DNA of 64,000 nucleotides from Hyphochytrium catenoides (Eukaryota; Sar; Hyphochytriomycetes; Hyphochytriales; Hyphochytriaceae). Below are positions 1-64,000 of this stretch, piece by piece (position 1 is the first letter of the stretch; every line of letters starts with the position of its first letter). The stretch spans positions 1-64,000 of the forward strand of contig FLMG01000549.1 of the NCBI GenBank assembly GCA_900088475.1. The letters run 5' to 3'. The notes below the pieces were generated by a model. The model saw nothing but the letters and a program-made list of their open reading frames with translations. It was not told where the DNA came from and searched no databases. Both the position numbers and the translations under genes were made by a program.

Positions 1-180
1 CTCTCTCTTTCTCTTTCTCTGTCTCTCTCTGTTCCTCCCTCTCCTTTCTTCCCCACCTACAATCACCTCTAGCCCTCCCCTCTCCCTGCGTCTCTCATTC
101 TCTTTCTCTCTCAACATTCCCTCTCTTCGCCCTCTCCCTCGCTCTGTTTCGCGCTCTGTATCTCTCTTATAATCTCTCCT
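1..180. repeat. Pyrimidine-rich low-complexity tract
   Basis: The first 180 bases are almost entirely C and T on the plus strand, built from CTCT, TTTC and CCTCTCC runs with scattered G. No reading frame is convincing. Similar but shorter CT-rich tracts recur near 16,940-17,000 and 27,305-27,370, so this is a general habit of the genome's intergenic DNA and not a unique element. Confidence 0.8.
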
Positions 181-633
181 GTCTGTATGTCTGGCTAGAC
201 CCGTCAATGTCGTACAGTCCATACTGAATTCTCCTCATTCTTCCTCCTCAGCACTTGTCGGTTGTACAAGTACAACGAGTAGCGCAACCAGCACCCCGCT
301 GCTCGCTCGCGGACTGCTGAGAGTAAAGAGACTACTAGCAGCTAGCCGATATCCTTGGACATCAGCACAATCTATCCGTTGTCATCAGGCTCACACCTAG
401 CTATTAGATAGCTTACTGAACCATAATCAGAAGCGGCACTACTAGGTGCTGAGGAGCTTTAAGCATCCGTCCAATCCTGATACCTACAATCGACGGAACC
501 AGCGGATCGCAGCAAATGAGATAGACCTTGCGCAACTCTTGATCGTCTCGCCGTGCGAAGATTGTCATCTTTAGGAGAACCTAGTCGGCTTCCCAGGCTT
601 TGGAACGGGCTTCAGCTCGCAGAGAATAGTGCA
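181..633. other. Intergenic, upstream of UNC119
   Basis: About 450 bases between the CT-rich tract and the UNC119 start codon. It presumably holds the promoter and 5' UTR, but no TATA box, repeat or coding exon can be supported by eye. Confidence 0.5.
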
Positions 634-1888
634 ATGCCGAAGGCGAATGAGTTGATCACTCCCCAGGACGTACTGGACCTGGAAGCTCCCACAGACGGTA
701 CGCATCGCTGCACTCGGTATGAAAGGACAGAATACTGACGTGGGTTCTGTGTCCATCCTAGACTTTCTTTGCCCGCTGACAGCAAATATCTATAACCTAA
801 CCTTCCTGAATTTTGAGATCATCAACTATGAGACCAAGAAAGTGATATTCGAGGTAGAGTTACCCTTTACTGCAGAGCACCATTGCACTAAGATGTTCTC
901 TGTGACTGACGGACTTTGCAATCTAGATTGGTAGGAACACGACCAGGCAACAAATTGACCTCGCGAAGCTCGCAATGATGGACGAGAAGAGCTTGCGCAC
1001 TATAAACTACGAGTTTCCTGAAGAGTTTCTTCGCCTCCCAACGGTGCAGACTAGGTATTGTGCCACGAAAGAGCCACGGAGCGTAGTCCGTACTGACGCT
1101 TGCTACCAGCTTAATGTTTTCCGTAGGTAACAAGGAAGTCCATAACTTCAGGATGATTGAGCGGCACTACTTCAGAGACGAACTCATCAAGAGCTACGAC
1201 TTCAAGTTTGGCTTCTGCATCCCAAACAGCACTAACACTTGGGATGCGGTCTACGACCTCCCTCCCCTAGAGGAGCACATCAGTACGTCTCTTTTTTATG
1301 CCGCCACCATACCTACTACCATCAAACCCTTTTTGTCGGTGTCGCTGTCCTGGGGCTCGAACATCATCTTTATCCTTGCCTAGTTGTTTGTTTACTAGCT
1401 TGCTTACAATTTGTCTCTTGCACCGCCAGCCGCCATTGTCACCCCCGTATGCTAACTTCTTCACTCCTCTTCTTATCGTTCTATTTAACTGAAGTTTTCC
1501 TCTCTCTTTCTCATCTCACGCCATTGGGATTTCCCTACGACTCTAACTAACCGCTTATCCTAGTCCAGAATATGATCGACCACCCTTATGAGACCACATC
1601 GGACACCTTCTACTTTGCGGACAATAAGCTCATCATGCACAATAAGGCCAGATATAAGTACTTGCCCACTGCAGAGGCCCAGGCTAAGGATTCACCAACT
1701 AGCAGCAAGAAGCAAAGACCTGCTAAGGGACAGAAAGGTCTTGCCATCCCTGTCATGCTTTTCTTAATCAGGAACTGACTCGTGCTCTTGCAGGCTCTAA
1801 AGATGATGACGATGACGACGATGATGACGATGCCAAGGGAGCAAAGCAGCGTGATCACAAGTGGTCAAAGGAGGAGGACTACAAATGA
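634..1888 (+). CDS. UNC119 homologue, lipid-binding ciliary trafficking chaperone
   Basis: UNC119 proteins have an immunoglobulin-like beta-sandwich that binds myristoylated cargo and delivers it to cilia after ARL3-GTP release. Six exons join in frame: 634-697, 762-853, 927-1054, 1110-1282, 1564-1737 and 1794-1888, giving 241 residues, the usual family length. Family blocks run in order: ITPQDVL near the N-terminus, DFLCP then [17 protein letters not shown], the core block [20 protein letters not shown], then HPYETTSD followed by FYF and MHNKA. The first ATG in frame is at 634; an upstream GTG extension is not needed. The C-terminus is odd: a run of nine Asp, then a short Lys-rich end closing in EEDYK, which vertebrate UNC119 lacks. 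The core family assignment is firm, and cargo is inferred from the family. Confidence 0.93.
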
Positions 1889-2780
1889 ACACGATAGAAG
1901 AAAGATAGCACTATCAAGACAGAGAACGCCGTTTCACCTAAAAAATCGCTTTGAAGCGGTGAACGTATGATTCAGGCCTATCAACTATTATAAGATAACG
2001 CACTTGAGCTTCCAAGCTTCCCTAGCCTTCTCCTGAAGCGGTTGTCGGTCTTTCACCTCTGCAAGGCCCTTCGGGAACCTCTTCTAGGATTCGTCACCGA
2101 ACAGAAGTGTCTCCATGCGTTATAAAAAGCTCTCTTCTCTTCCATGTGGAAGATGAGTGGAACATAGGTACACCACCCCATACGCTTACGGGTTGCCGTC
2201 TATTGCTAGCCACACCGCCAGCTGCCTTTCGTCCTGATGAGCAGGCAGATTGTGAACTATCTAACAAGGAGGACCAAGGTTGGAACTTGGTTCCGCGACC
2301 AGAAGAGAGCAGAGAACAATACGGCTGATGGGGATGCATGCTACCACACCCACAAAACGTCCTTCTATGAGGTCCTGGATAAAGCCATAGAGATAGTCAC
2401 AGTATGGTCCACCTCAGAGGTTCTTGCATCGTTTAATGTCTCACAGGCTCTGATTTCGCACAGAAACATCAGCTCCTGCTCCTCCTCATCCTGTTCAGGG
2501 CACTGTTCACCAGTTTCGGGCCACACATAGGTTGTCCCAGCCGAAGGCAGAGCACCATCTTTATTCCCAGATACGCCTATCACCTCGCTTCAAAGGCGTG
2601 TCTGCTGGTGCTTTAAAAGGCTGACAGCGGTGGACGGCCATTTGTGGCAACGGTCATTTGCCGCAAAGAAGTCGTCGTAGGCAGAGCTTTCAAAGAGCGA
2701 CTCACTACCATTGGAGGATTAGGGGCTACTAGAGGCTATTGCGGTTCAAAGGGACAGAGATAGACTCTGGGGTCGTAGCT
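1889..2780 (+). other. Intergenic, no gene supported
   Basis: About 890 bases between UNC119 and the next start codon. Short open frames occur around 2,107-2,530 on plus, but none shows a recognisable domain or joins convincingly to the gene at 2,781. A small unrecognised gene cannot be excluded. Confidence 0.4.
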
Positions 2781-4667
2781 ATGCACCGGCGGGCAATCAG
2801 TGCATTATGGAAGCCTACAAGGGCGCGCCTGCCGCCAATTGCGTGGGTGGCCGCGTTCACCGCATCTTACAGCCTACAGACCTCGTTGCTCAAAGAGGAG
2901 TCCCCGTCGGTGCTTAGGTGTGAGGGTGCTGCTGCGGAGGGCAAAGGGGATAGCAATAGCGCACGTACTTCTTCCGCAGAAGAAAAATCTACCAGGGCGG
3001 CTCAGGAGAGATCAGTTCCAGGCTGGGGGTGGAGTAAAGAGAAGGGTAAGCGGCACGGCAAGACTGATAAGTCGTTCTGGCTCTCCTCTACGCCCTTGTC
3101 TCAGAATCTCTGCTTGACTCGTCTCAACCTACTGTTACTGATACTCCGTTCTTCGTCATCCTAGTACTTGGTGAGAACGGCAACTATGTAGGCGTTTTCT
3201 TCACAAAGGACTCGGTCGCCACGCTGCGCCGCTCTCTCGGGCTCCCGGATCACCCGTACGAGAAGTCTGCGCCGCCTCATATCGTCCTTCATCCTCTCAA
3301 CACTCTGGTAGGTCCACCTTCGACATTAAACTTCTTCATCATCTTCCTTCCTGCAGGAACCGTAGCATATTCCTCTCCATGTGCAGAAGGATGAGCAGCC
3401 CTGGCCTACGTTCACCCTCCTTCTCGTTCGATCCTACTCATTGCCACTTGTCCACTATCTTCATCTGCCACGATGTTCACATGATTGCTCTTATCTACTC
3501 TTGTCTTCTGGATCCTGACTGTAGGAAGAAGGAAGCAAATTCTCGCATCTCTTTGGCAAGAAGGTAAAAATATCGCTTGATCTGGGTGAATGCCTAGAGA
3601 CGCCTACAGACGGGGAATCGGCCTCCCCCAAGGCATCAAGGCCCACTGAACTTGAAGGCATCATCGGCACAGCATTAAAGTAGGTATCGCCTCTCTATTG
3701 AACGAAGTCACGCCTCTATGCGCTTCGCTAGTAGCTGCTTCTCTGACAGGTCTCTCGTGTGCTCTGCCTCCTCTTCTCGGGTCCTCAAACTCTTGCTTTG
3801 GAACCCCATGTGTCGTCTGTTTTCCTGTCTATTATAAGGTAGAAGACAGGAATCTACAAATCTCTTAACTGCCTCTTATCTTTCGGTTCTAGCTTAGTGC
3901 TTGTCTCCGTGGCTCCATAAGCTGACCACATCGTGCTTTGCCTCTCAACTCTCCACTTCCTCCTCTTCATCCCCTAGCTATCACGCTGAGGAAGAGCGCT
4001 GTATGAGCGATGACCACGGCAGTTGTAGTATCTGCTGGTTGTATCAAGAGGGACCTTGTGGCAATATATTTCGAAAGTTTAAGGAGCGAACCAAAGCCTC
4101 CGAGTTCAAAGGGACCAATATGGGTAACGTGGCCCTCCGAAGCCCTTTTGCTTCATCCGTTGCGATATTGACAAGTTACCTCTGTCAACCATCCTTTATC
4201 GGTGTGCTTCATCTTCCTGTCTGGCACGCATTGCTTCTCTCGGAGACTCAGCATTCTGGCTCCTCCCTTTTGTTGTTCACTTATCCACGCCGTTCGCCTC
4301 GTTAGAGGAGCCCGACCGCTAACTTCATCTCTCTGTGCTTCCTCGGTGATGCTGGGGTTTTTGACCTGATTTGATTAAAAGCGAGTGATAACGGTAAGTC
4401 CCCGTGGCTCCTTGTCTATGGAAGCCGCTTACTAACAGCTTGCTCATTGCCCCGTTCCGTTGTTTCCCCCTGTCTTTGTTCGTAATCCTTCTATCCCCTG
4501 TAGCTGCTATGGAGGTGATAGCACAAGTGGCTGCATGCAGGGGAAGGCATAAGGAATATTATGAACAGAGGTTGAACTCATTTTCTTCAGCTGACGAAGA
4601 AGAGGAAGATGGAGAAGAGGAAGACAGAGAAGGGGAGGCAGGACCGGACGTTCCGAGGAACCAGTAG
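2781..4667 (+). CDS. Predicted mitochondrial protein with 2H/ligase-like segment and C-terminal GCK-like domain
   Basis: Exons 2781-3045, 3165-3307 and 3525-3679 join in frame. A further exon ends near 4125 after a Cys-rich block, and the last exon runs from 4507 to 4667. The N-terminus (MHRRAISALWKPTRARLPP, then WVAAFTASYSL) is a basic amphipathic stretch followed by a hydrophobic one, as in bipartite mitochondrial presequences. Exons 2-3 contain YVGVFFTKDS and APPHIVLHPL, like the N-terminal part of RNA-ligase/2H-phosphoesterase-like proteins in which an HxTx-type motif follows. The C-terminal part has CSICWLYQEGPCGNIF and later AACRGRHKEYYEQRL, the hallmarks of GCK domains (CxxC, GPCG, terminal CxxxHxxYY), then an acidic tail. 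The join between 3,680 and 3,980 is unresolved. Function is unknown; an intermembrane-space role is inference. Confidence 0.6.
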
Positions 4668-5135
4668 AAGTAAGCACTGCCTGCTCCGCCCTTGAAAGGT
4701 CTAGAAAAATATTGGAGAGAACGATAGTGCGCAAGATATGCTTCCTTGCATTAAGTTACACACTAGTTTACCTAGGTTGACTTTGAGCCTGCGCTACGTA
4801 ACCGGGAGAGGCAAGTAGGATGCGGTAGCCGGGAAAATGCACAGCAACCTACTGCAAAAGTATGACCTTCATGACTCTCCAGCGGCCCATACCCTATGGG
4901 CGTACAAGGGGCACGGGCGAGAGAAAGAAGCCGTACTCTCTTGTCTCACTTATGTTCAAGCATAGATTATGTTCGTTACCACCTGCCAAGCCATGTGCTC
5001 TCGTCATACAGGACGCAGGCATCGTCCGCACTCTGGCTCACGGCGGATGTTGCTCTATCCCGCTGTCGTATTATGCCGTTTACCAGGCATTGAATATTTG
5101 TCGCCCTTACCATTGCTTAGACTCATCTCGTAACT
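4668..5135. other. Convergent intergenic region
   Basis: About 470 bases between the stop codons of two convergent genes. It should hold both 3' UTRs. No additional exon, repeat or RNA gene is apparent. Confidence 0.5.
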
Positions 5136-8100
5136 TTAGAGCATTAGCTCTTCTTCCTCTGCTACGAGCTGCTGCAGTCGATTTTCGACAAGCTCTTGCA
5201 GCACGGAAACCGCCCTCCAGATATATAGAGAGTGGGCAGGCTCAGCCTCAAAAATGAACAATCCTTGATCTGTCCCTTCTCCTTCTAAGTACCCGGCTCT
5301 AAGCAGTAAAAACTCTAAGATTGGCTCAGAACCATCCAGATTCTTGAAAAACGTTCCCGCCGTGCTAATTACCGTGTACTTGGGGTTTTCCGGCTGAGAT
5401 AGGAGGCCCCGGAAGACAGTAACCGCCACTCTGAGGCCACGAATGATCGTCGAAGGGCTCTCCCTCTCTATGAAAAATCGAAGGAAGTCATCTAGCTCTT
5501 TGTCAGTCTCCCTTCTCCACTCTTCCATTACTCTAGCAAGAAGCTCTTCGTTATTATATAGCTCTTGGAAGCAGCGAGTCAATCTTCGGCGCGGTGAGGG
5601 ATCAAAGGAAGTGGAGAAATCGGCATTTGAGTTGGCCCTAGAGCGTGCGTCATCGTAGAGAGAGAGATCTAAGGAATCAGCTCCTGAAGAAACCTTTCTT
5701 AGGAGGCGTCCCGGAGGCCCGGCCTCAGCCTCGTCCTTGCCTGGCTCTGATACTCGTTTGCTTGACGTTAATTCTGCGACCTCGTCAAGGTCCTGCCAGT
5801 CAGCAGCATCTTCTGGAGACTCTTCCTCGGCTTCGCCAACGTCATCCTGCTGAGGCAGCTCACGATATCCATCCGGCGTTATATTCAGAGAACCCGATCG
5901 TAGACCTATCAGTTCGTGGAGCTCCGCTAGTACATTTCTATGACCCTCTTTGTGAGCTGTGAGAGACGCAGCGTCTGCTACCGCCCTGACCTCTCTATAC
6001 CACGCATAAACTGCCCGTTCCATGGCGTCCTTGAGCTCCTCTTTGGACCGAGGCACATTGGGTTCTGCCAGATTCTGCCCAGTGATCTCTTGTAATCGAG
6101 ATTCTGCTGTTTCTGCCCGTTGTTTCAGTCTGTTTATCTCCTCCAACAGATTTTGTACCTCAGGAGTAGAGCTCTCCGAAGCAGCTGAAGAAACGGACAG
6201 GGTACGGGACAATGTTGCCTCAAGTTGGATGACCTCTACGCCAGTCTGGTTGGATAGCATGTAAGCACTCCTCATTGTAGCCCCATTAGGCTCCTCGTGT
6301 CCAGGGAGGGGCCCATTTGACGGCAGCTCAAACCCTGCTTCTGTTGCTGCCCGAGCAGCCTCTGCTGTAGCCTGAGCAGCTGCGGCGGTGTTCATAGAGA
6401 CACGACGCAGCGCTTCCGCAAATGTTGTTGCTGATGCCTCCTGTTTACCACGACGTCCTACAGTTTGGTTGTCCTTTTGCAGCTCTGTGTAAGAAAAGGA
6501 GGATGAATTTGTGAGCGGGTTGTGCTGCGCTGGAACAGGGAGCGGTAAACTCTTCTGTCGTCTAGTGGTTGGCGGAGCTCCCGCCATCTTAGAGGGAGGC
6601 TTAGGAAGTGGATAGTGAAGCATGGAACGCGCGTTGGAGTTCATGCCCTCTCTCCCTCGCTGCCCAGAAGATGTAGAGGACGAAGACGTTAAACTGCGAA
6701 GAAGCGGTTTGGGAGAGCTATCCGCTCTTTCCTGTCCGGCGCTATTATTGCTAAAAGTGCGGTTGCTCCGACCCTGAGGCGACGGGGCGCTATGCTGAAA
6801 GATTGGTAGAGGTCATGCATTAGTGGAATATTAGAAGACTCGGAAAAGAGTAGAATCAAAGCACGAAGGTCTCCCACGCTGATGTGTCCTTTCTTACAGT
6901 TACCAAGAAACATGATGGCGGCAGAACGGGCAAGTGGGAGAGAAGAGGGAGGAGAAAGAGGAAGTGCAAGAGGAAGAGAAGGCTAGACAAGGCAAGGGAA
7001 CGGTAAGAGGAAGAGAAAAGGTTGGAGGGCGACTGAAGAATGGAAAAAAAAGATAGTAGAGACACAGAGGAAATTCGAACGGCATCCAAGAACATACTTA
7101 CAGTGGTCAGTGCTCTCCGACTTGTGTCCTGTTTCTGCGATACCAGCATGAATTTCGATTCCTTCTGCTCCACTAAACGTACCGCTGGGCTAGCGTTCAG
7201 GAGACGAAGATTCTCGTGCACAAGGTCACTCATTGAAGAATTGGTGAACTTCTGACTGCTTCTCTCCTCTTCGAATTTCTTCTTGGCCTCCTCTCTCACC
7301 TTTGGCAATAAGAAGGTTAGTCCCGCATGTCCTGCTACTTCCACGTTAAGGGACGCCAGACCATCCTCTCTAGCTCTTACGAGCTGCCTGGATTGTAATC
7401 CCCAATCGATTGTCATCGTTAACTCACCTTCAGGACACAACGAGTGCAGACCCGTACTCTGGTCAAACCCACTGCTTGAATTTGAATCTCTCTAGCGGGT
7501 GCGCAAGGGGCACAGACGACTTCGCCACACACTCGACAGTGATGCTTGAGCCGCAATGGTGTGAACGGACGAAGACAAAGGGCGCAGCCCATCCTCAGAT
7601 CGCTAGGTATCCACCTTGACTTGTCTATAAATTTGCAACCACGTAGTCGGCGACGCTCAATCACGGCCGGGATATCTGCAACACTGGCAACTTTTTGTCT
7701 CAGGGCGGACTCTACCGCTCCAAACGATGAAGGATCACCTGGGAGTATTTACCAAGAGAGCGTTCCAATTATGAGGGGAAGTGGTTAGGACGAAGTTTAT
7801 GACGACAGTCCCGCATGGGAGCTGTCATAAGGGAATAGAAGGAAGGCATGACAGGAAGCCACCAACGCTCCGCAAGCTCTTGACAAACCCCAACAAACTC
7901 TGGTCATGCTGAATTGTGATGTGCCGTGAGCTATGAGCCGATGTCCAACGCATGCTCTAACATCAAGGCAAAACTACCGTGGTCACACAGCAAGCGAGAA
8001 AAAGAGAGAAGAAGGCCCGAGTGATGCGACATACCAACCGCTGGCTCCTGGCATATGTATATAACCTCAATTGCATCCTTCCTTTTGGCAGGTCTGAGTA

Positions 8101-9468
8101 TAAACCCGTTGAGACCCATTTGATAACGATTCAGCTGCAGCTCAATATCCAGCCAGCTCAACTCTGAGCGAGGAATGGATTCCAAGGCAATGACTGCGGT
8201 GAGCGAGCGATCAAAGACGCTACCGCGCTCCATAACGTTGCAATACTGGTAAACAAGAGGTCGAAGTGAGGGATATTAAGGGTAGAACTAAACATATTGA
8301 GGAGGACAGCAGAGAACTTACAATGACTTCATTAGCTATGCGCTAGAAGTACGAAGCGAAAAGGATGAGCTATACAAAGGACAGCAAGGATATTCGTGCA
8401 CTGCGGAAGGGGCGATCAAGGAAAAGACAATATCGTGAAAGGCATTTCTCAAAAGAGCATTGAGCTATCAGCAGCCGCGATGTGTGGAGCTTTTAGGCTT
8501 ACCTCTAGATAGACGTTATCTCTCACTGTTTTCTGTGTGCCCTTTATGGACTCAAACCCTGCCCACTTAAGGGCAAGAGACTGGAAGATATTGTTTGGTG
8601 TTGCTTGATCAATCACCTGCAAAATGTCGCATCAGCAGAACGAAGGTAATCCCAACAGAGCTATAGAGGTGAAAGGTACTGGACCCTTGCAATGCGAGCC
8701 GACCCAAGGCAACCACAATGGATGTTAATAGTTTTCAAGCCCTTCAGCTCACAGTCCTTTTGTCCGTGTCTCTCTCCTTTCTGTCTCTACCATCCCTTCC
8801 ACATTGGTCGCGTTGTCACTCGATGAGGCTGCTCCTTCCCAATACCTTGAGACAGCTTCCCCTCGTAAACTCCGGGTACAAGCTCTTCATGTTCTTTCTG
8901 AAGTCCTCGGACAAGTACGACACAAGCAAATCCACCAGCTCAAAGAGTTCGGCGTTGACCTCCACGCTACCCTTGAAGAGTATGCAGGCCGCGCCTGAGC
9001 CATTATTAGACGATTGAATCGGACCAAAGAGCTCCGACGGACAGAAGGCCTTTGAGATTGTGACGGATTTTTTCTCCTGCATGCGTCGTGCAATGTATTA
9101 GTGAGAGAACTAGTAGTGAAAGGAATTCCGTTGGGGCAATGTCGGAAGTGCAGAAGCATGGCCATAGAAGACTAGAGCAATGCCTACGATCAAGGTACGG
9201 GATCGCTTGAAAGCCAGGGAGTAAGGAGGTCCTTTGCTAATGACACTTCAGAAAGTGAGGTAGCGATCATAGTTTGGTCGTGTTACGAGTGACAGAAGAC
9301 GGGACAAACCTCTACAAAGTTCCACTGAATAAGAGGACTGCTGTTATCGCAGAGGCCCATCAAGTCTTGAGCTTTGCCCTCCATTAGACTTCGATAGCGC
9401 CTTTCCTCACTGCTGGTTAGCTCCACCACCAAAGGCCCCTTGGAGCCTTTGCTTACAATTGGCGCCAT
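5136..9468 (-). CDS. START-like / FYVE-finger / PUB-domain protein
   Basis: A multi-exon gene reading right to left. Exon 1 (9468-9310) begins MAPIVSKG. Later exons, ending near 7,930, have the spacing and style of START-like domains of stramenopile START-FYVE proteins, including WAGFESIKGT and SELSWLDIELQ. The exon ending at 7428 is a FYVE zinc finger: WIPSD, then KHHCRVCG and a closing RVCTRC, covering the WxxD, (R/K)HHCRxCG and RVC signatures that bind phosphatidylinositol 3-phosphate on endosomes. Exons 7383-7102 and 6794-5136 join in frame and add a 552-residue C-terminus: Ser-rich and Ala-rich stretches, a coiled coil around EEINRLKQRAE, and a terminal PUB-like domain (ENPKYTVISTAGTFF to the last helix), which in other proteins binds p97/VCP. 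The FYVE is certain, PUB is likely and START is moderate. One gene is favoured by continuous phase. Confidence 0.78.
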
Positions 9469-9706
9469 AGTAAGGTCGAAGACTAGGACGCCAATATGAA
9501 GTACAGAGAATCAGGTGCTGCTCGCCGACTGAGAACTGGAGCGATGGCTACCGGTATGCAAGACCCACAAAGAGGTGACTCCGTACACCGCTTAGCCCTC
9601 GCTCATTGATTCCACGGGGCACGGTTTCTTCAAGGGGCTTGCACAGGCAATAAGGAGAGATTTACAAGCCCTGAGGCAGATCCTGGACAGTACGACTGAT
9701 CAAAGT

Positions 9707-10131
9707 CTACCCCTTGAAAACACTCCTGGCAGTGGCGCCCTCTCTGCTCATCGGACCTCTATTTACCAAGACCTGGTTAGAGCGATGTGACGATGCGTCG
9801 ATGGTTGTTTGGGTGTGGTGCCGCTCTAACTGCCTCTGAGGATTGTACGGAAGGAGGGTCAAGGAAAGGGCAACGATCCTGCTGAACGGGTGCAGGTGTG
9901 GAGATGATAGATGCAGCAATCCCTTTCCTCTTGATATCTCTCTTCTCTCTCACTCCCTGCCTCCCTCCTTCCTCCCTCCTCGATGTTCACTTCCCATTGC
10001 TGCAGCACGGCAGTGATGGTGAGGTTACATCGTGAGGAAGGCAGCTGGGCATTGAGCTTTGTCAGGGAAAGAACACTTCCTAGTGTGCGCGGCTCTCCCT
10101 CCATCTTCTGTGTGGAGCAAGTGGGCGCCAT
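9707..10131 (-). CDS. Possible small two-exon gene, unrecognised
   Basis: An ATG at 10131 on the minus strand opens a frame starting MAPTCSTQKMEGEPRTLGS and continuing into CNLTITAVLQQWEV. A GT donor follows near 9,985, and a second open segment (RQLERHHTQTTIDASSH and onward) ends at 9707. No domain is recognised, and the flanking purine-rich repeats inflate open frames here. The segment 10373-10630, also minus and open, might belong to the same transcription unit. This is a weak call. Confidence 0.22.
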
Positions 10132-10674
10132 GAGGAGACAGAGAGAGACAGAGCAACAGGAATGGGGCGAGAGAGACGTGTGAGAAAGACAGGCAAAAGA
10201 GAATCTGGGAGAATGGACCTCAGGTGAAGACACAGAGCGAGCGTTTATAGCCTTTTATATCCTTCAGAGATGTGGAGGGAGATAGAGGATGATGAGAGAC
10301 AGAGTGCCCAAGAGGTAGGGAAGCGGCAAGGAGATCTCAAAGAAGCTTCAAGGTGAGAAGCCACAAAAAGGTTCAGTCCCCCTCCACCTGCCTGTCACAT
10401 TTCTTGTCGATCGTTCTCAGCCTTCTAACACTAATGTCTATACAATTGTAAGCGGCCGCAACCCATACAAAGTCTGTTAGCTTGACCGTTTTATTGTGGA
10501 GTGAAGGTTCTTCTCCTGGGGGAGGTTTCAGCAGTTGTGTCCTGGAGGAGACCTGTAGCAGGTAAGAAGGATGAGGAGGAGGAGGAAGTAAATGAAGGAG
10601 AGTGTTAGGGCTCTCAAAGCAAGCTATCATTATTCAATCCTTTTGCTTTGTTATAGTGCCGTGCCTAGAGGAGG

Positions 10675-12555
10675 TCAAGGGGCAGTGGCCTGGACCTGCT
10701 GGACAGCTCGACGCTTGAAGCGGATGGTAGGGTGTCCTTGCGGACCAACTACCATAGAGGTATAGTCATGCTCGGGAAGCTTGTCCTCACCCTTTTCCAT
10801 GTCGAGCTTCTGCAAGAGAGACACCAAGACAGTCTTCAGTTGCAAGTATGCATACTGTTGTCCCACGCAAGCATGCATGCCACCGCCGAAGCCAATGAAC
10901 GTGAAGGGCTTCTTGTCCTCCTCTCTGTCTGGTCCAAAGCGATCCGGATCAAATATCTCAGAGTCCTTGAACTCAGGGGCTACCCTGCCCCCAACAGCTG
11001 GAGATACACCCACAAGATGTCCAGCGGGAATTACCATGTCCTTGTAGTAGAGATCCTTCCTTACCCGGCGAAAGAGAAAGATGAGTGGAGGGTGCATCCG
11101 CAGAGTCTCTTTGATGCAGCGATGAAGGTACTGCAGCTTGCCGAGGTCTTCGTACGTGACTGGGCGGTCTCCCACCACTTCTGCAACCTCCTTCCTAGCC
11201 TTCTCCAAGGCACCAGGGCTGTCCAGTATGTGTAGCAAAGTCCAGATCGCAGTGGTGGAGCTCGTGTGCTGTCCCGCAAAGAGCAGCGCGATCATAAGTC
11301 CCGCGACGTGCGAAGGCGGAATTGGCTCCTTTGTGTCCTTATATGTTGCATCCAAAAAGGTCTGCAGAATATCCTCTTTCTTGACTCCCTCCTCTCGCCG
11401 CTTCGCGATGACATTAGCAAAAAGCTTTGTGAGCTCCTCACGCGCTCTGTCTCGCTTCTTGTGGAGCGGAATAGGTAAGTACGGGAAGAAGACTCCAACA
11501 GGTGTGCACCCATTGTCAAGGTCATGGTAGAGAGAGGTGACCTCATCGTAAAGGCTCTCCCTAATCTCGTCGCCCATCAGAGCACGTGCTGCACAATTCA
11601 TGACCAGCTCGACAAGGAACTCCTTGAGATCCAGGGTGCCTTCTTCCGGTAACGTCTCTACATGGGCCAAGGTCTCCCCAATGATCTTGTCCACATAGGT
11701 CTTCATCCTGCTATTACGAAGACCCGTTGCCATTATTTGCATCTAGAAACGAATGCGCACGACCGTCGGTGGGTCAGTCATTATCAATGAATACGCTATA
11801 CACAGCAAGATAGGACCTCAAAAGTCGGACTAGGGCGTAATGCAAAGCAAATAAGGATTAGCAGAGCGCAAGAGCTACTTAGGCAACGGCAAGTTTTGAA
11901 GCTTGGCCAAAGGTAACGGTAGCACATTTTCTACCCACGAAAGAAGCATAGGCAGATAACAGAGCTTTTTACCTGCTGTAGCCTCCGTTTTAGGGGCGCA
12001 TCAAAAACGATGCCCTCGCCAAAGACCGGCGTCATAAACTTGTAGGGGTCCCCTTGGTCCAGCTCTTCGTCCGTCGCTCTGAACGCAACCGCCTGCGCTT
12101 CCGGACCCACAAGGAAAGTAATCTTCTCAAAAGCAAAGTCAAGCGTGAAGATATCCCCGTACGCATAGTACACTGTGATTCAAAAAGAACAAAATCGGGA
12201 GTCCCATAGGGCGAGTTATAGTGGTTAGATACTCACCCTGGAGAGTTGAAACAGCTCAGAAATGTGTCAGTGTCTTACGTTCTGTTATGTAGCCCACTGG
12301 TGATCGGCAGAAGTTTAGAAAGGTGCCCAAATACGGGATGGTAGTATGTACAACGGGGGGGAGCTTCCCTTGCACCTTACGCCCACGCATCATCACGCTC
12401 ATAAGCACCGCCACAGCAGCCACCACGAGGACGGTGACAATAATAGGGCGAAAGTTCTCAGCGAAGATTAGGGAAGCATCCGCAAATACATTCTCGATTA
12501 CCGTCCGCATGGTCTCCGAAGAGATAAGGATCGCAACAGAGAGGATCAGCATCAT
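10675..12555 (-). CDS. CYP51: Sterol 14-alpha-demethylase, cytochrome P450 family 51
   Basis: Three exons join in frame: 12555-12279, 12172-11973 and 11742-10675, giving 514 residues, normal for CYP51. The enzyme removes the C14 methyl of lanosterol, obtusifoliol or cycloartenol-derived sterols in the endoplasmic reticulum. An N-terminal hydrophobic anchor is followed by PPVV and the CYP51-type B' region (YKFMTPVFGEGIVFDAP). The I-helix has AGQHTSSTT near residue 315, the CYP51 signature AGQHTSS. The ExxR motif is KETLR near 370, and the haem-binding loop is FGGGMHACVG with the Cys ligand near 451. The first in-frame ATG is at 12555; codons before it are open but lack ATG. The ATG at 12552, or a later one, is also possible. 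Family assignment is very secure; the preferred sterol cannot be told from sequence here. Confidence 0.95.
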
Positions 12556-13684
12556 CCTTGACAGGCTATTCTTTGGCAGTCTCCGAGCCCTCCACCAATA
12601 ACTTCTTTCGAAGGCAAGAACAGTGGATCTCAAGAACTTCCCCAGCTCTTCGGTGGCAGCGTTAGCTGGTACTAGTAGTAGAGGCCAGGGCGCAACGAAC
12701 TCGTCCAGTCCGGCGTCAAGACAATTGACAGATTTATTGACTGCGTGGATACTCAGTGAAAGTCCATCCTCGAGGCGATAGAAAGTGGAAGAACCATAGA
12801 ACAGCTCATAGAACTACAAGAAGATGGCGCTGATCTTCGACCTGGTGTTCTTTCTATCCACCACCTGCTGTGAAACACAGAGCCACAAACTGCTTTGGAC
12901 ATGGGAGGCTCTTCTGTCAGAGATCGGAATAAGTCTAACCAGGTCCTTCTCATAGTTCTCCCCGCTTCAGGAACTTTTTGCATCATGCCTCAGATCTCTG
13001 CTCCGGTTACTAAGTTTATGATTCTTCTGAATGATCAGCCGGAGTGATACTCTGTCCCAGGTTGAAGATCGCGATCTCCATGACACAGCTCAATCATAGG
13101 AGCAGTTCCTCATGACGTCTGATGACCGTCGTCCGCCATCAGAGTCATTCTCTACTGGGAGCAAGGAGCTACGCCATACCGTTGAGCCTTAGCCTAGTAT
13201 AGCGATGGTGAGCCGTCCAGTTATGAGCATAATGAGAGTGCTTGACCCTACCGCCCTACACCCTCATGATGAAGGTCGCCCAGACGATGAGCATTATTTG
13301 TTTGGACCTTAGACAGTGAATCGCAGTGGCTGCCAGGAAAGGTCATCGAGCTTAAAGAGAAGCCATGTGCTGGAAATCTACCGTGCAAGTATGACCAGAT
13401 TGGATAAGATAGAAAGGAGCTGAGAGTCTCCTCGTCATCAGCATACCAAGGCAGTGGTTTGCCTTGAAACGGGACTCACAGGGCCATGTAGTGCACCACC
13501 ACTCCTATCCTGTGTCATACCTCCATACTCGCACCTTGAGCTCATATTAAGGCTTGGACTCATCCATTTTACCTTTCATCATACATATATATATGCATCT
13601 CTAGCTAGATAGCGTATGGGTGCCTAAAAATGAACATGCCAGCGTACATTGAGAAATCTTCAGAGGAGGCAGAAATGTAGCGAA
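12556..13684. other. Intergenic between CYP51 and the hydrolase
   Basis: About 1.1 kb with no supported exon on either strand. It contains a short AT repeat (CATACATATATATATGCAT) around 13,580-13,598. It should hold the CYP51 promoter and the hydrolase 3' UTR. Confidence 0.45.
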
Positions 13685-16600
13685 CTACGCTACTTTCTTG
13701 CGCTTTAGCTTCAGGACTTTCTGCGCCAAGCTGAAGGCAGCGATTCCTAGACCAACTCTAGATAAAGGCTGCTGTAAGAGGAATTGGGACTCAAAGAGCT
13801 GGCAAGCCTGCCTTGGTTCTAAGCTGGCTAGCTGGATATTCTGTCTTTCCCTATGTTCAGCGTTGAAGGCTGTAGTTGCTTCTTGACTCTTGTTAGCGGA
13901 GGGTGCCTCGTCTTGCCCTTTTTGTTCTTTCTGACTGGGCTCTTGTATCTCTGTAGAAATCTTACTGGGCTCTGTCATGTATAAGTTAAGGGTTAGGGTC
14001 GCTGTCTGCGCAGGTTGTTCTCCTCTATGGTACAAACACCTCTCACCTCTTGGCTGTCGCTTGCGAAGGGTATCCAGAGCCTGGATGTATTGTCCAATTA
14101 CCGGGTCCACCCACGACCGAACATGTGTCCAGCCTGTGGCCCACATGAGGTGCCCCCCTCTCTGAGTAGTGCACAGAATAACGTTGGGGTTGTCCCTTCA
14201 AATGCGTTTAGTCCAATAGTAAGACTGCGTAAGTGATACATTTTCTTAGACTGACTCTGACCTGCTCTCTTTGTATGGAAGAGTGACAGAATGTCCTAAG
14301 GGGTCATCTTGTGCATTAAGACAGAGTAGTGGGATCTGTATTCTGGCGACAGCTAGGAGAAGAGGTGTCACCCATGAAACTACTACCTCGCACTGACTAA
14401 AGAATAGACTTACATGCTGCCCCTCCAAGTCCATCTGCCAATAATCTGAGGCCACGGGCTAGGTTAGAGAGAGGTAGCAGGGGAGCTTTCAGCACTGGAA
14501 GAATGACAGTGCTCACCTGGCTGATTGCTCTCCACCGAGGCAGTCAGCTTCTCTGGAATCAAGGACAAGTTTATCGGCTGCTACCCAGGTGTTCACCTAT
14601 ATAATTGATTTCTTTGTCAGCTTCTTTTAGGGGTGGATGTTAAGGGTTAGGCTTCTTCGCGCCTATTCCGCGCAGAATGCTTGATAAGTCTACCCGTCCC
14701 ACTCTTTCTCATGTCTAAAGGGTCGTACGACGTCTCCTCGACATCTCGATTTCTTTAAGGGTTACCATGGGTAAACGTCCATTTTATGCCCTACCTTACG
14801 GAGGAAGTTAGACAGCTTCCACCCTGAGTGCTGGTGAGATGCTAACATCTCCCGAAGCCTGAGAGAGAGATGTTGCAAATCAGTGTATTAGCTCGTCTCC
14901 TTTGTACAAAGAGAGACTATCACTGTGGCATATCAAGGATCGAAGGATAGCATACCTCTGGCACATTCGACCGTCAAAGGGGTTGGCAACACTTACGGCA
15001 CCATCGAGAGAACACGCTGACTCCTCACTGGCAATCGCGTCCAACAGCAAACTGGCTCCGGACGAGAAGCCTACGGCTACGGCTGTGCCCCTTATAACCC
15101 TAGAGCGGACGCAGAAAGATGCTTCTTTTATGGCTTGTTTTTGCAAACATTGAACCTCCTGTCCGAGATCTCTTAGGAGTGAAGAACCAACGTTTATAAA
15201 AGGGTGACTTTGTACCTGTGCGGAGCCTGTTGAAGGTGATACCCTCAGCACTGCCACCTGCCATCCTAACGAAGAGGCCATGATAGTAGTTGAACAGACG
15301 GAACTACGTGACTAGGGCTGACATTAGCTCCTGAGTCGTCGCCGTAAAGGTTTGAGTTTCCTACCTGGCTGTCGCCAAGTGTTCGCTCCAAGTCAGGAAC
15401 CACCAACTAGAACACGAAGAGTGAAGAGATGAGCGTAAAAAATCATAAATGTCGAGTTAGATGTTTATGATTTTTGTCCAACTGTGTTACGACCAGAGCG
15501 AAGAGTCAGCAAGAGTTAGACACCAAGCAAAGCAAGCGCTCTGCAACCCTGGGAAGCCCGACATACATACCACTGTTGGGACATCCTTGGGTTTCATGCT
15601 GTTATTAGGTAGTACCCACTGCACGTAGCAGGAGCCTCCAACCGAGCACGGGAGCTCCTCGCTATATGGAATGTTAGATCATCTGAGTATTCAGTAGCGA
15701 CTCATTGAGCTGCGCACCGGAAGTTCTCAGAGACTGGAAGAGAAGCTCTATTTTTCTTTTGCATCATCAGGGTCTGCAGCAAGCTGGTACTCTGATTAGG
15801 AGAGTCATCACGAGATATTGAGCTTCCTGAAACACTACTCACCCATCTTGCAAATATAACGTGGGAAAATATCTCTCCGTGCCTAATGGGTGAAGCGGGA
15901 GGAGTGGGAGAGCGCCTCAATTGACAGAGTTAGGGAAGAAGAGATAGATCAGAATAGTGAAGTTGCGAAGATAGCAAGAGTATTGGTTATCTTGAAGTCC
16001 ACAGACAGAATGCTAAGAGGTGAAAGCTCCGGAAGCCAGAACCTGAAGCTCTATGCTCAAACTCACATAATTTTGGGCAAAGGCTAAGGACGGAAGCATT
16101 GAAGCTTGTTTGGGCGCAAGTGACTTCTGGCTTATCGGTTAGCAGATTTAGGAGGAGCTTATACGTTAGAAGAATAAATAATATACTAATGGAGAGCAGA
16201 CAACAGAGAGAAATAGTTAACGCGCTTAGGGCTCTCCATGGGCTCTGCGTGGGAGACGAGAAGTAGGGGAAAGAGATGGCGGGAACAAAGATTAGCAGTG
16301 GAGTAGTTCCTCAGTCAGCTTCAGGCTTGATTCAAAGTATATGGAAACATAGGCCTTCCTACCTCATCCATGTACCGCGACGCGACTATATGGCGGTGGT
16401 GACTGTAGATGGGCAAAGCACGGAAGATCGACCTAAGCGCCAAGAGATCAACTCGGAAATTGGCGGCCTTGGGGATAAAGAGTTAGAAGAGCGGATTCTG
16501 AAGTAGTTTAGCCTTAGAACAGAGAATAGAAAAGACGAACACTATGAACCGCGCTTGTTAAACTCTTGAAGGGAGTTGGAAGAGCTCGATCCCGGCGTAC

Positions 16601-16693
16601 CTGTTGAGCGATGATGGGGGAGAGCTGATCCATCACAAATAGCCCTAGGACGAACCCAAGGAAGAAATTGGTGCTGGTGACGTTATGACTCAT
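13685..16693 (-). CDS. EMB8/ABHD1-3-type alpha/beta hydrolase with N-terminal membrane anchor
   Basis: The gene starts at the ATG at 16693-16691 with a hydrophobic anchor (NFFLGFVLGLFVMDQLSP), then continues through several small exons. One contains RALPIYSHHRHI, one SPIRHGEIFSHV, the position of the family's NGHxQT block. One has PCSVGGSCYVQWVLP followed by DVPTV, like the DGG...LDW and P-hydrophobic strand of the family. The exon ending at 15281 gives LGWQVAVLR, then the nucleophile elbow VGFSSGASLLLD and GAVSVANPFD. The 14,250-14,455 exon has IPLLCLNAQDDPL carrying the acid residue, and the last exons have GGHLMWATG carrying the catalytic His. The Ser-Asp-His triad therefore appears complete. 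Relatives act on phospholipids or esters in endomembranes. The exact joins and the last ~100 residues, Gln/Glu-rich and ending in a basic KLKRKKVA, are less sure. Confidence 0.8.
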
Positions 16694-17786
16694 GATGAAG
16701 TGAAGATTTCAAGAAGGTGCACTGTGGATGGCAGACAAGAGAGATATAACGAGCAAGAGAGACAATAGAGGGCTTCTACTGATTGGTTGATGGTTAGCGG
16801 CGACTGAGAGGTATGTTAATCTGTGGGGCTGTTTGTTGACCAGGAACTTGGTAAGTAAAGACGGTGAGAGGACGACGGGACGAAGGAAGAGGACGGGGTA
16901 GCAGTGGGAGGAGAAGAGTTAACATTTTATTTATTCCTTCCTCAGTCACCTCTCTCTCTCTCACTCTCTCCCTCTTTCGGCTCTCTCTCTCTCCCATGAC
17001 TCCTGATTCCTTCCACTGCTGCCCTCTATCTTTCTCATTTTGCTGCTCAGTGAGCTGTCACTCGGAGTTTCCTTTTCTCCCCGGCTGGCCCCGTCTCTCT
17101 ACTCTCTATGTTATGCCAACCCGATGGGCGGGTGGGAGACTAGATTATTCTGATGCGACCTTTCAGATAAGAGCCATCTCGAACTAACAGCTCAGCGCCC
17201 ATGAACGTCCTTCCTTCCCTAATCCATGACCGCCTTGATGAGAGTAGACAACTATGAGGTTGAACCTGTACGTCGTAGAAGAGCTATAGAGACGACCTGG
17301 CAATCTGGCGGGGAAGAAGGAGGACAGGATGCTGCCGCAGCAGCACGGCCCCAGAGAGGAACGAAGGCACTGTGAACGGATAGCGCGGGAAGAGGGCAGG
17401 AGGGTGATGGTGGAGACAGGCGAATATTTTGTATTTCTATAGCCGTTGCGTACCGCTAACGGCGTGTCAAGTGGAGAATCAGAAGGAGGCTGGGATCTTG
17501 CCTTCTCCTTGAAGCTTCCCAAGCTTCCCTTTGCCTGATGAGATGATGTGCTTGCTAGATCCACGGGCCTCCTGCTAGTTTGGCCGATCAGTTCCTGCTG
17601 CTCTCTGCTCCAGCTCCTCATGCTTCTCATGACAGCTTGAACTAGTGGGAGCCTTATGCGTTAAGTTCTTCTCACGCTTGTTGCTACCATGATGAAGCTT
17701 AACCAATAGTGGTGACAGAGTTGGCTCGATCACTCTGGTCAGGTGAGGCTCTTGCTAGCCCCCGAACCTCTATTTTCTTCCGCCTA
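16694..17786. other. Divergent promoter region with CT-rich tract
   Basis: About 1.1 kb separates the divergent starts of the hydrolase (minus) and the codanin-1 homologue (plus). It contains a (TC)n-like tract at about 16,940-17,000. The open frames on both strands here are compositionally biased and show no domain. It probably acts as a shared upstream region. Confidence 0.45.
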
Positions 17787-20700
17787 ATGGGTGGCAGCGC
17801 GACGGAGCTCCTCGGAAGCCTACTTCAACGGGAGACATCGCTGGACACTTTCTTAGAAAGATGGCTCCCGGAGAGCGGGGAGGCGGTAGGTTACATCACC
17901 ACTCGAAAGACAAGCCTTTGAAACCTTTGGAGATTAGAGACACACACAGAAGAGAGACATTCAGCCTAGATGATAGAATGGGCCGCGGATAGGGTAGTTT
18001 TGAGCTGCGATGACGGCCCCATGTGAAGGGGCAATATAAGGTTAAGGGCAGGTTTAGTGGGATTCTGGCGCCATGTCAACCCTATTCCTGCATGCTTATT
18101 GCTACTTCCTGCCACCTCCTGGATCTATCCACTCATTTCCTTATTTTTTTACAGAGAGATTGGTACTTCCCTAGGACAATGATCTCCGTCAAAGGTCTGC
18201 CTACAAATACTCGAGAAGAATGGCCTCCGAACGGATCTAGCAGAACGGGTGATATTGACCCTGACATAACGGGCATCAAACCTTTGGAGCTTTTCGTTGG
18301 AGTGTTAAACCTAGTCCGTGATGATGCTCGACAGCTCCTTGAAAGTTCGGGAAAGAAGGTTGTTCCTGTGTTCCATCGGCCAGCTCCATCTGACCCCGAC
18401 CGGGGTCAGGATGCTAGGGTGAGCGATAAGAAGAACAACAATAAGCAAAAGGAGGATGAGCAGCTTGGAGGGGATGATAAGCAGAAGAACCCTTCAACGG
18501 AGAGTCGAAAGGCGTGGCGACGAGACAAACGAGATGAACACGTTTTCAGAGAAGAGGACTTCCCATCTCTGGCGGCCAGAATTGCAGCTGGTCCTAAAGC
18601 TCCCAGAGACGATAACCGGACGACGAAAGTGGCCAAACAGATGGAACGTCAGTGGTCGAGGGGCTCTCAGGTTAGTGATAGCCCTTGCCAGTACTTATAT
18701 TTTTCAGATTATACTCAACTCTGTCCTTAACTTAATGTCGCAGCGGCCCAGGAAGAGGGTACCTACGACGTTAGTCCATCCTTCGGAGGCGAAGCCTTCC
18801 CAGCCATGGGCTGGCCTGAGCGGTGCCGGAGCTGAGAGTTATAGCCCCCAGAAAGCAGAGTGTGAGATACTAAAAGGACGATATAGATCAAAAGGGCTCT
18901 TAACACCCCCGTCAAGAGGGGAGAAAGCCCAGCCACTCTCCCCCTTGTAAGTCACAGTAGGGCTCTACCTGCCTCCTTTGCCATGATTATCCCATTGAAA
19001 TAGGTTCCTAGCTCATGCTTGACTGTCCAGAGGCCCCTCTGCGTAAACGCTTAAATCACTAACAGGTTCTTTGGCTCACATGGCTACCAACCTTCTCGGG
19101 TCCATATCTTAGGCTAGCAAAGCCCCGAAAAGGTCCAGTTCCCTCGTCCCCAGAAGATCGTGAAGGCGAGGAGTTCAACGCGGAATATTTGCTACCGCTT
19201 ACCCCCCTACTGCGGATGGCCGAGCTCTATGCCTTTGCCTTGGCAAACGGTTTTGCTCCTAACGTCGCAACAGAGATCCAACTCCTGGTTAGGCTTCTAA
19301 CTCTAACAGAGTCACGACAAAGCCCAGGTACATGTCTACCAAATTCCCATTTTTTTGACATGTGGCAGACGTACATAACTAGACATTGCCTAACGCTCTT
19401 TGCCCCCTAGAAATGAACGGAAAGGTGCTCTGTACCTCGAAGCACTGCTGGCTATTTTCAGTACTCGTCCTTTCATCCCTCCCCTCTCTATTAGCCTCTC
19501 TGGGTGTCCAGATACTCCTTCTTCTTAGCCGAACGAGGGCCCTCGCTTTCTTCCCTGATTTTGCCTCTCAAGTGCAGATAGAGATTGATCGCTGGTATGT
19601 AACCTTTCTGGCGACCATTGCTATAGCACAGTAGCTGCGCCAATTCGCTCTTCCCAACTTTCTCAACCTTTAACGGTCTTTATAACCTAGTGATTTAGTG
19701 CTTGTCCACTTTGAACTTTATTTGAGGAAGAAGATGGAGTGTCCTACTGTTTAACCACAAGACCTCTACCACTTCCCAGAGCTCGAGCGGACTAACATAG
19801 ACAATCCTACTCTATCTTCGGGTTACTACTCTCTGTTCCACTTTCCAGCTATACTGCCTGGGCAGAGGCCAGCAGCAGGCAGCATGACATGCCAGTAGAT
19901 AGAAATGGGGAAGAAATATTCACGTTTGCCGAATCCTTGCGAACTCAAGGAAATGAAGAGGGTGAACGAAGAGTAGGAGGGGCTCTCAACCTCCTGTCAC
20001 ACCACGAGGAGAGTAAAGGCGTCAATTCCCGTTTGTACTATAAGAGGCCAGACCATGCGCGCATGTACAGCAACCGAGAATCTAGTCGGGACATTCTCCT
20101 AGAGCTTATTGGTGCTTTTCAGGTATCTAAGATCTTGCCCTAACCCAGCGGTGCTTGGTCCGATTAAGTGCTTCCTGCATAAGGGTTTCTGATCTTCATT
20201 AGCCTCTGGCAATTTGTTCATTACTGAGTCCAATCCTAAAGCAACCTTATATCATCATTAATACTGCTGTTCTTCATTGATATCTTTTCATTTTCTCCTT
20301 TTTTGTGGGCTGTATGGGTGGTGAGGCCTCCAGTGAGGTTACAGTGACACCGGCCCCTTGGGGAGTCCTGCCCCTTGTCCACCACCGGCCCTACTCATAG
20401 ACGAGCCCGTGATGATGGGGTTGGATCATCATGTTCATGTGCTAAGCTAGGCTCTATATTGTGCGCCGCTGGCGTTCCGTATCTGGTTTCTCTTCTCTCA
20501 CCTATCGCTCTTCTCGATGTTTTTGTCGTTTGAGACTTTAACTAGGGCATGATATCTTTTCATAAAGATGACCGCACCTCCGGTGACTATTCTGAGTTTT
20601 GGTTTTGGCCACTACTTTCTAAGCTATTTAATGCAGACTTGTCGATTTGGTGTTGATCCGGAGCCGTGGCAGCAGTTCAAGGCCGAGTTCCAGCAGCAGG

Positions 20701-23700
20701 TGGACCATCTCTTGTCCTTTCTCTTGCCGGTCAACAACCGCTGGTTCGCTTCGCTTCTAGTGTCACAGCTCCTTCATGTAAGAAAGCATGGAAGGAAAGA
20801 GAGGAAATGGTGACAGGCTTTATCAATAACATCATCCGTAGTTACGTTTTTCTCTGCTCGACAAGGACTGTTTTCCTGACTTTGTAGCCCTGTTTTCTTT
20901 CGTATCTCAGTGTTGCCACCACCTCGCTGCCCCAATAGCTCTGGGAGTATTGACGAGTTCTACCTTTCTTGTTCTCTGAGCGTTGTACACGCAGTTATCC
21001 ACGCACGACCAACAATACCGTTGTCACGACCGTTGACTTTCACATGTTAATAGACTGGCTTGAGCCCAGGCGTTGGCAATGACGAAAAAATTCTTGGGCT
21101 GGGGAGAGGACAAGGTGGACAAAATGTCCAGAGGCTCCGTAAACTCCAACGACGGTTTTCTGCGCAGAGCGTCAATCCTGGGCGAAGCACTCAGAGGCTC
21201 CGCGTAAACGAGAACAAAGATGGACAGCCAGTCATGGAAGGAAATGAGGTAAGGAGACTTAAGCAGACAGGGCCTCCTAAGCATATGAGGGGTGAGGTTG
21301 CGGTAAAGAACGCTTAGTTTGAGGTTAAGTTCACGTGTCGGATCGGGCATGAAGAGGGAAGCCAGAAGAGGAGAGATGATTATGGGGACAACTCTTGTGC
21401 TTTCTCGTAACGAGAAATTGGCTCTCGAACAGTGCAACTAAGGTATACTGTTCATATATAGACGGACATTCTGCGCTACTTTCCTGAGAATCAAGAGTTT
21501 TTCTACCTGTTCATCCGATCCTGTACGTCGTATCCCCTCCTGGAGAATGTCAAGGCCGTGACAGCAGCGATGCTGACCAGCGTAAGTCCTCCATCCTCCT
21601 CTGGAACCTAAGTTTTTCCGGGCTGAGTACATTGTCTGAATATGGTCTTAGCATCTTCTTCCTCTGATTGATCTCAAGCTCAAAGAACCTCACGGTCTGG
21701 TAGCATCTTCCTCCTTCCGCCCATGATTTTCTCCATGGTTATTCTGACTCCTCGCTTGGTCCTCGCATATGGATTCTGTCACGTTCCCTCGATCTCCTCC
21801 GTTCCCGAATCGGTTTGGCAATGTGGGATTCTAGCTTGCAGAGCGTAACCAAACGCCACATGCTGCCCGCGGTAACCTGACAGAGCGCGTATTGCAGATG
21901 AAGGTGTGGGCGTGTGTGTGTGTGTGTGTGTGTGGGGGGGGGATACCCTAACTTTGTAAAGTATCTCTTCTATCTGCTCTCCCTGCTTGACGTTGGCTGT
22001 AGAATTCAACACACACCGTTTATCTTTTGGCCTTTGTCCGCTATTCTCTACTAGGGCTTTGTGATTTGCTTATATCCTGCTACTCCAGGTACTCGCTAAA
22101 TTCCTGGGCTTGCTGCTGTTCTCTCCGTCGTGGGGCTTATCCGAAAACGTGCATAAGGCCGAGAACAAGGCTTTTCGACTAGCCTTTGAGGTATCAAGAT
22201 CTCTCCCGAATGACCATTTTACGGTCACCTCAGCCTCGTCCTGCCTTCTACTCTCTCCCTGATTCCCGATGCTTTCGTCTTTCGCTCAGTACTTGAAGCG
22301 GTTTGCCTAAACCCAAACGCATGCTCTGGCTGACGGTGCCAATCCAATTATTGCTCCCAAATATATTGTGTCTCTGTTACCTTTGGGCAGGAAGCGGTAG
22401 AAGTGTCCACAAGATGCCAGCCACAACTGTTGGACGTACGGCTTTTGGTTTTACAGGCCATCAGAGACCAGCACCTTTTAGCGACCATTCCATGGGTTCT
22501 CGACCACCTCAGGATGCTGCAGGGTGACAAGGTCAAGTACAGTATCAACTCTCTACTTTGGGAGGACAACTGCTGATTAGATGTGGATCCTTGACCCATA
22601 TATTGTCTTACTGCTATTACGAGGATTGGCCTCCATGTCCCCTCTATTCCTGTAAAATGACTGATCACATGTTGTCTCAATGGCCAGGTGTCCCGGCAAA
22701 CGAAGTACTATCAAGACGTGTTTCATATTCTTAGATGGATTCGGAAGCGCTATTTTCCCTTGTCCACGTCCTCTTTCACAGCCCTCTGCGTGCAGACGTC
22801 CATAGAAGAATTCTTAGAGGAGTTAGGTCTCCCTCCTCACAACTCTGACACTACAGCTCCGGAAGGACTAGAAGATCTCTACAAGAGTTTGAGCACTACC
22901 GGACCAGCTTTGCTGGCAACCGCTAGTGGTCCTTGCCCATTGTCGGAACAGGAACCACTTGACAAGCAGCCGTTTTTATTTGGAGAGCGGTTCCTTCAGG
23001 CCGTCAGTAGAAGTCTTCACGATGTGAAAAAGCTCTTAGAAGCTTCTAACGCTCTTAAAGTAAGAGGTAAGTGCAACCCAAAGCTAAGAATTGCAGAAGA
23101 CGAGACAGCATCTAGACTTAGACTGTGTCCTGGAACTGCCTAGTTTTCTCTATTCGCTCTTCGAATGGGCATTGTTAAGAACTATCTCACATTGTCATCT
23201 CTACGCTTTGACAGCCTCCCGCAGTGACTCAAACACAGTTGGCATCCGGAAGCTTAGGCCCAGTGTTATATCACCCGTTCAACCTAGAGAGCGCTACAGG
23301 TATAACTAGGAGGGTCGAGCTGGGAAGAGGATTACCCTAGGTTTGGGATCAAGAGAGCGTCAGGCGGCTAAATGCAGGATGTGTGATGTAGAAAGTGGAA
23401 CAACAGCCTAGCTTCATATGGGAAGTGAGGATGAGAAATAACTAAATGTGATTGCAGTCAGAGTATCCAGCTGCCAAACTCCTCTCCAGAGCCGCGGGTC
23501 CACCGTCAAGATCGTCGAGTAGAGAGCTCGACCCTGAATGGTCGCTTAGCGTCTGCATTCTTTGCTCAAGAGAACGGGTTACAGGATCTAGTTCAGCTCA
23601 TTTGTCCGACGCTCGTAAGAGTAAGTGTTGGGATAGATGATGCCTCGTGAATTACTCCCATCAACTTCACTCGTACATCTCTACCCATGTTGCCATCAGT

Positions 23701-25399
23701 CTTATAGCCCGAGGCTACTGTCAAGTCAGAGTGAGCATCATGATCCTCTTTTTGACTGGAACTATCCCCTAGAACGCTTGCTCGGATGCTATCAGGGTTA
23801 GTGTACCGCAAGCACTTTCGGAATATGAAAGGGACGGAGAGCTAGGAGAGGAGAGTAAGCCATACACACTTAGCGCCAAACGCGTGGAACCCCTCTATAC
23901 TCACAAGAGATTTATACCTTGACAGGCCTTAGCCAGTCCGTTTCCGGAGCACAGAATCGAGCAATCGCTTTCGCTCTATTACATTCTCAGCATTACATAG
24001 AAGTCAAGGTACGGCTTTTCTATGACATGCCATCTCAGTTTCCCTCATGAGCTTTGTGTGTAAGCGGTTACGGTTCATCGCTCCGTTGTGGCAAGTGTTT
24101 CTGCTCACGAAATGAACCTCATTCCCAAACAGCCGATGTTATCCCGGAAACTTATCTTTCGCCTCAATTTGTCTTGCAATTCGACTTTTGAATAGGCTGC
24201 TGAGGCTCTAAAGGCCCTAGCGCCTTCTTCAACCACAGTCCAAGAGTTAGACGTCGCCACGGCTCTTGCAGTTGCCTTCGTCAATCAGCAGGTTCCCAAG
24301 CGCCTCATTTCAGAGCTTCGAGAGATGGTGAAAGAGAAGGTGGGGTCGTCATAAAGAGGGTTATTTTTCTAGAATTCATGACGTCGGACACGCTTCTAGT
24401 GATTTGAAAACACTTACTGTCTGTGCCTATCTTTGTTGATGCCTTCTCATGTGTATGGCGGAGTAAGCTTTCTCAGTGCCATGAAACTCTTATATCCATC
24501 CATCTCTAGGTGGAGAGCAGCATTAGGAAAGTCGGGAGACAAGTGCGATTACCCTCAACAGTGGCTCAGAAGGTCCATAAGGGAAATGAGCTGATTACAG
24601 ATGATAAGGATATAGAAAGAGGTAGAACCACTTCAAGGACGGAGGTCAAAGGAGAAACACCCGAGCTAGAGAACATTACCAGAAACCTTGCCTTCGACTT
24701 TCTGTCAGTATCTCCTGGGGCTGCGGGGGACAGCGAAGATCCCGCCGTCAATGCAATCGAGCATTCCTCAGCTTGTGGTGAAACGGGACTCGAAATGTCT
24801 GGCAGAGCTGGTGAGGCAGGACCCGAAGATGGAAACAACAGGATGCTGGGAGACACTTCTAGTCTCATCTCTGGTCTTGATGGGCTTTCTCTCGCGGCTA
24901 TGTCTTCGTTGTCGGGTGCTCGCTTCATGGCAATAGCGGAGGCAATAGGAATGGAAAGCTCGGTGATGCAGAGCATCAAAATTCGACAGCTAGCTCGTGT
25001 CTGGAGTGACGAGGTAACGCATTCACAGATGATCCCCTCCACTAATCCTATCACCCTCTCACTCGTCTCCTTTGTGGGTAATCTCCCTGCTTGCCCCTAA
25101 TTGTCTATCTGTAGCTCAAACACAGATTTCTCCCTACCCAGCATATAGAAAGGGCAATCCTCTCCTTTCTACACCCAGTTCCAACTAAACAGGCGGTGGA
25201 AGCAGACCTCCTAATGTATAGGAAGCCTTTAGAACCACGTGGCGCCACCTGGGCCAAGCTGACTGTGACCAGAATTGTGCTAGAAGTGCTTTCGAATTAC
25301 CCCTCTCTACCTCTTCTGGAGGGCTGCATGAAAGTCTACCACAAGCGATTCAGCTCGCTGCTGCCAGAATACTTTCCGGCTAAGCCAGTTCATGAGTAG
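17787..25399 (+). CDS. Codanin-1 homologue
   Basis: Codanin-1 binds the histone chaperone ASF1 and CDIN1 in animals. The ATG at 17787 opens exon 1 (to 17885), carrying LLGSLLQRETSLDTFLERWL, matching the human N-terminal helix in order and spacing. Exon 2 (18155-18670) is polar and carries EEDFPSLAAR. Exon 3 (from 18744) has the ASF1-binding-like motif RKRVPTTLV. Downstream exons carry LLRMAELYAFALANG with FAPNVATEIQLL, PWQQFKAEFQQQV, ENQEFFYLFIRSC, VLAKFLGLLLF, IPWVLDHLRML and YYQDVFHIL, collinear with human codanin-1. The last exon has WAKLTVTRIVLEVL and ends at the TAG closing at 25399. Most introns are 60-400 bases. Some middle joins are unresolved. The family call rests on many short matches recalled for the animal protein, so a profile search should confirm it. 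Confidence 0.78.
21911..21942. repeat. (GT)n microsatellite with poly-G end
   Basis: About eleven GT units are followed by nine or ten G, inside an intron of the codanin-1 homologue. It is a simple repeat, likely length-variable between individuals. Confidence 0.9.
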
Positions 25400-25509
25400 C
25401 ATGTTATGTAGCACTAGGGCTGCATGAAAGTCTACCACAAGCGATTCAGCTCGCTGCCAGAATACTTTCCGGGTAAGCCAGCTGATGAGAAGCATGTTAT
25501 GTAGCACTA
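25321..25509 (+). repeat. Tandem duplication across the codanin-1 stop codon
   Basis: Copy 1 is 25321-25416 (96 bases) and copy 2 is 25417-25509 (93 bases), directly adjacent and about 92 percent alike. Copy 2 lost one CTG near its middle and carries a few substitutions. The TAG that ends the gene in copy 1 reads AAG in copy 2. Both copies begin GGGCTGCATGAAAGTC and end ATGTTATGTAGCACTA. Confidence 0.95.
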
Positions 25510-25870
25510 TAACACGAGGAGGCCAAAGCTCTCTCTGCACTCTTGAACGCATTGCCGCAACCGGTCGCGTCCGAGTCCAGGTCACATCGATGCTATGCTG
25601 GAGACCAAGTATAACCCCTTGATAAGATTGCGGATCAATGTGCTTTGAAGATTGAGACGAGTACATAGCTTGTAGATCCCAAGGTAACGAAGATGATCTT
25701 GGCCACTCGCTTTTGTTACGAAACCTGTATTATTTATATATTTATTTTTAAGGAGACCATACCCCTCCACCCGCCTCGCTGCTGCCATTGAGACAAAGAG
25801 CTCTCCTAAGGCAGAGAAATCGCGGTCTAACGTTCATCCTTGTAACTCTGTATAGTAAGCTTGGTTATGT
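25510..25870. other. Convergent intergenic region
   Basis: About 360 bases between the duplication and the stop codon of the desaturase on the other strand. An AT-rich stretch lies at 25,728-25,752. No gene is seen. Confidence 0.5.
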
Positions 25871-26935
25871 CTAGTCAAAGTTCTTGTGCTCCATATCAAT
25901 CCGATCCTGCAAGCTCCATTGCCGCATGAAGATAAAGCTAAGCAGCAGCTTAGTGTAACTCTTATAGGAATAAAGGCCATTATAGTACTCCGGAGCCTCC
26001 GCCCTCACTTTTGGGAGCTTGTTCCACGGCACAGAGGGGAAATCGTGGTGCTCATTATGAAAGCCTATATTGAAGGCAACCCGATTGAGTGGGCCATAGT
26101 AGGAGTACGTCGTCTGAAAGGGCTGGGTCGGGTAGTGTTCCTGAATCCATCGTGCGCCTAGGGGATGGAGCCCAATGGAGAAGAGAGAGGCCAGTAGCAT
26201 GTAAACAAGCACTTCAAGCCCCAGATAGTGCCAGATGAGGTAATTACAGCTTAACCCTACTGCGGTATTTGAGGCTATCCAAAGCAGTTCCTTCTTTGAA
26301 GGGATTTTGTATGTGTAGATGGCCAGCCGGAAAGACTGAATGAGCCAGAAAAATGCAAGCCAGAGTGCCTTCCGCACAGGACTATTACCCACAAATCTGG
26401 CCTCTACGTCGGTGGGAACGTCAGGATCTCGGTGTACCTGGTTGAGTTCAATGTGGTGCAGAATGTGATAAAAGCGGAAGGTCATCGCTGTGGGGATGAT
26501 GTGTGGGATGTTAGAGAAGATCGCACCGGCCCGATTTAGGGAGACGCTCTTGAAGACTAGATTGTGCGCGAAGTCGTGAATGAGAACCCAAAGGGCATGG
26601 TCAACGACCGCTCCCACAAAGTAGCAGGAGAGTAAAGCACCCCAGATGGGCAGGTAGGAGGTGCTCAGAACGGCGACCACCAGCTGAAAGGTCACCAGGA
26701 TCACGGAGAGGGCGGCAGTGAGTGGATTCCTTCCACAAAGGCTGGCTATACTAGGATGTGACTTCAGGATCTTTGTCCTCCTGTCTCCATGAGGATGGCG
26801 CTTCCTGCTTTTCCTCTCCATCTCCTCCTCCTCTCCCTCAGTAGAGATGCGATTCTTGTCGGACTTCATGGTGGAAATCTCCGAATGAAGAAATGCAGCT
26901 TTGGAAGCCGCGGACTTGCAATCGAGCTCAACCAT
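25871..26935 (-). CDS. Sphingolipid delta-4 desaturase (DES1-like)
   Basis: A single exon of 354 codons from the first in-frame ATG at 26935; later ATGs at 26869 and 26821 are also plausible. The family desaturates the sphingoid base of dihydroceramide in the ER membrane. The N-terminal block HPHGDRRTKILKSHPSI matches the DES lipid-desaturase N-terminal region. Four or so hydrophobic segments carry three His boxes: HDFAH near residue 120, HILHH near 157 and HNEHH, followed by DFP, near 293. TYSYYGPLN just before box 3 is typical of DES1. Box 1 reads HDFAH where most family members have HExxH; the His pair is kept, so activity is still expected. Whether it is a C4-hydroxylase, a delta-4 desaturase or both cannot be told. 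Confidence 0.9.
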   Translation of the reverse strand: MVELDCKSAASKAAFLHSEISTMKSDKNRISTEGEEEEMERKSRKRHPHGDRRTKILKSHPSIASLCGRNPLTAALSVILVTFQLVVAVLSTSYLPIWGALLSCYFVGAVVDHALWVLIHDFAHNLVFKSVSLNRAGAIFSNIPHIIPTAMTFRFYHILHHIELNQVHRDPDVPTDVEARFVGNSPVRKALWLAFFWLIQSFRLAIYTYKIPSKKELLWIASNTAVGLSCNYLIWHYLGLEVLVYMLLASLFSIGLHPLGARWIQEHYPTQPFQTTYSYYGPLNRVAFNIGFHNEHHDFPSVPWNKLPKVRAEAPEYYNGLYSYKSYTKLLLSFIFMRQWSLQDRIDMEHKNFD

Positions 26936-27311
26936 CCTGACACCTGATCCCAGTTCCTCAACTCGGTTAGCTCTGGGGTGATAAGTCCACTGCAACGTGG
27001 AGCCAACTCGGTGAGTGTGATGTGTGCGGCTTAAAGGAGAATAGCTACTGGCTTAGCCCCCGCAGATCCCAATTATGCTGACCACAAATAGAGCTGAGAT
27101 TTGCTGCGCTAGCAGGCCTGTTCTGTCCTGTCCAGAGCTTCCTGAATGAAGAGGCATGCACTATGTCCTTTTGAGTGACGACGAGTTAGGAAAAGACAGA
27201 TTCACTTCTGTGTAGCTGCTGATCGAGAAGACCAGAAACGGGTCACTCGGCACAAGATGTAGAGCTCACTTATCTACAAAGGCAAAGCTTTCCCAACAAA
27301 AGGTCAATCTT

Positions 27312-27347
27312 CTCCTCTTCCTCCCCCTGCTCCTCTTCCTCCCCCTG
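27312..27347. repeat. Perfect 18-base tandem duplication
   Basis: The unit CTCCTCTTCCTCCCCCTG occurs twice in direct succession at 27312-27329 and 27330-27347 within a pyrimidine-rich tract. Confidence 0.9.
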
Positions 27348-29019
27348 CTTCTCAAGCTCAATCTTCTCTAAAGTTCCAGATCATCTTCATTACCCAGCAA
27401 AAATTTTCCTTGTTCCTCCCATCATCAACTCCTCCGCTGCTACCGCTGCTGCCCAAGATCTTGGCCCCCCTTCTTCTCACCTCTGCATCTAGGGTATAAT
27501 AATACAGTAGATGGAACATACTCTATAGTCCCATCAGGAGTTTGGCTAATAATATGCTCAAGGTAAGCGTGGAGAGTGCAGGCTTCTGATGTTCTGATTC
27601 GAGGGTGCGGGACAAAGACGACATTGGACAGACAAACACCCCTGCAGCTGCCCTCCTGACCAACAATAGTCGCATTTACAGTGGGTCGGGATTTTATGTA
27701 GCCATTGATTTACGGTTCCCTATAATAATGATCAAAGGGTCCAGTGGGATGGTCGGTTGCCATAGACGATGCGAGGAGGAGAACCGATGTTTGTCGTACC
27801 ATCGGGGCGGAGTTGCAGGGCCATGAAAGTCAAACACCCCTGCCTACTGTCCGTTACTGGCTCTACGGACTCAAGCCTTCCAAAAATAATGATAATGTTG
27901 CCTGATTATAATAGTAAATGACATACATCTCGTAGAGGTCAGTGTGGGAAGTAACTTCGTTCCTCAGTCCTTCTTGTTGGTGTGGTGGGCCCTGATCATT
28001 GGTGAAGAAGGCCAAAAGTATGGCACTAACCTGATGAATTATTGTTCTCTCTTCTTTCTTCTCCCTGGACTCTCCCTCAAATGATCCATCCCTCCTTTTT
28101 GCCTGGCCTTTTTACTCTAGGACTAATAAGCTTTCACTGTTGGTTACCCACTACGTTAACATCGCCGGTGGTCTTAGCATTATTCACCACCATCCCATCA
28201 CCCATCATCTCATTAACACTTCTCTCAGTATGCAGACAAGCTTTTCCACCGTTCACAACAGCTGATGGGGCGGGCAACAACTTCCTCCCTGCTACCTTTT
28301 TCTTCTTTGGCACCAGCTCCGACCTTCAACCATTTTTTCAATCTCTCAGAGCGGGGAGTGACGTTTGGATAATATTGTGTCAGCTGCACCTGTTCTTTCT
28401 CTTCCGAGTTTCTTGAAGGAGTAGTAGTAACAGAGTTGTTGTTATTATCTAATAAACGTTGGTGAGGGCCTGCTGCTCGCTCCGAGATGATCATCTCTTC
28501 CCGAATGAGAATAACGCGGGATACTACGCCAGTTAGTAGTAAAGAAGAAAGCTTGATTATTTTACTCTATCAAAGTTTTCTTCCAGATCTATTTTATTTT
28601 GTTGAACCACCAGGAGCAGCGTGCGAGTTCTGTTATAGTGAGCCTCGTGCTAGCTAAATTCCTAGGTAGTCCTTCTACCATCAGCGCTCTTCTCCTCTGT
28701 CTCCAACAGCGGCAATAATAATAGTCAACATCACCCATACAAGTAATCTTCTTCTTATCAACCGATTCGCTGCACTACTCGGTCCAAGCAAGTAATACGA
28801 CGTTGTTCTCAATGCTTTACTGTTGTGGAGCATCTTCCTCAGTATTTGTAAGAATATAAGGCGGCCTTACGGAGTGGTTTATAAACCTCGATAAAAGAAA
28901 GACTGTTTGTCCATTGAGGAGGAGGCAGCTCTTCGGTATTAGTTGTTATGGTCCAGCCCTTGTTTGCGGCAGGGATATAAGAAAGAAGGACCCATCCATC
29001 ATCATGACTAAGGGGGGGA

Positions 29020-29023
29020 NNNN
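29020..29023. other. Assembly gap (4 N) after poly-G
   Basis: Four undetermined bases follow a run of seven G and one A. A homopolymer or other hard-to-read sequence is the likely cause. Confidence 0.95.
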
Positions 29024-29399
29024 TGTGGAATAAATGGAAAGATTCATGATGGAGCCGTTGGTGCCCAAACTTCCAAAAGGGCAAAGGGCGGGAACGCGGG
29101 AAGGGACCAGCACGAGGAACCGAGGCATGATGCTCGAAGAGAAGCAGAAGACAGAAGAAGAGGACACTCGACGAGAACGCAGCAGCGCCACCTCCTCTCA
29201 CATCATCATCCTTACATTCTGCGTCTTGGGTTCCTCAATCACAGTCAACACCAAGCTTTGCTCTGCAGTGGCCATACACTGCTGCTCTCTGACTGAAGTC
29301 GAAGTGCAAGCTCTTCCAGATCTGCGAGCTAATGAAAGGATGGAGCTGATCAGGGTCAGCGCCATTCCTTGCTACTAAGGGGAACCTCTATGGGGGCCG

Positions 29400-30362
29400 A
29401 TGACACTACTCAATAGAGAAACAATCTGGGGACACGATAGAGACCAATCTTGGGACGCTCTAGGCAATAGACTTGAGCAAAGCTCCATTACAGAAAACCT
29501 AGCATACAAGATGGATGAGTCCTCTGAGCGGACTTTCGTGGCTGGAATGCCAGCTATCAGAAAAGACGACTTGTCTTCGGAAAGTGCTCGGACCTCGACT
29601 CCTGTACTTGGAGGTCTCGGCCAATCCGTCCAGGAGAAGTGCTTGGCAGATACCGTGATATCTGAAAACTCCGTATTACCCACAGGAGAAACACAATCAG
29701 AGTCTCAAGAATTGCTCGAGCTGCGAAAAGCCGTCGAATTATTATCGCAGCAGCTTTTGAAGTCAACACTGAGCGATGATGCCAAAGAGCGAGAGATATC
29801 AAGGCTCTCTGCCTTCTTATCACTACCAAAAGGGGAAGCTACTGCCGCAGCGATGCAAAACCAAAGTTCCCCTCGGCCTCTCAGTTCACCTGGATCCAAG
29901 TTTCACTCGCCGTCCCCCAAATGCCAACGCCAAAGACGGGATCCTTTGAGTTCATCGGCGCCTCAACCGGAATGCCCAATCTGTCTCTTACCTCTTATGT
30001 CTAAGGGAAAGGCAGTGTTCAGGACGACCTGTGGACATGAGTTCCATTTCCGATGCGTGAAGCAGTGCGTCCTAGCTGACCATGAAGGGTGTCCACTTTG
30101 CAGGCGGAAATTCAGGTAATCAATAGCACGCAAACGCTAAAATTTCTGTGCTAACACGAACTTTTACCCCCTCCTATGCAGTGATATGACACCTCCACGG
30201 ACCCCATCTATCCGTATGCCTGGCTTCGTGACAGCTCGAATAGCGCTGAGAGAGCAGCTAGCAATTAGACATGAAGACGCTGAATATGATCTCGGGGCCC
30301 AAGACACAACACAATCCCAAACCACATCGGCGACGCCAGTTATCTCCAGAAGGCGTTCTTAG
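29400..30362 (+). CDS. RING-H2 finger protein, probable E3 ubiquitin ligase
   Basis: Two exons, 29400-30115 and 30182-30362, join in frame to give 298 residues. A polar N-terminal half includes a predicted coiled coil around ELLELRKAVELLSQQ. The RING-H2 finger is at residues 192-234: CPIC, then CGHEFHFRC, then CPLC, giving zinc ligands C192, C195, C211, H213, H216, C219, C231 and C234. After the ring comes a basic, Thr/Ser-rich tail ending in SRRRS. No transmembrane segment is visible, so it is probably soluble. Its substrate is unknown. It converges on the CCDC13 homologue, whose stop codon lies only 70 bases away on the other strand. Confidence 0.88.
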
Positions 30363-30431
30363 GATCTGAGTTAGAGTGACTAGACACGGTAGTTCTACCG
30401 GACGCAAAGATTATACTTATTCATTCACTTT

Positions 30432-33400
30432 TCATCTCCTGGATCTCGCCATAAGCGTCTCATACTTGGTTCGCACAGCTTCCACTTCTCGTCGAAGGAA
30501 TTCATTATCCTATTGACCAAACTGTGAGCATAAGAAGTGATAGAGACGTTGACACAGATTACCTGGGCTAACTGCATCTCCCTTTCTGAGCCTATTCCCG
30601 TCTGCGTCTCCTCAAGCCCTATCTTTCCCCTAATCTGGGGAGTGGCGTCAACTAACAGCTGCCATTGCCTGCTGCTTAGTGCAGAGAGTACTCACCACAC
30701 GTTGAAGGTGCTGTATGGCTTCAACAAAGGTCCGCTTCTCTTGCTCCAACATATCTCTCAGTATCGAAATCTCTTTCTCTTTAGCGGCAAGCGTAGATTG
30801 ATATGCGCTTCGAAGCTTACTATTCTCCGCTGCATAGAGCCCGTGATGAGTTAAGTCCGGTTGGCAAGGCTTTCTTCAAAGACGTTACTTTGACTCGTGC
30901 TCTTACCCTTGATGGACTCCAACATAGCTTTAACACCATCTTCACTCCCGCTGGCCCTTTGAGGCTTCTGTATACGGCGGTCAGGAGAATGGAAACGGAA
31001 CTACGCGACATATGAAGGTCCACATACCCCATCGGTAGCACGAGTTCTTTCATAATCCAGCATTTGACTCTTAAGGGCGTTTATAGCTCTCAGTCCTGCC
31101 TCTACCTTCTCCTCTGCCTCTAGATGTTTGGCTTTGTATAGCTCACAGAGTTCTGAAAGTCTATGGTTTTCAATCTAACAAACACGTAAATGTGAGGCGC
31201 ATAGTTAAAACTTCTCAATCAAATAGTCTCCCCACCTCCATTAGCTTGCCGTTCGTTATGGCTGTTTGCGCTTCAAGATCTTGCTGGGCTTCCCTTCTGA
31301 GTTCGGAGCTGTTGGGTCTCCGTGACCCTCGTGATTGCTGACTGTCAGAACTGGCTGGACGGCTGTTCGCTGCCTTCAGCTGTTCCTCGAGCTTCCTCAC
31401 CTCTTGCCTTAGTTGCCTGATAATCTCTTCTTGAGATGTAATCTGCCATTTCGCTGAGTAACAGAGACCGGCCTCAAAGTCTGACCCCACACTACCTGTC
31501 GCGACTGATCCCTTAGCAATGTTTTTGTTCTTTGTTGTTCTTCCGGGGACATTAACCCTTCCGCTCCATCTGCACTAGCCAGACTGCTGGCTGACTCCTC
31601 GAGCTGGCTCTGGGCCGTCCGCAGCGAGTTACGGACACTGTCTAGCTCGGCCCTCAGCGCATCTATGAAGTGGTTGTCGGTATCGGTCTTATCCAACAGG
31701 GTCCTGATGTGCTCCTTGGTCTTTGCCACCTAGCCAATGCCATCCTGTTGGTTTGGTTTTATAATCGGAATGACCAGTACAATCACTGACCTCCTTTTCA
31801 AGTACTTTTGTCCGTGCTTTGGCCTTCTCATACTTCTTCTTGTTATCATGTAGCTCCATTGTTAGCCCTTGATTTTGTTGGACGAGTTGCTCTACTTCTT
31901 CTCTTCTTTTCATCGCTAAGCTGTTAATATCCTCTTGAGCCTTGTTGTCGACACCAGTGGGCTTGGACTGTAAAGTGCAGCATTTAGTCTGGCTCTGCAG
32001 ATACTGTGTAAAAAAAAGGCATCAAGGATTTACCTTGTCAAGCAGGATCTCATACTGCTTCAGCTTGGCTCTCAGCATAACAATTTGTTGCGCTCTGCCC
32101 TTCCAGCCTCCTTCTTCTTCCAAGAGCTTGTCCAAAGGAATATCTTCCCCGACCTACAAATCAAGAATGAGAAACACTACGGTGCGCAGGAGGGTAGACA
32201 CACGCGTAGCTCTCGTTGGCCGCCGACGTATTAGAAGCGGCGGAGCTGCAGAGTGTACCTCTCTTTGCAAGGCTCGTTGAGTTTTCTTCAGTTCAGCAGT
32301 CAACTTGTCACACTGAAGGCGCATCTCATGTAGTTTGCTATTTAGAGCCGCGTCAACTGTTTTGCTCTTGACTGCTTGAAAGAGGAGACTTAGATGGTAG
32401 GTAATAGCAGACTCGCCAATTTACCTACCATCGTCTTCTCCTTCCTTGCCATCGGCTTGTTCTACCTTTTTCCTCAGTTTTATCTTACTGCCCGGCTCTT
32501 CGTCCGCAGTCACGTGTACCTTCTGTGCGCTTGCCTCACTCTGTAAGGTCAGAGTTGAGGTCTAACATGGAAAGAGCTGTATATGAGATGCTCAAATGTC
32601 ACCTTAAGAATAGCAACTTCTTGCTCCAGCTTTGAGCTTTTCGATCTCTCCTTTTGCAGAGCAACATTGAGATTGCGACTCTTCTTTGCTAGTGAAAGTA
32701 TCTTCAAGTCGCGAATATCCTGCACAAAGAAGAAGCCATAAGTAGTGTTGACAGCAAGAACCCACTAAGCGAGGGAAACAGAGGTCTGATAATGGAGCCT
32801 TCTAGGGTCAGCTACGAGCTGAACGAATAATTTAGAACTCAAGAGACCGACAGACAGCGGCAGAGAAAGAGAGGAGAGGAACAAGCGTAAGTCAAATAGG
32901 TAGGGATGAATAATGGAAGCGTAAGTTTACATAGGTAGGATTCGATGTATGACCTTGTCTACCACTTCCGTCCCTTGGAGTATGTCCAGGTACTTGTTTG
33001 GGTCAAGCCCAGGGATAGGGTCAAGAGCTTCCAGGAGAACTCCCATCCTGAAAGAGCCAAACACCTAAGATTTATCGCTGAAATTTAAACAAAGGAGAGC
33101 TTCATGACGCTTACTGCTCAAGCTCTCTGTTCTTCTCATCAAGCTGCGCCAGGAGTCCAGAATTCTTCTGGACAAGCTCCTGTGTCTCCGAGAACCCATC
33201 CCACTTGAATTCCCCCTCAAACCTATTCTGGTTTGCCCTGGCAGCATCTTCAACGTCAATCTCTTCAGCTTCTGCTATTTGTGCCTCCTCCTCCTACGGC
33301 AGTGGAGAACCAGTAAGGAAGACGAGCTCACAACTTTCAAGGCTCACTTATAATAACGGTACCTGTTCGGCTAGCGTCGCCTCTCTCCTTTGACCGGCTT

Positions 33401-33569
33401 TGCCATTGCCGCGGCTCTTCGATTTCACACCCAGACCAATATCAATGTATTTCCTGCCATTAGGTGAAACCTGCTCTTTTCTTTCCACACTCTCTACTGT
33501 CAAAAATCTGTCACCAGGTATTTCCTCCTCCTCCTCCGGTCTATCAAGATACAATGGCAAGTTCGACAT
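30432..33569 (-). CDS. CCDC13 homologue, coiled-coil ciliary/centriolar-satellite protein
   Basis: About a dozen exons reading right to left from the ATG at 33569 (MSNLPLYLDRPEEEEE) to a TGA at 30432-30434. In animals CCDC13 is a centriolar-satellite protein needed for ciliogenesis. The best anchor is VGEDIPLDKLLEE, then GWKGRAQQIVMLRAKL, which matches the CCDC13 block (VGED...WRGRAQQI) in order and spacing. Other exons are heptad-rich: QKNSGLLAQLDEKNRELEQ, EEVEQLVQQNQGLTMEL, and TDNHFIDALRAELDSVR, comparable to the DDELIDAL block of CCDC13, then EIIRQLRQEVRKLEEQL and DNEFLRREVEAVRTKYE at the C-terminus. A non-coil insert, LDPIPGLDPNKYLDIL, lies near the N-terminus. Exon joins were checked for the first three and the last exon; others are approximate. 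Confidence 0.8.
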
Positions 33570-34918
33570 CTTGCAGAAGCCTGTCACAGTCTACGCCACC
33601 AAGCAGAGGGCATCACTGAGCACGCCGTGCCACCACTGTGACGATTCCAAGCCGCGCGTCAGACCCAGGCCGTCTCAGTCATCTCCCGTTCGGTAGCCCT
33701 CAGTGCTTGGATGCGGCGGCGATATTTATTGAGTCAGGCCTTCGTCGACCTAAAGCCTGAGCTCAGAACCATCAAGGAAGTGCTGGTCCTTGCTTTCCAT
33801 CAGCACTGTAACGCCTTTTCCTCTGACCAAGTCATGAGAATCATGAGCAAATAACTAATCCCCCAGCTCTGATGATAATCAAAACTTCGAACAATGATCA
33901 ATTTTATTGTGATTCCCTACCTCACTGCCATCAGTCCTTGTGATGTGTGTGCCGGCCTGAGCATGATGATACTGTTTCACCTCCTCCTCCCTTTGTTATT
34001 ACTGAGCAAGTCAAACAGTGATTCTTCCTTTATTGATGATGAGCGTGGGGCAGATCGAGCTGATGAGGAGATCAAGGCTTTATATCTGTTCTTGTCTCTT
34101 CTTCGTCCTCTTCTTTCTAGGGATGTATTTTCCTTCATCTTCTTCTTCTCCTCCCTTTTCTTCTTCGTCCCCCTCTTCTTTTGATTAGTAGAGGTAGTCA
34201 ATATTACATGATGATAATATAACTGATGATGGGGGGATAAAATATAATCTATAGCATCGTAGGACTCTTGCAGTGCGAGATCCCTTTGCTTCCTGCGCAT
34301 GATTGCTCCCAAGATACAGAGACTTCATAATAAACCATCACTGATACTCAACCATAAAGAATGGGGACTTCACTCTTGATCCAGAAAAAATACATCTGAT
34401 GTCATTGCCTATCCTTGATGACGAGAGGTTGGTGAGCCCTTCAGCCCTCGAGATAGTCTAGGTGGCTAATCGGTACTCTGTCTTGCTTGTCATTGACTCT
34501 TTTCAATTGTTTGTCAGCAAGAATAAGATTTACCTTACCACAAAGCAGCAAATTCTGGCATGACATACCAGTCCTTGCGGGCGTTAAGCTTAACGTTTTC
34601 TTCGATCACAGTTTATGAGCGGCTAATTGTGGCCCCCAAGGCCAGGTCAATGGCCTTGGTAGACCATTCATGATGTACACTTCGCTGTGCCAGGACGGTG
34701 GCCTCTTGGCAAACATCCAAGTTGTACACCATCTCTATGCCAGGATGGTGGCCTCTTGGCAGACCATCGCGATGTACCTCTCTCTGTGTTCCCACCATTG
34801 CGCCAGAAATGGAGCTCTATGAAGCGAAATCTATCCATCACCATGTCTGTAACGCGCTCTCACAACAAGGCACTATTTAACAAATGGAATAGCAAATGCT
34901 TTATTCCATAAGGTAGCT
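33570..34918. other. Intergenic with AT-rich and repeat content
   Basis: About 1.35 kb between the CCDC13 start and the eS12 stop. It has T/C-rich low-complexity sequence near 34,100-34,180 and a three-copy degenerate repeat at 34,641-34,788. No exon is supported on either strand. Confidence 0.5.
34641..34788. repeat. Three degenerate tandem copies of a 48-50 base unit
   Basis: Copies begin at 34641, 34689 and 34739, each opening GCCAGG and followed by GGCC(TCTT)GG, an ACCATC-like segment, GATGTAC or TTGTACACC, and an ending like CTCTCTGTG. Copies 2 and 3 are the closest pair (GTGGCCTCTTGGCA shared). Copy 1 is more diverged. Confidence 0.8.
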
Positions 34919-35450
34919 CTACTCTTGTTGCTTCTTGAGGTGGTTAAGAAGAACGTTGAGAGCGTGATGGTCCTCTCCGAACTCAGTGACAACAGCAACT
35001 GAGGTAGGAACGACGTTCTTGGGGTTGCCCTCGGCATCAATCTTGCAAAGACCAACCCACTCGCCAAGCTGCTCACGGGATGGTGCCATGATGAGGTAGA
35101 CGCCGTGCTGCTGGCATAGTGCCTATCAAAAGTATAAGGCGTAAGCTGTCTGATGGAAAATGACGATTTCGTATCTTGAGTCGAACCTGAACAAGCTTCA
35201 CGTAAGAAGCCTCATCACAGTCCTGAGCTAGGACGCACAGACGAGCAGCGCCGCTGTCAAGTGCCTTAGCAGACCTACGTTTTCCATAAGTAAGTATGCC
35301 CATTCATGACAAAGCATAGGCTACAGCGACTTACTCGTGAAGTCCCCTCTTGAGTCCATCGTGGATCATGGACTTCTTGAGTACCTCCTTAAGAGCGGCC
35401 ATAGGCTCAAGCTCCTCCTCACCGGTTGAAATTACTGGTTCGTCAGCCAT
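34919..35450 (-). CDS. RPS12: 40S ribosomal protein eS12
   Basis: Three exons, 35450-35335, 35274-35187 and 35122-34919, join in frame to give 135 residues. eS12 belongs to the L7Ae/L30e/S12e fold and sits in the beak of the small ribosomal subunit. Family blocks are [35 protein letters not shown], then YVKLVQALC and [11 protein letters not shown], ending in a short Lys/Gln tail. Start and stop positions agree with the family length. An AT-rich 3' region follows directly. The gene is divergent from the 657-residue gene at 36,019, with about 570 bases between starts. Confidence 0.96.
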
Positions 35451-36018
35451 CGTTGATATTGTCACAAAGTCTGCTATACTTCCTCGTGCACTGCTGAGCG
35501 CGGCGGTCCTCGAAAGCTAGAGCAGAAATGATTGCGGAGCTCAGCTCATAATCTAGATGCACAGACCCGATCTGCAGAAGGGGCCAGACCCAAGAACCAG
35601 CAGTTCACGAGGAACCACTCACTGGCTGTCCTGGCGCGCCGCTCAAGGACAGAAAGCTTCACCCATTATGCGAAACTTTCACGCAGAGCTGTAGTTATCG
35701 AAAACGTTAGTTTGTGTGAATCTTGCCTTTGATCTACCTACGTTTGTTACAGTTCCTGCAGAAGCTGAAGCTCCAAACGACACATCCAGTGATAGAGGTG
35801 ATCCTCCCTAGAGGTCACAATGATAAGGGAGACTGCGAAGAATCACACAGGATCGATCGATAACAAAGAGTGGAGCGATTGAGCGTCCCACCGCACAGCT
35901 TCCTATCTTGCTGCTAGTCACACATCCCATTACCTCCGGTCCCACGACACGACGCCTCACTCGCAGGCTGCTGTCCTCTCGTCCTGCATGCGTGGCTCAT
36001 TGTTGACAGATAGAGAAC
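35451..36018. promoter_or_regulatory. Divergent promoter region of eS12 and the helical-repeat gene
   Basis: The 568 bases between two divergent start codons must contain both promoters. A pyrimidine-rich stretch before the plus-strand start may be part of the 5' UTR. No specific element can be named by eye. Confidence 0.5.
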
Positions 36019-37992
36019 ATGAATAACTATCTCCAGGAGGGTCGAGCTCGACTGGACGGAAACTCGGCCCTCACTCCTCGGCGGGAGCTCATAGAGGACA
36101 TCATAGCCATTGCTAGCTGCACTGATGTCAAAAAGCTCAAGGTGGACAAGCTCATTAAAGACCTACGGGACCTAACATATTTCTCGACCTCCACATCCAG
36201 CGATGGCTTCAATGGTAACTTCGCTCTGGCTATGGTGCTCCTACTATCAAAGCTCAAAGACTCAGCGGATGAGAAAAAGGCAGCTCGCCTGGCACAATAC
36301 TTCCTCCAAAGTGTCACATCGGAGATCCTGGCAGGAAATATCGAAACCCTGAACAGTGACGGTAGCGTCACCCCTGTACGAAACCTACTACCACCCATTT
36401 TGGCAAGTCTGGAGGAGAACGACCTTATGTTAGACTTTCGTCCACGTAAAGTGGCCTCACTTCGGGTGTACTCCCGGCTATCGCATGCTTTGGATCAAGA
36501 AGGAAGAGTGCTCAAAGCGCTAGGAGCAGGTATCGCCCAACTAGCTCCTTTAGGGAGTTCCCGCATGACGAATAAGAAGAAGCCCAAAGAGAAAAAGGAT
36601 TTAGATGGCGTTCTTGCCAGCTCTCCTGGCCTATACAGCTCTGCACGACATGGTTTTTCGCACACCGAACACACGCTCTCATTATTACCTCTTTTGGTGG
36701 AGGGTCTATCTCTACCGGTTGCCGACGCCACTCGGCACATACTCGCCACCCTAATCAAGTTAGCTCAAGAGGAACCTGAAGAAGTCTATCGAGCTCTGCA
36801 ACCGAAGCTACCAAGGTGTCGCGAACTCTTCAACCTCGAGGATTCCGTGGCTGTTATCTATTTCGTCAACCTTTGTACCGTTTTGATAGAGGTCGCAGAC
36901 GAGTCCTCAAGAAGCACCCTATTAGACATTATCCTTGGTGTTATCACAGGTCCGCCCTCAGCTATCACAAAGGTTGTCTGTTTGGGCGCAATACGGCAGG
37001 TATTGACTGCTAAGAAGTCGGTTTTGAATTATGGTAACCAGGAAAATCTTCAAATGGTCAAAAAGATGGCTTCAGTGGTCGTCCAGCTGCTCAAGGAGAC
37101 GAACCATAGCGTGGGAACGTTACAGCCAGCTGTAGCGGAAGCTTTTCAGGCATTAAAAACGCTCGGGCTTTATCTGGATAAGCAGGCTCTTGAGAACGGA
37201 GGACCAAAAAATGACAGTAAAGTATCACTAGTAGAGGTGACGGAGCTAAGTTCGCAACTGTATTCCCTTGCAAAAGGCATGGTGTCAAGTTGTCAGGAGT
37301 TTCCTGCTCTGCTCTTCTCCTGTTTGGATGCAATGATATGGTTGCTCCCAAGAGAGGTCGGCGGAAATTCCGCTATGGAATGGCAAAAGCTTGTGAATGA
37401 GGTGATGACGGTGCCTTTGTCTGCACCCTTAAGATACAAGCTTGCTCTTTCCTGGAAAGAGAGAACCGTCTTAGCGGTACATCCACTCATGTGGAAGGGA
37501 GTGACAGATGTTTGCTGGCATTGGTTCTCAACAACTCCAGACGAGAAGGTTGGCACCTTAATGTTGACTCTTTATACTACCGCGGTGTTGCCGCTGGAAT
37601 CGGCACATCAAGTTTCCAAAGTCGGCCTATCAAAGAGCATCCTGTCCTCCATCTACAAACTGTTAGACTTCAGGCCATTACCAGGATGCAAAGCGGAGGT
37701 TCGCGATGCAATCAAGCGAACTCAGCGAAGGGCTTACTCATTCTTGGCTGAATATGGAAGATCATTGACAGCAGCTGAAGGAGATCCGGTTTCTATGAAG
37801 CCGAACACTAGTCCTCTTTATAGCGAACTCCTCCTCCGATTAACAGAAGTGGCTGCCTATGGGGACTGGGAAGCCAGGAGGCTATGTGCTTTGGCTCTCA
37901 ACAATATCAGCGAACCTTCATCACAACCAGTTATGAGCAGCTCTGAGTCCAACCCTTTTCAAGGTTGGACTATATCGGCAGTACTAGAATGA
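36019..37992 (+). CDS. Intronless 657-residue helical (HEAT/ARM-like) protein of unknown function
   Basis: One uninterrupted reading frame from ATG at 36019 to TGA at 37992, unusual in this intron-rich window. The protein is almost entirely alpha-helical by composition, with repeated hydrophobic helix pairs such as SLLPLLVEGLSLPVADATR, VAVIYFVNLCTVLIEVA and AFQALKTLGLYLD, which suggests an alpha-solenoid of the HEAT or armadillo type. There is a Lys-rich loop (TNKKKPKEKKD) around residue 180. No catalytic motif, signal peptide or membrane segment is visible. I do not recognise the family; large adaptor or trafficking scaffolds are one possibility. A donor-like GTACTAG just before the stop leaves open a short alternative last exon. 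Confidence 0.85.
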   Translation: MNNYLQEGRARLDGNSALTPRRELIEDIIAIASCTDVKKLKVDKLIKDLRDLTYFSTSTSSDGFNGNFALAMVLLLSKLKDSADEKKAARLAQYFLQSVTSEILAGNIETLNSDGSVTPVRNLLPPILASLEENDLMLDFRPRKVASLRVYSRLSHALDQEGRVLKALGAGIAQLAPLGSSRMTNKKKPKEKKDLDGVLASSPGLYSSARHGFSHTEHTLSLLPLLVEGLSLPVADATRHILATLIKLAQEEPEEVYRALQPKLPRCRELFNLEDSVAVIYFVNLCTVLIEVADESSRSTLLDIILGVITGPPSAITKVVCLGAIRQVLTAKKSVLNYGNQENLQMVKKMASVVVQLLKETNHSVGTLQPAVAEAFQALKTLGLYLDKQALENGGPKNDSKVSLVEVTELSSQLYSLAKGMVSSCQEFPALLFSCLDAMIWLLPREVGGNSAMEWQKLVNEVMTVPLSAPLRYKLALSWKERTVLAVHPLMWKGVTDVCWHWFSTTPDEKVGTLMLTLYTTAVLPLESAHQVSKVGLSKSILSSIYKLLDFRPLPGCKAEVRDAIKRTQRRAYSFLAEYGRSLTAAEGDPVSMKPNTSPLYSELLLRLTEVAAYGDWEARRLCALALNNISEPSSQPVMSSSESNPFQGWTISAVLE

Positions 37993-40314
37993 GCCCAGTA
38001 AGCTTCATAATGTTACATGCTGCAACCATACGCCCAATCTTCTTATCACGCAACAGCCCACATCATGAGCCGAATCATTGTCACTCAAGTTATCGCTCCT
38101 AAGGGAACGGGAGCAGACGAGAACGGTAAACTTTCATTAGCTCTCTTCCCACCTAATGCGTTCTGTTCTGTTGTATAATATGAATGCTTATCTCTATTGT
38201 ACCAAAACGAACGCTGCCCTCCCAGCTCTGACCCTGTAAAGACTCCATGACTCCTTCAAGAAGAATTATTATTTCCTAACCCCCCAGCAGGAGGACAGCA
38301 ACATACGCAGTTCAATGACTAAGTGACCAATCCTTGTCTGTCCATCACTACCTTGGTACCGCTCAAAGGGCAATTGTGGACTCGTTCCTCCCAGAAATTC
38401 CCTCCTTCTTCTTTACGTACTCAACTCTTCTTCGTCGTCAACGACCTAATTCCTTACTGGACCTCCGTCTGCCTTACCTCTGAATGAAAGAAGCCGTAGT
38501 TGAGCTAAACTTCGTCGTGATGCTTCTCTCACCAAGGCCTCTTCACTGAGAGCTTATTCCTACTACCCTCCCGGCGGTGAAGTAGCTGATTCCTCCCTCA
38601 TTCTAAAAGTCTGCTCTCGCCTGTTGCGTCATCTTCTGAAAGTCGAAAGGGCTGACAACCCCATCCTATCACTCTCCTAGTCCACTGATCTCTTCTATTT
38701 TTTTAGACCTAACGCTCTCTCAATTTAGCTCATGTCCATGTCGGATTAACCTTTTTTCTCTGTACTCCACACTCATTCAGTTGTAGACCAAATCCTTCTC
38801 CCAAGAGTCAATTGCCCAAATCCACGGTCTGTCCTCGCAGAACACTATCCATCCGTAGTAAGCCAACATGGTGGTCTTGGTTGTCCAGGCACAACTATGA
38901 ACCCACATCAGGAGTTGCTGTCAGACCTGACCTGACGATGCCAAGGCAACAATCTTATGACAGCTGGTAATGAGAAGTGCTATTGATGCTTGTTTGCGAG
39001 TAGTGAAGTCGCTATCACGAGCAATCTACCATCAGCTCAAGCATCTCCCAAGAAGGTTCCTCTCAACGGCTGGCATCATCAGTGATGATAAAGAAGATTA
39101 GGTACTTACTCGGAGTATATATTACCTTTGCGATGATGGGGAGAGCTTGCCCTGCTTGAGGCCGAGGCTTGCACTGACAAAAAGCTCTCAACAAGCAGCA
39201 GCGAACCCACGGTGGCGAAGAAACAAGCCTGGCGCCTGATGAAAGGTCATGATGAGTCACCTACAGCAGCAGCAGCCCCTCCGAACCCTTCAGCAGTACA
39301 CTGGTAGTAAGGGGATCTGATGCTGTCATCTGTCCTCCCTTCACCTGTTTGGTGGCAGTGAGCTGTGAGAGAGAAGAAGTTGAGAACACCCATCCCAAAG
39401 AGTTCAGAGGCGTTGGTTACTCCTTCCTAGATCCTTGATCCCTAGACCTGCTACAGGTAGTTCTACCTTCACAACAAGAGAGACAGGAGACCAAGAGGAG
39501 GTGTGCGCGCCGCATCATCAATCGTCTTTGGGCCCATCCAAGCCTAAAATTTCGGCAGAGGGCAGGGACGGTGGCACCACTCCTGATGAACATACAGAAA
39601 GGATGTACAGTAACCCTAACCCCTAACCCCTAACCCTAGGAACCTAATAAAAAACGAGACCTCATTGTGTATGTGTCGTTCCTACAAAAGCCTTGTAACA
39701 CCGAACAGTAGCAGTGGTAATGGCCTCATGAAGGTGGAATACAAAAGTAATAAGGCAGCGTCAAAAATAGTACTCCGCTCCTGGGGGAGTGATGAAACTT
39801 TTTATTCATCAGGCTTCTGAATCAGGAAGTAAAGATGGGTGGGAAGCGCCAGCGACCCACAGATTCTGTCAGGGGGTGGGTGGGTTGGTTCACCCTTGAA
39901 ACTGTCTCTACTTCACAAGGTGGCCGCGCGCCGCTGTCACCCGGCCACCAAGAGACAACAAAACAAAGTGAGAACAGGCGTGAAGAGCAGCGAGCTGATG
40001 ATGATGATTCCTCAATGAAGCCCCTGAGTCATAATGTAGCTGCAACCTCTCTGACCAAAAGAGTTTTGCTTTTCGAGGCCCGATAGCAGCACGACAATCT
40101 CTACATGCAGTATTAGCGGACAACCTCAACCAAGCTCCAATACCAGCTTTTCGCAATCTTCATACAAGGCCCAACGCTTAGCCGTGAACTTGGAACTTCT
40201 TGACAAGAGCACCACCGATTCGTGGTCCCCTAAGCTGGCCCGTGTGCCTAGAGTCTATCGCCCACTGCCACTCGAGCACCGGTCAAGAACTCAATTAGCG
40301 TGGCGAAAGGGGTG
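37993..40314. other. Long intergenic region, no gene supported
   Basis: About 2.3 kb. A short open frame beginning MSRIIVTQVIAPKGTG occurs at 38,065 but ends quickly and is not supported. Much of 38,200-38,860 is pyrimidine-rich. An interstitial telomere-like tract lies at 39,611-39,640. No other feature can be supported. Confidence 0.5.
39611..39640 (-). repeat. Interstitial telomere-like repeat (CCCTAA/CCCCTAA)
   Basis: Thirty bases read TAACCCTAACCCCTAACCCC then TAACCCTAGG, about four units of CCCTAA or CCCCTAA, that is TTAGGG or TTAGGGG on the minus strand. Ordinary sequence lies on both sides, so it is internal and not a chromosome end. Confidence 0.85.
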
Positions 40315-41022
40315 ATGGAGGGATATTTGATCAAGTACTCGGGACTTCAGTTTGGGTACGATTTGACACCGCAGGGAGAACCTCATGTGGAGACATCGTC
40401 TACGTATCGGCTGAAGCAGTCTGTTTGCTATTTCCTTTTGAAGGATGAAGGACGGCTAGAATACTATGACGACAAGGGCGGTGCTTTAGTAGGCGAGTTT
40501 CAGATATCGGGCACAAGTTTTCGCACAAGGACACTGCCAGATTCAGGGAAACTGAAGCATGCATTTCTTCTCAAGTGCATCAAGGTTCAGCGTAATCCCC
40601 TGACCAATAGGGTAGTGCTCGGAAAGTCTAGCTGTTTGGCCCTCGGGGCGCCTAGCGAAGAGGAGAAGCGCAAGTGGCTATACAGCCTTAAAACCTGGAA
40701 TCGATCCTTTTTCAAAGACGGTGCCGCAACTGATGAAACGGTTATGTTGGCGCAGAAGTATGTGCTGATTGCTAGGGTTGGAGGTCGAGCGCTCCAGGGC
40801 CTGACATCCGCCACAAGGTCCAGCAGTTTTCGTGCAGCGAAGCTAAGTGACGTGACGATGGAGTCTCCGATTAATACTTGCTCGTCATCATCAACCTCGA
40901 GCGCGGCGGGAAGTCCTGAGGGAACTGACCAGAAAGCGAACTCATCGGGGCTGCAATCTGCTTCCAATAATGGGAGCAAGCGTAAGATTAGCTCCTTTCT
41001 TTTGGGGATGGGGAAGCGATGA
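40315..41022 (+). CDS. PH-domain protein
   Basis: A single exon of 235 codons from the ATG at 40315; an upstream GTG is open but not needed. It begins MEGYLIKYSG, the usual first strand of a pleckstrin-homology domain. It continues with a strand carrying VCYFLLKDEGRLEYYDD and ends the domain with an amphipathic helix containing the conserved Trp (EEEKRKWLYSLKTW). PH domains bind phosphoinositides or proteins at membranes. The loop between the first strands is long (about 15 residues), and a typical KxnRxR phosphoinositide-binding pattern is not obvious. The last 80 residues are Ser/Thr-rich and end basic (GSKRKISSFLLGMGKR). No catalytic domain is attached, so it is a small adaptor. Confidence 0.82.
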   Translation: MEGYLIKYSGLQFGYDLTPQGEPHVETSSTYRLKQSVCYFLLKDEGRLEYYDDKGGALVGEFQISGTSFRTRTLPDSGKLKHAFLLKCIKVQRNPLTNRVVLGKSSCLALGAPSEEEKRKWLYSLKTWNRSFFKDGAATDETVMLAQKYVLIARVGGRALQGLTSATRSSSFRAAKLSDVTMESPINTCSSSSTSSAAGSPEGTDQKANSSGLQSASNNGSKRKISSFLLGMGKR

Positions 41023-43200
41023 CAACCCCCGTGTTAGAATCGCCTAGATTCAGTACTCTCTCACTTTTCAAAAGCGGCATACATTTTTAGTGGCTGATGG
41101 TATTTATTGCGTCTGCTTTCCATAGAAGGTGGGTGCGTCTATAATATATTATGGCGGAGTTATGTGAGTTCTGGCCAAATCTATTCGTATTCAGAGAGGA
41201 GAGGGTTGGCTGTCCACGTCTTTGAGTTTATGTGGCTAAGGCAACTGACATTGCCACCCTTACAATTTACTCTTTCATCCACTGTCATTGACGATGAATT
41301 GCGATCCTTGTCGAGGTTCAGGCAGGTAATGCAAGATCCCAGTCCCTGCAAAGGGGAAAAATGTATCATGCGCAACTCATCCGAGAGTGAGAGGGCCAAT
41401 GTCTTCATCGCGGCAAGTAGTTCCCTTGAACCCTTATTAGCTCCCCGTCCCTGTATATCGGATAAAAGAACTACTTAAAGGTCTTTAGTGCAATAGACAA
41501 CGATCTCCGACGAGGTGGAATGACAGAGATAAGAGAGTTGTCTGACGAATGTCGACAACAAGGAGGGTGAGCACAAGTGACGGCATCACGCTGTCCGCAA
41601 GTTAGTATATTTTGTGGCAGCTCGGAGATGGTGCTCCCATTAAGACGTGGTTTGGATACGAAACCGTTCTGTCTCTCGAAATGGTGTCCTTGTCAAAAAC
41701 TCTAGCCCTTTTGACTAGCATTCCCGCTGCCTATCGTCACCTATGTTCTTCCCAGTCACTCACTCAGAAACTAACATTCATCTCGACAAAACCTTAACAG
41801 GGGCCATGGTGTAAGGTCAGCTCTCCTTTCCTGCTTCGATGCATCTAGTCGCCATTGACCACCCGGTAGCTTACCTCGAAAGTATTGACGCGCATTTGTC
41901 AACTACTGTTAGCACTACTAGTATCAAACAATATTCCATCAGTAGAGGGACCATCGCCAAGAAAGGTATAACTATTCCATTGGATGTCGTTCGCGATCCT
42001 CAAAAATAGGGGGAAATGGATGATACTGATACTTGGGCCCTTTACTACGCATAAGCAGTCTTATGTTTTGGCGATGAAGAGTCAAGCCTGGAGAAGTGAG
42101 CCAAGTCGACTGGAAGGTGCAACGTAACCCCTAAGTGACTGGAGTTGTCAACCACCAAGGCAGCTGCTGACGACTTAGCGGAGTCGTTATGTTAGCTATT
42201 GTCCATCTACTGCGATCCGACTGCACCACTTGGTTAGCAGTTTGACGACTGCACCACTTGGTTAGCAGTTTGACCCACTATATTGACGACATCTTTCATT
42301 TCTCCAAATATGCTTCCCGCCGCATCCCTTGACCACATTAACATCAATCGTTCGTCCCCTCTGCTCATCACTTTCCACTGAGCGACGTCTTATTAGGCTT
42401 CCTCTGCGCGTAGGTACCCGGTGGTGGACCCTCTAGTTCTGAAGGCTCCTGGTGACTAGTTCTGTCCTCTGTCCGCTTGATCATCCCGCGCAGGCTCCAG
42501 TAAGCAGGCTCCGAATCTCCGGATGGGAGCCGATAGAATTCAAATTATACAGCAATGATGGGCCTATCAACGGCTACACAGGAGCAACCATGACACCAAC
42601 AGTCACACACTACTACATGCTAAGCGCCATCTTGCGGACTTTACAATATTGAACCTGAAAGCTCTTTCCCCATGAGGGTCCGTTAATTTGTATTTGTACA
42701 AGACAGGCATAATGTTCTGGTAGTTGGGTCACTACGCATCGATATTTATTTTTTTCAAATCTGCCTTCATTTTGTTCAACGCTGGTCCATCTCTCGTCTG
42801 TCGCTGCATCGGATGATGATGCTTCACTGGGCAGCAAGCGCGCCGTGAGATGTCTGGCGCTGCATCGGATGTAGAACCAGCAACATCAACGACAGGGCAC
42901 GTGAGGGCAACAAGAAGAGGACAGGAAGAGCATCAGCTCGTGAAATAGAGGCACTCAGTAGTCTTAATGTGCTGCGTGCCCTGTGCCATACCTGGGCTCC
43001 ACTAGCGGGCCCATCGTAACTGGCAGCAACTGTGGTGCGATTCAGAGGCTTCCTATCCCTTCAAGGTGATAGATGCTTGAAGACTAGAGGAACAGGGTCC
43101 ACCCTTCCGTGGCCGACAATTGATCTTTCCTCGCAGTTACAACTCCAAGTACCGGCACGGGTATTGAAGGGCTTCTTCAGTGTTTCATTGATAGCAGAGG
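41023..43200. other. Intergenic region, no gene supported
   Basis: About 2.2 kb. Short open frames occur at 41,107-41,478 and elsewhere but have no domain or credible splice partners. A perfect 28-base duplication lies at 42,219-42,274. It should hold the promoter of the PDZ gene. Confidence 0.45.
42219..42274. repeat. Perfect 28-base tandem duplication
   Basis: The 28-base unit beginning GACTGCACCACTTGG and ending AGCAGTTTGAC occurs twice head to tail at 42219-42246 and 42247-42274 without mismatch. This suggests a recent slippage or repair event. Confidence 0.95.
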
Positions 43201-46200
43201 ATGACTCGATCGCGACGAGCCACGACTGTCGCGGCGTCACTAGCCAGTGAAATGGCGCATAAACAGCAAAAAGCTTCTACATCGAAAAAGGGAGCTGGCA
43301 AGGTCATGCACCTTACCTGTAGTCTTAATCCTTCTCAGCTTGGATGCTTACCTACCTGTTCCCACAGCCAGCAGACCCTACCAACGCAATGCCGTCGGAC
43401 TCCGTCGTTTCGCGGACAGGGAAGGTAAATGCCAAGGCTGTAGGTGCCACAGATGTGCTTGCATTTCTCATTGTGCTGCCTTCTACCTATAGGCCGCAGC
43501 CATAGCCACTCGATCTGCTTCCCCTCGACCTGTCAAGCATCCAGGGCCCTCACCAAGCAATCCATCAAGAAACCAGGTAGAGCCAGGATTAGAGCTATTC
43601 CAGTCTATCGGACGCCTTGGCAGCCATTCATTAGAGCTTCTCTTCTCTCCATGTCTCTGGCACGACTTCTCCCCCATCGTGCCTTTACACCCTTTTACTT
43701 CTCAACACCCTTCACCTCTCCCATACCTGCCCTATCGCCCGTCACTTTTACAGCTTCTCGCATTGGCATCGCCCATGGTCTTTCCATGTTCTTCTCTCCA
43801 ATAGCCCTGACCAAATTCAAACTGCTATCCTACATCGTTCAATCCCTACTGCTTAGTCCAAGCTTAGGGCCGCTTCACCTAGAGAGTCAAAGACTCTTGC
43901 AAATAGTAAGCTCAAGCCCATGGTGGCGCCCAAAAAAGATGATGACAAGAAGATTGTGACCACTCCGAGTGCTCGAAAGCGAGCTGCCAAACTTCCGCCC
44001 TCCGCAAAGAGACTCCGGGAAGGAGAAGACGGACGTTCTACCCCGGCTAAGAAGACCAAGGTGGCGGGGGTCCGAGCAGCCTCCAAAACTGCGGATGCCG
44101 AAACAGGCAAGAAGAGCACGAAAAAAGCAGCGAAAGGCAAAGCATCAAAACCTGTTATTGGAAATTCACAATCAAAGAAAGGGGTTAGTCAAGCAGGGTC
44201 AAAGGCCGCGCCATCTAAACTCCGGCCTGTCGAGGGGTCAGGCAAGAAAGGAAAGAACGCTGCAACTTCCACAACCCCACCTGCAAAGGCCCAGGACGGG
44301 GAAGGACTACATAAGAAGAAGAAGAAGAAGAAGGCAGTTGAACCTGNNNNNNNNNNNNNNNNNNNNNNNNNNNNNNNNNNNNNNNNNNNNNNNNNNNNNN
44401 NNNNNNNNNNNNNNNNNNNNNNNNNNNNNNNNNNNNNNTCAGGTCCCGTCGGTACACCTCAAGGTGAAGTGCATGAGTTCCAGATCTGGGAAGAGTGAGG
44501 GCTAGAAAGGTAGAGGGCACCAATAGGGAGAGGACCGTGGGGTGTTAGAGTCAGGCTGCCCACGGTGCACACGTTTATGTTGATAAGTGAGCTCTGCGGG
44601 AGGCTTGTTCCGGTAAAGTTAGGGTATCTGAACGGCACGTGGCAACCGGACTGTGCTCACATACCAAAATCTGTCAACAGGTGCATTGCAGGGTCGTCCT
44701 CAGCCTTGGCAGATGCCTGGCATGATGTCTGCGGGTGGCCTCATGAGTCCCATGGGCTTCCCATTGATGATGATGGGGACACCCACTAGTGGAGGATATG
44801 GAGTCTTTGGGCCTCAAATTAGCAATGGTGGGATGTTCATCTGCCAGTTCTGGGGCAGCTCTCTTAACATGGCGCTGCAACAGGTGATTTTTTTTTTATC
44901 TCTCCTACCTCGCCGTAGGTGCCGTCCATTTCTACCTACGGCTATCCTGCGCGTGACCGCTCAGCCACCTTGATGTGGGTACTGTGCTACTGACCTATGG
45001 GTGTTTACATGTTGGGCAGGTGGATGACAAAGTGGCTATATCAGGTTTCACGAAGACAGAGACCGGTGGCATAGGAGAAGCAGAGGCAAGTGGGAAGGTG
45101 GCGGTTGGGGACATCCTGGTGGCTATTAATCATAATGCCAATGGAATGGGCCACTTAGACACAGTAGTTGAGGCGCTGAGGTCATCACCCCGCCCGGTCA
45201 TCTTGACTTTCAAAAGGTAATATTGAGCTCGTCCATTCTCCTTTTACTGCCTTTGTCTCCCACAACTTTCATTTGGTTGACTGTTGCGTTCCGTTTGTTT
45301 CCACACCCAATGAGATGGAGATTTGACAGTTGACCTGATACTGTCGTCGTTCCACTGGTTTAGGATGGCCTCAGAAGGAGCTCCACAGATACCCGAGGCA
45401 GTAGGCTATCCCTCTTTCTACCCCCCACCTGCTGCTGCTTCCTACCCCACCTCCTGGGCTTCGGCGCTTCCATCTGCTCCATCTAATCTAGTCCCAGTCG
45501 CGGGGCCCTCAGGGGCTGGTATGCCCTCCTCGGGTGGGATGCCCACGAATCCCTTATTGACCACAGCGGAAGTGCCAGTGACGAACATGAAGAGTAAGGT
45601 AAAGTCCAAGCCTTCAAAGGCCAAAGCTAAGGCAAGCAGACCGTCGACACCTAGTGGTGCGAAGGTTTCTCGTAAGAGCGACCCTGTCAAACAGAGGCCT
45701 AAAAAAGGACCCGCCGCTAAGGAGAAGGCCAAGGGGTCAAAGCAGCCTGGAAAGAATTCTAAACTTCCTGGGGTACTTGAGAGAGAAGCACAGTCGAAGC
45801 CAGGCCCGAAACCTCAGCGTCTTGTTAGCCAGAATCAAAAAGAGCCACCCTCCAGCAGTCAGGAGAATTATGGCAGCATCACTAAGCCTGACGTTTCAGA
45901 AATGTCTGGGAGCACCAAAATCGCTCCAACAAGTGCTGCATATTCTCCAGCGAAGCCTTCAAAGCAACCCTCAGTATCCAACACTGGAGGTGGGAAGACG
46001 TCAACTCCAGCACTAAAGCCGGGACCACCGCCTGTAAATGTTTCCAAGTTGACTGCTAGTCCGGCCCCTAAGGCAGCTGACGTCAAACCCAGCCCACCGC
46101 CGGCCAAAAGGCCACTAGCTCCTAACCTTGGCTCTCCGGTCTACCAACCAGAGACAGTATCTGCACAAGTCACGGTATGTAAAGGAAAAATGAGGCTCGA

Positions 46201-46895
46201 GTCTACTCTTTCGCACTTATATGCTTTATCCTGCGGTCGCCCTAAAAGGACGGAAGCACCCACTCCTCATCTTGAATAGAAGAGTAGCTCCAGTCATTTA
46301 TTTCGTCTTTGAGGTCCTTTAAGGAATGTTGACACGGGGCTTGATTGTCTAGGTTACAACGGATTCTCTGTATCTCACCTTGCAGTTTTCTACGAGTAGG
46401 CGGGTGCTGGTCGGGGGTTTCCTAGACTCAAGGAGTACGCCTACAGGGGTCGGCGAGATAGAAAGTAGTGGAAAGGTTCAAATCGGAGACATCCTGTATG
46501 CCATTAACGAAAGACCTTTCCATGGTAAGGACTGTGATACCCTTCTCTGCACCTGCCTTACTCACCCTACATGGCGCCCTCTCTCTTTACCGAACGGGCC
46601 GGCCATGTAACCTTCTGTTCGCTTTTCACATCCTCTTCGAAGTGGTCAATACACCGATATTATTATTGCCCCTTGGTAGCCATCCATGGCTGCTTACACG
46701 ACCTCCTTTCACTTTACAGGCCTCGTGACGTTATCGGAATGTGTTGAACGAATAAAAAGCACCCCCAGGCCCATGCGGCTGTCCTTTCAGAGACCTGGGG
46801 AGCGAGGAGTTCCTGGGATCCCCGAGGGACTGATTGCTTCCGTTTTGAGCAAGAACAAAAGCTCTGCCACTCCGGTGAAGCCTTCTCCGCGATAA
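43201..46895 (+). CDS. Lys-rich protein with two PDZ-like domains
   Basis: Exons 43201-43302, 43368-43424, 43493-43576 and 43857 onward into the assembly gap join in frame. After the gap, exons near 44,439-44,470, 44,683-44,883, 45,020-45,217, 45,363-46,174, 46,353-46,524 and 46,720-46,895 follow, all phase-consistent. The N-terminus is basic and low-complexity (KKSTKKAAKGKASK, then seven Lys before the gap), as in nucleolar or chromatin proteins. PDZ-like 1 has GGIGEAEASGKVAVGDILVAIN and ends PRPVILTFKR. PDZ-like 2 has GVGEIESSGKVQIGDILYAIN and ends PRPMRLSFQR. The linker is Pro/Ala/Lys-rich. PDZ domains bind C-terminal or internal peptides. The carboxylate-binding loop is not canonical GLGF, so ligand preference is unknown. 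The gap hides part of the coding sequence. Confidence 0.78.
44347..44438. other. Assembly gap (92 N) inside the PDZ gene
   Basis: The undetermined run directly follows an AAG-rich poly-lysine stretch within an exon. A repeat-rich coding sequence that could not be assembled is the likely cause. Confidence 0.95.
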
Positions 46896-47194
46896 CTATA
46901 ACACTCGTCCCTCATCTCTTTGCTACGTGTTGGGCCATATTAACGATTTCCTGAATAAAGCTTGTAATCTATACATCATACATGTAAGCCCTTCAATGGG
47001 GTGCCTCTCTCATCTACCCCAGATGGAATGATGGATAGTCCTTTCATGTCGCCACCCCCTTCGCATTATTAGTCTGCCAAGCCGCGTGACTACCGTCTGC
47101 TCCCCAATATGAGGGTCTGAAAATCAGATGTAAAACTAGTTCCTTGCTAAACGAGAGGCTGGCGCTTGAATATTGTCGCATGCCACGAGTAATT
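46896..47194. other. Convergent intergenic region
   Basis: About 300 bases between the stop codons of two convergent genes, holding both 3' UTRs. An AATAAA-like GAATAAAG at about 46,953 is a candidate polyadenylation signal for the PDZ gene. Confidence 0.5.
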
Positions 47195-50100
47195 TTATAG
47201 AGATGTTCTCCTGTTCTTCCGAAGTCTCATCCTGGATCCTACCAACTGACTCTCGTCGATGTCGAGGATACCATCCATTCCAAAGTCTTCACCACTCCCA
47301 GCATCTAGAGAGGATCTACTAATGGGAGAGTCGTAGGTGCCTCGAACTTTGGAAGGAAGGTCTCGGAGAGCCTATAAGGAACAACAAAGCGCCAAAAAGG
47401 TGTGGGGAAGGTCAGATACAAGTCGCAAGGCAAAAATACATCAGGACGGTCCAAGACTGATTTCGTTCATAGAGTAATAAGTTGCAAAAGAGCCTAGAGT
47501 CCTTGGCCCACGATTGCGGAGTATTGATTAAGAATGTGCGTGGACAAGTGAATGAGGACCCTGATCACGAGCACGCCAATACCAGGCCCATGAGTATACG
47601 CGGAATCTCAATTTATGCAAGGTATGGGTAAAGTAAGGGAAGAGGTGTCAAAAGGCCCCGCACTCCTACCTGTTCTTCCGTAACTCTATCGGACAACCAA
47701 CAAATGAGGGCCTTCATCACAGGCTGGTAGTTCTCTGCCAGCTCTACCAACTCTTCCCGATGCATATGAAGAAGAATTGTAGGCGACAATGCCACCGCGG
47801 AAGTTAGGTAGGTTGCTTCAGGGACGATGGACATCTCCCCAAAGCAACCCCCCTTAGCTAGGGAGGCAACGACTGTCTTTGGAATGGTCGGAGGGACGTC
47901 GGACAGCAGGCTTTCAGCAGAGCCTTTTGATGGGGAAGATGCCAATAAGTTTTCCCTGATAACCGATATCTCTACTGCTCCTTCTACAATTATGTAGATG
48001 TACTCAGCAGCCTCTCCTTCGCAGTAAATCATCTCCCCTGCTTCGTACATGCGCTCATGAGAAATTTTTGAGACAATTGTCACCTAAACGCAGAAATGGT
48101 TAGACCGATAAAGGAATAGAATGAGGCGGGAGGACGGCCGGGGACTGAGGCCCCGATGCTAATAGAAGAATCAGCCTAAAGCTGTAGACAGACTACCGCA
48201 AAAAGATGTACCCTTGCTGGAGACACCCAGTAGTGCAGGAGGGTGTTGGTAGTACGAAAGGTTAGCTATTAATTGAGCAACGAGCAGCCAGCATTATTGA
48301 GCAGAGATAAAACTCTGGGCAGAGAGTTCCTGTAAAAGTTCAGCAAAAGAATACAAAGGAGCCTTGAGGTATAGAAGATTCTGTGAAGCTTGGAGTAAGA
48401 GGATGGCGAGGGACTACGAGGATTATGAGACCTGAGCATCATTTAATGCCTGGAAGAGGGAAGAACCCTTCAGACAGAGGCATTTTTCCAAGGTAGAAAA
48501 CGAGGCACCAGGTCCGGCGAGCTGGTATTTTATATTTGGCGAGGGAACTTCGCCGTCCGATATTTCAGGATTATGAGAAGTTGAATAACAGTCATCAGGG
48601 CTTAAGGAAGTAGCTCCAGCCATATGGACTGAGCGAGGGAGCCCAAACTGCAGTATTACAAAAAGAAGTGGGGAACATGAATAAGTTCGCTCGATGAAGG
48701 CAAAAGACGGACTCTACCCAAGTCCGAGGGAATATGTCTCCCTTGCGGGGCTAACTTACCAGCAGTCCTGCCGACCGATCGTGTGTCTGATGGTGCCTCA
48801 TCAGAAGGAAACTATCTTGTCTCTCCAAAGCGGAATGGATGGGACGGGCTGTCACCGTTAAGGATCGCGGCCGATTGTTCTTACAACCGCGGAAAGCCAT
48901 TATCAGGGAGGTAAAGAAGTCGGAACATGGACAAGGAAGTAAGTCAGTCTATCAGTCCAAGATAGGTCGAACCAGCGGCAGTGACCTTATTACCAGTAAG
49001 GGCTGACCGCCTTGGTAGGGACCAAGTTATAACCTTTCATTAAGCCCCTCCCTCTCGTTGTCAGCTGTTCATACCTTGGCATCCATACAGACTGCCTGGT
49101 TACCATAAGTGGGAGCCTTTGGCGGCTCCCACGCTCTATCAGCATCACCAGAAGTCATCTTAGTAGGGCTACTCTGCGAATGACCTCGTCCCTCCTCTTC
49201 ATGGTTCTGGACTGCGGACGTCTCTGCGGCTTGTCGGCCTTCCAACTTCCTGTACGTATCTGCACCGAAAAGAGATCTTTCGTAGCCTTCATGAGTCAAA
49301 CTCACTCTGAGGATGGTGCCCTTTTCTCTGACCCCAGTCTACTCAGAATCATGACGAGAGCACAGATCGCATTCAACCGCCTTCAGAAAAGGTACCCAAT
49401 CAACAAAATTCGAGAACGCAGAAGTTGCGTTGACACCAGTCTCCTGATCACTTGCCCTTCTTACCTTCTGCGGCTCCGACCAAGAACTTCCAGGAACGTT
49501 CTAGCCGCCATATCCACCTTAGCGGCGAGTCTTACTTTCTGGGTTAAGTCGCCACTCTCAGGCTGACGAGAAACGACGCTCTGTTGCCTTATCATGCGGC
49601 TCATACGCTTGTTTTGCAAGTCTTGGAAGGAGCTGCAGAACGGAATTTTGGTTTCAGACTTGGCGGAGTACGGAACATCATTCCATTCCCATGTTCCCTT
49701 CATCTCTCGTTCTCCATTATAGATAAACATGCTGCCAGGAGAGCTACCTCACTCCGGATTAAGTCTCACTCAGTCATGGCAGAAGAATTAGGCTGGTTTT
49801 GGATATGGGCCTCCCTTGGTGAGGTTACCTCTTACCTTCCAGTGGAGGGCGACACCCTGGGTTGATGGAGGCTAGTGGGGGTCAGAAGTGGAACTGCTGT
49901 ATAAGGAGTAGGATGTTGGTCTGAAAAGTTTCCCTCAGCATATGCTTCTATGTCAAGCTGGTCTGACCTTCAATTGGCATGGTGCTGTCAGAGTCGTTTA
50001 CATTCCTAAGAACCTCAGCCTGCAGCTGAGTTGTGAGCATCCCCAACACGCCCCGTGTGATTGGGACTGAAGATGTCATTAACTCTTCGAGGGCAGTCCT

Positions 50101-53100
50101 CGTGACCCCAAGCAAAATGCAGTCGGTCAGAGCGGTCACCGAAGCTGAGTAATTGCCTTTCGACAACCGCGGAGAAGACGAATTGTATGTTATATGGAGT
50201 CATAGGCGGCAGAGACCCCAAGACTAAGCAGATAGATGAGCACTAGAGTGATTCTTAGGCATTGATAGCGCGCAGTAAGGACCGCACATAAGAGATGGGA
50301 GGAGAAGTGCCTCACCAAGGTGGGTAGAGAACTGGGCGAGTGCCATATCGCCAACGCAGTCACCGGTCCCAGCGACAGCATAGACCTGAGGCCCGCGATG
50401 AATCTTTGCTTCCCCAGAGGCGATGACGAACCTATGATGGGCGAAGAATAAGGGAACTGGACTACATTCAGCACATAGGTGATAAACATATCAACGCGGT
50501 GACAAAGAAAAAAGAGGCTTTAGAGGTGCTTGTGATGTTCAGCAGGAGTCAAAATCACAGGTAGGGGAAGAGAGGAAAGATCTTATCCGTACATATGGGA
50601 CGCGATAGTCCCTTCCGCGATAAAGGTGGTTCCCGCGCACACGTTTTTCTGAGTCACTCGAGGGGCCACGCTTTCAAGAAGCTCCTTGACCTATCGGATA
50701 AGAAGGAAAAGTATACAGGGAGATAGTACCATGAGACTTGTACAAGGCGCTAGGGATTTAAAGCGCAAATGATAGGACTACTTTAGAGAGGTGACGATAA
50801 CGCTCCATTCGCCACACCTAGTTCATAGCGACGGATGAGTAAACCTACCTCGACGTTTCTGAAGACAGGAGAACTTCTCATAGAGTGAGCAATCTCACAT
50901 GAGGTTAGCCAGTAAAAATTTTCATCTTCCGCATCTCTGGAAGTGGATGATAAAGGAGGCTGCACCTCGCTCTTTTCCAGTATTTCTCGGAGAGGTTTTG
51001 ACATCCTCTTCATAACTTCCGTCTTCCGCCTGCTTTCTTGTTGTAGAAGGGCGACGACTTGTTGTTCTCCATCTAACTTCTCAACTGGGAGATCGAGAAG
51101 AAGTTCAACTTCTGAGGTTTTAAGTGCAAACTCTACCGCTAGAAGTCGCAATAGCGGATCTGCACCTGCGATCCAGGTGGAAAGCAGGGAGGCTTTTGCC
51201 TACAATAGAGAGATACCGAAAGCAAGATTGAACCGCGAGTAAGAGAGGGTATAGTAAACGTTCAAAGTACCGCTTAGCTCATGCTCTAGCTGGTTGCAAA
51301 GGAGCAATAGAGAGGTCAACATCGAGGTCAATAAAGCTTCAGTACTGGAAAGAAAAAAAAATCCCCAAAGCTTATGTATGACAGGCAATGTTTTACCTCC
51401 TTACTATCATCGAGGACAGGATAGAGGTCAATCGCCTTTGCAGCCAGCCTCCTACGGTCCCGCTCCAGCAGAAGGGGAAGGAGGAGACTTCGCTGGCGCT
51501 TGGTCACAAGACTCTCAAGGACCTCCTGCACACTAGACAACACCTGGGACGCATAAAGGTTCAGCAAGATGCGGGCAACCGGTCTATTCGGCCATGGTAG
51601 CCATGGACATGAGGGTAAAACGCTGAGGGGAGGACTTAAAACTGATAGATCTAGGGAAACGATACAAAGCAGGACCGCAGTAGCCTGGCCTCCATCGGGT
51701 AACCGAATCACTATTGTCTCACCTCCTGAGAGTCAGTGTTGATAGCTTCCAGCAGAAGATTAACGTTGAACTGCTTTGGAAAATTTGTGGAAAGTAGTCT
51801 GAAGGCCACCCGGACAGCAATCACACTGATCTGCTCGATATATGCAAGGAGTAGAGGTAGCTGAAGAGCTTGCTCCTCGTCGCTGCCTTTCATTTCACCG
51901 CTTCTTATCGGGAGATTTAATGGGGCTAGACGGACTCCTCGTGCAGAAGCTAATCTTCCACTTATTTCCTCATTCTCAGTGAAGCCTTCTTTTGATAGCA
52001 AAGGTCAGTTGGAATAGAAGGTGCAGCCTCAGGGAGAAGAGAATGGCGCAACAGACAGCAGAGAGTCCTATAAACGACTAGCTTGATGGACACAGGAGAT
52101 TATCCTTCTGCCCTTCCTCTAACTTGGACATCTCAAAGTTTCACTCGCTTCCCCGTCTCTTGTGAAAAGCTGCGATAAATAGTTCAACAAACCTTCTCTT
52201 CCAGCTTCGTCAAAGGCTTTCCAAAATTTCCAAAATAAATAGTGTGTGTGCTTGGCAAAGTAGGCCGTCCGCAGAGCCACAACATAAAGAGCCTGCAGTC
52301 GCCGTATCTGCTCGCCCGAAAGGTCTGTGCACTCTGTTGTTGTCAGATACTTCACCAAGGCTCCAGCTACTTCGTCTGATATGATCAGACGGCGCTCAAT
52401 ACAAGCCGCGACTCTATCGCTCTCCTTAGTAGAACCTTCGTGGCTTTCCAGTTCCCTTTCGCACTTCCCTTCCCTTCTCTGTATCTCCTGCGGTTCTTTG
52501 CCTTGCGGATCGATACTACAGTCATCCGGCTGCTTACTGCTACATCCTGATATTCGTCCGGCTGATGTCCGTTTTTCTCGCTGTATACTTCTATCTGCGT
52601 CAAATTCCTCCTCGTGCAAAATTTCCAGCATAGATAGGAAAGTGTCTATGGTCGGACGCGGAGGAAATATACCGGTAGAGAGCATTCGGATGGCCCCTAT
52701 GACCGCCTCAGGAGTGTCATAGTTCCCGTCCTCCCAGCTCAGCTCAGTCGCTGAAGCCCATGTGGATGAGGCTTCTTTCTCTGTTCCGCCAAGGCAGGAA
52801 CTTCGTAAGCCTGGGCGGTGAGAGAGACGAAAGTCGCAGTGAGAAGAAATTCACTGCGATGGGCAAAAACTTGGGGAAGTTGCATGGGACAAAGATGAGA
52901 GTTTGACACCTCTGAGAAAACGAGAGCAGGTGAAGCGTCCATGCCTAGCCCCATTCTTGTAGGATTGCATCATTGTCCCATTACCTTTTCGTTCTTCGTC
53001 AGCCATGTCACCAGCCATCTGCTTGTGGACTGCTTGGGTTAGAAAGGGAATGAGATAGCGCCAGACCTGCACCGGGTCCAACTGAGAGAGCCCAGTTATA

Positions 53101-56100
53101 GCTGACGCTCGGAAAAAAGGGTCGGCAAGCTACGAATGGAGTGAGAAAAGATTCTGTGAGGTGGAGACAGCTGCAGATTACAAATATTCAAGAGAATCAG
53201 CAGAGATCCCATGTCACCCAATGCCCTGTATCTCCCTATGCTTGTCTGACATGGGGTTGACGAGAAGATAGTACCCAAGTGATGACGAACTTCGGGCTCA
53301 ATAAGTCCTCACGATCATCCAACGCTAGTGCGGAAGAATTACCTTCTCAACTAACGCCGGTATAAGTATAGGTGACAACCTAGTCGGTGAACGACATACA
53401 TCCAGCGCGGCGGCAACCACTCTCTTCGTGGGATGATGAAGCAGATACACTAGATATCCGTTGCTGATGAGCTCTGGAAGGAAACTGCTCACAAGCTGGG
53501 TAGAGGGAACAGCAGAGAAGAGATTGTCAGTTTATGCTGCAATGTCTCGGGAAGCGAGAGAATAGTGGCCCTTTGGGGAATAGAAGCGGGCATGACCAGA
53601 AGCCAACTAGCCCATGTCGAGAATTTATCAAAGGCTTGTAGCGAAAGGACCCAACAGAACATCATTAATAAAGGTCTAGTGGTGGTGCATAAGATATCTT
53701 CGTGCTTGAAAGCTGCCGCATGTGAAGCTGACGGATAACTGAAGATATGGTGCGTACTTGCCGCAAGAAACAATAATTAAATTTGGCATTTTAGGGGAGG
53801 TTCCTATTCATTACCTGCAAGCAGATGACCTGACCCTCAGGATCATCATCATTGTGTAATAACCTCTGTATGCAAAGGTGTGCACCTTGGTGCATGAAGT
53901 GCGTTAGTTTGAGCAGTCCTACCGCGGCTGCCGCTCGCACTCGCTTTCTATTTGGGAAATTTGTAAGTCCTGAGCGACCTTGGCGTTCCCCTTTACAGGG
54001 TGGAGGAAGGTCTAGAGAAAAGTGTATAAGTTCCAGCTGCCTAACTCGAGAAGAGGGAGATACTAGGAAAGGAGACCTCTAGACATCCATATGAAACGTG
54101 CTACATAGCAAATGCAATTAACAATAGAATGATCGTGTTAGACGGTAAGCGGCCCATGCCTGACATGGTGTCACCATCAGGGTTGGACGGGTGGGAGGAT
54201 GAGGTAGTAGGTGAGACTAACCATCGGCGGCCAGATAATGCTCCAGACAACTTCTAGCGGCCTCATGTTCCTCCCAGCTGACTCCTGAGGTCATATGTCC
54301 TAGACATTGAGGCTATCAGTCTCCAACTGTTCCATAAACTTGGACAATAGTGGAAGTACATTGTTCAGGAAAATTAGGCCTCAAAGTTTGCAGGACAAGA
54401 TAGCACCCGCAAATGAGGATTTGGTATCCCGTTAGCCAGTTTTATGGTGTAAGACAGCGCAGATGTTGAGGCCAGAAGAGATAAGTCTCACCTAAAGCTA
54501 TCATTGCAGCGACACCTATACGCGGCCCCGTTGAGACCATGCCTTTTGACTCTGCCAACGCAATGAGGTCTTTTAACGTAAAGATTCCTACAAAACACAG
54601 GCCTTCAGAGTCACCTAGAGCAATGACCAGACTTTCTCCTATCTACCATGCAGCCGTAAAAGTATATCCAACTATAATAAAATGAACCGTCTCATTCTGG
54701 AAACTCCTTGTCGGTACTTTAGAACTAAAACCCAGGGAAGGTGGTGCGCCGGAAAGCGCAAATTTTCACCAAAGATGGTAAACAGCAAACCCACAGAGGA
54801 AAGTCTAGCAGGTAAAAAGAAAAAAAGGTCGCGATGGACCATTACTGAAACAAACTCACCTTCATTGACAAGCGGGAGTGATCTTCCATCTAGATCACCC
54901 TCTGCAGAAAGACTCAGCATGAGAGCTAGATTTCTTTTATCATAAAGCCTACCAAAAGCTCTTGGAAGGACAGAGTCTTGCTCCTGGGCGTAGAGGATGG
55001 CCTTTGTGTGGAGTTCCAAAATTCGTAAACGGGAATGAACCGGCGTTACTCTCTTGTCAGACTCTCTACTTTCATCTCCTACTTGGTAGAATAGGTCCCG
55101 CAACTCCTTGCGAAAGTGAGAAATTAGCTCTGGAGAAAGGGTCTCCAATATGAACCTATCATCGAGATAAATAGACAGGAAATCACAATTAGGCGCGGGT
55201 CTAGGCTAGAGGAGAACTTAGGATTAGAGTTAGCTATAACTCTCACAAGGTTGGAGAGAGAGGCACCCAGTGAGATCAGCCAAAATATGAAGGGCCAGTA
55301 TTTGTTTACGATATACTTAGTCTTGGGTTTCAAGCCAAATGAGGTTCCAGGTCCTATGAACGACGACAGGGAGAGGACAAAAACTTTTACCTTTTCTGGT
55401 TGGTATTGCCCTTCCTCAGGGTTTCTCTGACCAAAGCGACCTGGTCGGCAGAGATATCTAGTATTGGTGATTGGAAGTCGATATGTCCACGCTTGAGGGC
55501 GGAGTAAAACTCCATCGCATATGCACGAGTGGCAGGGTAGGTATCCACCTGGGACGGGTGAAATGCGGGGTGCATATTTGTGATCAGAAGAGAAAAAGGG
55601 ATTGGTGCTCTATCACTACTGAGGATGGTGGTGGGTGAACTCGACTGATAGTAATCTCAAGTATCAGTTAGGTGTGGAAGCTAAGGTGGGGCACAGTTAG
55701 CAGTTGACAGGTCTCACCAGCCAGAGCAAGCCCAAAACTCCTATTAGAACCCCAACAGGCCGGGCGTCTGCAACAAATGTGGCCAAGACTAAGGATAAAC
55801 CCGCTCCTACCACCTAAGTGATGGAAAGTTAGAGAGAAGGTCAGCGACGTAGATGAGGGTTCTGTTCTCCCACCCTCCCTCAACATACCCGTGAGAGGGA
55901 TCTAAAGTACCCTGTTATAAAGGGTTTGATTGTGACTCGGTCCTCCGTACTAAGAGGAAGCCAAAGGAGTTCCCGTGTAGTGTTAAAAACAGCATATGTG
56001 GTCGCATTGTACAGCGCCCGGCTATAAATGTAACAAATCACAGAAGTTTACATTAGCAGGTAAGGCGTACAGAGGTACCAATCTAGAGAGCCCTAGCCAA

Positions 56101-57672
56101 ACCTTCCAATTAGCACTTCCACGGAAGGAGACAGCGACGTGAAGGTGCCGAATATGAAGATTGAAAAAGGTAAGCTGGCTACTCCAGACATTACTCCAAA
56201 TCTGGCATACATGGGACCTGATCAAGGCAACAATGAAAGCTGTGTAAGACAATACCGAACACAAGCCAAGGTTCTAACACTACCTGCCGCTGCTTGAAAG
56301 GGGATCATAAGGCAGCTCTGTAATCCATTGATGATGCCTGGAATAAAGGAGTCAATGCGCGTTGACTTCTCCTCTGGATGTACGAAGCCCTCCAAGATAA
56401 GGGACAGGCACAAAGCCCGGTGGGTGTGCGAGACCAGGAAATATGGTTTTTGACACAGAACAGAGAGAATCTCACCCAAGGTGCGCTTGACTGCTGTCTC
56501 GTTATAGGCTGAGAGTATGGCGAACTGGTTGAAGTCAATAAGGACGCGCTGGAATGCAGTTCCATAAATTAACACCCTCCATAACTTTGCGCAGTATCAC
56601 CCAAGCTTACCGCTACAGTCGCGCAGAGCTCAAAGATGCACAGGTGATAAATATAAGGCCTCTCTCTGATGACAGACCATAAGGACATCGGCTTGTGACC
56701 ATCTAGATGACGGCGGGGAGCTACTAGGCGCGATTGTTAGTTCTGTTTGCAGAAGAAATGGCATTCTCAATTTCTCTTATGAACTTTAATCTCACCTTTG
56801 CTAGCTACTCGATGTGTGGGAACGGTGGAAGAGCTATGGGCTGACGTGACGGCAGGGACACCAAAGTGGAGTATTGTACCCATGAAAAGACACATGCCTA
56901 CGAGTGGTAGAATTATTGGAAAATGCGCTATTCAGCCTGACACCTAAGCAGCAAGCGGCACGGAATCTCACCTCCCATGAGCAAGAGGTTACTTCTCGTC
57001 TCAAGTTGCCAGTCTTCTAGATAGCGCACAAGGTAAAAGCCGGTAAAGAGGGTCCCGACTGTGGATCCCGTGCTGATAACTCCAAAAAAAGCTTTGCTCT
57101 CCCTCACCGTAAAAGATGCGCTGCCGATGCACAACAGGAGTTAGGTTGAGTGATCGGCTACATCATTTCCCACCCGTGTCCTCCAAAAACCTGCAAAAGT
57201 CCCAGAATTGCTGGCCCAGAAGTACATTCGCAATCTCCACTGCAATGTAGACACATGCAGGCGCAAGGGTAAATGATCTGTCTCGCTCAGCATATAGCCA
57301 GGCCCAAAGAAAGCCGTACAGAGCAACAATGAACCCGCACAGCCATGTCGCCACGCAGAGCTAGTTGCTTCCGTTAGCAAAGAACGGCAAATGGCTACAT
57401 ATACTTGATCGACCCACCGAGCCATAGGACTGCGTTAACGTAGCAATCCATTTGTTAACGTAACCTGAGATAGCCGCCACCACCAAAATGGCATAGGAGA
57501 TCTTATCCCTGCCATAAGACTTAATGAAGAGTGTATCTCTGGTGATAAAACCTAGAACAGCCAAGGCTGATTGAATAAATAAAAGAAAGATGAAGAATAG
57601 GATGATGATTGGCGTCTTCAGACTCGAGGGCCGATCTTCGGCAGTTATCCTCTCGGAGTTGGTATAGCCCAT
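47195..57672 (-). CDS. TLC-type (ATP/ADP translocase-like) transporter fused to helical repeats and two cyclic-nucleotide-binding folds
   Basis: About 25 exons reading right to left from ATG at 57672 (MGYTNSERITAEDR) to TAA at 47195. The first ~3 kb encodes roughly ten membrane segments in a TLC/NTT-like order: IIILFFIFLLFIQSALAVL, then FITRDTLFIKSYG, a block ending NVLLGQQFWDF, then SASFTVRESKAFFGVIST, comparable to the REaKrlFg block of TLC proteins, later ALYNATTYAVFNTTRELLWLP and LLWLV. A ~4 kb middle part of soluble amphipathic helices (SPELISHFRKELRDLFYQV and similar) looks like HEAT repeats. Two cyclic-nucleotide-binding folds follow, one around 50,450-49,990 (VGDMALAQ) and one at 48,080-47,670 (EGEAAEYIYIIVEGAVEI, CFGEMSIVP). 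The C-terminus ends RRTSL. One gene is favoured because frames and strand are continuous; a split into two genes remains possible. Confidence 0.7.
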
Positions 57673-58496
57673 TATTGTCTGGATCCTCCTCCTCGCTGAA
57701 GGAGACGCTAAACGTTACCGATCCCGGTTCATGCTGGACTGTAAGGACGACGGTGAAGCTCTGAATGAGAGTGGAGACGTATTAGTAGGCAAGTGATCTG
57801 CTGACAGCAGCTCCATGTCCCTAGTCCGAGGACGATACCAGGATGTCACGCCGTCTATGACGATCACCTGTCCCGTCCACTCTGGCTCTCTCCTTCCTTC
57901 TCCCTTTGCTTTCCCATACATTTCCTTCACAGAAATCTCCTGCTGTCGCTTCGCTGTTCAACTTGTAAAATCCATAAAACCACCCAACACTCACTACTGA
58001 GACTGTAAATATACCGTTTAAGAGTGTTAGTTACGTTCTCGAAACCGAGAACAGCCCGAACACGCAGAGGATGGTAGTTCCTAGTGTTCTGGACAGGTAC
58101 TTTCTTTATCCTTCTTGAGCTCGTCGATTCCTACACTTTGAAAAGGTTCCTTTTGACACATTCTTGTACAGAAAAAGTTCCTTTACTACTGTACAAGGAA
58201 AGATCTTGCTGGCAGCAGCAGATCCCTGGACTTGCGGTCTGCTCTGTCATCTTCCTCCTCACGGTGATCATCTGATGTCAGAACAGCGAGCGGGGAGACC
58301 AAGCACGGGACTATGTACACTTGCTGCTTTCTCAATCCCTCCCTCTTGGTACCTACAAGTGCAAGTGGGTTTCAGAGCTCCTATCCTCTGCGTCATTGAT
58401 CTCGGCCTACCTTGAACATATCTAAAGATCTTCGCCAAGCTTCATTCGTACTCTTTATCGGACTAGCTAAAGAGATCCCAGAGTGCGCTAATCACG
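57673..58496. promoter_or_regulatory. Divergent promoter region of the transporter fusion and the prenyltransferase
   Basis: The 824 bases between divergent start codons hold no supported exon. A minus-strand open frame at 57,715-57,930 ends just before the transporter start and is not in frame with it, so it may be 5' UTR. No specific promoter motif is evident. Confidence 0.4.
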
Positions 58497-59857
58497 ATGC
58501 CAGGGAAGCCTCACCACCCAGTTATTGTACAGCCTATGGGGTCGAAATCCACCCTAAAGAGCTATGTAGGGGACGACTTCTATTACGGTCGAATGGCTAG
58601 GTGGTTTGTTAACTGTTTCTCTTAGGTGCTCTCTACAAGACCATGGAGCATTCCTTGTTCAGTACTGCCTATCACGGCAGTTCTGCTGTATCTGCACTTC
58701 ACTCATGGTATGTACCAGTCTGGGGCTCTGGGCCATATTAGTTAATCTAATAATGTGTACTCTCCCCTAAGGGGTTGCACTCACATCCTCCCAGGCGATA
58801 GGAGCGGTGATGGCAGGATTGGCCATGCACTTGGGAGCAAATCTAACCAATACCTTGTACGACCATATCAAGGTACTTAGAGCCTTGTTCATTGCTTCAC
58901 GCTGTCAGTCATTTTGACCCGAATGCTTCCTAGGGCACCGATAAAGAAGCCACCGCCGCCGACCGGACTCTTGTAGACGGGTATGCTTACACGTTTGCTT
59001 TGCTGCTCTGTGATCCGTACGTACTCATTAATTTTTCAGAGAGCTAACAGAAGATGAGGTCCAGTTCCTGTCGCTTGTATGCTACGGCTCAGCATTGGCC
59101 ATCGTCTACTACAGCCACCCCGAAAACCTGTTTGTCGCTTATATGTTAACCTTAGTGGGAATATGTTCCGGCTTCCTTTATACAGCGGATCCAGGAAGGT
59201 AATTGGCGACTATAGGCCCTTCAAGGGGTGATTCGAGGTCTTACCACTTGCTCTTGGATACAGCTTGAAGTATTACGCTCTAGGAGATGTGGCCATCTTT
59301 CTTTCGTTTGGTCCTGGCCTAGCGGCGTTTACATGCGCGTTGTGCAACGTCTACGACTTAGAGATCCTGTTTTTTGTCATTCCGATGGCTCTGCCCGTAG
59401 TCGCTATTCTGGTAAGTTATATCTGACCGTGGTAGCGTGACAGATCACTTGAGCTAATGGCATTTTGATAAGCATGCCAACAATGCCAGAGACATTGAGG
59501 CTGACACAAAGGCTGGGGCAAAGACAGTGGCCAACATTCTTGGATTCCAGAGGTCCTACACGTACTTTTGGATATTGCTTGCTGGCGTATTCGCTAGTGT
59601 ACTAGTGCTTGCAGTGCGCCAGCTCAACATTGTGTTTCTGCTTCCGTGGATGACCCTACCGATGGTCAAAAATTTGCTCAGTCGCTTCAATGAGAAGGTA
59701 TTATCCTCCTTGGATGTACGTCGTATGAGGGTCTGAACTATGTCATCTTCTGTCATAGGAGATAAAGGGTCTTGTGGAGAAAACTGCGATTTTTCAGACA
59801 GCTTTCGGAATACTCTACTTAGGAAGCCTTTGTCTTTGGGGAATGCAGAAGTCCTAG
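58497..59857 (+). CDS. UbiA-family prenyltransferase, UBIAD1/MenA type
   Basis: Eight exons (58497-58600, 58640-58707, 58772-58872, 58934-58980, 59040-59198, 59264-59411, 59473-59697, 59759-59857) join in frame to 316 residues. The family attaches an isoprenoid chain to a naphthoquinone (menaquinone/phylloquinone precursor) within a membrane. RPWSIPCSVLPITAVLL opens the core. The first Asp-rich motif lies in ANLTNTLYDHIKGTDKE, followed by DRTLVDGEL. YALGDVAIFLSFGPG lies in the middle, and the second motif is ILHANNARDIEADTKAGAKT, shortly after. These match UBIAD1 in order and spacing, and MenA/ABC4 of plastids nearly as well. About eight hydrophobic segments are present. The start ATG at 58497 is the first that joins in frame. 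Whether it is mitochondrial, Golgi or plastid cannot be told. Confidence 0.92.
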
Positions 59858-60224
59858 ATCAACAAGAACAAAAGAAGTCGACACTAAGGAAGAGTCTGAC
59901 TGAGTATGCATTAAAGCTTGTGCAGTCACAAGCAACACCCAGATGTAGGCTATAAATACGTAGGGCAACATCCAGACAGGTCTGGAGCACTTCGGGTGAC
60001 AAGTAGACATGCACAACAGAACTGTGGCCTCTAGAGTCCTCAGCTAACATATACAGTTTGCTCGCAGAGCTATACATAAAAGTCTAGTTCTATACAATTG
60101 CCCCTGGAAACAAGTAGCGGTTCGGGGATACAAACTTATAGCTGGTCTCGTTGCCTTCTAGAGCAGCACCTATTAGAAGATGAGCCAAGCTTAGCCGCTT
60201 GTTTGCATTCCTTTGGTACACGAG
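59858..60224. other. Convergent intergenic region
   Basis: About 370 bases between the prenyltransferase stop codon and the sirtuin stop codon on the other strand, holding both 3' UTRs. Nothing else is seen. Confidence 0.5.
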
Positions 60225-61496
60225 TCACCCACCTTGTGATGCCTCCAATGAATCAAGCGCCTCTGGAAGCTCCCAGTCCAGTTGTCTACACAGCTCCTTG
60301 ACGATATCATTGCAGTTCCCCATGAGCTCTATGTCAAACTTGTTCGGCTGACCGACAAGTTCTCTGTTAATGAGTACTACCGGAACATGCGCAGGTGTCG
60401 CGAAGGCAATGCCTCTTACGGGATTGACTTTAAGCGACGAGCCCATCACAATGACAAGGTCTGCTTCCTTTAGGTCCTCTTCCAGCATCTCGTGGAAAAC
60501 TGACGGGAGCTTTTCGCCGAAAAAGATTATGTCAGGCTTCACTACCCCTACACCACACTCTTTGCACATAGGGACGCGCTGATTCATGACGTCGTCCCGA
60601 ATTGAATCCGAGTTGACTTTCAGCCCACATTCCATGCACGTTGCACTCTCAAAGTGACCATGGCAACGTAGGGCCTTCTCCCTACTCACTCCAGCTAGAA
60701 GCTCCAACCCGTCAATATTCTGTGTATAGTTCCGGAGCAGCTTTCCTTTTTCCTCCAGCATGCGAATAAAGTAGTGAGACGGACTTGGTATGTACTTTGG
60801 CGGCGATGCCGGAAATAGCTCTCTTGCAAAAGCAAAGAATGGCCTTGGATTTTCTCTGAAGAAGCTAAGGTCAAACATGCTCTGAGGGCTTGGCAGTCTA
60901 TACTCCTCTAAGCGGCTGTAGATGCCATTCTCTGATCGGAAGTCAGGGATGCCACATGAGACCGAGATACCAGCACCCGTTAGCACTAGTATCTTCTCAG
61001 ATGTCTTTAGGAGCTCAACCATATCGTCCAAGGTGTTCACCGACATAAGTTTCTCCCGTCCACGGTTCTGATATTCGAGCAGCCCGATGCCATGAGAAAT
61101 AATAAAAACCCATAGTTCCTCCTCAGACGGGCTGTGTTCGCCGGAAGCCACAGAAAGACCAAATATCTTGAGCAAGTCTTTAGGATTGGTTCCTTTCTGC
61201 TTCTGGCCAATAAGCCATTCGTGAAAGCTCATGCTTTCGTCCTCCGTCTCGTCCTCATTTGCGGAAGCGGGAGGCACCTCTAAATTTTCCACATTGTCCT
61301 GAATACTAGCATTCGAGTCCAGACCTGAGACGATACGATCTGCGCCATATTCCTCACTTTCCGAACCCGCTAGGCTCTCAAAGTTACCAGTAAGACTCTT
61401 TGAGCAAATGGCTTCTGCATCTTCCTCTATCCGCTGCCGCTTCACTAGGAGGTCAGGGTGGCCTTGGCCGGCTTCGCAGGCCCTTCCACCCTCCAT
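60225..61496 (-). CDS. SIRT1-type NAD-dependent protein deacylase
   Basis: A single exon of 423 codons from the ATG at 61496. Class I sirtuins remove acyl groups from lysines using NAD. An acidic N-terminal region of about 125 residues precedes the core. Core motifs are LTGAGISVSCGIPDFRS near residue 172, RNYTQNIDGLE near 256, catalytic His279 (CHGHF), a zinc site at C287, C290, C311 and C314 (CMEC, CKEC) and MGSSLKVNPV near 351. Just before the core, EEELWVFIISHG and SVNTLDDMVELL match the SIRT1-specific helices, and PSPQSMFDLSFFRENPRPF is also SIRT1-like. All residues needed for catalysis are seen. Nuclear location is inferred from the SIRT1 type; the stretch KRQRIEED near residue 19 may be a nuclear localisation signal. 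Confidence 0.95.
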   Translation of the reverse strand: MEGGRACEAGQGHPDLLVKRQRIEEDAEAICSKSLTGNFESLAGSESEEYGADRIVSGLDSNASIQDNVENLEVPPASANEDETEDESMSFHEWLIGQKQKGTNPKDLLKIFGLSVASGEHSPSEEELWVFIISHGIGLLEYQNRGREKLMSVNTLDDMVELLKTSEKILVLTGAGISVSCGIPDFRSENGIYSRLEEYRLPSPQSMFDLSFFRENPRPFFAFARELFPASPPKYIPSPSHYFIRMLEEKGKLLRNYTQNIDGLELLAGVSREKALRCHGHFESATCMECGLKVNSDSIRDDVMNQRVPMCKECGVGVVKPDIIFFGEKLPSVFHEMLEEDLKEADLVIVMGSSLKVNPVRGIAFATPAHVPVVLINRELVGQPNKFDIELMGNCNDIVKELCRQLDWELPEALDSLEASQGG

Positions 61497-62067
61497 GGTA
61501 GTGGAGATAGTCAGACAGCAGCTAGCAGTTCCTCTCCCTGTCCCTTTGGACCTCCGTCAACTGGACGCTCTGAGGTCCTACTTGCGGATGTACGTTCTGC
61601 GTGTTCCAAAGACTTCGTCCTTTGATCGGCTCCACTCTGACATCTAGTCAATGCTTTCAATAGTTCTGGCGTGGCGTCTCTTAGCCTCGGTGCTCACATC
61701 AGAGCACTACAGCAGGAGCTGCACCAGGTCTGACAAACCCACGGCTCATTTTCAAACATTTCTAATATTGACAATGGTGTGACAAGCTTATTCTAAATCT
61801 AGACAAACTGTTGGTTATCGCGTTGGTAGCTGAGCTAACGTCCTTGTGTATGAATGGTGGCGCTGATGCGGCGATGATGGCTTCACAGCATCAGAAGCAT
61901 CAGAAGTCCTTTAGAAGAATTCGCCCCAAATCACACGGGAGGCGCCTCAATAGACCATCGAAGTGGCTTCATCGATAAAAGGTTAAGGCCGTGGTGTTAT
62001 CAACGCTCGCTCGATTAAGTTAACGAACGGTTGGCACCCTTGTGAAAGCTACGTGATTCTGCAAGCA
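61497..62067. promoter_or_regulatory. Divergent promoter region of the sirtuin and RPF2
   Basis: The 571 bases between divergent starts contain no supported exon. It must hold both promoters. A GATGATGG-type GAT-rich patch at about 61,863-61,900 is the only local pattern seen. Confidence 0.45.
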
Positions 62068-63541
62068 ATGGTACTTTCCGGTTTAAAGATCAAAAAGAAG
62101 ACGATTCTGGATGCGGAGGGAAAGCCAGTGGAGGTAGCGGCGAAGGCAAAGCTCGTTAAGAGCAAGAGTCGGCTGAAAAGCGGGTAAGCACTTTGGTACG
62201 ACGACATAAGCTACTAGAGCGTTAAAAATAGTGTCACTTGCTTAGCGGCAAGAAAAAGCTGAAAGCGAGGACAGTCAGACTGCAGAAGAAGAAGGAGACA
62301 CAACTTGTGGAGGACGTAAAGAGCGCTCTAGTGCTCAGAGGCAATAAGACTTCCCAAACAATTAATGAAGTTCTCAAAGACCTGGTAAGCCAAGTCTCCG
62401 GGGCCCTGTCTGCCACCTCATTTCTTGCGCAGTGCTGATCAATTTACCTGCAGAAGCTACTTAAGGCACCGGATGCGAAGATCTTGCAGAAGAAGAACGA
62501 CATTCATGCATTTGAAGATGAGAATTCACTTGAGTTCCTAACGACTAAGAATGAATGCCCTCTCTTTCTTATCGGGAGCCACACGAAGAAGCGACCTGAC
62601 AATCTGATAATGGTACGTGTGCATACGAGCCTACGCAAGTGCAGACGTCATGCATTCACTGACTGTTCACGCTTAGGGGCGCACGTACGATGGTCATATT
62701 CTAGACATGATCGAGTTTGGAGTAGACAAGGCAGTTTCAATCGCAGAGCTGAAGGTATGTGACGGCCAACAAGTATCCCGAAAGAGCTGTGGTGCGCTGA
62801 CGCTCCTGCCTAAAGGGCAAGACAAAGCAAGTGGGGTCCAAGCCATGCTTTATCTTCCAGGGAGATGATTGGGAGCGAGATGAGACCTTGAAGAAGGCCA
62901 AGAACATGCTGTTAGGTACGTCATCGTCTGGCATTAAGCTGTCGTTCTAGCTGCAGCCATAGGACATGCTATCTTGGCCTTCTATGCCTTGCTTCGTTCG
63001 GGGCTTTTATACGTCTGCTGAGCCTCACGCCCAACTTGTTACCACATCCAATAGATTTTTTCCGGGGAACTGTTGTCAGCGCTATCAACCTCGCGGGCTT
63101 AGATCACGTCGTCTGTTGCACCTCCGCCAATAGCAAGATTCTTCTCCGGTGCTATGCTATTCATTTCAAAANNNNNNNNNNNNNNNNNNNNNNNNNNNNN
63201 NNNNNNNNNNNNNNNNNNNNNNNNNNNNNNNNNNNNNNNNNNNNNGAGGTTTGCTGCGACAGACTTGCTCAAGGAGGCTCTGCGAAAGCCAAAGGGGTAA
63301 GTCGGAGCTGGTGTGGAGTTCCGTTCACTGCCGACTTTCTTATATACTTTTCTGCAGCTTGGCACCGAAAAAAGTCAAGAACATCACTAGAGACGAGCTT
63401 TCTGGTGACAAGTTTGGTCGCATCCACATGGAGAAACAAGATCTGAGCACCATGCAAGTGAAACGAATGAAGGCTTTGCGAGCTTCAAAAGATAAGGAGG
63501 CGCAGAAAGGTAGTAAGGTCGCAGAAAGCACCGCAGACTAA
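62068..63541 (+). CDS. RPF2: RPF2, Brix-domain ribosome biogenesis factor
   Basis: RPF2 works with RRS1 to load 5S rRNA, uL18 and uL5 onto pre-60S particles in the nucleolus. Exons 62068-62183, 62246-62384, 62454-62612, 62677-62754, 62816-62915, 63056 into the gap, and a last exon ending at 63541 join in frame. A basic N-terminus leads to SALVLRGNKTSQTINEVLKD, then KKNDIHAFEDENSLEFL and GSHTKKRPDNLIMGRTYDGHI, all Brix/RPF2 hallmarks, then LLDFFRGTVVSAINLAGLDHV. After the gap the C-terminal part ends in a Lys/Ala-rich tail. The gap removes part of one exon. An exon donor GTAAGT at about 63,298 and acceptor at about 63,357 bound the last intron. Confidence 0.93.
63172..63245. other. Assembly gap (74 N) inside RPF2
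   Basis: Undetermined bases interrupt the Brix-domain region after CTATTCATTTCAAAA. Both sides stay coding, so the gap is a missing stretch of exon or exon plus intron and not a gene break. Confidence 0.95.
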
Positions 63542-63697
63542 CCGACCTATCATTATTTTGCCACTTAGCTCTATCGCTCATGTACACATACCAGCAATGT
63601 AAGTAATGAGAAGAAGCGTTATCTGAAACCAGCACTAGCTAGAAGGTCCACATTCTATTGTATATCTCTCGGTCCCGATGTTCGTTACAAGGTTACT

Positions 63698-64000
63698 TCA
63701 AGCCACTGGCTCCTCTGCCTGTTCTGGAGCATCAGGGGACTCTACTTTGCCACTCACTGGTGCATTAATGTCTGCTTGTGGCGAATCCTCGTTCTGCTGA
63801 TTGTTGGCAGGGAGTCCCTCATTTTGATTTTCAATGAAGTAACGCACGTCTGCCAAGATAAGAGTCTTTTCCTGGTCCGTGGTCAAACCGTACATTCTCT
63901 CGAGAACACTCAGCTGATAGCCCTTTAGTCAGTCATCATCCGTCATTTAACGCGGAGTACATAAGTCACCGTACCTTGGACTCCAGGGGCAGTCGATTGT
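63698..64000 (-). CDS. C-terminal end of an unrecognised gene, cut by the window edge
   Basis: On the minus strand two exon pieces are visible. The outer one runs off the window at 64,000 and ends in a GT donor near 63,975 (NRLPLESK), and the inner one runs from about 63,909 to the TGA at 63698-63700. The inner exon reads LSVLERMYGLTTDQEKTLI, then ADVRYFIEN, followed by an acidic, Pro/Gln-rich low-complexity tail. Phase is consistent across the intron. The family is not recognised. It converges on RPF2 with about 156 bases between stop codons. Confidence 0.6.

What the first reader, a model, noticed from the sequence alone, without database searches (positions are those of the whole stretch)
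47195..57672. Transporter, helical scaffold and two cyclic-nucleotide-binding folds fused in one eukaryotic gene
The membrane part has blocks typical of TLC nucleotide transporters. After it come about 4 kb of soluble helical exons and then two cyclic-nucleotide-binding folds, all on one strand. Fusions of TLC-like transporters to HEAT and CNB domains are known to me from some bacteria; a long intron-rich eukaryotic version suggests an ancient gene transfer followed by intron gain, and a transporter under intracellular control. Seen: the motifs. Inferred: one gene, regulation and origin.
Basis: partly seen in the sequence, partly recalled or inferred. Interest (0 to 1): 0.78.

Follow-up and report, generated by a model that had tools for sequence, protein, structure and literature searches.

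The report
Fused nucleotide-transporter gene in a eukaryote
One long, intron-rich eukaryotic gene appears to encode a nucleotide-transporter-type membrane protein joined to a helical scaffold and two cyclic-nucleotide-binding-type domains; this kind of fusion was already described in bacteria and oomycetes, and here both sensor domains lack the key residue for binding cyclic nucleotides.

Summary
On the minus strand, 57672 to 47195, at least 28 exons (my model, no cDNA) encode one protein: an NTT/TLC transporter domain, an alpha-solenoid and two CNB folds. A Peronospora protein (P0138) matches in order along the gene (10 of 10 tblastn pieces; 100 shuffles gave none). Six more relatives of the same clade (P0137 from EukProt, five of unnamed source) and many bacterial ones exist. 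The transporter family is firm: a profile that includes the window row hits both solved NTTs (E 4e-29 and 7e-25). The window protein and the seven relatives form one clade (100/100), which fits one bacterial origin. The kind is not new: Major et al. 2017 described NTT-HEAT-cNBD fusions, with doubled cNBD and introns, in oomycetes. Two results are not in what I read of that paper. The ADP-binding lysine of AtNTT1 is missing (K in 0 of 7 clade rows, 1 of 88 bacterial rows). The cyclic-phosphate arginine, kept in 45 of 48 bacterial CNBs, is absent from CNB1 in 7 of 7 clade rows and from CNB2 in the window and Peronospora. Control by cAMP or cGMP is therefore unlikely. The organism is not settled.

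The parts
47195..57672 (-). Whole gene, start codon (57672) to stop codon (47195), at least 28 exons in my model
   Evidence: C-terminal basic tail resembles that of relatives
55391..57672 (-). NTT/TLC membrane domain, 11 exons: 57672-57418, 57360-57191, 57120-56972, 56897-56796, 56720-56611, 56548-56476, 56337-56284, 56217-56103, 56021-55889, 55813-55718, 55548-55391
   Evidence: PF03219 29.6 bits, cut-off 21; profile with window row hits PDB NTTs 9j3n and 9j3j
50849..55155 (-). Soluble helical (alpha-solenoid, HEAT-like) part, 10 exons: 55155-54860, 54638-54492, 54299-54222, 54062-53815, 53495-53343, 53129-52985, 52810-52193, 51988-51723, 51543-51397, 51199-50849
   Evidence: 33% identity to P0138 over 538 positions; all-helical AF2 model of the P0138 stretch, mean pLDDT 69; HEAT_2 only 17.1 bits in the window protein
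49968..50690 (-). CNB1, 3 exons: 50690-50593, 50431-50316, 50156-49968; phosphate cassette lacks the arginine
   Evidence: PF00027 stretch 1303-1388
49465..49731 (-). Linker exon between CNB1 and CNB2 (borders not certain), matches P0138 1235-1260 at 50%
48432..48713 (-). Linker exon leading into CNB2 (ends ...LFQALNDAQ)
   Evidence: matches P0138 1291-1333
47670..48083 (-). CNB2, one exon; arginine position holds Tyr
   Evidence: PF00027 62.8 bits (on the open frame 48083-47616)
47195..47371 (-). Last exon, ending in a basic tail (RLRKNRRTSL, stop)

Best explanation
A eukaryotic gene, single-copy as far as the search showed, for a member of the NTT-HEAT-cNBD fusion family, of bacterial origin. 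A 12-helix MFS-type NTT domain exchanges a nucleotide or a related metabolite across an internal or surface membrane by alternating access. The long cytosolic solenoid and two CNB folds form a regulatory or docking arm on that transporter. Shown: one colinear coding unit by similarity, the family of each part, kinship with bacterial fusions, and which residues are kept or lost. Inferred: transport itself, substrate, membrane, sidedness, and that the arm regulates. Because the CNB arginine is absent in both domains, I think the arm answers to a protein partner or a ligand other than cAMP or cGMP.
Against: No member of the fusion family has a measured activity that I found. The ADP-site lysine K155 of AtNTT1, where K155R already loses ADP binding (passages of PMC3306366), is missing, so ATP/ADP exchange in the AtNTT1 manner is doubtful. 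NCBIfam's NTP/NDP exchange transporter model gives only 22.7 bits against a cut-off of 387.2, and Pfam TLC does not reach its cut-off in P0137 (19.8 bits) and is not listed for P0138 or P0001. HEAT is under Pfam's cut-off in the window protein. Bacterial P0002 finds only the two CNB folds in the window directly, not the membrane part. No transcript support.
Confidence: 0.6

Rival explanations
1. The protein is a cAMP- or cGMP-gated nucleotide transporter, as Major et al. suggested for the family: cAMP made from ATP binds the CNB domains and tunes ATP uptake.
For: Bacterial relatives keep the cassette (E 39 and R 45 of 48). Five of seven clade rows keep the arginine in CNB2. The sea-urchin exchanger SLC9C1, a transporter with a CNB domain, is among fold matches of the P0002 model (TM-scores about 0.1, so no shared overall layout).
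Against: In the window protein and in Peronospora both cassettes lack the arginine.
Confidence: 0.15
2. A transporter-derived scaffold or receptor without transport: the NTT fold is kept as a membrane anchor or sensor, and the solenoid with CNB folds recruits partners.
For: K155 missing; very long soluble part; degenerate CNB cassettes.
Against: W and K positions present in 96 of 96 rows, acid at the E245 site and base at the K527 site in 7 of 8 clade rows each suggest a working cavity.
Confidence: 0.2
3. Two neighbouring genes or a mis-assembled chimaera: membrane part and CNB part are separate.
For: No transcript data; in 21 of 80 bacterial loci the match runs on beyond the main open frame, and Major et al. 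describe a separate cNBD gene just downstream in some bacteria.
Against: Relatives in one protein with the same order of parts, and matches that run in order on one strand from membrane part to CNB2.
Confidence: 0.03

Closest known systems
Oomycete NTT-HEAT-cNBD-cNBD proteins (Major et al. 2017, PMC5381601; here P0138, Peronospora farinosa, 1496 aa)
   Same: Same four-part order, doubled CNB, introns in the gene (13 reported in Pythium); 32-35% identity in each of four parts; P0138 also lacks the CNB arginine in both domains
   Different: At least 28 exons here; only 35% identical in the membrane part; sister placement with P0138 is weak (99/66, 69/53)
Bacterial NTT-HEAT-cNBD fusions (P0002-P0011, L012-L091)
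   Same: NTT, HEAT solenoid and, in many, C-terminal CNB in one frame; 527 stretches matched, 80 kept; in 59 of 80 the match lies in one frame
   Different: About 1050 aa when fused with one CNB (P0004 has two); E in 39 and R in 45 of 48 CNB cassettes; base at the K527 site in only 12 of 88
Canonical ATP/ADP transporters AtNTT1 (9j3j, 9j3l, 9j3m) and C. pneumoniae NTT1 (9j3n, 9j3o)
   Same: Sequence family of the membrane part and fold of relative P0002
   Different: No K155 in the fusion; the canonical chains are about 590-610 residues in the PDB file, too short for a solenoid and CNB arm
Trypanosomatid PKA regulatory subunits that bind nucleosides (PMC10959531, passages)
   Same: CNB arginine replaced
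   Different: The glutamate at the A202 position that holds the ribose is not present here (A and S)

Membership tests
NTT/TLC (PF03219) transporters | Profile match over the membrane part | tested here: met
   PF03219 29.6 bits over cut-off 21; PDB NTTs by profile E 4.2e-29 and 7e-25
NTT/TLC (PF03219) transporters | NTT fold | tested here: inconclusive
NTP/NDP exchange transporters (TIGR00769) | NCBIfam score over the curated cut-off | tested here: not met
   22.7 bits, cut-off 387.2
ATP/ADP exchangers of the AtNTT1 kind | Lysine at the K155 (ADP) site | tested here: not met
   0 of 7 clade rows (P0136 truncated there), 1 of 88 bacterial rows; the K155 column is aligned with low confidence
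ATP/ADP exchangers of the AtNTT1 kind | Acid at E245 and base at K527 | tested here: met
   Window has E and R; 7 of 8 clade rows acid and 7 of 8 basic
NTT-HEAT-cNBD fusion family | NTT, HEAT solenoid and CNB in this order in one protein | tested here: met
   HEAT by similarity to P0138 and its helical model; Pfam HEAT_2 17.1 bits is below cut-off
NTT-HEAT-cNBD fusion family | Grouping with bacterial fusions apart from single-domain NTTs | tested here: inconclusive
   Clade rows 100/100, joined to 27 bacterial rows 97/100, but no canonical single-domain NTTs were in the tree and the root is not inferred
cAMP/cGMP-binding CNB domains | Phosphate cassette with G-E and arginine | tested here: not met
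   CNB1 has G-D and no Arg, CNB2 has G-E and Tyr
Nucleoside-binding CNB of trypanosomatids | Arg lost and Glu at the A202 position | tested here: not met
   Arg absent, but A (CNB1) and S (CNB2) at A202
Oomycetes (organism) | Genome is an oomycete | tested here: inconclusive
   This gene is nearest to P0138 (soluble parts); a neighbouring desaturase branches beside red algae; marker searches in the genome did not complete

The most novel reading that the evidence does not exclude
After a single bacterial gift, eukaryotes turned a cyclic-nucleotide-gated nucleotide transporter into a new device: in the line of the window and Peronospora the CNB pair lost cyclic-nucleotide binding and now senses another ligand (for instance the transported nucleotide or nucleoside itself) or a partner protein, while the transport site carries a basic residue at the ATP-site position K527 that 76 of 88 bacterial rows lack. 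It would also live in lineages outside oomycetes.
Probability: 0.15. Interest if true: 0.65.

Novelty: new member of a known kind. Interest (0 to 1): 0.36.

Why it matters
The family joins a nucleotide transporter to a sensor fold, and I found no experimental study of it. The residue survey says that in the window and Peronospora proteins the obvious idea (cAMP gating) is probably wrong, and that bacteria, where the cassette is mostly intact, are the better place to test it. Two papers call the fusion exclusive to oomycetes among eukaryotes (PMC5381601, PMC6995639); six further relatives of the clade and this genome ask for that to be rechecked.

Tried and rejected
Pseudogene idea: an open HEAT-looking stretch inside 53342-53130 that did not fit the frame made me suspect a frameshift. 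The relatives align straight across it, so it is read as an intron.

Automatic gene model (32 exons) differs from the hand model in the membrane part; the hand model was kept because relatives align through it.

Window as sister of P0137: AU test p 5.6e-07 against; window with P0137 and P0138 together: p 0.0016 against. Window with P0138 is in the best tree but weakly supported.

Organism: rbcL family search gave 0 exon-wise matches; the TLC family search gave 0 and 0 in the control genomes, so it is uninformative. The desaturase neighbour is nearest to red algae but outside them. rRNA, HSP90 and light-harvesting searches did not complete.

Rfam and tRNA scans of the window: none. No paper on the 2025 NTT structures turned up in searches.

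Rows left out: one search dropped L025, L029, L081 and L086 and 21 more loci to thin, leaving 55 of 80 loci, 73 rows in all; it also omits P0008. One search dropped L025 and L086 and omits P0008. One search used 48 of 85 bacterial rows (those over 1000 aa) and left out P0134 (91% like P0133 in the membrane part). Bacterial rows without a record title are taken as bacterial from their neighbours in the tree, and P0001 and P0133-P0136 as eukaryotic because they group with P0137 (EukProt) and P0138.

Full report
Gene and coordinates. The finding lies on the minus strand. A start codon at 57672 and a stop ending at 47195 bound a gene with at least 28 exons in my model; 24 exons from 57672 to 49968 join in one frame, with 24 GT donors and acceptors CAG or TAG (21 of 23) or AAG (2 of 23). 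The linker between the two CNB folds (49968-48083) is only partly resolved; two exons in it are supported by Peronospora similarity (49731-49465 and 48713-48432). The last exon ends in a basic tail that resembles the relatives'. No cDNA was available.

One gene. A protein search with the draft found P0001 (1526 aa, E 7e-94) and bacterial-type fusions P0002-P0011. A second search with a two-row profile added P0133-P0138, among them P0138, named Peronospora farinosa, P0137 from EukProt with no species shown, and P0136, which lacks its N-terminus. Against the whole window at E<=0.01, P0138 gives 10 pieces, all in 47-58 kb, all on the minus strand, in order from membrane part to CNB2; P0137 6, P0001 6 and P0134 5, likewise none elsewhere; bacterial P0002 gives 2, the two CNB folds only; 100 shuffles of P0138 gave 0. 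P0001 matches nowhere else in the 42.5 Mb assembly (3 matches, 5 candidates scored).

Transport residues. From passages of PMC3306366: in AtNTT1, K155 is probably in ADP binding, K527 in ATP binding, E245 in translocation. I placed these on the printed alignments by my own count (an offset of 84 puts a Glu and a Lys at 245 and 527; K155 falls on the Lys of 'IPFIKFW' through the 9j3n row, where the alignment is of low confidence). In an alignment of 8 clade rows and 88 bacterial rows, the K155 position is K in 0 of 7 (P0136 truncated) and 1 of 88; E245 is acid in 7 of 8 and 63 of 88; K527 is basic in 7 of 8 and 12 of 88 (E in 35). A W and a K of two other motifs are present in 96 of 96. So this is an NTT-family protein with a plausible cavity but without the ADP lysine; ATP/ADP exchange of the AtNTT1 kind should not be assumed.

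Helical part. Between 55155 and 50849 the window protein is 33% identical to P0138 (180 of 538 positions) and 22-27% to the other six. HEAT_2 is below cut-off in the window protein (17.1 bits) and above it in P0002 (41 bits). The P0138 stretch folds in AF2 as about 30 helices followed by a CNB (mean pLDDT 69), with AP2 clathrin-adaptor chains among the Foldseek matches at low TM-scores of about 0.2. The 'helical scaffold' reading stands with moderate confidence.

CNB folds. Together they score 103.9 bits as PF00027 in 3 stretches. In mammalian PKA the cassette arginine neutralises the phosphate of cAMP (passages of PMC10959531). Here 45 of 48 bacterial CNBs have it; clade CNB1 0 of 7; clade CNB2 5 of 7, absent in the window (Tyr) and Peronospora (Ala). 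In CNB1 the residue named depends on the alignment because of length differences (His by MAFFT, Tyr by eye), but the printed window cassette holds no arginine. The trypanosomatid nucleoside signature (Glu at A202) is absent too. Cyclic-nucleotide control of this protein is unlikely by sequence; a binding test would settle it.

Origin. In a 73-row tree of the membrane part the eight clade rows form one side of a branch (100/100), inside a 35-row set (97/100) whose 27 bacterial rows include 13 named Marinimicrobia; Major et al. found a Marinimicrobia sequence nearest to the oomycetes with weak support. A full-length tree of 18 rows puts the window with P0138 at 69/53 only. Of 80 bacterial loci, the match lies in one open frame in 59 and runs beyond it in 21. 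A single gift followed by intron gain is the simplest story but the root is not inferred.

What is known. Major et al. 2017 (PMC5381601; parts 1 to 3 of 4 read) describe NTT-HEAT-cNBD fusions in bacteria and oomycetes, the doubled cNBD of oomycetes, 13 introns in Pythium, and suggest cAMP control. PMC6995639 (passages) repeats that among eukaryotes they are found only in oomycetes. In the held library only these two papers use the term NTT-HEAT, and the listings of searches showed no functional study. The present gene is therefore a new member of a known kind.

Organism. Unsettled. The gene is nearest to an oomycete protein over the soluble parts and in the full-length tree. The neighbouring sphingolipid desaturase (25877-27052) has red algae as its named nearest relatives (52-58% identity) among the best 120 listed, and branches just outside them (98/96 for window plus red algae, 93/84 for the red algae without it). 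Genome-wide marker searches did not complete.

Noticed in passing
window 25877-27052 (-): Sphingolipid delta-4 desaturase reading frame whose named nearest relatives are red algae and which branches just outside them; odd beside an oomycete-like transporter gene.
   Followed up: partly
L008 1-1836 (+), same contig as the window, about 97.5-99.4 kb: One open frame (5' end open) with protein kinase (199.8 bits), EF-hand-like stretches (below their cut-offs) and two CNB domains (85.7 bits): a calcium- and cyclic-nucleotide-type kinase fusion.
   Followed up: partly
window 60231-61556 (-): SIR2 deacetylase frame, best PDB match SIRT1.
   Followed up: no
window 10681-11742 (-): Cytochrome P450 frame, 200.6 bits.
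   Followed up: no
window 54638-54492 (-): A 27-base stretch bounded by GT and AG inside this exon keeps the frame whether or not it is removed; a possible very short intron, not decided.
   Followed up: no
P0001, P0133-P0136: Relatives of 1526-1586 aa listed on contigs of 5-16 kb; they may be intronless single frames, against at least 28 exons in the window. Not checked.
   Followed up: no
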